From IMG/VR virus record IMGVR_UViG_3300030329_003773, positions 1-30,491 of that record: DNA of 30,491 nt; one strand, given 5' to 3'. The notes beneath the pieces were generated by a model. The model did not search any database and had not been told where the DNA came from. It saw only the letters and a program-made list of their open reading frames with translations. The DNA comes from a virus. Made by a program: the position numbers and the translations under genes. Position 1 is the stretch's first letter. The number at the start of each line of letters is the position of its first letter. This document shows positions 1-30,491 of the stretch, piece by piece.

Positions 1-1
1 G

Positions 2-169
2 TTTGTGTTGACTGTCCTCTGGCGATCCTTCGCACTCATACGAACAGCACTCATCCCCCTAGCCCTAATCCTCGTAGCAGTAAGCCCAGAGTGGCTTCCC
101 ATTTGCCTAAGAGAGTTAGGCGAAGTCTTCAGAAACACATTCAAAGGTAGTTATTTTGGCAACGACTAA
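2..169 (+). CDS. C-terminal end of a small membrane protein (partial)
   Basis: Only the last 55 codons are present; the start lies before the window. The reading frame is open from base 2 to a TAA at 167-169. It carries one hydrophobic stretch (ALIPLALILVAV) preceded by arginines and followed by a short charged tail, the pattern of a single-pass or last-segment membrane protein. It overlaps the next gene by 14 bases, so it belongs to the same rightward late transcript. In podoviruses a membrane protein next to tail-tip genes is often a holin or other lysis protein, but nothing here proves that role. Confidence 0.5.
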   Translation, partial: FVLTVLWRSFALIRTALIPLALILVAVSPEWLPICLRELGEVFRNTFKGSYFGND

Positions 170-869
170 AGTTGACGTTAATTTAATTGATGCTTCGAGC
201 ATCGGTGATGCAAAGTATCTCAAGGGCGATGGAACTTGGGCAGCTATTGCCGCTGGCGGTGGATTGGCTGGAGTGCAAACCTATACAACGACTGGTTCGC
301 ACACATGGACGAAATCAACGCGAGAGTCAGCCCTGGGCGTGACGATAAAAAAGTTGGTGGTGCATGTTGTTGGTGCTGGCGGGGCCAGCGTCAATACGAC
401 AGCCCCAAGTGGATCAGGCGGCGGAGGAGGCGGGGGTTATGCTTGCAAACTGCTTGACGTAACTGACATTGACACTTGCACAGCAACTGTAGGTGCTGGT
501 GCGGCGGCAAGTGCTGGCGGAAATTCCACCTTTGAGAAAACTACCGGCACGGGAACTTTCCTTACCGTCACGGGAAATGGCGGTGCCGTTGCAACGCTTG
601 GATATACCTCTGATCCAGTTGCTGGTGGGGCGGCATCAAACGGGGATATAAACATTACTGGCGGTAGTGGTGCAGGGTGTAATGGGAACGATTCAAACCA
701 ATGGGGTGGTGATTCGTTTTTTGGTTTTGGCGGCAGACCCCTCTCTACCGGCGATCCACGAAGTCAGCAGGGGCAAGGGCCGGGTGCGGGGGCATCAGGT
801 GGTAACTCTGGTTCTGGCACAGGAAAGGCCGGAAACGATGGTGCAATTTTTCTTTACGAATATCAGTGA
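156..869 (+). CDS. Glycine-rich tail fibre tip / adhesin, copy 1
   Basis: The protein has 237 residues and begins with a TTG codon inside the end of the preceding frame. The N-terminus carries the short fibre-linker motif KYLKGDGTW (about residues 20-28), common in phage fibre ends. The rest is rich in Gly, Ala, Ser and Thr, with a poly-glycine run near residues 88-94 and further Gly-rich loops to the end. This resembles gp38-like or glycine-rich-domain adhesins that cap tail fibres and contact the receptor. A second protein of the same design follows at 1159-1851. The role in host recognition is inferred from composition and position. Confidence 0.7.
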   Translation: MATTKVDVNLIDASSIGDAKYLKGDGTWAAIAAGGGLAGVQTYTTTGSHTWTKSTRESALGVTIKKLVVHVVGAGGASVNTTAPSGSGGGGGGGYACKLLDVTDIDTCTATVGAGAAASAGGNSTFEKTTGTGTFLTVTGNGGAVATLGYTSDPVAGGAASNGDINITGGSGAGCNGNDSNQWGGDSFFGFGGRPLSTGDPRSQQGQGPGAGASGGNSGSGTGKAGNDGAIFLYEYQ

Positions 870-877
870 GATCAAAA

Positions 878-1162
878 ATGGATCGATACGCGCATGTAAA
901 TGATAACGGTGATGTTGTGAACATCTGTCTTTGGGACGGAGAAACCGAATATAACCCTAGCGGCGTTATCCTCATCAAAGATGACGGTAATGCCCGAATG
1001 GGTGGCCGGTGGGATGGGAACTCTTTTGAATACGACGAGCCTGTTGAGCCGGAACGCACAGCAGAGCAGCTTGCACATGCCGAGAATAAGTCCAGCGCGA
1101 AAAGTAAGCTGGCGGCGCTCGGACTTAGTGAGCAAGAACTTTCAGCGGCGTTTGGGATATGA
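878..1162 (+). CDS. Small tail-fibre-associated protein (chaperone-like)
   Basis: A protein of about 94 residues between the two glycine-rich adhesins. It opens with MDRYAHVNDNGDVVN, a pattern seen in small phage tail-fibre assembly proteins, and ends in a charged helical segment (RTAEQLAHAENKSSAKSKL). The start at ATG 878 is my choice. A GTG at 866 overlapping the upstream stop (GTGA) would add four residues and is equally possible. The stop overlaps the next start by 4 bases (ATGA), so translation is coupled. A fibre chaperone or assembly role is inferred from location and size. Confidence 0.55.
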   Translation: MDRYAHVNDNGDVVNICLWDGETEYNPSGVILIKDDGNARMGGRWDGNSFEYDEPVEPERTAEQLAHAENKSSAKSKLAALGLSEQELSAAFGI

Positions 1163-1851
1163 CGACAAAACTTAAAGCCGCGAACTTAAACGCGACTTAC
1201 TCTGCTGACCAAGTTCTAAAAACGTCTGCCGCTGGTGCTTTGTCCTGGGGTGAGGCTGGTGGTGGTTTTGATGATATGAAGGTTTGGACAACAAGCGAAA
1301 GTGGCTACCTGATACCCGCTGGCATAACCAAGGTGATATTTTTTGTCACTGGAGGTGGAGGCGGCGGTGCCGGAGCAAATGCCGCACTTGGAGCATCGGG
1401 TGGTGGCTCTGGCGGAACCGCAGTAAAAAAATTAGTCCTTGTTGGCGGTACAGATACGATTGACGTTACAGTTGCCGCGACTGCTAATGGGGGAGCGGCT
1501 GGTGCTGATGGAACGATAGGCAATGATTCGACAGTGGAATCAGCATCAGGGACTTCGTTTTCAGACATTATCGGGCCGGGAGGAAAACCCGGAAAATACG
1601 GTACAGCGACTATTGCACCAGCAACCGTAACAACTGGAGATCTAAACATCCCCGGTGGGGCTGGTGGGCCTGGAGGAATGGGCGGTGCTAGCTACTATGG
1701 ACAAGGCGGCAGCGGTGGTTACACGGCAGCGGTATCGTTGGCTGGTGTAGCGCCGGGGTCTGGTGGAGGCGGCGGATATCCTAGTGGGGCCACATATTAT
1801 CCCGGTGCCGCAGGTGCCGCTGGTGTTGTGGTCGCTTACCTTTTCAAGTAG
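1159..1851 (+). CDS. Glycine-rich tail fibre tip / adhesin, copy 2
   Basis: The protein has 230 residues and is a diverged partner of the protein at 156-869. It has the same order of parts: a short fibre-like N-terminus (KTSAAGALSWGEAGGG), a beta-rich middle with ITKVIFFVTGGGGGG, alternating Gly-rich loops and VxV strands, and a hydrophobic end (GVVVAYLF). Like copy 1 it probably forms a trimeric or collagen-like tip that touches the receptor. Having two in tandem suggests duplication and divergence, or one long and one short fibre. The start ATG overlaps the stop of the gene before it. Confidence 0.68.
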   Translation: MTTKLKAANLNATYSADQVLKTSAAGALSWGEAGGGFDDMKVWTTSESGYLIPAGITKVIFFVTGGGGGGAGANAALGASGGGSGGTAVKKLVLVGGTDTIDVTVAATANGGAAGADGTIGNDSTVESASGTSFSDIIGPGGKPGKYGTATIAPATVTTGDLNIPGGAGGPGGMGGASYYGQGGSGGYTAAVSLAGVAPGSGGGGGYPSGATYYPGAAGAAGVVVAYLFK

Positions 1852-1857
1852 CGCACT

Positions 1858-2232
1858 GTGAAAACCAAAGCACTCATCCTCGCAGCCGCATTCGCGGCTT
1901 TTTTTACGCCTACTGCCAACGCATTCTTCCCGCAAATCGTTCCGTTGCGGGCGCTGTGCGTTTCTGGTTCGCCAGAACCTCTGCTAATGAAACTGCTTGA
2001 GAAATACAACGAAGTTCCAAAATACACGATGCAGTTGACGGTTGATTCGCCCAAACCCATCTTAATGATTGTTACTGAGAACGAAAATAACCCAAGCAGT
2101 ACCGTGCTTCTTGTGAATCCAAATTTGAACATTAGTTGTGTCTTCTACACAGCCAAGGACACTCTCAAAGACACCGGTGCGAAAAGTCTGCCTGAAAAAA
2201 TGCCCCTAGAAGACGGGAAATTTGATGTCTGA
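1858..2232 (+). CDS. Secreted protein of unknown function
   Basis: A 124-residue protein starting at GTG. The N-terminus is a textbook Sec signal peptide: MKTK, a hydrophobic core (ALILAAAFAAFF) and a likely signal-peptidase I site after TANA (residue 22). The mature part of about 100 residues has two cysteines (residues 34 and 94) that could form a disulfide in the periplasm. I do not recognise a family. Export is unusual for a gene in a virion block and fits a periplasmic factor such as superinfection exclusion, lysis timing or lysogenic conversion, but this is only inference. The stop overlaps the next start. Confidence 0.6.
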   Translation: MKTKALILAAAFAAFFTPTANAFFPQIVPLRALCVSGSPEPLLMKLLEKYNEVPKYTMQLTVDSPKPILMIVTENENNPSSTVLLVNPNLNISCVFYTAKDTLKDTGAKSLPEKMPLEDGKFDV

Positions 2233-2482
2233 TGGAGATTGGAAGAAATCATCGGCCCTGGTCATCCTGAAAGTCGAGTGGCTTGATAGCTACACCGAAG
2301 GCGGGTGGTCTGAATACAAAACGGTGGATACCCTCACTACGACCTACGGAATTTATGTGGGAGAAAACGAGGATTTCCTTACTTTGGCGATGACTAAGGA
2401 AGAAGGTTATTGGGGTAATCAGTGGCACATCCCGATCCCGAACATCAAAGCAATCACAGTAATGAATCCCGCAGCCGAATAG
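2225..2482 (+). CDS. Small hypothetical protein
   Basis: An 85-residue protein (MSDGDWKKSSALVILKVEW...) overlapping the secreted-protein gene by 8 bases. A TTG three bases earlier is an alternative start. The sequence is rich in aromatic residues and alternates polar and hydrophobic residues as in a small beta-barrel. There is no signal peptide or membrane segment. I do not recognise it. It is kept as a gene because it fills the space exactly between two credible genes. Confidence 0.5.
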   Translation: MSDGDWKKSSALVILKVEWLDSYTEGGWSEYKTVDTLTTTYGIYVGENEDFLTLAMTKEEGYWGNQWHIPIPNIKAITVMNPAAE

Positions 2483-2491
2483 GTCTACTAT

Positions 2492-3256
2492 TTGCGTATC
2501 CTCGTAATCCCCGACACTCAGGTAAAGCCAGGTGTCCCCCTCGATCATTTTCGCTGGATAGCGAAGGCGATCAAACAATACAAGCCTACCCACGTTGTCC
2601 ACCTGGGAGATCATTGGGACTTCCCTAGTCTCAGCAGTTACAGCTCCCGCCTGGAAATCTCAACAGCAAGAGTCGTTGACGATATCGAGAGTGGCAACCG
2701 TGCCATGAAGTTGTTCTGGAAGACGCTTCGCGGCATGAAAGATCCCCCAGAATTCCATTTCTCATTCGGGAATCACGAAGAAAGGTTGCTCCGCTACATC
2801 GGGGACAACTTGATTCTTGAAAACTTTCTCTCTTTTGACAACCTCTTTCTGGATGGTTGGATAACCCACCCCTACCGTAGTCTTTATTCCCTCAACAACG
2901 TGTGGATCACCCATGCGTTTTTCCAAGAAAACACCGGTCGCCCGTTGGGTGGCACGGCACAGTCTGTGCTGATGCGAGTCGGACTATCTGGAATTCAGGG
3001 TCATCGCCAGGGCAAGCAGATTGCCCAACGAACCTTACCCAATCAGCAAGTTCAGCGAATGCTGATTTGCGGAAGTTGCTATTTGCATCAGGAAGCCTAT
3101 TTGGGCGAGATGGCGCGAGAAAACTGGCGCGGGATTGTGGTGTTGCATGATGTCGATGATGGCGATTACGACATGATGGAATTGAGCCTCAAATACCTCT
3201 GTCGCAAGTATGAAAAGGTCGAACTAAAGGACTTCAAGGAGAAGGTTTATGGGTAG
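2492..3256 (+). CDS. Calcineurin-like metallophosphoesterase
   Basis: The protein has 254 residues with a TTG start. The ordered metal-binding motifs of the family are visible: D-x-Q (residues 8-10, Gln replacing the usual His), GDHWD (39-43), GNHE (93-96), a His in ITHAF (141) and GHRQG (170-174). Such enzymes hydrolyse phosphodiesters or phosphomonoesters with two metal ions. Phage versions are often annotated as phosphoesterases of unknown substrate, sometimes related to the DNA exonuclease SbcD. It lies in the rightward block between tail genes and attP; the next gene begins inside its last codons. The substrate is unknown. Confidence 0.82.
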   Translation: MRILVIPDTQVKPGVPLDHFRWIAKAIKQYKPTHVVHLGDHWDFPSLSSYSSRLEISTARVVDDIESGNRAMKLFWKTLRGMKDPPEFHFSFGNHEERLLRYIGDNLILENFLSFDNLFLDGWITHPYRSLYSLNNVWITHAFFQENTGRPLGGTAQSVLMRVGLSGIQGHRQGKQIAQRTLPNQQVQRMLICGSCYLHQEAYLGEMARENWRGIVVLHDVDDGDYDMMELSLKYLCRKYEKVELKDFKEKVYG

Positions 3257-3422
3257 AGCAGCCGCGATAGCGGCTAAGTGTAAGGACTGTATTTACGATC
3301 CTTACGAAAAGGGTAGTTGGCGAAAACAGGTCGAAAACTGCCCTATACCTGACTGTGCGCTGTATCCATATAGACCCATGCCCGTAGGGTCTGAAAATAG
3401 CCAAAAAACGGGTCAAAAATGA
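3249..3422 (+). CDS. Small cysteine-rich (zinc-binding) protein
   Basis: A 57-residue protein overlapping the phosphoesterase gene by 8 bases. It contains KCKDCIYDP, then GSWRKQVENC and DCALYPYRP, giving a C-x2-C...C-x4-C pattern that would hold one zinc ion. Short proteins with this CxDCIYDP...WRxQVExC layout are widespread in temperate phages of proteobacteria, with no assigned function known to me. The stop codon overlaps an ATG that could extend the next gene upstream. Confidence 0.65.
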   Translation: MGRAAAIAAKCKDCIYDPYEKGSWRKQVENCPIPDCALYPYRPMPVGSENSQKTGQK

Positions 3423-3514
3423 ACAAACTGGCCCTCTTTTCACCGGATAGGTACGAGGCTGATCCGGCGAAACGGATTATCTCTTGTCCTGTCTCTTTCC
3501 AACAGGAGAATTCG

Positions 3515-3688
3515 ATGCCCTATACTGTCCCGCAATTCCAGAAAGATTATCTTGAAGCCAAAACCTTGAAGGAACAGGAAATCGCTTTGATAAGATTTGC
3601 GAGATCAAACGCAGCGGCATCCGATAGTCCTGAGACTTTCTACAAAATGGAGGAACGTCTTACCTCTATAAGAAAGAAGGAACACTGA
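3515..3688 (+). CDS. Small hypothetical helical protein
   Basis: A 57-residue helical, charged protein (MPYTVPQFQKDYLEA...). The ATG at 3515 is preceded by a good ribosome binding site (AGGAG, 7 bases upstream), which decides the start. The same frame stays open to an ATG at 3419 overlapping the upstream gene, so an 89-residue form cannot be excluded. It is the last gene before a terminator and attP, so it probably ends the rightward late transcript. No family recognised. Confidence 0.5.
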   Translation: MPYTVPQFQKDYLEAKTLKEQEIALIRFARSNAAASDSPETFYKMEERLTSIRKKEH

Positions 3689-3699
3689 AAAAATAAGTG

Positions 3700-3722
3700 G
3701 CGCTTTCTACGGCGCTTTTTTT
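3700..3722 (+). terminator. Probable terminator of the late operon
   Basis: A GCGC stem (3700-3703 with 3712-3715) around an 8-base loop is followed by seven T. It lies 12 bases after the last rightward gene. The stem is short, so efficiency is uncertain. A near copy of the segment (AGTGGCGCTTT...GGCGCTTTTTT) lies at 3941-3965 on the other side of attP. Confidence 0.5.
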
Positions 3723-3764
3723 AATAATATTTCCAAATAATGGTTTAAACAAGCCACCTGACCA

Positions 3765-3813
3765 CTGACTCTTAATCAGCGGGTCGCAGGTTCGATCCCT
3801 GCACGGCCCACCA
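3765..3813 (+). other. attP: attP core: 3' half of tRNA-Lys(CUU)
   Basis: These 49 bases are the anticodon arm, variable loop, T arm, 3' acceptor strand and encoded CCA of a tRNA. The anticodon stem CTGA/TCAG closes the loop CTCTTAA, giving anticodon CTT (lysine). The T arm is GCAGG-TTCGATC-CCTGC. The acceptor strand ACGGCCC has no partner, because the 40 or so bases upstream form neither a D arm nor a 5' acceptor strand, so this is not a working tRNA gene. A tRNA 3' end beside a tyrosine integrase is the classic attachment core: integration would restore the host tRNA-Lys gene. Phage genes on both sides indicate attP rather than attL or attR. Confidence 0.85.
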
Positions 3814-3863
3814 GTAAAAACCTAGTGTTTTCGCCACTTTCACACTAAATAAACCGCATAACT

Positions 3864-3887
3864 CCGCGCTTTTGCGCGGATTTTTTT
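3864..3887 (+). terminator. Rho-independent terminator after attP
   Basis: A perfect six-base-pair hairpin CCGCGC-TTTT-GCGCGG is followed by A and seven T. It lies about 50 bases downstream of the tRNA fragment and upstream of integrase. It would shield the integrase gene from late readthrough, and after integration it could serve as the terminator of the rebuilt host tRNA. Confidence 0.75.
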
Positions 3888-3944
3888 CTTTGTCTGAAAA
3901 GCCAGTAAAACCCACAGTCTGCTGTAATGTGTTACAAAGAAGTG

Positions 3945-3965
3945 GCGCTTTTTTGGCGCTTTTTT
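3945..3965 (+). terminator. Terminator-like repeat upstream of integrase
   Basis: GCGC (3945-3948) and GCGC (3956-3959) surround a T-rich loop and are followed by six T. The element nearly repeats the one at 3695-3722. It ends 45 bases before the chosen integrase start. It may be a weak terminator or, because AGTGGCG recurs around attP, part of an integrase arm site. Confidence 0.35.
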
Positions 3966-4009
3966 ATGGTAGTATGACCGCTGATTCACGATCAACGGTT
4001 TTTGAAAAC

Positions 4010-5344
4010 ATGAAATTAAGTCTTCAGAACATGAAGAATATGGAAGTTGGGAAAAGACAGTTTTTACAAGATAACCCGTCTGTCGAATGTGTGAAACTCA
4101 AGAGTGGGCAGATCAGTTTTAGGACGCGCTATACCATCTTAGGCAAGAGAAAGTATGCGTCGATATGTCGGTTTGATCCACAAAACACTGATGCGACTAT
4201 CACCGCTTTAAGGCACAAGATTAACGAGGTGCGAAATAAAATTGATCTAGGTGAAGACCCACAAGCTGAAAAACTGAAACGTGCAGCAGAGGTCGAAATA
4301 GACCGTGTAAGGGTAGAGAATCAGCGCACGATGGGTGAGGTAGCAGATGAGTGGTTGGAATGTGCTGTGATGAAGGGCGAGGGTCGTAAGCCTCCGCGCC
4401 AGAACAAGCCTCAGAAAGATACTCGTTTGGAATCAGCCGTTGTCTCAGACATGCCAGATCGCATGCGGGAAATTCCCATCGAGGAATTCACCAGGTCTGA
4501 TCTACTGGATATTGTCTTGCCTGTTTATAAAGAGCATCCGAACATGGGCAACAAGATCAAAGGATGTTATGTCCGAATTTTCAAGTTTGCCTGTAAGCAA
4601 CGAGACTACATTTCTCCATCCCACATGGCCGGTGTGACTGCTGATCTGCCAACGTATAAATCAACACCTCGCACGACAACATCCAAGGGTCGCCCCGCTA
4701 CGTTGTGGCAACCCAAACAGCGGGGTCTTTTGAAAGCATGGTTGGATGAATTCGACAGGTCTGATCTCTCTATAAGCCGAAAAGGTGCGCTTTATTTCGT
4801 TCTCCTGGGCCAGAGAAGAACGGAAACTTCCAAAATCCACATGGACAACATAGATGTGTCCGAAACTGGTGAGCGTGAGTGGTGGAATTTGTTGGATACT
4901 GAGACTAAGAACAACGAACCCCACCGGGTCTTTATCCCACCGTCATTCAGGAAGTATCTGGTGCATGAGAAGGGATGGGCATTCCCGTCCTCACAACGTG
5001 GGATTAAAACCAATCCACGGACGATCTACGGGGATTTCAAGGCAATAGCTGAAAGGGTTGGTCTTGGAGACTTCACCCTACATGACCTACGACGGACCTT
5101 CTCGACCTTCGTTTCTCTGAATTTTTCAGAAGAATTGATGCACCGGTTGACCAATCACAAACCTGATGGACTGACCAAAACCTACAGCGTGGCTGACCTG
5201 TATCGATATGATGACAAGAAGATCGAAATCTTCACAGCTTGGGAAAAAGAACTCGCCGCTATTCGTCGAGGTCAAGGTCAGAACGTCGTTTCATTCGTTT
5301 CCGGTTCATCCAATCAAAAATTTCTTTCTCAAGCCAGCCGGTAG
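4010..5344 (+). CDS. int: Tyrosine recombinase integrase
   Basis: The protein has about 444 residues from ATG 4010; an in-frame ATG at 3974 is an alternative, and both lack a strong ribosome binding site. The N-terminal part is an arm/core DNA-binding region with a basic helical linker. The catalytic domain shows Arg in GQRRTE (about 269), H-x-x-R in LHDLRRTF (about 358 and 361), His in LTNHK (about 383) and the nucleophilic Tyr in TKTYS (about 392), the full set for this family. It joins attP to a host tRNA-Lys gene by forming a 3' phosphotyrosine. Its gene lies 197 bases from the tRNA-derived core. The last 86 bases overlap the opposing excisionase gene. Confidence 0.93.
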   Translation: MKLSLQNMKNMEVGKRQFLQDNPSVECVKLKSGQISFRTRYTILGKRKYASICRFDPQNTDATITALRHKINEVRNKIDLGEDPQAEKLKRAAEVEIDRVRVENQRTMGEVADEWLECAVMKGEGRKPPRQNKPQKDTRLESAVVSDMPDRMREIPIEEFTRSDLLDIVLPVYKEHPNMGNKIKGCYVRIFKFACKQRDYISPSHMAGVTADLPTYKSTPRTTTSKGRPATLWQPKQRGLLKAWLDEFDRSDLSISRKGALYFVLLGQRRTETSKIHMDNIDVSETGEREWWNLLDTETKNNEPHRVFIPPSFRKYLVHEKGWAFPSSQRGIKTNPRTIYGDFKAIAERVGLGDFTLHDLRRTFSTFVSLNFSEELMHRLTNHKPDGLTKTYSVADLYRYDDKKIEIFTAWEKELAAIRRGQGQNVVSFVSGSSNQKFLSQASR

Positions 5345-5504
5345 CCCGTGGCCCAATTTTGATTCTGCGCGGGAAGGATCGATCAGTTTTTTCAAGAATG
5401 TAGGCGCGGCGGGTCGATATTATTCCCGTCGCCTTATACATATCGCCCGGTTTGATGCAAAGAACTGGCGAGGGTCGAATGGGTTCTTTTGATTTTCTTG
5501 GCAT
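5259..5504 (-). CDS. AlpA-family excisionase / regulator
   Basis: An 81-residue basic protein with the AlpA-type winged-helix pattern: a first helix, STRRAYILEKTDRSFPRRIKIGPRATGWLEKE with its FP and GW signature, then EIFDWMNRK. Such proteins bend DNA at the attachment site for excision or activate integrase. I chose ATG 5504 because AAAGGA lies just upstream; an earlier in-frame ATG at 5546 lacks a site. It is the last gene of the leftward operon and runs into the 3' end of integrase on the other strand, so the two messages are antisense to each other over 86 bases. Confidence 0.82.
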   Translation of the reverse strand: MPRKSKEPIRPSPVLCIKPGDMYKATGIISTRRAYILEKTDRSFPRRIKIGPRATGWLEKEIFDWMNRKRMKRRSDLDLDE

Positions 5505-5524
5505 AATTTTTCCTTTGGAGGTTT

Positions 5525-5559
5525 GTGAGGACTTCCAGGGGTCCACTGGAAGCCCTCAC
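5525..5559 (-). other. Strong inverted repeat upstream of excisionase
   Basis: GTGAGG-2-TTCCAG (5525-5538) pairs with CTGGAA-2-CCTCAC (5546-5559): twelve pairs interrupted by one 2x2 internal loop. It lies in the leader just upstream of the excisionase ribosome binding site. There is no T run, so it is more likely a processing or attenuation structure, or a protein-binding site, than a terminator. Confidence 0.6.
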
Positions 5560-5588
5560 CGTTAAGAAACGCCTTCTCCTTTGGTTGG

Positions 5589-5831
5589 TTAAAAGAAATC
5601 TTTCGCTGCTTGGCTCATCGGTGGATCGTCTTGTCGCTGGTCATCTTGGCGTTGACGTTTCAAGTTCCCGCCCAGGTAAGGATCACCCTTCTTTGAGACA
5701 CGATTCCACAGGTTATACTTCTGCTCCACTCCGTTCACGAAGACCGTAGCGTTGTAATCAGCGTCGGTTTCTTTGTTCTTGAAACCGTTTTTGAACACAG
5801 CTATCTCACCTTCTTTTTTGTCGTATGCCAT
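5589..5831 (-). CDS. Small hypothetical phage protein
   Basis: An 80-residue protein beginning MAYDKKEGEIAVFKNGFK. It has a compact beta-rich N-terminal part (EIAVFKN...ATVFVNGVEQKYNLW) and a charged, probably disordered tail rich in Q, R and D. The frame stays open to an ATG at 5915 overlapping the preceding gene, which would give 108 residues. I prefer 5831 because the extra segment is proline- and arginine-rich and less protein-like, but translational coupling would favour 5915. No function recognised. Confidence 0.55.
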   Translation of the reverse strand: MAYDKKEGEIAVFKNGFKNKETDADYNATVFVNGVEQKYNLWNRVSKKGDPYLGGNLKRQRQDDQRQDDPPMSQAAKDFF

Positions 5832-5898
5832 TGGCTTTTCTCTCACTGGTTGAAATCCATGTAATTTTCGATAGACGACTTCAGGTGGGTACAAGCCT

Positions 5899-6048
5899 CT
5901 AGGTATCCTCGGCATTGACCATCACCCAAAGCTGTCCATCAACCTTCAAAATAAACTCTCCCTTCTCATTCACTTTGCAATCTGCGTCCTCACGTTCACA
6001 GATAATCTCGATGACATATTCCCGAAACGTGTTGAGATCGCAGTCCAT
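5899..6048 (-). CDS. Small hypothetical protein
   Basis: A 49-residue acidic protein (MDCDLNTFREYVIEIICERED...) whose ATG overlaps the stop of the preceding gene (TGATG), so translation is coupled. It has three cysteines and a short beta-hairpin-like end (GEFILKVDGQLWVMV). It fills the space between two leftward genes exactly. No family recognised. Confidence 0.5.
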   Translation of the reverse strand: MDCDLNTFREYVIEIICEREDADCKVNEKGEFILKVDGQLWVMVNAEDT

Positions 6049-6254
6049 CAAAAAGGATCACCGTCATCGTTGTACGCAATTTGTTCTAGGTGAGGTTGGG
6101 GAATCTGTGGCAGTTGAAACCACTTTTGGGAATCAAGTGGCAGATGATCCTCGACGAATATGGTCCAGACGGTTGAATCGCTACATGTGCAAAAAACGCG
6201 ACCATCACTAACATGCAGTTGATCTATATATCGACGTTTTGATGGTGCTTTCAT
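6048..6254 (-). CDS. Small hypothetical protein
   Basis: A 68-residue protein (MKAPSKRRYIDQLHVSDG...) starting in an ATGA overlap with the exonuclease stop; an ATG 12 bases earlier is possible. The middle reads like a small beta-sheet (RVFCTCSDSTVWTIFVED). It may assist the exonuclease, as short genes coupled to phage exonucleases sometimes do, but nothing in the sequence shows this. Confidence 0.5.
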   Translation of the reverse strand: MKAPSKRRYIDQLHVSDGRVFCTCSDSTVWTIFVEDHLPLDSQKWFQLPQIPQPHLEQIAYNDDGDPF

Positions 6255-7027
6255 TTTTTTAACCATTCCTTCAGTTTGGCGCGAAAATCACGCTGATAGA
6301 CCAGTGATTTACAGTGGTCTTTGAGTTTGTCCGTGTATGGGAATGTCAAAACTTCAAACTGATCGCCTGGAATCTTCGGCAGACGAAATAGCCACAGAGA
6401 ATCAATCTTTTCCTGCAACGAATACTCCAGCGCCATCGCGTAAAGGCCAATCTGCGCGACATATTCAGCTTTGTGGATCGATTTAGCTGTCTTGAAGTCA
6501 CCTATCGCCTGTTTGCCGTTGATGCGAAATCTGAGATCCAGCGTCCCGGCATAATCAATATCTCCATCAGTCCAGTACACGATTTCTTCACTGGCGAGGT
6601 ATTCAGGGTTATTTTCCTTATCCCACTCAATGAACGGCATGACTGCATTTTTAAGGTCATCGTTCTTCGGGAGTTGGGGTTTTTTTCCTTCTCCTAATTT
6701 CCAGAGAACGAACTTTTCACAAAACCCATGACCGGCGTTTCCGAAATCAATCGCTTCTGTTGATTTCTTCCAAGGCGCACCACGAATCCGTTTCAGAATA
6801 TCGGGTAGCGTCAGCTCGTCCAGTTCAATTCGACCCTCGATCACATCTGTTAATTCTCTCTCCGCTTGGGCTTTACACATATTTCCAGCCCACGGGATTC
6901 GCCAACCATTCTCAGCGTCCTGGTCAGATATAGATGATGTGCCGTAACAGTTATCCCCATTCGCGTAGTAGCGATGCTTATCTGGATCAAACCGGATTTC
7001 AGTGTTGCGTATCGTTACTGTCTTCAT
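6251..7027 (-). CDS. PD-(D/E)XK exonuclease (RecB/Cas4-like)
   Basis: The protein has 258 residues. The nuclease motifs follow in order: GNAGHGFCEKF with His 100 and Glu 104, YAGTLD with the metal-binding Asp 164, GDFKT with Asp 177 and Lys 179, and the motif QIGLYA with Gln 192. This is the RecB-type fold used by phage recombination exonucleases and Cas4-like proteins, which resect double-stranded ends for annealing or replication. It sits in the leftward operon next to NinB- and YbcO-like genes, the usual company of a phage recombination module. No separate single-strand annealing protein is evident, so NinB may take part of that role. Confidence 0.82.
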   Translation of the reverse strand: MKTVTIRNTEIRFDPDKHRYYANGDNCYGTSSISDQDAENGWRIPWAGNMCKAQAERELTDVIEGRIELDELTLPDILKRIRGAPWKKSTEAIDFGNAGHGFCEKFVLWKLGEGKKPQLPKNDDLKNAVMPFIEWDKENNPEYLASEEIVYWTDGDIDYAGTLDLRFRINGKQAIGDFKTAKSIHKAEYVAQIGLYAMALEYSLQEKIDSLWLFRLPKIPGDQFEVLTFPYTDKLKDHCKSLVYQRDFRAKLKEWLKK

Positions 7028-7241
7028 TGTGAAAGTAGGCTTCCGTAACTAAGGTTTCGGGCAACTGTGTTTTGGTGGCGATGTTTCTAATCGCATCACG
7101 CATTGTTTTCTGATTAAAGAATTTGACGAATTCAGAGATGACATCAATCATCCCGTCACTTCGGGCGTATTCATTCATCAGCCGGTCGAATTCCTGATCG
7201 ACCTGATACCCAATGTCATCGTATGGATTAGAGTGTTGCAT
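6999..7241 (-). CDS. Small hypothetical protein between exonuclease and NinB genes
   Basis: An 80-residue acidic helical protein (MQHSNPYDDIGYQVDQEFD...). It overlaps the exonuclease gene by 29 bases downstream and the NinB gene by 14 bases upstream, so it is locked into the operon. No motif recognised; its place suggests a recombination accessory factor. Confidence 0.5.
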   Translation of the reverse strand: MQHSNPYDDIGYQVDQEFDRLMNEYARSDGMIDVISEFVKFFNQKTMRDAIRNIATKTQLPETLVTEAYFHNEDSNDTQH

Positions 7242-7605
7242 CGAGTGCTTCCATTCGTTGAATCAATAAACTGAATTCATGTTCACTTAGCGCGGAGGTT
7301 TCCCGCAGCCGACTCACCGGCTTACCGGCAATCTCAATAATCTCTGAGCCGATGAATTCGGATTTCGCCCAATCTTTAACTTCTCGTTCCGAATGTCCGG
7401 TCTTGTCTGCGATGGACCGACAAAGGACATGAAACAAATCATTCTGTGGGTTCGACCGTCTGCGAACCTTTATGGTGACTTCGTGCTGTTTCCCGCCGAG
7501 TTCAAGGATCGCTAACGCATTGCGTAGGTTCTCGCTGATTTCTTCCCGATATTCGGGTCTGATCTCCCGCGTGTAATTCAGGAGAGTGTTAGCGTTTGCT
7601 GACAT
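7228..7605 (-). CDS. ninB: NinB-like recombination protein
   Basis: A 125-residue protein from ATG 7605. It has the NinB layout: a short lead-in, a strand with KVRRRSNPQNDLFHVLCRSIADKTGHSEREVKDWAKSEFIG, then LRETSALSEHEFSLLIQRME, where the S/T-x-L-S-x-x-E-F-x-x-L-I motif is typical. Lambda NinB (Orf) binds single-stranded DNA and stands in for host RecFOR in Red recombination. The frame extends upstream to 7659, but those residues look like non-coding shadow of the neighbour. It overlaps the DUF1364 gene by 28 bases. Confidence 0.75.
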   Translation of the reverse strand: MSANANTLLNYTREIRPEYREEISENLRNALAILELGGKQHEVTIKVRRRSNPQNDLFHVLCRSIADKTGHSEREVKDWAKSEFIGSEIIEIAGKPVSRLRETSALSEHEFSLLIQRMEALDATL

Positions 7606-7880
7606 AACAGGTGGTATAGGTATCGAAGGGAAGCCTGGGCATGAATGCATCGCACCCACTCCCGCTCTTTATTTGTGGTTCGCCGGTCAATCTCATCGTG
7701 ACAACTGGAGCAAGCTGGTGCGCCGAAGTGATACTGTCCTTTGGTGCCAACGCCAGCCCCTAGCGCAATCTCCCGATAATGTGCAAAAACCACCGTTTCG
7801 GGGTTTCCGCAGATGTTTGGAAGTCGAATCCAGCAATGTTCGCCTCTGGCGCTCTCTGCAACCTTGCGCTTGAGTTCCAT
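7578..7880 (-). CDS. DUF1364 / YbcO-like putative nuclease
   Basis: A 100-residue protein with the DUF1364 signature: RGEHCWIRLPNICGNPETVVFAHYRE, then GAPACSSCHDEIDRR. The cysteines and histidines (C-x6-C, H, C-x2-C-H) fit a zinc-bound His-Me-finger-like fold. E. coli YbcO, from a cryptic lambdoid prophage, is of this family and stands near ninB-type genes, as here. A role as structure-specific DNA nuclease is accepted but thinly proven. It is the first gene of the leftward recombination operon; its start codon overlaps an operator-like motif (7877-7892). Confidence 0.8.
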   Translation of the reverse strand: MELKRKVAESARGEHCWIRLPNICGNPETVVFAHYREIALGAGVGTKGQYHFGAPACSSCHDEIDRRTTNKEREWVRCIHAQASLRYLYHLLCQQTLTLS

Positions 7881-7892
7881 AGTGAACCAGAG
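7877..7892. promoter_or_regulatory. Operator-like motif at the leftward recombination operon
   Basis: CCATAGTGAACCAGAG covers the start codon of the first leftward gene. A nearly identical 16-mer (15 of 16) lies at 17020-17035 upstream of the other leftward operon, and a related GAACCATAG lies at 8983-8991 next to the repressor gene. Shared placement suggests one regulator for all three. Confidence 0.45.
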
Positions 7893-7918
7893 ATTAACTC
7901 AAAGTACACTATAAGGCA

Positions 7919-7997
7919 ACTAGAAGTATATTCTAAAGTTGTTGACACACCCCCAATATTAATGCAAATTAAATCGTGTAGTTCTATAGGGAACTAC
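7919..7997. promoter_or_regulatory. Divergent control region between leftward operon and PAS gene
   Basis: The 159 bases from 7881 to 8039 hold no gene. On the minus strand TATACTTCTAGT (7919-7930) repeats exactly the 12 bases at the rightward early promoter (9061-9072), so it is probably the -10 region of the leftward promoter, although no good -35 is present. On the plus strand TTGACA (7942-7947) could be a -35 for the PAS gene, but its -10 is poor. A perfect inverted repeat GTAGTTC-6-GAACTAC (7978-7997) lies in the PAS leader. GGGGGT before ATG 8040 serves as ribosome binding site. Confidence 0.45.
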
Positions 7998-8039
7998 AAG
8001 GCACCTTAAAGAAACTATGCTTACAGGGGGTAGGCGACT

Positions 8040-8537
8040 ATGAAATTACGATCAGATGAGATATCCAACAAATTTAACGAGATGCTGCCGTTGATTGAAG
8101 AAATCCTGACTTTATCGAGTCAGGATCCTACATCGGCCTTCATTGAGTATCACACGGGAAAGGATAACTTTCACATCATCACGGATTGTTCGACTGATTT
8201 TTCATTCTTTCTCGGTTATCGTCGCTCCGAAATAATCGGAAAATCGGGGTTTGATCTGACACCAAAGGAATTCCACGAAGACATGCACTGGTCAAGATGG
8301 GGTTCTGATCCAGAGCGGTTATCTGTCATGCCTGAAGGTATCTTTTTCAAGCACTGGTTGCGTAGGGATGGGTCAGAAGCACCATCTGCTTTGTTGATTG
8401 GTGGTCCGATTTCTGAATTCGTACCTCGGCGTATCGTCAAGTGCATTCCAATGAAGGAACTACCACGACGAAACCCGCCAATTCAGCCTTATGAGTTTAG
8501 ATGGCTAAGAAAACAAAAACTGTCTGTAGTCGGTTAG
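8040..8537 (+). CDS. PAS-domain protein
   Basis: A 165-residue protein. Residues about 44-118 read as a PAS domain: FHIITDCSTDFSFFLGYRRSEIIGKSGFDL, a helical linker, then HWLRRDGSEAP, the usual closing strand with the R-x-D-G turn. PAS domains bind small ligands, haem, flavin or partner proteins and sense redox, light or metabolites. There is no kinase, cyclase or clear DNA-binding domain, though the ends are basic (KELPRRN, RWLRKQK). It sits between the leftward recombination operon and the repressor gene, whose 3' end it meets convergently with a 4-base overlap. This placement suggests an environmental input to the lysis-lysogeny choice; that is inference. Confidence 0.7.
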   Translation: MKLRSDEISNKFNEMLPLIEEILTLSSQDPTSAFIEYHTGKDNFHIITDCSTDFSFFLGYRRSEIIGKSGFDLTPKEFHEDMHWSRWGSDPERLSVMPEGIFFKHWLRRDGSEAPSALLIGGPISEFVPRRIVKCIPMKELPRRNPPIQPYEFRWLRKQKLSVVG

Positions 8538-8977
8538 GCCGCGATTAGATCAACCAATTCTGAAGCTGTTTCTTTCAACAGTCCATTCTCAAACTGCTCT
8601 CTGGCATAAATCATCATTACGATCTTCGCCAGTTGAGCAGGGGTGAGATCGACACTCTTTTGTTGAGCCGTTGTTGAAACGGCAGTAATGATCTTCGCCA
8701 GCAAATCACCATCCGGTCGAATCTGACTCTCACCGATTCCGTACAAAAGTTCAGCGGGGGATGCTCCGAAAAGAGTCGCGGATTGTTCGATGCGTTTTAG
8801 TGGCATTGCCTGGGTGCCATTAAGCCAACGGTAAACCTGCTGTTTCGTTATTCCAAGATGCGCTGCCAGTTGGGAACCGTTATATCGATCCCTGTGCATC
8901 CAGGCTTTTAGCCTTTCTAAAGCCTCTTTTCCGGTTGTGTCATCCATAGGTGAAATAGTGTTCTGATTGGTTGACAC
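8534..8977 (-). CDS. Cro/CI-type repressor (XRE helix-turn-helix)
   Basis: A protein of 147 residues from GTG 8977, or 137 from ATG 8947; neither has a clear ribosome binding site, so a leaderless message is possible. The helix-turn-helix spans about residues 34-54 (NGSQLAAHLGITKQQVYRWL). The C-terminal half is helical and probably an oligomerisation domain; it lacks the LexA/CI-type Ser-Lys peptidase, so RecA-driven self-cleavage is not expected. It lies divergent to the rightward early operon and must be the main candidate for lysogeny repressor. How it would be inactivated is open; the neighbouring PAS protein could take part. Confidence 0.8.
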   Translation of the reverse strand: MSTNQNTISPMDDTTGKEALERLKAWMHRDRYNGSQLAAHLGITKQQVYRWLNGTQAMPLKRIEQSATLFGASPAELLYGIGESQIRPDGDLLAKIITAVSTTAQQKSVDLTPAQLAKIVMMIYAREQFENGLLKETASELVDLIAA

Positions 8978-9066
8978 CTATTGAACCATAGAGTGCCATA
9001 GGATGCAATTATCATGGAAAAGGTTACACCTATGTGTTGTCAAGCATAAGTGCTTGCAAGTATACT
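8945..9066 (+). promoter_or_regulatory. Repressor operators and rightward early promoter
   Basis: The plus-strand promoter is TTGTCA (9037-9042), an 18-base spacer and TATACT (9061-9066). The spacer contains a perfect palindrome CAAGCA-TAAG-TGCTTG (9041-9056), well placed to block polymerase. Three copies of an ACACCTAT motif lie upstream: reversed and one base off at 8946-8953, forward at 8974-8981 and 9026-9033. GAACCATAG and GCCATAGG (8983-9002) lie between them. A TTGACA at 8971-8976 has no good -10. The layout resembles a temperate switch with repressor sites on both sides of two divergent starts. Confidence 0.6.
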
Positions 9067-9112
9067 TCTAGTCGTGTTAAGGTTTACTTACTTTCATTTC
9101 CTCCTAAGATTC

Positions 9113-9142
9113 GGCCCGACCTCCTCCTCGGGCCATTTTTTT
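9113..9142 (+). terminator. Terminator just after the rightward promoter
   Basis: GGCCCGA (9113-9119) and TCGGGCC (9128-9134) form a perfect seven-base-pair stem with a pyrimidine loop, followed by A and seven T. It lies about 40 bases downstream of the predicted start and before any gene. This is like an early terminator that needs antitermination for expression of the right operon, or it defines a very short RNA. Confidence 0.85.
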
Positions 9143-9362
9143 AGAGGAAGCCGGTTGCCCCTGACCGTGACCCCTTGATTGTACGGGTCGAACAGGGGAG
9201 TTCGGAGGACGGTATGTGTAGGGAACAGTAAACCCTACATCGCTCGACCCTAGCGCCAACCTCTATTGAGAAGTGTTGATCGTGTCGCCTCAATGAAGAC
9301 TAACGATTCAATTGAACACGATCCGGTGAAAACCGAAAAGGGTATGGGTATGGGAAAACAGA
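9143..9362 (+). ncRNA. Structured untranslated leader of the right operon
   Basis: These 220 bases between the terminator and the first right-operon gene contain no convincing gene. They hold consecutive hairpins: a nested one with CCCCTG/CAGGGG (9158-9163 with 9193-9198) enclosing GACCC/GGGTC (9169-9173 with 9185-9189); TGTAGGG/CCCTACA (9217-9223 with 9233-9239); and GATCGTGT/ACACGATC (9278-9285 with 9316-9323). The density suggests a functional RNA such as an antitermination element or small RNA. I know no named family that fits. Confidence 0.45.
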
Positions 9363-9944
9363 ATGAAAACAGTTAGTGGACAGACCGCAAAAGCTCTCCT
9401 TGAAAAACTTGAGGATTGGAAGGCACGACACTTTGAAATGGCGTGGTCTGACTTACCGGAAGGCTCTAAACAACAAGCCGTTGTTGCCTGGACCCGTGCG
9501 GTGGAAGACCAAGCCACTGCTGACGCTGTTGTCAATGCAATCAAACAATACGCAAAGCATTGCAACAAGAATGACATCCGAAAATGCCATTTTTCTACCT
9601 ACGTTAATCAGGCTCGATGGGAAAACCAGCCCATCGCCCGTGACAAGCCAGTTGAAACAGATCCAAGTTTTTGTTCACAGGATGGTTGTGGACAACCGGC
9701 AACCCAACTCCACCCATCTCCATTCTGCTGCCGACACTGGACAGACAAATATTCCACGCAGTTTTGGGACGGGGAGTATCGACCTTACAAGCAAGTGCTT
9801 GCTATCCAACTGAAAAAGATGGGGCTAACACCGAATGACGGAGAAACAAACGCCGAATTTCACCTTCGATGCAAAGAGGCCGGACGAACTGCATTTTTCA
9901 AGTCGAGAAAGTCGGTGGGCATGGATCAGGGCAAAAGGGTTTGA
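9363..9944 (+). CDS. Replication-initiator-type protein with zinc finger
   Basis: A 193-residue protein. The N-terminal part has the pattern found in C-terminal regions of phage replication proteins: WSDLPEGSKQQAVVAW, then AIKQYAKH..., then CHFSTYVNQARWENQP, ending in the Y/L-NQ-x-RWE motif. The middle carries CSQDGC and FCCRHW, which could bind zinc. It ends with GLTPNDGETNAEF, also common in these proteins. As the first gene of the right operon it probably recruits host replication enzymes, since no helicase or polymerase gene is visible. The usual N-terminal initiator winged helix is absent, so it is shorter than lambda O-type proteins. The last 110 bases overlap another reading frame. Confidence 0.6.
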   Translation: MKTVSGQTAKALLEKLEDWKARHFEMAWSDLPEGSKQQAVVAWTRAVEDQATADAVVNAIKQYAKHCNKNDIRKCHFSTYVNQARWENQPIARDKPVETDPSFCSQDGCGQPATQLHPSPFCCRHWTDKYSTQFWDGEYRPYKQVLAIQLKKMGLTPNDGETNAEFHLRCKEAGRTAFFKSRKSVGMDQGKRV

Positions 9945-10035
9945 AGATTTCGTAAGGCTATGTGCAGAGCATTTTGGTGATGAAAACGGAAAAATCGAAA
10001 CCCCTCGTTGCTACAAAGGCTTGCACTCGGTGTGA
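9835..10035 (+). CDS. Small protein in an overlapping frame
   Basis: A 66-residue frame (MTEKQTPNFTFDAKRPDELHF...) that overlaps the preceding gene by 110 bases and the next by 56. The part after the overlap (GFEDFVRLCAEHFGDENGK) looks like a real helical protein and bridges a gap that would otherwise be empty. It could be a separate gene or the remnant of a longer protein broken by a frameshift. No family recognised. Confidence 0.4.
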   Translation: MTEKQTPNFTFDAKRPDELHFSSRESRWAWIRAKGFEDFVRLCAEHFGDENGKIETPRCYKGLHSV

Positions 10036-10306
10036 TGAGGAAAAAGAACTTCGATTTTTTTACCAGGATAAGACGGCGCATGATGGGCGTTGTGCGATGT
10101 GTAAAGCGTGTCAAGTTCGCGCAAAACGTCATGAAGGAACTGGTTATGCGAAATCAGTCATCTTCATCCGCAATGTGCCATGTGAAAGTGGATGCTGGAA
10201 CGCTCCAAGATGTGCGCGAGAAAGTCTCACCTGTCCCGCATTCAGAAAATGGATGGAGCGTGGAACACCAAATGATCTATCACGAATTCCTGATCGCCAC
10301 CTCTAG
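9980..10306 (+). CDS. Zinc-finger protein, HNH-associated type
   Basis: A 108-residue protein starting MKTEKSKPLVATKACTRCDEEKELRFF. Two CxxC pairs (ACTRCDEEK and RCAMCKACQ) form a zinc ribbon like that found at the start of phage HNH nucleases. The second half has another cysteine group (CESGCWNAPRCARESLTC) ahead of a short FRKWMERGTP tail. There is no HNH active site, so a nucleic-acid-binding role is more likely than cleavage. An earlier in-frame start at 9962 is possible. Confidence 0.5.
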   Translation: MKTEKSKPLVATKACTRCDEEKELRFFYQDKTAHDGRCAMCKACQVRAKRHEGTGYAKSVIFIRNVPCESGCWNAPRCARESLTCPAFRKWMERGTPNDLSRIPDRHL

Positions 10307-10320
10307 GGAGGGTGCTTGGT

Positions 10321-10428
10321 ATGGGTGAAGAAGATTTGAAGAAAGAAATTGAACGTCTGCAAGAACACATCCACGAACTGTATGAACGGATTAAAGAACT
10401 GAGCGAGGACCAACCATCGACGCTTTAA
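10321..10428 (+). CDS. Tiny coiled-coil protein
   Basis: A 35-residue protein made almost entirely of heptad-patterned charged helix (LKKEIERLQEHIHELYERIKEL), preceded by a purine-rich ribosome binding site (AGGGAGGG). Its stop overlaps the next start. It would form a small coiled-coil dimer; function unknown. Confidence 0.55.
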   Translation: MGEEDLKKEIERLQEHIHELYERIKELSEDQPSTL

Positions 10429-10472
10429 TGCTTCTCTGTTTAGTGGCTGCGCTCTATATCTTTGCAGTATGA
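10428..10472 (+). CDS. Possible 14-residue hydrophobic peptide
   Basis: MLLCLVAALYIFAV is encoded between two genes, starting on the last base of the upstream stop and ending in an ATGA overlap with the next start. It may be a membrane micropeptide or simply the coupling leader that carries ribosomes to the next gene. Confidence 0.3.
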   Translation: MLLCLVAALYIFAV

Positions 10473-10594
10473 ACGTATCGCCGTTTAGTAAGCGGTGCGG
10501 AAAGTGCTTGCGCCAGTTGCATAGAAAATACTTTGATGATTTTCGTCCCGCTCCAGGTCAACCGCCGTTATGTCCACAATGCCGACCGAAATGA
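10469..10594 (+). CDS. Small zinc-ribbon protein
   Basis: A 41-residue protein with two CxxC pairs (RCGKCLRQ and LCPQCRPK) separated by about 26 residues containing KYFDDFRPAPGQ, a typical minimal zinc ribbon. It begins in an ATGA overlap and ends in another. It resembles the finger half of the protein at 9980-10306, so one may derive from the other. Confidence 0.55.
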   Translation: MNVSPFSKRCGKCLRQLHRKYFDDFRPAPGQPPLCPQCRPK

Positions 10595-10812
10595 CTGAAT
10601 TAGAGCGTGTGGATGCTCTTATCGCCGCGCTACGCACCTATCTCGATGACCCAGGCAATAGACAAGCTGTTCGGGAGCAATACAAGGATGTTGTTTCGAC
10701 GATTCCCTACGTCAATATCGAGCGATCTAAGTGGGAACTGATAGACCGGCTGCGGAACGACAAAATATTGATGGCGTGTGAAAACACCCCGTTCAATTAT
10801 TACAAGTCGTGA
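10591..10812 (+). CDS. Small hypothetical helical protein
   Basis: A 73-residue protein (MTELERVDALIAALRTYLDDPGN...). I chose the ATG at 10591 because it overlaps the upstream stop as ATGA; the frame is open to 10570. It is helical and charged, without cysteines or membrane segments. Its stop overlaps the GTG of the next gene. No family recognised. Confidence 0.55.
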   Translation: MTELERVDALIAALRTYLDDPGNRQAVREQYKDVVSTIPYVNIERSKWELIDRLRNDKILMACENTPFNYYKS

Positions 10813-11117
10813 GTCCTACCCAAAGAAGCCTTAAAAAACTGCGTGAGGACGGATATGAACCTGTCGAGATCGTTGAAAAGTATGTACGCACGGGTGCTGG
10901 TGGTTTCAGAAAGGATTTATTCGGATTTTGTGATCTCCTGGCGTTGCATCCCAACGGCGAGATCCTTTGTTGTCAAACAACATCGAGAAGCAACGTATCG
11001 GCGAGGGTGAAGAAGATCGAAGATCACCCAAACCTCGACATCGTGCGGAAATGCAATATCCGCATCGTCGTCCACGGTTGGGATAAGGACAGGTGCCGGG
11101 AGGTTGACCTGTCGTGA
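10809..11117 (+). CDS. Restriction-endonuclease-fold protein (VRR-NUC/Hjc-like)
   Basis: A 102-residue protein from GTG in a 4-base overlap. The core reads GGFRKDLFGFCDLLALH...EILCCQTTSRSN, the D...Q-x-T-S arrangement of small PD-(D/E)XK-fold phage proteins, where Asp and Gln replace the more usual D-x-K. A later strand (IRIVVHGWDKD) completes the fold. Relatives occur in early operons of many temperate phages and may cut or bind branched DNA. With a Gln in the catalytic position, activity is uncertain. Confidence 0.55.
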   Translation: MSPTQRSLKKLREDGYEPVEIVEKYVRTGAGGFRKDLFGFCDLLALHPNGEILCCQTTSRSNVSARVKKIEDHPNLDIVRKCNIRIVVHGWDKDRCREVDLS

Positions 11118-11584
11118 CTGCGTATTCGCTGACTCCAAGCGAACAAACGGTTGCCAAATCTCTAGCTGTCATGCGCCAGCAGATTAGTCGCTCGATTGGT
11201 CGAGTGGATCAACAGATTGGCAAGCAGAACGGATGGGAAACAGATGAGCAGGGGATAGGTGGGGAGTTTGCGGCTGCGCGGGTGTTTAACGTGTTTCCAC
11301 CGTTGGAACTCACACCTGATACCGGACATGACATCCAGGTAAATGGGAAAAGAATTGACGTAAAGACTACGCACTATCCAAACGGAAGACTGTTAGCGAA
11401 ACTCAATAGCCAGTTGGATGACGTTGATATTTTTTTATTGGTGACGGGTAGGTTTCCAGAATTCAATGTGGTGGGGTGGGCCTGGGCAAAAGAATTGTGT
11501 CAAGCCGACAACATCATCGATCTTGGACATGGTGAGGGATTCGGATTGGAGCAACCCAATCTACGGGGGCTGACTGATCTATGA
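11114..11584 (+). CDS. Putative PD-(D/E)XK nuclease-fold protein
   Basis: A 156-residue protein from GTG in a 4-base overlap. After a helical N-terminus comes GIGGEFAAARVFN, then PDTGHDIQVNGKRIDVKTT: a Glu, an Asp and the D-x-K core of the nuclease fold, followed by strands with DIFLLVTG and VVGWAWA. This is the layout of small restriction-enzyme-like or resolvase-like proteins. The neighbour upstream is also of that fold, so the two may act together on DNA junctions or ends. Confidence 0.55.
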   Translation: MTAYSLTPSEQTVAKSLAVMRQQISRSIGRVDQQIGKQNGWETDEQGIGGEFAAARVFNVFPPLELTPDTGHDIQVNGKRIDVKTTHYPNGRLLAKLNSQLDDVDIFLLVTGRFPEFNVVGWAWAKELCQADNIIDLGHGEGFGLEQPNLRGLTDL

Positions 11585-11754
11585 TTTTAGAAAACGGAAC
11601 CGAGGTTACTGCGTACTCAGAACACGACAAGATCATTCTGCACATCTCTGATCCCGATGAAGAAGGTGTGTGGGTGATGCAACCGATGGACCCCGCAAAA
11701 GCCCAAGAGCTGATCGAGGATCTTCGTGACGCAATCCTCGACCTGAAATATTGA
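11581..11754 (+). CDS. Small hypothetical acidic protein
   Basis: A 57-residue protein (MILENGTEVTAYSEHDKIILH...) with a beta-hairpin start and a helical end (AKAQELIEDLRDAILDL). It starts and ends in 4-base overlaps, showing it is a coupled member of the right operon. No function recognised. Confidence 0.55.
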   Translation: MILENGTEVTAYSEHDKIILHISDPDEEGVWVMQPMDPAKAQELIEDLRDAILDLKY

Positions 11755-11954
11755 GAATTGCGCTCCTGTCCGGTGCGGTTATTCAGGTTGACCCTGACGA
11801 TGTTTACCGTCTGGCAATGAATGAGGAATTCAACCTTGATACCGTGACGCTGAAGTTGGGACCAACACAAGCTGCCGATTTAATGGACAAAATGTGGGGA
11901 ATAAATGAGCCTGGAACTGCTGAAGATGCTCACGCCCAAGACCTCATCGCTTGA
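11751..11954 (+). CDS. Small hypothetical protein
   Basis: A 67-residue protein from TTG in a TTGA overlap with the previous stop. It looks like a sister of the 57-residue protein upstream: a short beta part (ALLSGAVIQVDPDDV) and then LGPTQAADLMDKMWG. The last 50 bases overlap the next gene. No family recognised. Confidence 0.5.
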   Translation: MRIALLSGAVIQVDPDDVYRLAMNEEFNLDTVTLKLGPTQAADLMDKMWGINEPGTAEDAHAQDLIA

Positions 11955-12375
11955 ACGGTCAACGCGAGGGGCTGATGAAACGACCTGGGAAGATATCGCG
12001 GCCAGTTTAAGCAAGGTTAAGCCGTTAGCTTCTCTTTATTCGCGGATTTGTTTTGTGGGGGATCGCGCACGAATCCATGACTTTGAACGGTCAGTGATGG
12101 ATAAGGTCTTGAGGGATGATCGAACACAGGAATTTGTGGTCAAGATTGGAACATTGCGTGAGTTGGTGAAGCTGGCAGTTGCCGAGGAAGTCGTCGGGCA
12201 GATGTTGCCGATCGATGACAAGTCCGCGCCGATGGATAAGGTGCGCTTGTTGGGTCTTCCCAATGCCAAAATGTGGTATCGAAAGTACAACCAGATTTAT
12301 GTTTTCTTGGGTAACTTTATGGGGGGATTGCAGTCGGACGCTGCCGTGACTATCGCCAAAAACCTCCGTAAGTGA
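11905..12375 (+). CDS. Hypothetical protein at the end of the right operon
   Basis: A 156-residue protein of mixed charge, mainly helical after residue 60 (IGTLRELVKLAVAEEVV, VTIAKNLRK). No motif recognised. It is the last gene before a predicted promoter and terminator (12381-12458). In lambda-type phages the late antiterminator Q sits in exactly such a place, just before a promoter with a close terminator, so a regulatory role is worth testing, but the sequence itself does not show it. Confidence 0.55.
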   Translation: MSLELLKMLTPKTSSLERSTRGADETTWEDIAASLSKVKPLASLYSRICFVGDRARIHDFERSVMDKVLRDDRTQEFVVKIGTLRELVKLAVAEEVVGQMLPIDDKSAPMDKVRLLGLPNAKMWYRKYNQIYVFLGNFMGGLQSDAAVTIAKNLRK

Positions 12376-12380
12376 TTGAT

Positions 12381-12410
12381 TTGACAGCATTTGTCCCGTC
12401 GTGGTAGGGT
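12381..12410 (+). promoter_or_regulatory. Predicted promoter after the right operon
   Basis: A perfect TTGACA (12381-12386), an 18-base spacer and a weak -10 TAGGGT (12405-12410). A transcript would begin near 12417 and meet the terminator at 12437-12458 after about 40 bases. Confidence 0.4.
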
Positions 12411-12436
12411 AATATGTAAGATAGGGAACCCTGGAT

Positions 12437-12458
12437 ACCGCCGCAAGGCGGTTTTTTT
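12437..12458 (+). terminator. Rho-independent terminator
   Basis: ACCGCC and GGCGGT form a perfect six-base-pair stem closed by the stable GCAA tetraloop and followed by T7. The start codon of the next gene begins right after the T run, so that gene has no ordinary ribosome binding site unless the hairpin is read through. Confidence 0.85.
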
Positions 12459-12671
12459 ATGCCCAAATTTTATGATGAGACAACCGGACAAATCGTTGAA
12501 TTGGATTTAGACGCTGACGATGTTGAATTCTTGGGGTATCGAGCCGTTGCACAGGTCAGTGACAGCGAGTGGGAATCTGCCCAAGATCCAGGTTGGTTGG
12601 AATCAGAGCGATTGCGGAAGACACGGGGCGAGATCCCGTGGGATTTCAGGTTCAAAGGGAGAAAACATTGA
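12459..12671 (+). CDS. Small acidic hypothetical protein
   Basis: A 70-residue protein (MPKFYDETTGQIVELDLDADD...) whose ATG directly follows a terminator T run. It is acidic at the start and basic at the end (FRFKGRKH). It begins like many small phage proteins that describe a target sequence plus a processing tail, but I recognise no family. Its stop overlaps the TTG of the next gene. Confidence 0.5.
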   Translation: MPKFYDETTGQIVELDLDADDVEFLGYRAVAQVSDSEWESAQDPGWLESERLRKTRGEIPWDFRFKGRKH

Positions 12672-12841
12672 GTCATCTTAGTGACCGGGGACAGAACTAC
12701 TTCCAGCATTTTTGGTCTGGTATCAGTGTCGCCGGTCAACTGGCTTACCTGGCCGTGACCGTGACGGTCCACGCTTTCATGCCTTGGGTGCTGAAAACAA
12801 CAACCAGCGACCATCTGAAGCGAATAATCGACAAAATTTAG
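12668..12841 (+). CDS. Small membrane protein, DUF6356-like
   Basis: A 57-residue protein from TTG in a TTGA overlap. It contains QNYFQHFWSGISVAGQLAYLAVTVTVHAFMPWVLKTTTSDHLKRI, which matches the pattern of DUF6356 proteins: a Y-F-x-H start, one hydrophobic helix, HA-x-x-P and a final T-x-S-x-x-L-x-x-I. It should sit in the inner membrane with one segment. The function of this family in phages is unknown to me. The frame remains open upstream to 12569 inside the previous gene, but coupling favours 12668. Confidence 0.6.
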   Translation: MSHLSDRGQNYFQHFWSGISVAGQLAYLAVTVTVHAFMPWVLKTTTSDHLKRIIDKI

Positions 12842-12843
12842 GC

Positions 12844-12867
12844 AAAAAAAAGCCCCCCGAAGGGGGC
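12844..12867 (-). terminator. Terminator of the leftward accessory operon
   Basis: Read on the minus strand, GCCCCC-TTCG-GGGGGC forms a perfect stem with a UUCG-type tetraloop and is followed by eight T. It lies ten bases after the last leftward gene. On the plus strand no T run follows, so it mainly stops leftward transcription. Confidence 0.9.
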
Positions 12868-12877
12868 GTGACTGGCA

Positions 12878-13489
12878 TTAGTGACCCGCTGGATCGAAGT
12901 TATCCAACCGTTCATAGAAGGGTGATGTGTAACTCACCTCGGTTTCATAACCCTCCAAGATGCTTTCGATCTGTTCACCGATTTCACTTTTGAAGTCATC
13001 GTATAACTCGATGTCAGCAAATGCGGTAGAGGATGGATCATTTTCCAGCAGTTCGGAAACTGCAACACTGCGGGAGTCATCAAATAGGGTGACTTGAATC
13101 ACTGGCTCATTGCCAGTTTCGACAAGTTTCCCGCCATCATTGAAGTACACATTTGAGAACGGGTCATCCTCAACGGTGAAAGGATCATCCAGAAACTTGT
13201 GAGAATTTAGCGCTTTGAAAAATGCGCCATAAGTCTCTGCGCGTTCTTTGCATCGGATGAAAAATTCCTTGAAATCGTACTCAACGATCAAATTTTGCAT
13301 GGTGAACCGCATCACATCTTGAACCTTTCCGTTCAATGTTTTTTGTCGGCTCAGTTTCCCGATATCCCTTAACTCATTTTCGTGGTCAAGATGTTCGGCA
13401 ACGTAATGGGTGAGGTCACGGACAGTCGATTGATAGGCTTCGGCGCGCCCGTCGGGGTGGTGTGTTTCACAAATAAAAATTTCAGTCAT
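12878..13489 (-). CDS. Acidic hypothetical protein
   Basis: A 203-residue protein. The first half is mixed and helical; the second half (about residue 95 on) is strongly acidic, with stretches such as LDDPFTVEDDPFS and SEIGEQIESILEGYETE and very few Lys or Arg. Such charge distribution recalls DNA-mimic anti-restriction proteins, but no fold can be assigned. It is the last gene of the leftward operon and overlaps the ribbon-helix-helix gene by 4 bases. Confidence 0.6.
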   Translation of the reverse strand: MTEIFICETHHPDGRAEAYQSTVRDLTHYVAEHLDHENELRDIGKLSRQKTLNGKVQDVMRFTMQNLIVEYDFKEFFIRCKERAETYGAFFKALNSHKFLDDPFTVEDDPFSNVYFNDGGKLVETGNEPVIQVTLFDDSRSVAVSELLENDPSSTAFADIELYDDFKSEIGEQIESILEGYETEVSYTSPFYERLDNFDPAGH

Positions 13490-13686
13490 GGTTTACCCTC
13501 CAATAGTGAGTTAAGTTTAGCAACATTGCTTTTGGCTTGCTTCTTGTAATCATCAGAAACAAGAAACGCATTTACAGCTTGATCGACAAATGATGAAACG
13601 GAGCGACCCGTTAAGGCCGCCCCTTGTTTAATCCCGTTAGACAGTTCGGGGGTTACTCGCATATTCAAAACTTCGGTTTTTTTCAT
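13486..13686 (-). CDS. Ribbon-helix-helix DNA-binding protein
   Basis: A 66-residue protein with VLNMRVTPELSNGIKQGAALTGRSVSSFVDQAVNAFL, the strand, helix and helix of an Arc/MetJ-type dimer, where the N-terminal strand reads DNA bases. Such proteins act as repressors or antitoxins. It overlaps genes on both sides by 4 bases, so if it is an antitoxin its partner would be the acidic protein downstream; more simply it is a regulator of this operon or of the late region. Confidence 0.72.
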   Translation of the reverse strand: MKKTEVLNMRVTPELSNGIKQGAALTGRSVSSFVDQAVNAFLVSDDYKKQAKSNVAKLNSLLEGKP

Positions 13687-13871
13687 CGTTCTGCCCTCTT
13701 GTGATCTGAAAGTTGCTTGTGGAAACTTTCGATGGCGTTTCTACAAACTCTTGCGGCGGCCCATTCTTTCCACATCTCCTTATTTTCAATGTAAAGAACT
13801 GAACCTTCGTTCATCATGTCGAAAATTTCCTCGGCTTGGCGAACAGTAAATTCCAGTTTGATTTTGCTCAT
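13683..13871 (-). CDS. Small hypothetical helical protein
   Basis: A 62-residue charged helical protein (MSKIKLEFTVRQAEEIFDMMNEGS...) in 4-base overlaps with both neighbours. No motif beyond an amphipathic helix. It may partner the ribbon-helix-helix protein encoded next. Confidence 0.55.
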   Translation of the reverse strand: MSKIKLEFTVRQAEEIFDMMNEGSVLYIENKEMWKEWAAARVCRNAIESFHKQLSDHKRAER

Positions 13872-13963
13872 GGCAAACCTCCCGCCGGAAAGGCAAACTG
13901 GAACACGTTAAGGAACAACAGGAAAAGCGCAAAAAGCGCCCATAAATCAGCTTTGGTTTTCAT
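13868..13963 (-). CDS. 31-residue membrane peptide
   Basis: MKTKADLWALFALFLLFLNVFQFAFPAGGLP has a basic N-terminus and a single hydrophobic segment. It starts in an ATGA overlap with the gene before it and ends in an ATGA overlap with the gene after it, so it is very probably translated. Phages use such peptides to disturb or sense membranes; its role here is unknown. Confidence 0.5.
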   Translation of the reverse strand: MKTKADLWALFALFLLFLNVFQFAFPAGGLP

Positions 13964-14181
13964 GCTAACGCCTCCACCTGGGGGGTGACGGTCTTACTCT
14001 TGTCATCCTCCTCGATGTGGACATATCCGACGGTGTTTCCATTTATGTCGATTAACTTCTCGGGAAAAACGCCCTCGTCTATTCGTTCAGAGAGTTTTCG
14101 CAAAATTCGCGCTACTTCTTCATTCAGACAGTCTTCAAAAGCGGCGTTGCGAGTGTCAATTAGCAGTCTTATTCCTTTCAT
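13960..14181 (-). CDS. Small hypothetical protein
   Basis: A 73-residue protein (MKGIRLLIDTRNAAFEDCLNEEVARIL...) of helix-then-strand character, resembling small phage proteins that carry an acidic tail (HIEEDDKS). It is the first of a run of five genes joined by 4-base overlaps. No family recognised. Confidence 0.55.
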   Translation of the reverse strand: MKGIRLLIDTRNAAFEDCLNEEVARILRKLSERIDEGVFPEKLIDINGNTVGYVHIEEDDKSKTVTPQVEALA

Positions 14182-14208
14182 TTCATAATCTCCAAAAAAG
14201 TGAATTGA

Positions 14209-14235
14209 GAAAGAGACTGAGAAAAGCGCCGTTGC
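14209..14235 (-). repeat. Left arm of inverted repeat pair around 14251-14631
   Basis: These 27 bases are complementary to 14645-14671 at 25 of 27 positions. In the leftward RNA one mismatch is a G.U wobble, the other U.U. The arm ends 15 bases after the stop of the enclosed gene. Confidence 0.8.
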
Positions 14236-14250
14236 TGTTGTTGTGATTTG

Positions 14251-14631
14251 TTAGGATATTTTCAGTGATTGCAGTTGGTCAGGTGAAAGTGAAATATGCA
14301 GGTTTTGCACTTTCGAATGACTGTCTAAACGGTAAGGCCCGTGTTGGCCTACCCTGTCAGCCCCTAAATCATCGGCAAAGATGTTGCCACGGACGCCGTT
14401 TTTAACTGGCCCCGTTGCTCCACCTTTTAGAATGTCGCCGTTTTCCATGTTCACAAAACTGTGGACACAACTTTGACCGGCGTTACAGAGCATAACTCTC
14501 GCGTACTTTTTGCGGATTTCTGCTTTAACTCGTTTTTTTCCAAGTTTGTGATAACCCAGTAGACCGTGGTCGCATTTGTCCACTTTTTCTTGAATCATCT
14601 CAACATACTGATCTAAGCGTTTTTCTATCAT
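14251..14631 (-). CDS. Conserved-looking hypothetical protein, unit 5 of the cassette array
   Basis: A 126-residue protein. The centre, KYARVMLCNAGQSCVHSFVNMENGDILKGG followed by GVRGNIF, matches a pattern I know from small proteins of other phages that share the ...HSFV...GDI.K...RGNIF layout, without known function. It lies in an inverted-repeat-bounded unit of the leftward operon, separated from its neighbours by 70-80 bases of non-coding sequence, unlike the tightly overlapped genes after it. Confidence 0.62.
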   Translation of the reverse strand: MIEKRLDQYVEMIQEKVDKCDHGLLGYHKLGKKRVKAEIRKKYARVMLCNAGQSCVHSFVNMENGDILKGGATGPVKNGVRGNIFADDLGADRVGQHGPYRLDSHSKVQNLHISLSPDQLQSLKIS

Positions 14632-14644
14632 CGTATTACCTCCT

Positions 14645-14699
14645 GCAACGGCGCTTATCTCAGCCTCTTTCGTGGTGAAATAGGCTGAAATAACCCGCC
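14645..14699 (-). repeat. Back-to-back repeat arms between units 5 and 4
   Basis: 14645-14671 is the right arm of the pair around 14251-14631; 14677-14699 is the left arm of the pair around 14713-15075. They are five bases apart. The two arms also resemble each other in inverted orientation, so they can form a local imperfect hairpin of about 20 pairs (14649-14700), an alternative to the two long-range stems. Confidence 0.8.
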
Positions 14700-14712
14700 G
14701 ATGCTGTTGTAG

Positions 14713-15075
14713 TTAATACTCTGAGGGTGTCATCACGGTTAAACCGCCACGCTCATTCGCGGCAATGAACACCTCTCCCGCAATGGTGTGGTCCAGTGTG
14801 ATGATTGAACCCTCTGATAGTTTCCTGTGATTTTTGGGTACTTGCGCTTGCATAATGACATCCATCAGAAAAGGGATCGTGACCTGATCGAACGTTCGAG
14901 CCTTATCGCTTGTCCGAAGGTCTGCCGTTTCGCAAGCTGCCGTGACATCTGCCGACATAAACAAATTTGGCCAGCGTTCTGGGTAGGGTTCTGTCAAAAC
15001 CCCATCCTCTAACGCTGTTTCTGTGGTGTACTCATAAATTGCATTTCCGAAAACTTCGTGCATCGAATTGGTCAT
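14713..15075 (-). CDS. DUF6573-like protein, unit 4 of the cassette array
   Basis: A 120-residue protein. The start, VFGNAIYEYTTETALEDGVLTE, matches the pattern of DUF6573 phage proteins (F-G-x-x-I-x-x-YT-x-x-x-A-x-x-DGVL). The family is common in phages and plasmids and has no known role; its position in accessory regions suggests counter-defence or host takeover. The gene has its own ribosome binding site (GGAGGTTTTC before ATG) and is enclosed by a 23-base inverted repeat pair. Confidence 0.68.
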   Translation of the reverse strand: MTNSMHEVFGNAIYEYTTETALEDGVLTEPYPERWPNLFMSADVTAACETADLRTSDKARTFDQVTIPFLMDVIMQAQVPKNHRKLSEGSIITLDHTIAGEVFIAANERGGLTVMTPSEY

Positions 15076-15093
15076 AAGAAAACCTCCCGCACT

Positions 15094-15144
15094 GGCGGGT
15101 TATCTCAGCCTATTTCGTTCCAGTGGACTGTTTTAGACCGCCTC
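15094..15144 (-). repeat. Back-to-back repeat arms between units 4 and 3
   Basis: 15094-15116 pairs with 14677-14699 (22 of 23; the exception is a G.U wobble in the leftward RNA). 15120-15144 pairs with 15510-15534 (23 of 25; one G.U, one U.U). The two arms are three bases apart. Confidence 0.82.
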
Positions 15145-15156
15145 GGTTGATGGTTG

Positions 15157-15489
15157 TTAATCCATGTAATTAGCGTAAACGGGAGTTCCGTCCCACTTCG
15201 ACATAAAAGCGTGGCCGCTCTTGAAACAGTCGCCAGTTGCCTCGGAGGTTTTTATCCTCGCGCGGCATTCTGGTTTTTCTGCTGAGTCAGGGGAAGAAGT
15301 CACCCGCTCAAACTCCACGGGAAACATGGGTGTTTCCTCTCCCATGTCAAAAGCGCGGTTCTTCTTGATTTCTCTAAACCAAACGGTTTTGGCGGTTCGC
15401 CGCGTAACAATAGCGAACACGGGGATTGTCATACTGTATCCCCAAATACCGTAAGCAATATCGCCAACATTTAATGTTTTGTCTGTCAT
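15157..15489 (-). CDS. Hypothetical protein, unit 3 of the cassette array
   Basis: A 110-residue protein from ATG 15489, chosen because GGAGG lies nine bases upstream; the frame stays open to 15531 inside the repeat arm. The first half (GDIAYGIWGYSMTIPVFAIVTRRTAKTVWFREI) looks like an SH3- or beta-barrel-type small domain found in phage accessory proteins; the rest is loop-rich. Function unknown. It is enclosed by a 25-base inverted repeat pair. Confidence 0.62.
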   Translation of the reverse strand: MTDKTLNVGDIAYGIWGYSMTIPVFAIVTRRTAKTVWFREIKKNRAFDMGEETPMFPVEFERVTSSPDSAEKPECRARIKTSEATGDCFKSGHAFMSKWDGTPVYANYMD

Positions 15490-15509
15490 TTCTAAGCCTC
15501 CAAAAAAAA

Positions 15510-15561
15510 GAGGCGATCTAAAACAGACCACTGGATCCTAGCGGATTTAATAGGCGTGACT
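15510..15561 (-). repeat. Back-to-back repeat arms between units 3 and 2
   Basis: 15510-15534 is the right arm of the pair around 15157-15489. 15537-15561 is the left arm of the pair around 15575-16315 and matches the complement of 16333-16357 at 23 of 25 positions (one G.U wobble, one U.C in the leftward RNA). They are two bases apart. Confidence 0.82.
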
Positions 15562-15574
15562 CTCCCGGTTAAAG

Positions 15575-16315
15575 TTAATTAAGTAGTCCGGCAGAACGTC
15601 CACCGATTTGAGTGTTAAGAGATATACCGGCACCGTAGGATTTCCCGGCTTGGTATCCTTGATAACTGCGGGAATTGCTCCCGCTCCCGCGTCTAACGTG
15701 TGGGTGTTGCCTGTGGTAGAATGACAGGACATCAGCCATTTGTTTTTTGTCTTGATCCACTAAAACCATTGCCTGATGGTGGCTTAAATTTTCGCCGTCT
15801 ATCTGACCGCGCCGTCGTGCCGCCAGTATGGTTTTGACATTGGCAAAAACAGCACTCGCCGCGCCATTACCAAATGACGTGTTGAAGGATCGACGGTTGA
15901 TAACCTCACCAATTCCCAAATGGTTATCAAATGCGCGTGGCATTTCCCGCTTGATTGATGCGATAACGTATTCAGCCATTGCCACGGATATATCAACCCG
16001 CGACGAGTGACCAATAACCATCACGATCTTTTTGCTGGTATTGCGTAGACATTTGCAACCGTTCAACTTAGCAACTGCCGAATAAACGACAGCTTGCCAG
16101 ATTGCACCGGTTAGGCTTTTCTGACCTTCGGTTAGTTCGCCCAATTCTTCGCGCTGTTCGGCTTCGGATAACTCCACTATCGAAAGGTTGTGCTTTGCCA
16201 TCATCGCGTTTGCCTGACGTAAAGCAATCTCGCGCTCATGTTCGTTATCGTTGCGGTCCTTATCGGCCCGTGCTAACAGCGCTTGGATTTTGCGTATCAG
16301 ATTTTCTCGTTGCAT
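15575..16315 (-). CDS. DUF2786-domain protein, unit 2 of the cassette array
   Basis: A 246-residue protein from ATG 16315, chosen for GGAGGGA just upstream. The N-terminal 40 residues (LIRKIQALLARADKDRNDNEHEREIALRQANAMMAKHNLS) are a clear DUF2786 domain. The middle and end (WQAVVYSAVAKLNGC, VMVIGHSS, FGNGAASAVFANVK) follow the companion domain usually fused to it. The tail is Gly/Ser/Arg rich. The family is widespread in phages and plasmids, with no firmly known activity. It is enclosed by a 25-base inverted repeat pair. Confidence 0.75.
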   Translation of the reverse strand: MQRENLIRKIQALLARADKDRNDNEHEREIALRQANAMMAKHNLSIVELSEAEQREELGELTEGQKSLTGAIWQAVVYSAVAKLNGCKCLRNTSKKIVMVIGHSSRVDISVAMAEYVIASIKREMPRAFDNHLGIGEVINRRSFNTSFGNGAASAVFANVKTILAARRRGQIDGENLSHHQAMVLVDQDKKQMADVLSFYHRQHPHVRRGSGSNSRSYQGYQAGKSYGAGISLNTQIGGRSAGLLN

Positions 16316-16332
16316 GATTCCCTCCAATGGGA

Positions 16333-16381
16333 AGTCACGCCGATTAAACCCGCTAGGTTGAGAGCGATTAATAGAACCGCC
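16333..16381 (-). repeat. Back-to-back repeat arms between units 2 and 1
   Basis: 16333-16357 is the right arm of the pair around 15575-16315. 16360-16381 is the left arm of the pair around 16392-16807 and matches the complement of 16828-16849 at 20 of 22 positions (one G.U wobble, one U.C). They are two bases apart. Confidence 0.82.
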
Positions 16382-16391
16382 GGTTAAATGG

Positions 16392-16538
16392 TTACAGCGG
16401 GAAAAATAACAGACCAATAAAAAAGCCTAGGGTTGCACCTAACAGACCGCCTGCTAGTGCTAGACCTAGGGTGTGCCGGTTAAAAGGGGTATCGCAATCC
16501 ATGCCCTTTTCCCATTGGTTGAGAATGAATGCTTTCAT
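16392..16538 (-). CDS. Small membrane protein with glycine zipper, unit 1
   Basis: A 48-residue protein: a 28-residue polar head with MKAFILNQWEKG, then one membrane segment LGLALAGGLLGATLGFFIGLLFF in which glycines recur every four residues, a packing motif of membrane oligomers. The ATG overlaps the stop of the preceding gene (ATGA), so the two are made together and share one inverted-repeat-bounded unit. Confidence 0.6.
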   Translation of the reverse strand: MKAFILNQWEKGMDCDTPFNRHTLGLALAGGLLGATLGFFIGLLFFPL

Positions 16539-16807
16539 AATTGCACCGTTTGACTGATATGGAAAAGGGCGGTTGGCCTAAAGAATTTTTTCCCGGTTTT
16601 CTTATCCTTAAGAAAATTCGGTACTTTACAAATACACTTTGAACCCTTCGCCGGTACTCGACCAATATCAACCCATGCTTTAAACGGTAAGACGTTTTTA
16701 CGCGGTTGGATTTCGTCAAATGGTATTCCTGCTTTCAGACACGCATCGATAACAATCTGTTCGTTACGTGCTGATACGCCGCGAATAGCGCTGTTGTAAT
16801 GTTCCAT
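16535..16807 (-). CDS. ArdC-like single-strand-binding domain protein, unit 1
   Basis: A 90-residue protein, first gene of the leftward accessory operon, with GGAGGTTT upstream of its ATG. The run PFKAWVDIGRVPAKGSKCICKVPNFLK, then FRPTALFHISQT, follows the N-terminal domain of ArdC anti-restriction proteins (F-x-x-W...GR-x-V-x-KG...FH-x-SQT), which binds single-stranded DNA. No metalloprotease domain follows. If correct, an early anti-defence role would fit an accessory operon. Confidence 0.5.
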   Translation of the reverse strand: MEHYNSAIRGVSARNEQIVIDACLKAGIPFDEIQPRKNVLPFKAWVDIGRVPAKGSKCICKVPNFLKDKKTGKKFFRPTALFHISQTVQL

Positions 16808-16827
16808 TAGTTAAACCTCCAAAGTTT

Positions 16828-16849
16828 GGCGGTTCGACTAATCGCTCTC
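16828..16849 (-). repeat. Right arm of inverted repeat pair around 16392-16807
   Basis: Pairs with 16360-16381 at 20 of 22 positions. It lies 20 bases upstream of the first leftward start, so the ribosome binding site (16813-16819) is inside the closed loop. It is the promoter-proximal end of the repeat array. Confidence 0.8.
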
Positions 16850-16855
16850 GTTTTG

Positions 16856-16917
16856 AACCGGTGCGGGATATGACCGTCTGCCGGTTGCTAGGGTTGCCGT
16901 GATCGTTTGGCCCTAGC
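16856..16917 (-). other. Two adjoining stem-loops in the leader of the leftward operon
   Basis: AACCGG (16856-16861) pairs with CCGGTT (16881-16886), and directly next to it GCTAGGG (16887-16893) pairs with CCCTAGC (16911-16917). They lie in the untranslated leader between the leftward promoter and the first repeat-bounded unit, continuing the pattern of abutting stems. Confidence 0.55.
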
Positions 16918-16990
16918 GCCTCGGAACATCGCCTGCAAGTGGGCGGTGCCTAACTCAACCAATGCTTCCTTCCCAACTCCACTAGGGCGA

Positions 16991-17019
16991 ACAGTAAACG
17001 AAAGGTTTACTCAAGTCAA
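16991..17019 (-). promoter_or_regulatory. Promoter of the leftward accessory operon
   Basis: On the minus strand TTGACT (17014-17019), a 17-base spacer and TACTGT (16991-16996) form a good sigma-70-type promoter. It would yield a leader of about 175 bases. The -35 overlaps the tandem repeat at 17018-17047. Confidence 0.65.
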
Positions 17020-17047
17020 CCATAGTGAACCATAGCGAATCAGAGTG
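17018..17047. repeat. Three tandem 10-base repeats, operator-like
   Basis: AACCATAGTG, AACCATAGCG and AATCAGAGTG stand head to tail from 17018 to 17047, starting at the -35 of the leftward promoter. The 10-base period places each copy on the same face of the helix. The first 16 bases recur at 7877-7892. Confidence 0.65.
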
Positions 17048-17450
17048 GTGCGTATGGGTTTGTATTGGGTGATGTGATGTGGTGATCGGGTTACTAGAAA
17101 CCGGTCCCCGCATGGCCGTTTTCACACGGCATGTTCCCGGTTCCCCGGTTCGGGGTTGGGGGGAGTGCTTGAACTGACCGGTTCGAACCGAATGGCGCAC
17201 GGTTGGCGCTGTTGTTGGGCTGATGCCTTCAAAGCCTAGCCATTGTCACGCTGACCCGCTGATACTGAATCAGCCGTTGGTTGCCCTGGCCTGGATTATG
17301 GCGATCCAGGGCAGTTTATAAGCCTTTGAAATCAATAAGTTACGCTCAAAACCTCTAGGAAGACAAGAGCTTCGTGACGTAAGCGAGGGCGGCCCCCCAC
17401 CCCCCCGGCAGCGTTAGCGTTATTCCATCACATACATCTCACGAAACCAC
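17048..17450 (+). other. Non-coding region before the terminase genes; possible packaging site
   Basis: Over 400 bases without a convincing gene. It holds a perfect 12-base palindrome CGGTTCGAACCG (17179-17190), hairpins GCCGT/ACGGC near 17113 and CCCCG/CGGGG near 17141, GCCCTGG/CCAGGGC (17283-17289 with 17306-17312), a GTGAT repeat at about 17070, and a very C-rich tract (17390-17408). Non-coding DNA right before the small terminase gene is the usual place for cos or pac. A rightward late promoter must also be here, but I find no convincing one. Confidence 0.4.
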
Positions 17451-17930
17451 ATGGACAAATCAATCGGACCAGATGGCGTATCAGCCAATGAAAGGAACTT
17501 CGTAAAGGAGTATCTGAAGCATGGGAATGCGAGGCAAGCCTATTTGAACGTGTTTGCCTGTTCCAAGAACACCGCTGCCAAATCCAGCAAGGCGATGATG
17601 AAAAGGCCAAGGGTTCGTGAGTACATGCGTATCCAGATGGAGAAGATCGACAAGGAGGAGTTGCGTCACGCGACGGTAGACAAATCCAAGGTGATGTATG
17701 ACCTGGATACCTTGCGGGAGATTGCGGTACGGGAAAGGCAGTTAGGACCAGCGGTAAGGGCCACGGAGTTAATGGGCAAGGAATTGGGGATGTTCAGAGA
17801 GAGAACAGATATCTCTGTGCATAAGGTATCGGACGAAGCACTGATTCAAGCCATATCCACTCAGGATGAATCTTTGGGGTCGGAACTGGCAAGGGTGCTG
17901 AACATCGATGACTACAAGGTGGCAAGTTAG
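17451..17930 (+). CDS. terS: Terminase small subunit
   Basis: A 159-residue protein. The N-terminal domain follows the small-terminase pattern: ANERNFVKEYLKHGNARQAYLNVFACSKNTAAKSSKAMMKRPRVREYM, a helix-turn-helix that binds the packaging site. The helical rest (residues 60-159) would form the oligomer ring. It recognises phage DNA and passes it to the large subunit, encoded 1.7 kb downstream. It is the first gene of the late block. Confidence 0.82.
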   Translation: MDKSIGPDGVSANERNFVKEYLKHGNARQAYLNVFACSKNTAAKSSKAMMKRPRVREYMRIQMEKIDKEELRHATVDKSKVMYDLDTLREIAVRERQLGPAVRATELMGKELGMFRERTDISVHKVSDEALIQAISTQDESLGSELARVLNIDDYKVAS

Positions 17931-17969
17931 AGCCTCTTATAGAAGTTATACCCACTTATAGGAGAAAGC

Positions 17970-18098
17970 ATGTCGGCAAAGGTTGAGAAGGTAATGCGCG
18001 AATTCAAGAGGAGAAAGCTGAAAAGCAGCAGTGGTAAGCGTGTCACCAAAAGGAAACAAGCCGTGGCGATTGCTCTTTCTGAGGCGAAAAAACGCTGA
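17970..18098 (+). CDS. Small basic protein, DUF6496-like
   Basis: A 42-residue lysine-rich protein with GGAG upstream of its ATG. KVEKVMREFKRRKLKSSSGKRVTKRKQAVAIALSEAKK matches DUF6496: a KVM-x-E-F-K start and an RKQA-x-AIALSEA end. Such proteins occur next to packaging and head genes of many podoviruses; the role is unknown, possibly DNA binding in the capsid. The stop overlaps the next start. Confidence 0.7.
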   Translation: MSAKVEKVMREFKRRKLKSSSGKRVTKRKQAVAIALSEAKKR

Positions 18099-18295
18099 TG
18101 GCAATCACATCTACAGGTGATATCGGCATGGACATGGGTAAAACCGTCAGTTGGACAGATAGTTCCACAACGGCGAGTTTCGCAGATGGGACGTATTTCG
18201 CAGATGGCGGTGTGATTCCGTTGGAGTTCGACCAGCAGGATTGGTATTTGGAAAACGCATTACGGGTGATGAGAGCCAGGGGGTTTGCTGACTGA
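18098..18295 (+). CDS. Small hypothetical virion-block protein
   Basis: A 65-residue protein rich in Thr, Ser, Asp and Gly (MAITSTGDIGMDMGKTVSW...) with a short repeat-like FADGTYFADGGV. It starts on the last base of the upstream stop and ends on the first base of the next start. No family recognised; perhaps a minor structural protein. Confidence 0.55.
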   Translation: MAITSTGDIGMDMGKTVSWTDSSTTASFADGTYFADGGVIPLEFDQQDWYLENALRVMRARGFAD

Positions 18296-18399
18296 TGGTT
18301 TACGGACCAGGGACTTACGAAAAGCCGGGAAGACCGACCAAGAAGAAGACCAAAAAACAGGTCGCTTACGCCAAGAGAAAAAAGAAGAATGGAAAATAG
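18295..18399 (+). CDS. Tiny lysine-rich protein
   Basis: A 34-residue protein, almost half Lys and Arg after residue 9 (RPTKKKTKKQVAYAKRKKK). It resembles the basic protein at 17970-18098 in charge, and may likewise bind DNA. The frame is fixed by overlaps with both neighbours (1 and 11 bases). Confidence 0.5.
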   Translation: MVYGPGTYEKPGRPTKKKTKKQVAYAKRKKKNGK

Positions 18400-18637
18400 C
18401 TGGCACCTTTCTCGATCACTCTCTGTTGGTCATCTTATCTCCACTATCGTAATCATCCTCGGCGGTTATTCCTTCGTTTCCGACCTGGAAAAACAAATTC
18501 TGGAAAACCAGCTTTCGCAAAAAGCATTAGCCGAAAGGATGGACCGGACAGACGCGAGACATTCCGAGCAATTCGGAGAGATAAAGGAAATGCTGAAAGA
18601 CATGTCGGTAAAGATAGATGCGCTTAACCGTGGATGA
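18389..18637 (+). CDS. Membrane-anchored coiled-coil protein
   Basis: An 82-residue protein: a short head, one membrane segment (GHLISTIVIILGGYSFV, about residues 14-30), then a charged coiled coil to the end (LEKQILENQLSQKALAERM...). This layout is that of small holin- or hemolysin-XhlA-like proteins, often involved in lysis timing. A second protein of the same plan lies at 19339-19641. A lysis role is inferred only. Confidence 0.55.
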   Translation: MENSWHLSRSLSVGHLISTIVIILGGYSFVSDLEKQILENQLSQKALAERMDRTDARHSEQFGEIKEMLKDMSVKIDALNRG

Positions 18638-18930
18638 TCGTTACCGAGAAAGCACAAAAGAGAATAGACAAGACACTCTCCGACACAGAATCCTTACGAG
18701 TCTCCGTCAACGGAGGCGGTTGTTCTGGTTATCTCATAAACCTGGAAAAAGAAACCAATTCAGACGGTATCTGGATAACTCACAACGTCCTCACAGACTC
18801 CACCTCGGCGGAGTTTTTGTCAGAGGCAACGCTGGATTGGATAGATGATCCATTTCAGCCAACTTTTAAGTTCAACATTCCCGACACGCATTCGTGCGGT
18901 TGCGGAAATTCTTTTCAGAGGAACACATGA
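18634..18930 (+). CDS. IscA/HesB-type iron-sulfur carrier
   Basis: A 98-residue protein with the A-type carrier fold. LRVSVNGGGCSGYLINLEKE carries Cys 30 in the G-G-C-S-G-Y motif, and SCGCGNSF near the end carries Cys 88 and Cys 90, the C-x-C pair. These three cysteines hold a [2Fe-2S] or [4Fe-4S] cluster, or iron, for transfer to target proteins. Length and spacing match bacterial IscA/ErpA. The gene sits inside the late block between the small and large terminase genes, in 4-base overlaps, so it is made with virion proteins. Whether it helps host iron-sulfur supply or a virion protein is unknown. Confidence 0.88.
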   Translation: MIVTEKAQKRIDKTLSDTESLRVSVNGGGCSGYLINLEKETNSDGIWITHNVLTDSTSAEFLSEATLDWIDDPFQPTFKFNIPDTHSCGCGNSFQRNT

Positions 18931-19010
18931 AAGACTGGATAAAGGAAAACCCCGTTTTAGCAGCCGCTGGCGCTCTTATTGTTCTATCGGTTCTCTGGCA
19001 CTTGTTTTAG
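18927..19010 (+). CDS. 27-residue membrane peptide
   Basis: MKDWIKENPVLAAAGALIVLSVLWHLF begins in an ATGA overlap with the IscA-like gene. It has a polar head and one hydrophobic helix. It lies in a different frame from the lipoprotein that overlaps it and may be either a true peptide or the start of that protein by frameshift (codons AAC CCC at 18948-18953). Confidence 0.5.
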   Translation: MKDWIKENPVLAAAGALIVLSVLWHLF

Positions 19011-19342
19011 TCGGATGTTCGAGCCTGAAAAAAGCAGCGATGATCGGAGGTGGCTCGTTAGGAGCGGGTGCGATTGCCTCGATTGCGACATCGGGGACTG
19101 CTCCTGTGTTACTGGCGGGAGCGGCAGGTGCCTCTGCGACCAGTGTGGTTGCGGACGTTATGACCCCATCGAAGAAAGGAGGAGCTATGGCTACAGCGTC
19201 TAATTGCGCCCCTGATAATTTCTGGACCCTGTTGGGTTCTCTGATCGAAATGGGCGGTTGGGCCTTAATCCTGATTATCGTTCTTCCGATGATTGCGGGT
19301 TGGGTTCTCCCTGGACCACTTGAGAAGAAGAAAAAGAAATGA
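18935..19342 (+). CDS. Lipoprotein with C-terminal membrane segment (start unclear)
   Basis: The frame has an N-terminal basic segment, a hydrophobic stretch and the lipobox LVGC (SLALVLVGCSSLKK), then an Ala/Gly-rich membrane-like region (GGGSLGAGAIASIA...), and a second hydrophobic segment near the end (WALILIIVLPMIAGWVLPGP) followed by five lysines. No ATG, GTG or TTG lies suitably close before the signal: the nearest ATG (18845) would add an unlikely 30 or more residues. CTG 18935 is given as a stand-in. Entry by frameshift from the peptide frame at 18927 would also give a good signal peptide. The lysine end and the neighbours suggest a membrane role, perhaps in lysis. Confidence 0.5.
   Translation: MDKGKPRFSSRWRSYCSIGSLALVLVGCSSLKKAAMIGGGSLGAGAIASIATSGTAPVLLAGAAGASATSVVADVMTPSKKGGAMATASNCAPDNFWTLLGSLIEMGGWALILIIVLPMIAGWVLPGPLEKKKKK
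19187..19342 (+). CDS. Possible internal start: 51-residue membrane protein
   Basis: Within the lipoprotein frame, ATG 19187 is preceded by AAAGGAGGAGCT, the strongest ribosome binding site of this region. The product, MATASNCAPDNFWTLLGSLIEM..., would hold only the C-terminal membrane segment and the lysine tail. Two products from one frame recall dual-start holins, or this may be the only product with the upstream half silent. Confidence 0.4.
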   Translation: MATASNCAPDNFWTLLGSLIEMGGWALILIIVLPMIAGWVLPGPLEKKKKK

Positions 19343-19641
19343 AAGTGGACCCGAAATTCTTTGGCTTTTTGTTATTCCTGATAGCGCAGACGGGTAGTGC
19401 GATCTGGTGGGCGAGTAGCATGTCGTCAGAAGTTGAAAGGCTCGCTGGCATTCAGGGAACAGCGATCCCCGCTTTAGAGGCTGAAGCGAAACAATGCGGA
19501 ATTGAAATTCACAACCTAAAAAAATTGACGGGCGATCAGAAAGAGATTGAGGAATCCGTTAAAAATCTAGACGTAATGATGTACAGGTTACAGACCATCG
19601 AAACCATGCTGGACAAAATCTTAGCCACTAAGGTTCGTTAG
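19339..19641 (+). CDS. Membrane-anchored coiled-coil protein
   Basis: A 100-residue protein with an N-terminal membrane segment (FFGFLLFLIAQTGSAIWWASS, about residues 7-27) and a long coiled coil (EVERLAGIQG..., EIEESVKNLDVMMYRLQTIETMLDKIL). It resembles the protein at 18389-18637 in plan. Its ATG overlaps the lipoprotein stop, and its stop overlaps the large terminase start. A structural or lysis role is possible; no family is certain. Confidence 0.58.
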   Translation: MKVDPKFFGFLLFLIAQTGSAIWWASSMSSEVERLAGIQGTAIPALEAEAKQCGIEIHNLKKLTGDQKEIEESVKNLDVMMYRLQTIETMLDKILATKVR

Positions 19642-21032
19642 TGGAGCTTAGTAAAGAGGAAGCACTAAAAGAACTGTATCGCAGGGTTTCTGGAAGAAAG
19701 TTCTTCCGGTATGAGCCTTACAAGTGGCAAGCACAATTCCTGAGAGAGACATTCGACAACCAGGAGATGATGCTTCGTGCGGCTAACCGTGTTGGTAAAA
19801 CGCACACCGCAGCCTATCTTGCATCTGTCTTCGCTACTGGATTGTATCCCGATTGGTGGGAAGGAAGAAAGTACAAGCACTCGACGTTGGGTTGGGCGGT
19901 TTCAGTAACCAACGAAAGTAGTCGGGATATCGTTCAAAAAGAATTGCTTGGCGATCAAGTGGGTACGGGACTCATCCCTGCTGACAACATCGACAAGGTA
20001 ACTTATCGCCAAGCTGGTGTATCCAATGTTGTAGACATGGTTCGGGTCAAGCATGTTGCCGGACAAAGCACCATTGTCTTCAAGACCTACCAACAGGGTT
20101 GGCAAGCCTTTCAGGGTACTCAGCCTGATTGGATCTGGTTAGATGAAGAACCGGACGATTACCGTGTTTACACCGAATGTCTGACTCGCGTTCTCACTTC
20201 TCGCGGAATTATCTTTGTCACATTTACACCACTATTGGGTGAGACTGATCTTGTCCGACATTTTGATGACGGTATCAAGGGAACGTACTTACAAACGGCC
20301 ACTTGGGACGATGCCGATCATCTCTCCAAAGAAGAAAAAGACCGCTTTATAGAGTCCTACCCACTCCACGAAAGGGATGCCCGTACCAAGGGTGTTCCGA
20401 TGATGGGAGAGGGTCGTGTGTTCCCCGTAGATGAAAAGGAAATCTCGGTCCCTGCCTTCGAGATCCCCACTCACTTCGCCAGAATTTGCGGCATAGATTT
20501 CGGTATCGATCACCCCGCCGCCGCTGCATTTCTGGCTTGGGACCGAGATTCCGACTGCATCTATATATACGACTGTTACAAACAGGCAAACGAAACCCCT
20601 GTTTACCACGCTGATGCGATCCGCAAGCGGGGCGATTGGATACCCGTAGCGTGGCCTCACGATGGACTCAATCGAGAGAAAAGCGGAGGCAAGACCTTAC
20701 GCGATCACTACGCTGATTCTGGCGTGAATATGTTGGGTATTTCAGCCCGTTACGACAAAGACAAGGGTGGCGCACAACCTGTCGAACCGATTGTGATGGA
20801 AATGCTGGAGCGCATGAAGACAGGACGGTTAAAGGTCTTCGGTCATCTCAACGAATGGTTTTCAGAGTTTAGAAATTTACATCGCAAGGATGGAAAGATC
20901 CGAGCTGTCCGTGACGACATTATGAAGGCGAGTATGTACGGACTGATGATGCGCCGTTATGCGACACCGATGTATCTCCCGCAGCAAGCACAACAAAGGT
21001 ACACCAAATCTGTGATGAGTATGCGTACATGA
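19641..21032 (+). CDS. terL: Terminase large subunit
   Basis: A 463-residue protein from GTG, overlapping the upstream stop by one base. The ATPase domain has Walker A AANRVGKT (47-54), Walker B IWLDEE (165-170) and the coupling motif TFTP (194-197). The C-terminal nuclease domain has the RNase-H-like CGIDFGIDHP (Asp 286), a strand CIYIYDCY (Asp 311) and PHDG (Asp 341), the acidic residues for metal-dependent cleavage. It packages DNA into the procapsid through the portal and cuts at the ends. Confidence 0.93.
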   Translation: MELSKEEALKELYRRVSGRKFFRYEPYKWQAQFLRETFDNQEMMLRAANRVGKTHTAAYLASVFATGLYPDWWEGRKYKHSTLGWAVSVTNESSRDIVQKELLGDQVGTGLIPADNIDKVTYRQAGVSNVVDMVRVKHVAGQSTIVFKTYQQGWQAFQGTQPDWIWLDEEPDDYRVYTECLTRVLTSRGIIFVTFTPLLGETDLVRHFDDGIKGTYLQTATWDDADHLSKEEKDRFIESYPLHERDARTKGVPMMGEGRVFPVDEKEISVPAFEIPTHFARICGIDFGIDHPAAAAFLAWDRDSDCIYIYDCYKQANETPVYHADAIRKRGDWIPVAWPHDGLNREKSGGKTLRDHYADSGVNMLGISARYDKDKGGAQPVEPIVMEMLERMKTGRLKVFGHLNEWFSEFRNLHRKDGKIRAVRDDIMKASMYGLMMRRYATPMYLPQQAQQRYTKSVMSMRT

Positions 21033-21319
21033 CACCAAATCAATTTGCAGAAATCCTATCCAACTCAGGATACGAAAACCTTCAGACGATGGTTCTTGAT
21101 GACGGTAAGGGTTACTACGCCGAGAAATTCTCTCATGCGGATGAAGACCGTAATGAACCCCATTGGAAGGTCGTCTATGCCGTGGGTCTGGATGAAAAGA
21201 TGCAGATGGCACAACACCGTTATGACGCAATCGGTACGTCTTCCTGGTTTCGCATTCAGCAGTCACGCGAGGACGCACAAAAAATACTGAACGATAACCG
21301 CACGGTGTTTAATGGCTAG
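21029..21319 (+). CDS. Small hypothetical protein between terminase and portal
   Basis: A 96-residue protein (MTPNQFAEILSNSGYENLQ...) with 4- and 8-base overlaps to its neighbours. It is mixed alpha/beta and charged. Its location between terL and portal genes suggests a packaging or portal-assembly aid, but I recognise no family. Confidence 0.6.
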   Translation: MTPNQFAEILSNSGYENLQTMVLDDGKGYYAEKFSHADEDRNEPHWKVVYAVGLDEKMQMAQHRYDAIGTSSWFRIQQSREDAQKILNDNRTVFNG

Positions 21320-23069
21320 ACGATTTGACCGTAGGGATTTCTCTAAGATAGCGGAATCCATCAAAGCAGAACTTGACAAAAGAAAGCACAAACGGAAAGA
21401 CCTGGAGAAGCAATGGAAGGAGGTTGATCGTCAGGTTGCGATGAAGCCACCGGAACGGGAAAACCGTGATGGTACGGATTGGATGCCCGACATGGAGCTT
21501 CCACTTCAGGCACAGGCATTAGAGGTCTTAACGGCTGACGCAAGACGGTTGATCTTTCCGAGGGATAAAGATTGGTTTCGCTGTCACGCTAAAGCGACGG
21601 ATGAATACCTCCGTGCGGTTCAGGAATCTCTTGTTATGTCGGGCGATGAGACAGAGCAGATCATTGTTCCAACACAGTCTGATCTCAACACCCTTACTGA
21701 GTCGATCCTTGTCCACTTCCATTCTCAGTATGATTTCCGCGCAGCAATCGACAGTCTCAACATTCAGGCATTCAAGTACGGCACCTATGTTGCCCATGTC
21801 CGTTGGGCGAAAAGAGAAGTCTTCTCTAATGACTTTCGCGGTATTTACCGGGAACGGGATGAAATGCCTGTCGTGGTGCCTGGAGACATAAAATCTACTT
21901 ATCTCGATACCTCTGCACAGATGGTCGCAAGGGAAGGGATGATGATTGCGCCTTCCATCATTCGGGAATACAAACAAAAACTGGCTGATCTAAAACTCGC
22001 AGCGAAGGTAAGAAACCCACAGTCCATGTCCGGTGGGTGGATGCCAGGAAACATTTCCAAACTTCAGGCTGATGATGGTCATGTAAAGCTGATCGAGATG
22101 GAAGGGGATCTAATCATTCCCCGCAGTCAGACAGATGCGTTCATTCCGAATTGCATTGTCACGATTGCGATGGGTGCCAACCTTCAAGTCGTCCGTTATC
22201 GTGAAAACCCGTACCCGTTCCGTCTATTCCAGACCGGTACTTACCACATGGAAGATAACGGGGTTTATGGGGTTTCTCCGTTAATGAAAGGTCTGCCGAT
22301 TCAGATGGCAGCGACAGAAGCGATGAATCGCCTGATACAGACCATCACACTGAATACTGAGCCTCCCATCTGGTACGACCCCAATGACCAGTATTGGAGA
22401 GCGCAGGGTGGACCCAAAATAGAACCAAGGGCTTTGTGGTCCTCTCTGACAAAACCAGAACCGATTGATATCGGCAATCCTAGTGGGATGATGCAGATTT
22501 ACTTCGCACTGCTTAAACAGTACGAGGAACTAACTGGTGTTACCGCTCCCCGTCTTGGAGCGCAAACCAAGTCTCACCAGACGGCATTTGCCGTTGATAT
22601 GGAAGTTACCCGTGGTCAAACCAGAACGGTTGATTACGTCCAATGCTTCACCGAAACCCTGACCAACATTCTCCACATGGAACTGGAAATGTTACGCAGG
22701 GGTATGGAAGACACCTCTGTATTTATACCGAAATATGCAGGGTATGTGGACGTTACGAGGGATGCGATACCGGAAGACGCTTACATCGAGGTCTACGGTG
22801 CAGCCTCACCAATGGAGAAAAGAGAGCAGGAACAGAAAGAGTTCTCTGCCTTCCAGATGCTTCTACAGCTTGATCCGATGGTTAGGCAGTTGGGTGGTCG
22901 AGGTCTTGATCTTGATGCGATCCGCACTGAGTTCATGCGCCGAGCTAACCCAGGAATCAACTTAGACAACCTACTGGAACCAATGGAGCAATCGTTTGAA
23001 CCTCCCCCCACACCTGAAGGACTTCCTCCAGAACTTGAGGTCGAACCAGGACTTTTCACAACTCCTTGA
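21312..23069 (+). CDS. Portal protein (head-tail connector)
   Basis: A 585-residue protein directly downstream of terL, the expected place. It starts with a basic coiled-coil segment (AESIKAELDKRKHKRKDLEKQW), continues with GTDWMPDMELPLQAQALEVLTADARRLIF, typical of podoviral portals, a long central domain (residues 150-450), and the stretch QYEELTGVTAPRLGAQTKSHQTAFAVDMEVTRGQTRTVDYVQ. It ends in a proline-rich tail. Twelve copies should form the ring through which DNA passes. Confidence 0.82.
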   Translation: MARRFDRRDFSKIAESIKAELDKRKHKRKDLEKQWKEVDRQVAMKPPERENRDGTDWMPDMELPLQAQALEVLTADARRLIFPRDKDWFRCHAKATDEYLRAVQESLVMSGDETEQIIVPTQSDLNTLTESILVHFHSQYDFRAAIDSLNIQAFKYGTYVAHVRWAKREVFSNDFRGIYRERDEMPVVVPGDIKSTYLDTSAQMVAREGMMIAPSIIREYKQKLADLKLAAKVRNPQSMSGGWMPGNISKLQADDGHVKLIEMEGDLIIPRSQTDAFIPNCIVTIAMGANLQVVRYRENPYPFRLFQTGTYHMEDNGVYGVSPLMKGLPIQMAATEAMNRLIQTITLNTEPPIWYDPNDQYWRAQGGPKIEPRALWSSLTKPEPIDIGNPSGMMQIYFALLKQYEELTGVTAPRLGAQTKSHQTAFAVDMEVTRGQTRTVDYVQCFTETLTNILHMELEMLRRGMEDTSVFIPKYAGYVDVTRDAIPEDAYIEVYGAASPMEKREQEQKEFSAFQMLLQLDPMVRQLGGRGLDLDAIRTEFMRRANPGINLDNLLEPMEQSFEPPPTPEGLPPELEVEPGLFTTP

Positions 23070-23199
23070 ATCCATCCAACTGACTGACGTACCCCGTTGG
23101 ACACCGAATTCCACCGATAAAGACAAGTGGATATATGACTCTGGCCGAAGGGACGGTCAGGAATCCTTGATTAACTTCTTACGAGGCAAAGATGACTGA
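22996..23199 (+). CDS. Small protein between portal and scaffold
   Basis: A 67-residue protein from TTG overlapping the portal end by 74 bases. It contains the pattern ...DVPRWTPNSTDKDKWIYDSGRRDGQESLINFLRG, in which W-x-Y-x-SG-R-x-x-G recurs in small podoviral proteins coded between portal and scaffold. The frame is clearly coding after the portal stop. It may assist portal or scaffold assembly. Confidence 0.6.
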   Translation: MNLPPHLKDFLQNLRSNQDFSQLLESIQLTDVPRWTPNSTDKDKWIYDSGRRDGQESLINFLRGKDD

Positions 23200-23737
23200 A
23201 GAAAATACCAATACTCAGCCCGAAGCTGAAGTTGCGGAAGCTCCAGCAGATGATTTAGACAAGATCCTTTCTGAGTTCGATAGTGCTGTTACACCTGAAC
23301 CTGATCCTGAACCTTCAAAAGCCCGTATGGATATGGTTGAAGAATTCATTCAACAGCAACAGGCAAAAGAAACCAGAGTTGCAATTCAAGATTCGGTAGA
23401 AAAATTTAAGGGCTTCGACTCCACGCTTGCCAACGTGGGAAACATGGCAGTCGAGGGATACATCAATTTAATGGCACAACGGGATACCCGTATTGCCGAT
23501 GCGTTCCACAAACGGGAAGAAAACCCCGATGCGTGGGGCCGAGTGCTGAAGTCGATGGCTAATGAGTTCAGCAAAGAGTTTAAGGGTCCAGATGCACAAA
23601 TTACGGAAGACCGTAATGCAATGAGGGCCGCTGTTGAGTCACAACCAGACACCGTTGAAAACGAAGGTCCAACGGTTCGTGATCTCAACCGAATGAGCGA
23701 TGCAGAGTTTCTTAGATATAAGGAATCTCTTTCGTAA
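23192..23737 (+). CDS. Scaffolding protein
   Basis: A 181-residue highly charged protein. It opens with an acidic, disordered segment (EENTNTQPEAEVAEAPADDLDKILSEFD), has a helical centre, and ends in a charged tail with RDLNRMSDAEFLRYKESL. Size, charge and position right before the capsid gene match phage scaffolds. It would template the procapsid and leave before or during packaging. Confidence 0.72.
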   Translation: MTEENTNTQPEAEVAEAPADDLDKILSEFDSAVTPEPDPEPSKARMDMVEEFIQQQQAKETRVAIQDSVEKFKGFDSTLANVGNMAVEGYINLMAQRDTRIADAFHKREENPDAWGRVLKSMANEFSKEFKGPDAQITEDRNAMRAAVESQPDTVENEGPTVRDLNRMSDAEFLRYKESLS

Positions 23738-23790
23738 CAACTGCTGTGACCCGTAACCGATAACCGAAAGGCATGAGGTAAAGAGGAATC

Positions 23791-23814
23791 AGTTGAATAT
23801 TTTTAACTTCAACT
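23791..23814 (+). other. Hairpin upstream of the capsid gene
   Basis: AGTTGAA (23791-23797) and TTCAACT (23808-23814) form a seven-base-pair stem with an A/T loop just before the capsid ribosome binding site (AAAGAGGAAATAGCC). Such 5' stems often stabilise abundant mRNAs or mark a processing site. Confidence 0.5.
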
Positions 23815-23831
23815 AAAAGAGGAAATAGCCA

Positions 23832-24896
23832 ATGGCTGCTCCAATTACCACCACTACCCAAGTTGCGGGTCCGGTTAATGTGGTGTTCCAAGAAACGCTT
23901 CTGCGAAATGCGAAGGCTAAATGCCCGTATTTTGTGGGGAGTGTACCCGCAGAAATAAGGGAGCATAGTGGCTCGTTCACCGCTAAATGGCGGCGTATCG
24001 AGAACCTGACTCCTGTCACCGCCGCTCTCGCTGAGTTAACCGGCAACCTGGCTATTCCGGTCAGGGATTCCGTGCAGCCCAGTGTGACCGACATCACGAA
24101 AGCAGTGTCCAAGTATGGCAACTACATGTTGCTGAACGAGGAAGTTGATGTGGTGAACTTCACTGGTCAGTCTGACAAATTGGTTGAGATTCTTGGCATC
24201 AACGCCGGAATGTCACTCAATCGTCTGCAACGTGACGAGATGGAAGACAACGCTACCGCTATTCTGGCGAATGGTGTAGCTGGTGTTGCCAACATCATCA
24301 CAAAGCTGGCTCGTAACGACATCAAGAATGCTGTCAACGTCCTGAATCGAAACACGGCAACGAAGTTCTTGCCGATGACTGAAGGTTCGGATCGCGTCGG
24401 CACTTCACCAATGCGTGATTCGTATTGGGGCATTTGTCACGTTGACGTAGAGGAAGATATCAGAGACATGACCGGCTTTATCGCGGTTGAGTCTTATGCT
24501 TCCCAAACCGCTGTATCGCCCGGTGAGTTCGGGGCGGTTGGTGGTGTGCGTTGGATTTCGACTGAGGAATCCTCAATCGATGCAAATGCTGGTGCCGCAA
24601 TCGGTGCGTCGGGTCTTCGCTCGACGGGTGGTGTCAATATCGATGTGTACAACTCTGTTGTATTCGGTAAAGACGCTGTTGGATCACTTGGCTTTGGCAA
24701 GGAACACATCAAGGAGATTTACACCGCTGGTGACAAACTCCCGTCTGTGTTGCTTATCAATAAAGCCAGAGGTTCATCTGGTGTTGCCGATCCTTTGAAC
24801 GAATTATCAACAATGGGTTGGAAGTCCTGGCACGGTGCCAAGATTCTCAACGGCAATTGGATTCGTAACATCAAAAGTGGTGCAACCGCTCTTTAA
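23832..24896 (+). CDS. Major capsid protein, N4-gp56 family
   Basis: A 354-residue protein. The N-terminus (MAAPITTTTQVAGPVNVVFQ, then ETLLRNAKAKCPYFVG) and the region GSFTAKWRRIENLTPVTAALAEL, followed by KYGNYMLLNEEVDV, are typical of the N4-gp56 family, which has the HK97 fold. It has a strong ribosome binding site and is followed by a terminator, both fitting high expression. It forms the icosahedral shell. Confidence 0.9.
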   Translation: MAAPITTTTQVAGPVNVVFQETLLRNAKAKCPYFVGSVPAEIREHSGSFTAKWRRIENLTPVTAALAELTGNLAIPVRDSVQPSVTDITKAVSKYGNYMLLNEEVDVVNFTGQSDKLVEILGINAGMSLNRLQRDEMEDNATAILANGVAGVANIITKLARNDIKNAVNVLNRNTATKFLPMTEGSDRVGTSPMRDSYWGICHVDVEEDIRDMTGFIAVESYASQTAVSPGEFGAVGGVRWISTEESSIDANAGAAIGASGLRSTGGVNIDVYNSVVFGKDAVGSLGFGKEHIKEIYTAGDKLPSVLLINKARGSSGVADPLNELSTMGWKSWHGAKILNGNWIRNIKSGATAL

Positions 24897-24909
24897 GGGC
24901 TAACGGGAT

Positions 24910-24932
24910 AGCGGCCCTTCGGGGCCGCTTTT
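24910..24932 (+). terminator. Terminator after the capsid gene
   Basis: AGCGGCCC-TTCG-GGGCCGCT, an eight-base-pair stem with a UUCG tetraloop, is followed by TTT and CC. It may stop part of the transcription after the capsid gene or protect the capsid mRNA 3' end, letting less through to the tail genes. Confidence 0.75.
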
Positions 24933-24948
24933 CCAAAAGGGAGATTTT

Positions 24949-25266
24949 ATGAGTTTTGTTTTTCGTACACCGGAGGTTGATTCTTTAGGTGGTCGCAGTC
25001 CTTTAGAAAAAATGCGTCGTCATACCTTGTGGGAAATGGCGCGGGAAAAAGGGTTGATTCCAGCGGAAGAATATCCGACTAAAGAAGAACTGATTCCGCT
25101 GATTGAAGCTGCCCCGGCAGTAGAGGTTGTCAGTTTGGAACGGGCAAAGTCGCTCAGAACATTCGCCCTTAAAAAACTTTGTAAAGATCATGGAATCGAT
25201 TGCAACAAGACCTCAACGAGAGAGTACATGTTGGGTGAATACGAGAAAATACTAGAGGCTGCGTAA
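24949..25266 (+). CDS. Small protein with helix-extension-helix segments
   Basis: A 105-residue protein right after the capsid gene, with GGGAG before ATG. It has two SAP/HeH-like short helical repeats: TLWEMAREKGLIPAEEYPTKEELIPLIE and RTFALKKLCKDHGIDCNKTS. Such repeats in head-completion proteins bind nucleic acid or protein. Position suggests a head decoration or completion protein. Confidence 0.6.
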   Translation: MSFVFRTPEVDSLGGRSPLEKMRRHTLWEMAREKGLIPAEEYPTKEELIPLIEAAPAVEVVSLERAKSLRTFALKKLCKDHGIDCNKTSTREYMLGEYEKILEAA

Positions 25267-25926
25267 TTGGCTTACACCTTACTCGATGCGGTCAACCTGT
25301 CATTAAAAAGGGTCAGGGTTATTCAAGGGGATTCGGGAGAACTAACGTCCCTCACTGATTCCGCTCGTCAGGCTGATATCGACATCATGGTACAGGCATG
25401 GAATGAAATTATTTCGGACCTGTATAACACCGCACGGCAGCTTCCCTCAGACACAAGTGAGGGAACCATCACGCTCGTTGCGGGAACGCGAGAGTATGAC
25501 AAAGCCAGTGATGTAGATATTGTTTCCTCTAACACGATGGTCGATCAGACCAACGGGCAGTATCTCTATGCTTATCCAGGCGGTTATGAGGCGATGTTTG
25601 TTGAACAGACTCAACCCGCTAATTACACGGGCCTACCGATTTACTGGACGATCAATCCAACCAACGCGAAATTCCGTTTGGATCGATCTCCAACCGCAGA
25701 TGACGCAGGGAAGGTTTATACCTACCTGTACCGTAAACGTCTTTACATGGACACCGCAGCGGCAACCTTTCCATTTGCCGACAGCGTTGTGAATGACTTG
25801 ATTCAAGGCGTAAAGGAAGTCTGGAACAGGGAGAGCAAAGAGAAATTCGATATGGTGGCTTATCAGACCAGTATTGCCAGGGCAGCAGTCGCTATCAGCC
25901 AAGTCGAATCCAGAGAGAAGTATTAG
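25267..25926 (+). CDS. Head-tail adaptor protein
   Basis: A 219-residue protein from TTG directly at the previous stop. Its N-terminus (LLDAVNLSLKRVRVIQGDSGELTSLTDS) and the WNEIISDLY helix fit the adaptor that sits below the portal (P22 gp4 or T7 gp11-type). The C-terminal half has FPFADSVVNDLIQGVKEVWNRESKEKFD. It would form the ring joining portal to tail nozzle. Confidence 0.7.
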   Translation: MAYTLLDAVNLSLKRVRVIQGDSGELTSLTDSARQADIDIMVQAWNEIISDLYNTARQLPSDTSEGTITLVAGTREYDKASDVDIVSSNTMVDQTNGQYLYAYPGGYEAMFVEQTQPANYTGLPIYWTINPTNAKFRLDRSPTADDAGKVYTYLYRKRLYMDTAAATFPFADSVVNDLIQGVKEVWNRESKEKFDMVAYQTSIARAAVAISQVESREKY

Positions 25927-27558
25927 ATGCTCCAGGTTCCACCTCCCGAAGATATTGGGATCATCCTTCAATTTGGGGGTGGTCTTGCAACGGTCAAATC
26001 AGAGAACGAGATTAAAGACCGTGAATGTGCCGATGGTGAGAATTATGTTCTTGAGTTGGATAACTCACACTTTCGACCTCGGAAACCTTTCAAGAAGTTA
26101 GGCACAGCGACCAACGGCGAGAACATCATGGGCTTTGCCCAACTGGTGACAAAGGCCGATACCATTTCTACACTCATTCAGGCTGGTGATACCGTCTATG
26201 AGTGGGATGGTGGGACTACCTTCACCTCAAAGGGTACGGTTAGTTCAGGCGCTAAATTGCGTGGTCCGTTAGAAGCCAACTGGACGATGGACGATAAGGT
26301 CATCATCACTGACCTAACCAAGACAGAAGCGATAAAACAGTGGGACGGAACGACGCTTTCAGATGTGTCGTTCTCTGGAGTTTCAGGAACAGTAAAAGCG
26401 AAATATTGTTTCGTTGAGAATGAAAGAGCGTGGTTCGGTAACATGACCACAACCTCTGATACACCACAAGTGGTTTGTGCATCTGAAGTCAGCGATTACA
26501 CAACCATCACGACAGCGAATAAACCGTCTTCTTCGTTAAGTGAAGCTGATCCCTTTTATTTAGTCGCTCCTGATCTACGTCCGATCAATGCGATGGTTCA
26601 AGCATTCGGGAAGGTGATCTTTTCAACCCAACGTGGTTCCTTGTTTAACTTCACCGGAACGACTTCAAAAGATTACGCAGTAACGGCTTACTACAACGGT
26701 TCAGCCGCATCAGGCGATGAAGCCGTGGTTCATGTTGGTAACGACGTGTATTTCGGCAGAGAAGGTGCGATTGAGTCTCTTGCCGGTATTACGAACATTC
26801 AGGAAGCAACGGTTGATGATCTATCGCGCTTTATCGCAGATGAGGCGCAGACCATCGAGAAGTGGCGAATGGTCTATGACCGCAACATGCAGCGGATTTA
26901 TTGCTTTCCTGATGCTGAAGACAAAATCTATGTTTTCCAAAAAGCACTTTACGACGATGTAGCAAAACATAGTGCTTACCCGATGACGGAGTTTTTATCT
27001 CCGTGGTCTGTTTGGAAAACAACCCACTCGGCAGGATTCCAGCCAACCACAGTGTGGAACATGCTCGATCCCGCCACAAAAACAATGGCGGTTTACTTCG
27101 GCGATACGTCGGGGAATATTTATAAGTTTGACTCCGACACCTACAACGGTGATGGGGCAACTGGCCCCGCTGATGCAACCGGCGTTGATATTCGGACAAC
27201 GCGGGTTTCTAAATCATTTAATGCGCCGCCTGGACGGATGTTTGATGTTTCGGGGTGGATAACTTACCGAAAACCGACTGAGGCGGTGGATTTGAGTCTT
27301 CGTTTTGAGCATGGGGGTGTTTCCCTGTTCGACCAGGAAATCAACATCTCTATTCCTCCCGCATCAGCAACACCCACGACTTATGGGGGAGCTTTCTACT
27401 ATGCCGGACCCAGTTATTACGGAACCAGTTTTGAAGGAAGACTCACCCGCCAAAACTACACGGCAGCGGGTCGCTCGTCGCAAGTCCAACTCCGAGTCAC
27501 CTCAATTGGCAAGCAAGACTTCTCGCTTGCGGAAATCGGCCTCCAGTTCACGGCATAA
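25927..27558 (+). CDS. Tail nozzle / stabilisation protein
   Basis: A 543-residue beta-rich protein made of repeated short sheets (for example GDTVYEWDGGTTFTSKGTV, GSLFNFTGTT, HVGNDVYFGREGAIESLAG), a pattern of the propeller-shaped nozzle proteins (P22 gp10-type, T7 gp12-type). Its place after the adaptor is the usual one. It seals the tail before ejection. The last 158 bases also encode, in another frame, the start of the next protein. Confidence 0.72.
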   Translation: MLQVPPPEDIGIILQFGGGLATVKSENEIKDRECADGENYVLELDNSHFRPRKPFKKLGTATNGENIMGFAQLVTKADTISTLIQAGDTVYEWDGGTTFTSKGTVSSGAKLRGPLEANWTMDDKVIITDLTKTEAIKQWDGTTLSDVSFSGVSGTVKAKYCFVENERAWFGNMTTTSDTPQVVCASEVSDYTTITTANKPSSSLSEADPFYLVAPDLRPINAMVQAFGKVIFSTQRGSLFNFTGTTSKDYAVTAYYNGSAASGDEAVVHVGNDVYFGREGAIESLAGITNIQEATVDDLSRFIADEAQTIEKWRMVYDRNMQRIYCFPDAEDKIYVFQKALYDDVAKHSAYPMTEFLSPWSVWKTTHSAGFQPTTVWNMLDPATKTMAVYFGDTSGNIYKFDSDTYNGDGATGPADATGVDIRTTRVSKSFNAPPGRMFDVSGWITYRKPTEAVDLSLRFEHGGVSLFDQEINISIPPASATPTTYGGAFYYAGPSYYGTSFEGRLTRQNYTAAGRSSQVQLRVTSIGKQDFSLAEIGLQFTA

Positions 27559-28054
27559 AGCCCATCCGAAATTAAAACGACTTCTAAAGCGTGGCGGTTA
27601 CTGGCGACTGCTTGAGGATCGTGATTGGCGTTGGTTGTATGCGGCTTATAAGAAGGGCGGTTTCAAGGAAACCCCTGAAGACTTAACGCCCGATGAATTC
27701 ATCTTTCACTCACTGGAAGCGTTTGATGGCATTGATCGCATTTATCTCGCAGTCGGTAAAACGAGAAAAGGTGAAATCCCTGTGGGTGTTTCACGGGTAA
27801 ATGAAAACGCACATTTATTAGAGGTTCATGCCGAATGGTTTCCCTGGGCCTCAGACAGAAACATCATGGAATCGACAGCTCGTTTCCTAGATGAACATCG
27901 AAAACAATTCAACATCATCATGCCAACACTAAAACAATATCAAGCCAATCTCGCGTATCACGGAAGGTTAGGTTTGGTTCGTTCTGTAGGAAAGATAGAA
28001 AGGTATTTTCCAGATGGAGAAACAGCTTATGTGTTCCAAACAACGAGGACTTAA
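27401..28054 (+). CDS. GNAT-fold-like virion-block protein
   Basis: The frame from ATG 27401 gives 217 residues. The first 50, encoded on top of the nozzle gene, are basic and low in complexity (SKTSRLRKSASSSRHKAHPKLKR). The rest, GGYWRLLEDRDWRWLYAAYKKGGF, a strand IYLAVGKTRKGEIPVGVSRV, and IERYFPDGETAYVFQTTRT, follows small phage proteins with a GNAT-like fold found near internal virion genes. Acetyltransferase activity is not certain; it may be structural. An earlier ATG (27305) is possible. Confidence 0.6.
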   Translation: MPDPVITEPVLKEDSPAKTTRQRVARRKSNSESPQLASKTSRLRKSASSSRHKAHPKLKRLLKRGGYWRLLEDRDWRWLYAAYKKGGFKETPEDLTPDEFIFHSLEAFDGIDRIYLAVGKTRKGEIPVGVSRVNENAHLLEVHAEWFPWASDRNIMESTARFLDEHRKQFNIIMPTLKQYQANLAYHGRLGLVRSVGKIERYFPDGETAYVFQTTRT

Positions 28055-28057
28055 CTG

Positions 28058-28819
28058 ATGCCAATGCTTGCTGCGAGTTGGCTTGCCCCCACAGTCCTTG
28101 GCGCATCCACCCTTGCCGGTCTGTATAGCGGTAAGCGTGGGAAAGATGTGCTTCAGGCGGGACAGAAAAGGACAGGAGGCTATATGCACCCTGGACTGAT
28201 GCCTGGGTCAAAGACACCCATGACCTACAAGACCCCTGGTGGCAATTTCAGTTATTCCGGCGGCAATGTGAGAGCCGCAGCTTCTCCCTTTCGTAAATAC
28301 CTCAAGCGAGATTATGACGACACTCGCGGGTTGATGAGTAGAACGAGAGAGCTTGGGCAGTCTGTTGCTCCCGGCATGAGTCAGGTTAGGCAAGCCAGAG
28401 AACGTGCGGTTCAAAACGCCATCACAAGGCGCAGGGGCAATCTGCAAGCGCAAATGCAGCAAAGAAACATGCAAGGCAGTGCGTTCGATCATGCGGGTCG
28501 AAACATGCTGGCGATGGATGAAGCGGACATGATGGGTCAAGCGGGAGCGCAGTCCTTTCTTGATGAATACGACATGAGCATGAAAAACATCGCCCAGGAA
28601 GCCCAACTTGGTCAGCAAGCCACAGCACAAATCGCAAAAGGTTTGGAATATGACCTTAATTTTATGAATACGATTTTTAAGGGAACCAGGGATGTTCAGG
28701 ACTATGTTGCCAATATGAATCAGATCATGTCTGGTAACGCAAATGCAATGGCTGAACTCAGAAGCGCACAGGCGCAGGGTTGGGGCAATTTAGCTGGTAT
28801 CGCGTTAGAGAAGGCATGA
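28058..28819 (+). CDS. Ejection / internal virion protein, small
   Basis: A 253-residue protein with a hydrophobic N-terminal segment (LAPTVLGASTLAGLYSG), Gly-rich linker and a long helical, Gln-, Ala- and Met-rich remainder (QMQQRNMQGSAFDHAGRNMLAMDEADMM). These are features of internal virion proteins that are injected ahead of DNA and assemble a trans-envelope channel. It is followed by the next ejection gene. Confidence 0.65.
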   Translation: MPMLAASWLAPTVLGASTLAGLYSGKRGKDVLQAGQKRTGGYMHPGLMPGSKTPMTYKTPGGNFSYSGGNVRAAASPFRKYLKRDYDDTRGLMSRTRELGQSVAPGMSQVRQARERAVQNAITRRRGNLQAQMQQRNMQGSAFDHAGRNMLAMDEADMMGQAGAQSFLDEYDMSMKNIAQEAQLGQQATAQIAKGLEYDLNFMNTIFKGTRDVQDYVANMNQIMSGNANAMAELRSAQAQGWGNLAGIALEKA

Positions 28820-28837
28820 CAAAACAGAGATCAATCA

Positions 28838-30451
28838 ATGGCTAGATTTGGAAGTTTTGGTTCAGGAATGGCCCAAGGTTACTTAGAACAAAGTGCCTTA
28901 ACTCAGAAAAGAGATGCAGCAGCGGCAGAGGCAAAGTATCGGCAAGCCACTTTGGATGCTTCCGCTCTTACGCAGCGGATTGAACTAACGAAAAGCGCAC
29001 TCGATGAAAATGCGGAATTGATAACTCGCGCTCAAGATTATGGTCGTCAACACCAAAATGACCCAAATATAGTAGAAAACACAAAAACTGCTATTGATGG
29101 TTTAGTCCAGCAGCGTCAAGTTCTGTACGGGCAACTTAAACAAATGGGCGGGTTGCCAGATGCGGGTGCTGATCCCCGAGCCGCTGCGTTGGGTTCAACA
29201 CCTACTGCCGAGGATACCTTTGTCGTTGGTCGGTCAATCATGGGAAAGACAAGCGGCAAGAAATTAGGCGAGGCACCTTTCGATGATGAGTCCGCATGGA
29301 AAGTACAAGAAGGTGCCGATGGAAACTTGTATCGAGTGAATCCCGTCACCGACCAGAGTGAGTTACTACAACCAATCGAACAAGCCGCAGATATTTCTGC
29401 GTCAAACGCAGTTCTCAAAGTCGATAAGAACAATGGCGTGACTGAAACATGGATTCACAGTTCTGTGATGCCGAAAGATCACGGTCAGCCGGTTAATCCT
29501 ATGGGTTATGTTGTAGCGGCTGAAGGTGGTCCCGCACAAAGCATCCTGAAGGGTTCGCTATTTAATCCCAACCCGCCGATGGGTCCAGACGGCAAACCGA
29601 TGCCAAACATCATTCCGGTTGATAGGAATTCACTGACTCTTGCCCAACTGGAAGAATATAAAGACAGCGGGTACTTCTGGGTCCAAGACCCCACCTTAGA
29701 TAAAGAGGCGGGTGGCACATCCGGTGCTGAAGCAGCAACCGGATTCGGTGGCACTGACAGCCAAATTGGAAAGGCGCAAGAAAGCTATACCCAAAATGTT
29801 GTTGCGAGTGCGATGACTAAGCAGTTGTTTCAGCAATTACACAAAGCGGGGCCAGGTGTTCTTGGGGTGCCTGGGTTTCTGCGAGAGCATGTTGGTGGAG
29901 CGTTGGGTGGGATGTTTGCACCGATTGGGTTGGATGGAGAGGCAGGATTTAACGAGCTTATTAACTTCTTCACTGGCGGTGAGTTGACTTCTGATGAGGT
30001 TAATAACATTCGCACGAAATTTAAGCAGATGATTACCCCCGCAGTTAAAGCCTACACGGGTGAAGAAAGTGGGCGCATTACCAAAGAGGAGCGTGAGATA
30101 GGCTACAAGACGCTGGCGGCGACAAAGGCTATGCGATCCATCACTCAAGCAAGACAGGCGTTGCTAGGAATGCTCACATTGCAAGAGTCAGAGCAGATGC
30201 GGATTCGCGCAATGCTTGGGCAAGAACAACTTCACGATCTGACTAATTTTGAGCAATTTTCAGAGGTTGCTAACAAACTTTATAACGATCTTGGTGGAGA
30301 GCCTGGAAGTGAAAACGATGCGGTAGTAAAGGCGGCGGTTACTCAAATAATGGAGAACTTACAGATTGTTCAGAAAGCAATCCTAGCTGGTGTTAAACCC
30401 GGTGGCGTTTTGACTGATAAAAAATGGGCGCAAAGCAAGGCGGCGAATTAG
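28838..30451 (+). CDS. Ejection / internal virion protein, middle
   Basis: A 537-residue protein. The N-terminus is a coiled coil (MARFGSFGSGMAQGYLEQSALTQKRDAAAAEAKYRQ); the centre has loop-rich parts; the C-terminal third is helical (residues 300-520). Size, composition and order match internal virion proteins of podoviruses. Its stop overlaps the GTG of the next gene. Confidence 0.66.
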   Translation: MARFGSFGSGMAQGYLEQSALTQKRDAAAAEAKYRQATLDASALTQRIELTKSALDENAELITRAQDYGRQHQNDPNIVENTKTAIDGLVQQRQVLYGQLKQMGGLPDAGADPRAAALGSTPTAEDTFVVGRSIMGKTSGKKLGEAPFDDESAWKVQEGADGNLYRVNPVTDQSELLQPIEQAADISASNAVLKVDKNNGVTETWIHSSVMPKDHGQPVNPMGYVVAAEGGPAQSILKGSLFNPNPPMGPDGKPMPNIIPVDRNSLTLAQLEEYKDSGYFWVQDPTLDKEAGGTSGAEAATGFGGTDSQIGKAQESYTQNVVASAMTKQLFQQLHKAGPGVLGVPGFLREHVGGALGGMFAPIGLDGEAGFNELINFFTGGELTSDEVNNIRTKFKQMITPAVKAYTGEESGRITKEEREIGYKTLAATKAMRSITQARQALLGMLTLQESEQMRIRAMLGQEQLHDLTNFEQFSEVANKLYNDLGGEPGSENDAVVKAAVTQIMENLQIVQKAILAGVKPGGVLTDKKWAQSKAAN

Positions 30452-30491
30452 TGGCAACACCTCAAAAACAAACCCCTGATTGGAGTCAAGC
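30451..30491 (+). CDS. Start of next virion protein (partial)
   Basis: GTG at 30451 overlaps the previous stop and opens a frame MATPQKQTPDWSQ that runs off the window. By position it should be the large ejection protein, often with a transglycosylase domain; the piece here is too short to say. Confidence 0.45.
   Translation, partial: MATPQKQTPDWSQ

Follow-up and report, generated by a model that had tools for sequence, protein, structure and literature searches.

Consecutive genes of a viral operon are enclosed one by one in private inverted repeats that may act as closing stems of the messenger RNA

Why should consecutive genes of one viral operon each be enclosed by an inverted repeat of their own? 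The question is raised by positions 14209-16849 of a 30.5 kb stretch of viral DNA, the whole of which was analysed here and is referred to as the window. Five leftward units follow one another in this region, and each is surrounded by a private inverted repeat of 22-27 bp. The original prediction for this DNA offered two readings, namely that each gene is cut out as its own closed RNA unit or that the units are exchangeable and end at the repeats, or both. The analysis described below supports this statement in part, and each of the two readings found some support.

The arms were located by inverted-repeat search and their coordinates were refined with G.U pairs allowed. All features of the array lie on the minus strand. 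In unit 5, the 5′ arm (22 nt, 16828..16849) precedes two overlapping genes, the first of which (16535..16807) encodes 90 aa with 41% identity to an ArdC-N-like protein from a unit of the related lineage L012, and the second (16392..16538) 48 aa; the 3′ arm (16360..16381) pairs with 16828-16849 at a mean probability of 0.95 in a 2.8 kb transcript. Unit 4 comprises a 5′ arm of 26 nt (16332..16357), a gene for a DUF2786/DUF7168 protein of 246 aa (phrog_421; 15575..16315) and a 3′ arm (15537..15562) that pairs with 16332-16357 at a probability of 0.90. The genes of units 3 (15157..15489, 110 aa) and 2 (14713..15075, 120 aa) have no assigned function. The former lies between a 5′ arm of 26 nt (15510..15535) and its partner at 15119..15144 (pairing probability 0.96), the latter between a 5′ arm of 23 nt (15094..15116) and its partner at 14677..14699 (0.999). 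Finally, the 5′ arm of unit 1 (27 nt, 14645..14671) and its 3′ arm (14209..14235; pairing probability 0.90) enclose a gene for 126 aa with a weak match to DUF7717 / phrog_10383 (14251..14631). The end-to-end tiling is as predicted; the gaps between adjoining arms are 5, 2, 1 and 2 nt from unit 1 to unit 5, that is 1-5 nt and not the 2-5 nt given before.

When the whole window was searched independently for inverted repeats, all five pairs came out among the best matches, and a stricter scanner yielded exactly these five as the strongest inverted repeats of the 30.5 kb. Their scores were 21, 20, 20, 19 and 16. In 100 dinucleotide shuffles of the whole window the best score per shuffle was at most 16, a value reached once, and the five inverted repeats are thus not due to chance. 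The two scans and the shuffles confirm the five privately enclosed units. The arms of different units are private in sequence and share a loose layout with a variable outer part, an A/U-rich middle and a CGCC-like inner end, but they are not all unrelated: some are clearly cousins, e.g. those of window units 1 and 2 (W1/W2) and those of unit 3 and of unit C of lineage L018 (W3/L018-C).

Upstream of the first stem, an alignment delimits a leader of the leftward operon (16850..16965, minus strand), in which the motif GGTTGNGTTAGGCACC (at 16945) is common to all four lineages that carry such arrays. The leader folds no better than shuffled sequences (z -0.8 to 0.4), and therefore no claim is made for its structure. 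No Rfam family matched within 13400-17500, and the leftward strand showed no sigma-70-like promoter. Four more genes of the operon (12878..14181, minus strand) follow the array in leftward orientation and have no arms, and a wobble-permitting stem scan of this stretch gave nothing comparable to the array stems. An intrinsic terminator-like site (12852..12867, minus strand) closes the operon; terminator-like matches in the operon region numbered 14 versus 6.0 in shuffles.

Three related virus lineages (L008/L007, L018 and L012) have arrays built in this way, mostly from other genes and arms; with the window included, four lineages provide 13 stems. In the syntenic relative L014 the operon is free of arms throughout. 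Since arms are missing there and from the four 3′ genes of the window operon, the feature is dispensable in related phages. The remaining phage and prophage DNA examined, about 2.2 Mb, lacks the architecture, and none of 50,697 phage records gave a DNA match to 12500-17500. A pattern search with the leader motif returned the same lineages and two unrelated contigs (L087, L089), and one with the W3/C arm type returned six contigs that have no array and, with both arms, L018 again. No further array-bearing lineage came from searches that used the upstream gene, the small terminase or the cassette proteins. Tiled stems were likewise absent from about 77 loci with a DUF7249-type gene and from the four cultured relatives inspected (RHph_N2, VPp1, EXVC032P and CF418P1), and no arrays were present in 15 stretches around terminase matches in genomes that all came from the class of an Alphaproteobacteria MAG. 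Isolated long inverted repeats at other places were examined and discounted, among them that of L209, which resembles two similar terminators.

The pairing itself carries several marks of selection. Across the 13 stems, read as leftward RNA, 320 positions comprise 295 Watson-Crick pairs, 20 G.U pairs, 3 UU and 2 CU mismatches and not one A.C; each of the five window stems contains G.U and none contains A.C, in line with the G.U wobbles first noticed there. The sense stem is more stable than its antisense counterpart in 13 of 13 cases, by 6.2 kcal/mol on average. Between related arms, 14 two-sided compensatory changes were counted (simulated mean 3.8) together with 10 changes from Watson-Crick to G.U, and pair-breaking changes, in which a pair is lost or gained, numbered 4 versus 23.5 in simulations; none of 5000 simulations with independent changes reached either the compensatory or the pair-breaking value. 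The arms have thus not diverged without compensation. In global folds of 1.9-2.8 kb transcripts from the three long arrays, all 12 stems formed with mean pairing probabilities of 0.90-0.999. Cognate arms gave duplex energies of -35 to -48 kcal/mol, non-cognate arms mostly weaker than -21 and at most -30 kcal/mol, and in the window the adjoining arms at junctions gave about -10 to -28 kcal/mol versus -35 to -47 kcal/mol for cognate arms. These comparisons show selection on pairing in the leftward strand, as predicted, which is best explained as acting in RNA; the strand asymmetry alone would be the same for RNA and for leftward-sense single-stranded DNA and cannot tell the two apart.

The position of the stems relative to the genes is also regular. 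A linker of 8-15 nt separates the last stop codon from the 3′ arm in all 13 units, and G makes up 4% of it, compared with 22% in the stretches that follow other stops (p = 4e-12 in a binomial test with the array composition as reference). In 11 of 13 units the distance from the 5′ arm inwards to the start codon is 13-22 nt, usually with a Shine-Dalgarno-like (SD-like) site in between and hence outside the stem; gene and ribosome binding site are enclosed together, as originally noted. In the D units of L008 and L018 only 4 nt lie between the arm and the first start codon called, and this call is uncertain.

Sequence comparison between the lineages indicates that units are swapped at the arms between phages. 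Units B and D are neighbours in L008, and L018 has unit C inserted exactly in the spacer between them. The L008 genome is a mosaic, and its change from L018-like to window-like DNA is no more than 4 nt away from the outermost arm. Moreover, unit 3 of the window and unit C of L018 have one arm type around unrelated genes. These boundaries respect the arms; an extra gene in unit B of L018 was added inside the loop and not at a junction.

We consider it rather probable that the arms are closing stems of a leftward mRNA which individualise each cistron and are probably cut by host RNase III. The operon would be transcribed as one polycistronic RNA, on which each 5′ arm, just upstream of the Shine-Dalgarno site, would pair with its own 3′ arm, so that every cistron or small gene group forms a separate closed loop, and private arm sequences would keep the loops from cross-pairing. 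Because the loop ends lie just outside a ribosome at the start and the stop codon, the stem could stand during translation. A perfect RNA duplex of 22-27 bp is a good RNase III substrate, and the most likely consequence would be that host RNase III cuts each stem and frees monocistronic messages, whose 5′ and 3′ ends would remain paired in a stub and so be protected, as in the release of pre-16S and pre-23S rRNA. As a local intergenic hairpin would be enough for RNase III, the long-range design calls for an additional reason, which may be end sealing or loop closure. With each cistron closed by its own stem, units would be self-contained and could be acquired, dropped or exchanged singly. A reading in which each gene stands on its own as an RNA-closed unit that can be exchanged, and whose private stem both individualises the message by cutting or loop closure and defines the traded module, has in our estimate about an even chance of being correct.

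An unlikely alternative is that the stems stay intact and bring the stop and the start of each gene side by side, about 30 nt apart by way of the stem. Terminating ribosomes would then re-initiate on the gene just read, and neighbours would be insulated. In favour of such loops, the spacings at start and stop just clear a ribosome on both sides and the G-poor linker after the stop is unlikely to fold; however, the near-perfect duplexes would have to escape RNase III, and a stem that merely has to form on translated RNA before cutting would be expected to have this spacing too. Transcription control, with adjoining arms between units as pause, termination or antitermination signals, is very improbable. 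The stems span 0.3-1.1 kb and are ill-suited to a signal that acts as the polymerase makes one arm, and the partly conserved leader ahead of the array, which together with the excess of terminator-like matches speaks for such control, folds no better than shuffles.

Other readings place the function of the arms in DNA. Units might be excised as circles, in which the two arms would meet and fold, on the leftward-sense single strand, into a hairpin (about 25 bp, loop of 1-5 nt); a recombinase would join such sites, roughly in the manner of integron integrase at attC. This is improbable, although the insertion of unit C, the L008 switch point, the shared arm type around unrelated genes and the integron-like look of compact co-oriented units all fit it. 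Exchange at the arms would also result if only complete units were functional, the gene added to unit B of L018 sits inside the loop, the G-poor, ribosome-length linker would have no role, and no recombinase is tied to the array: the sole integrase found, at 3872-5344, is of the ordinary phage kind and matches an arm-binding domain weakly. Integron attC sites proper were rejected, as they require a junction hairpin and complementarity here runs across the gene with weak pairing at the window junctions; the boxes RYYYAAC and GTTRRRY, read by eye, are not conserved at junctions, and GTTRRRY fits only isolated ones, e.g. A/B of L018. The chance that the arms are double-stranded sites in inverted orientation, bound by a DNA-binding protein or, as in pdif modules, by a site-specific recombinase, is slighter than that of any other reading. 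Arms of 22-27 nt in inverted orientation around modules, with a loose common layout, would suit such sites, but the 20 leftward G.U pairs with no A.C and the private sequences with two-sided compensation would be left without reason. The pdif/Xer modules themselves were dismissed, as they need a fixed recombinase-binding sequence at all sites and the arms differ between units and match only within a unit.

If the preferred reading of closing stems is true, each message of a phage operon is enclosed by itself and probably matured by itself as well, which would provide a natural design rule for insulated multi-gene transcripts and a concrete reason for the one-at-a-time swapping of phage accessory genes. 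It would also offer a clean bacterial system for finding out whether messages live longer, or ribosomes are re-used more, when the ends are sealed or the loop is closed.

Individually stem-enclosed units are known for ribosomal RNA, and we know of no description for messenger RNA or protein-coding genes. The RNase III sites of T7 early messages are local hairpins between genes. The early messages of T7-type phages resemble the array as polycistronic phage messages with double-stranded elements between genes; in the array, however, the arms pair across their own gene and those meeting at a junction pair much less well. CALIN arrays are cassette arrays without an integron integrase. Integron cassettes occur in phages (PMC9892861), and like phage CALIN arrays they share with the present array compact co-oriented genes, private imperfect repeats of constant layout, gain or loss of single units and strand-specific pairing. 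In contrast, an attC site folds between genes, as a hairpin that carries GTTRRRY/RYYYAAC boxes, while the pairing described here spans the gene. No integron integrase was found, but CALIN arrays lack one in any case. In the icaR mRNA of Staphylococcus aureus, the 5′ and 3′ UTRs pair and form an RNase III substrate (PMC3868564), and the two ends of one message thus meet as they do, by sequence and folding, in the array; the icaR pairing covers the Shine-Dalgarno site to repress, whereas the array stems of 22-27 bp leave it free and are tiled. In bacteria, the processing stems of rRNA consist of inverted repeats with RNase III sites in them (PMC7038931). Pre-16S and pre-23S rRNA, processed by RNase III, and the archaeal bulge-helix-bulge stems have in common with the array several units per transcript, each with its own long-range stem and a loop of hundreds of bases or more. 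The array differs in that its loops hold ORFs with SD-like sites and no rRNA, its near-perfect helices contain no bulge-helix-bulge motif, and the cutting of its stems by RNase III is a presumed step. A closable private stem for each gene suggests that the phage cuts or insulates every message separately, much as cells carve out their ribosomal RNAs.

The window belongs to a tailed phage whose record of 30,491 bases was found to contain terminase and integrase genes, and because of these genes the phage is probably temperate. A row of leftward genes is placed between rightward genes, which end at about position 12841, and the rightward small terminase gene at 17451. The leftward row ends at a terminator-like site (12852-12867, leftward) and its upstream part is formed by an array of five units (14209-16849, leftward). 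Every unit has its own enclosing inverted repeat (22-27 bp), whose arms are complementary to each other only, and adjoining arms of successive units are spaced by 1-5 nt. These repeats are the best five inverted repeats in the window, and an equally good one was almost never produced by shuffled window sequences. Adjoining the integrase gene, ACCACTGACTCTTAATCAGCGG at 3761-3782 resembles the anticodon part of tRNA-Lys and is a possible candidate for the attachment core; no complete tRNA was detected in the window by ARAGORN.

Relatives with the array were found via a terminase search of IMG/VR. The same architecture is present in the contigs L008 (units A, B and D; 5443-7207), with its near-copy L007, L018 (units A, B, C and D; 1182-3937) and L012 (one complete unit; 152-777), where a second unit has apparently begun, with 5′ arm and gene start, before the contig ends; the sample comprises only four lineages, two of them short fragments. 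The syntenic relative L014 carries leftward genes at the equivalent place, with stems absent even when G.U pairs were permitted. No tiled stem chains were found in further loci of 1.76 Mb and 0.49 Mb, including four cultured relatives, nor in L006, where the protein of unit 4 has a homologue (53%). Relatives of the DUF7249 protein of L008 unit D (6716-7003) are encoded by hundreds of viral contigs; among the best 80, those outside the array-bearing group had no such stems. In Achromobacter phage CF418P1 (35269-36972), a lone imperfect 40-nt inverted repeat (33/40 matched) encloses about 1.6 kb of leftward genes, with mixed mismatches and without tiling.

In the leftward strand, the 320 positions of the 13 stems comprise 295 Watson-Crick pairs, 20 G.U, 0 A.C and 5 pyrimidine-pyrimidine oppositions. 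Since the stem scanner scores G.U and A.C equally as mismatches, detection is biased to neither. When positions of orthologous units were taken once and one end pair resulting from extension was excluded, 16 G.U stood against 0 A.C (2^-16, about 1.5e-5, if strand were irrelevant), and the sense duplex was stronger than the antisense duplex in 13/13 stems. Between related arms, pairing was retained in 14 pairs altered two-sidedly (simulated mean 3.8) and 10 altered one-sidedly (9.3), and a pair was lost or gained 4 times (23.5); these comparisons are partly between non-orthologous units (W1/W2, W3/C), so that not all changes are orthologous events. With identical substitutions put down independently, none of 5000 simulations reached the observed 14 two-sided or 4 pair-breaking or -gaining changes. 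Judged from these sequence patterns, pairing is under selection in the leftward strand.

Minimum-energy folds of the entire leftward transcripts (2801, 1931 and 2841 nt) contained all 12 stems, with mean pairing probabilities of 0.90-0.999 per stem. Cognate arm duplexes reached -35 to -48 kcal/mol, the best non-cognate ones -30.3 (B and D of L008) and -27.7 kcal/mol (W1/W2), and most others were weaker than -21; by these predicted energies the arms are orthogonal to each other. Upstream of the first stem lies a leader (window 16850-16965; L008 7208-7322; L018 3938-4009; L012 778-869) with the motif GGTTGNGTTAGGCACC in 4/4 lineages and ACTATCAAC in three of the four. The leaders of the window and L008 are far more diverged than the adjoining 98% identical DNA.

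L008 is mosaic. From its position 7211 (window 16853) onward it is 98% identical to the window, and its positions 4745-7207 match L018 at 75-83%, this match ending at 7207, the final base of the outermost arm. Units B and D adjoin directly in L008, and in L018 unit C is placed precisely in the spacer that separates them. Within the loop of L018 unit B, an extra gene of 171 aa (2103-2618) lies immediately behind the 5′ arm, at the site that in L008 unit B provides SD and start codon for the unit's own gene. The arms of W3 and L018 unit C are closely related (42/50 positions), and no credible similarity was found between their enclosed proteins. On these observations the units behave as modules whose content is changeable within the arms too. 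When the window is compared with L008, the variable gene row has its left boundary (window 12866, L008 4308) inside the terminator hairpin, so that the terminator may serve as the second point of exchange. The units may carry anti-defence genes, since the window protein at 16535-16807 is 41% identical to an L012 protein (449-733) with weak similarity (just under the Pfam cut-off) to the N-terminal domain of ArdC, an anti-restriction factor.

DNA cassette mobility remains as a rival explanation of the array. The strand bias alone fits RNA as well as single-stranded DNA of leftward sense. In 13/13 units, the final stop codon is followed by a linker of 8-15 nt before the 3′ arm; it contains 4% G, 43% A and 36% C, compared with 22% G in the 12 nt following the phage's other stop codons; a near-G-free linker makes sense for RNA, not for double-stranded DNA. 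Inside the loop, 13-22 nt separate the 5′ arm from the first start codon in 11/13 units, mostly with an SD-like sequence between them; the two departing units are D units, whose start call is uncertain. Given the size of ribosome footprints, such spacings spare the stem during initiation and termination. An uncut closed loop allowing ribosome re-use and insulation likewise remains as a rival. The favoured reading is that the arms are closing stems of the leftward message. Inverted-repeat stems enclosing bacterial rRNAs commonly bear RNase III sites (PMC7038931), and in the bacterial icaR mRNA, whose ends are paired, RNase III cuts at the paired region (PMC3868564). By analogy with these, the near-perfect stems of 22-27 bp would be expected to be cut by RNase III in most bacterial hosts, and we infer that cutting would free single-gene messages with paired ends.

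Membership of known classes was ruled out for T7-type sites (the pairing is not local), integron arrays (the pairing extends across the gene and boxes are not conserved), pdif modules (the fixed site is absent) and rRNA processing stems (the enclosed units hold no rRNA). In open-access text searches, which were far from exhaustive, no description was found of protein-coding genes arrayed with a private long-range stem for each. Any novelty is that of the arrangement, and each biochemical step proposed here would be already known. The known system most alike in working is the rRNA operon, with its own inverted-repeat stem round each rRNA.
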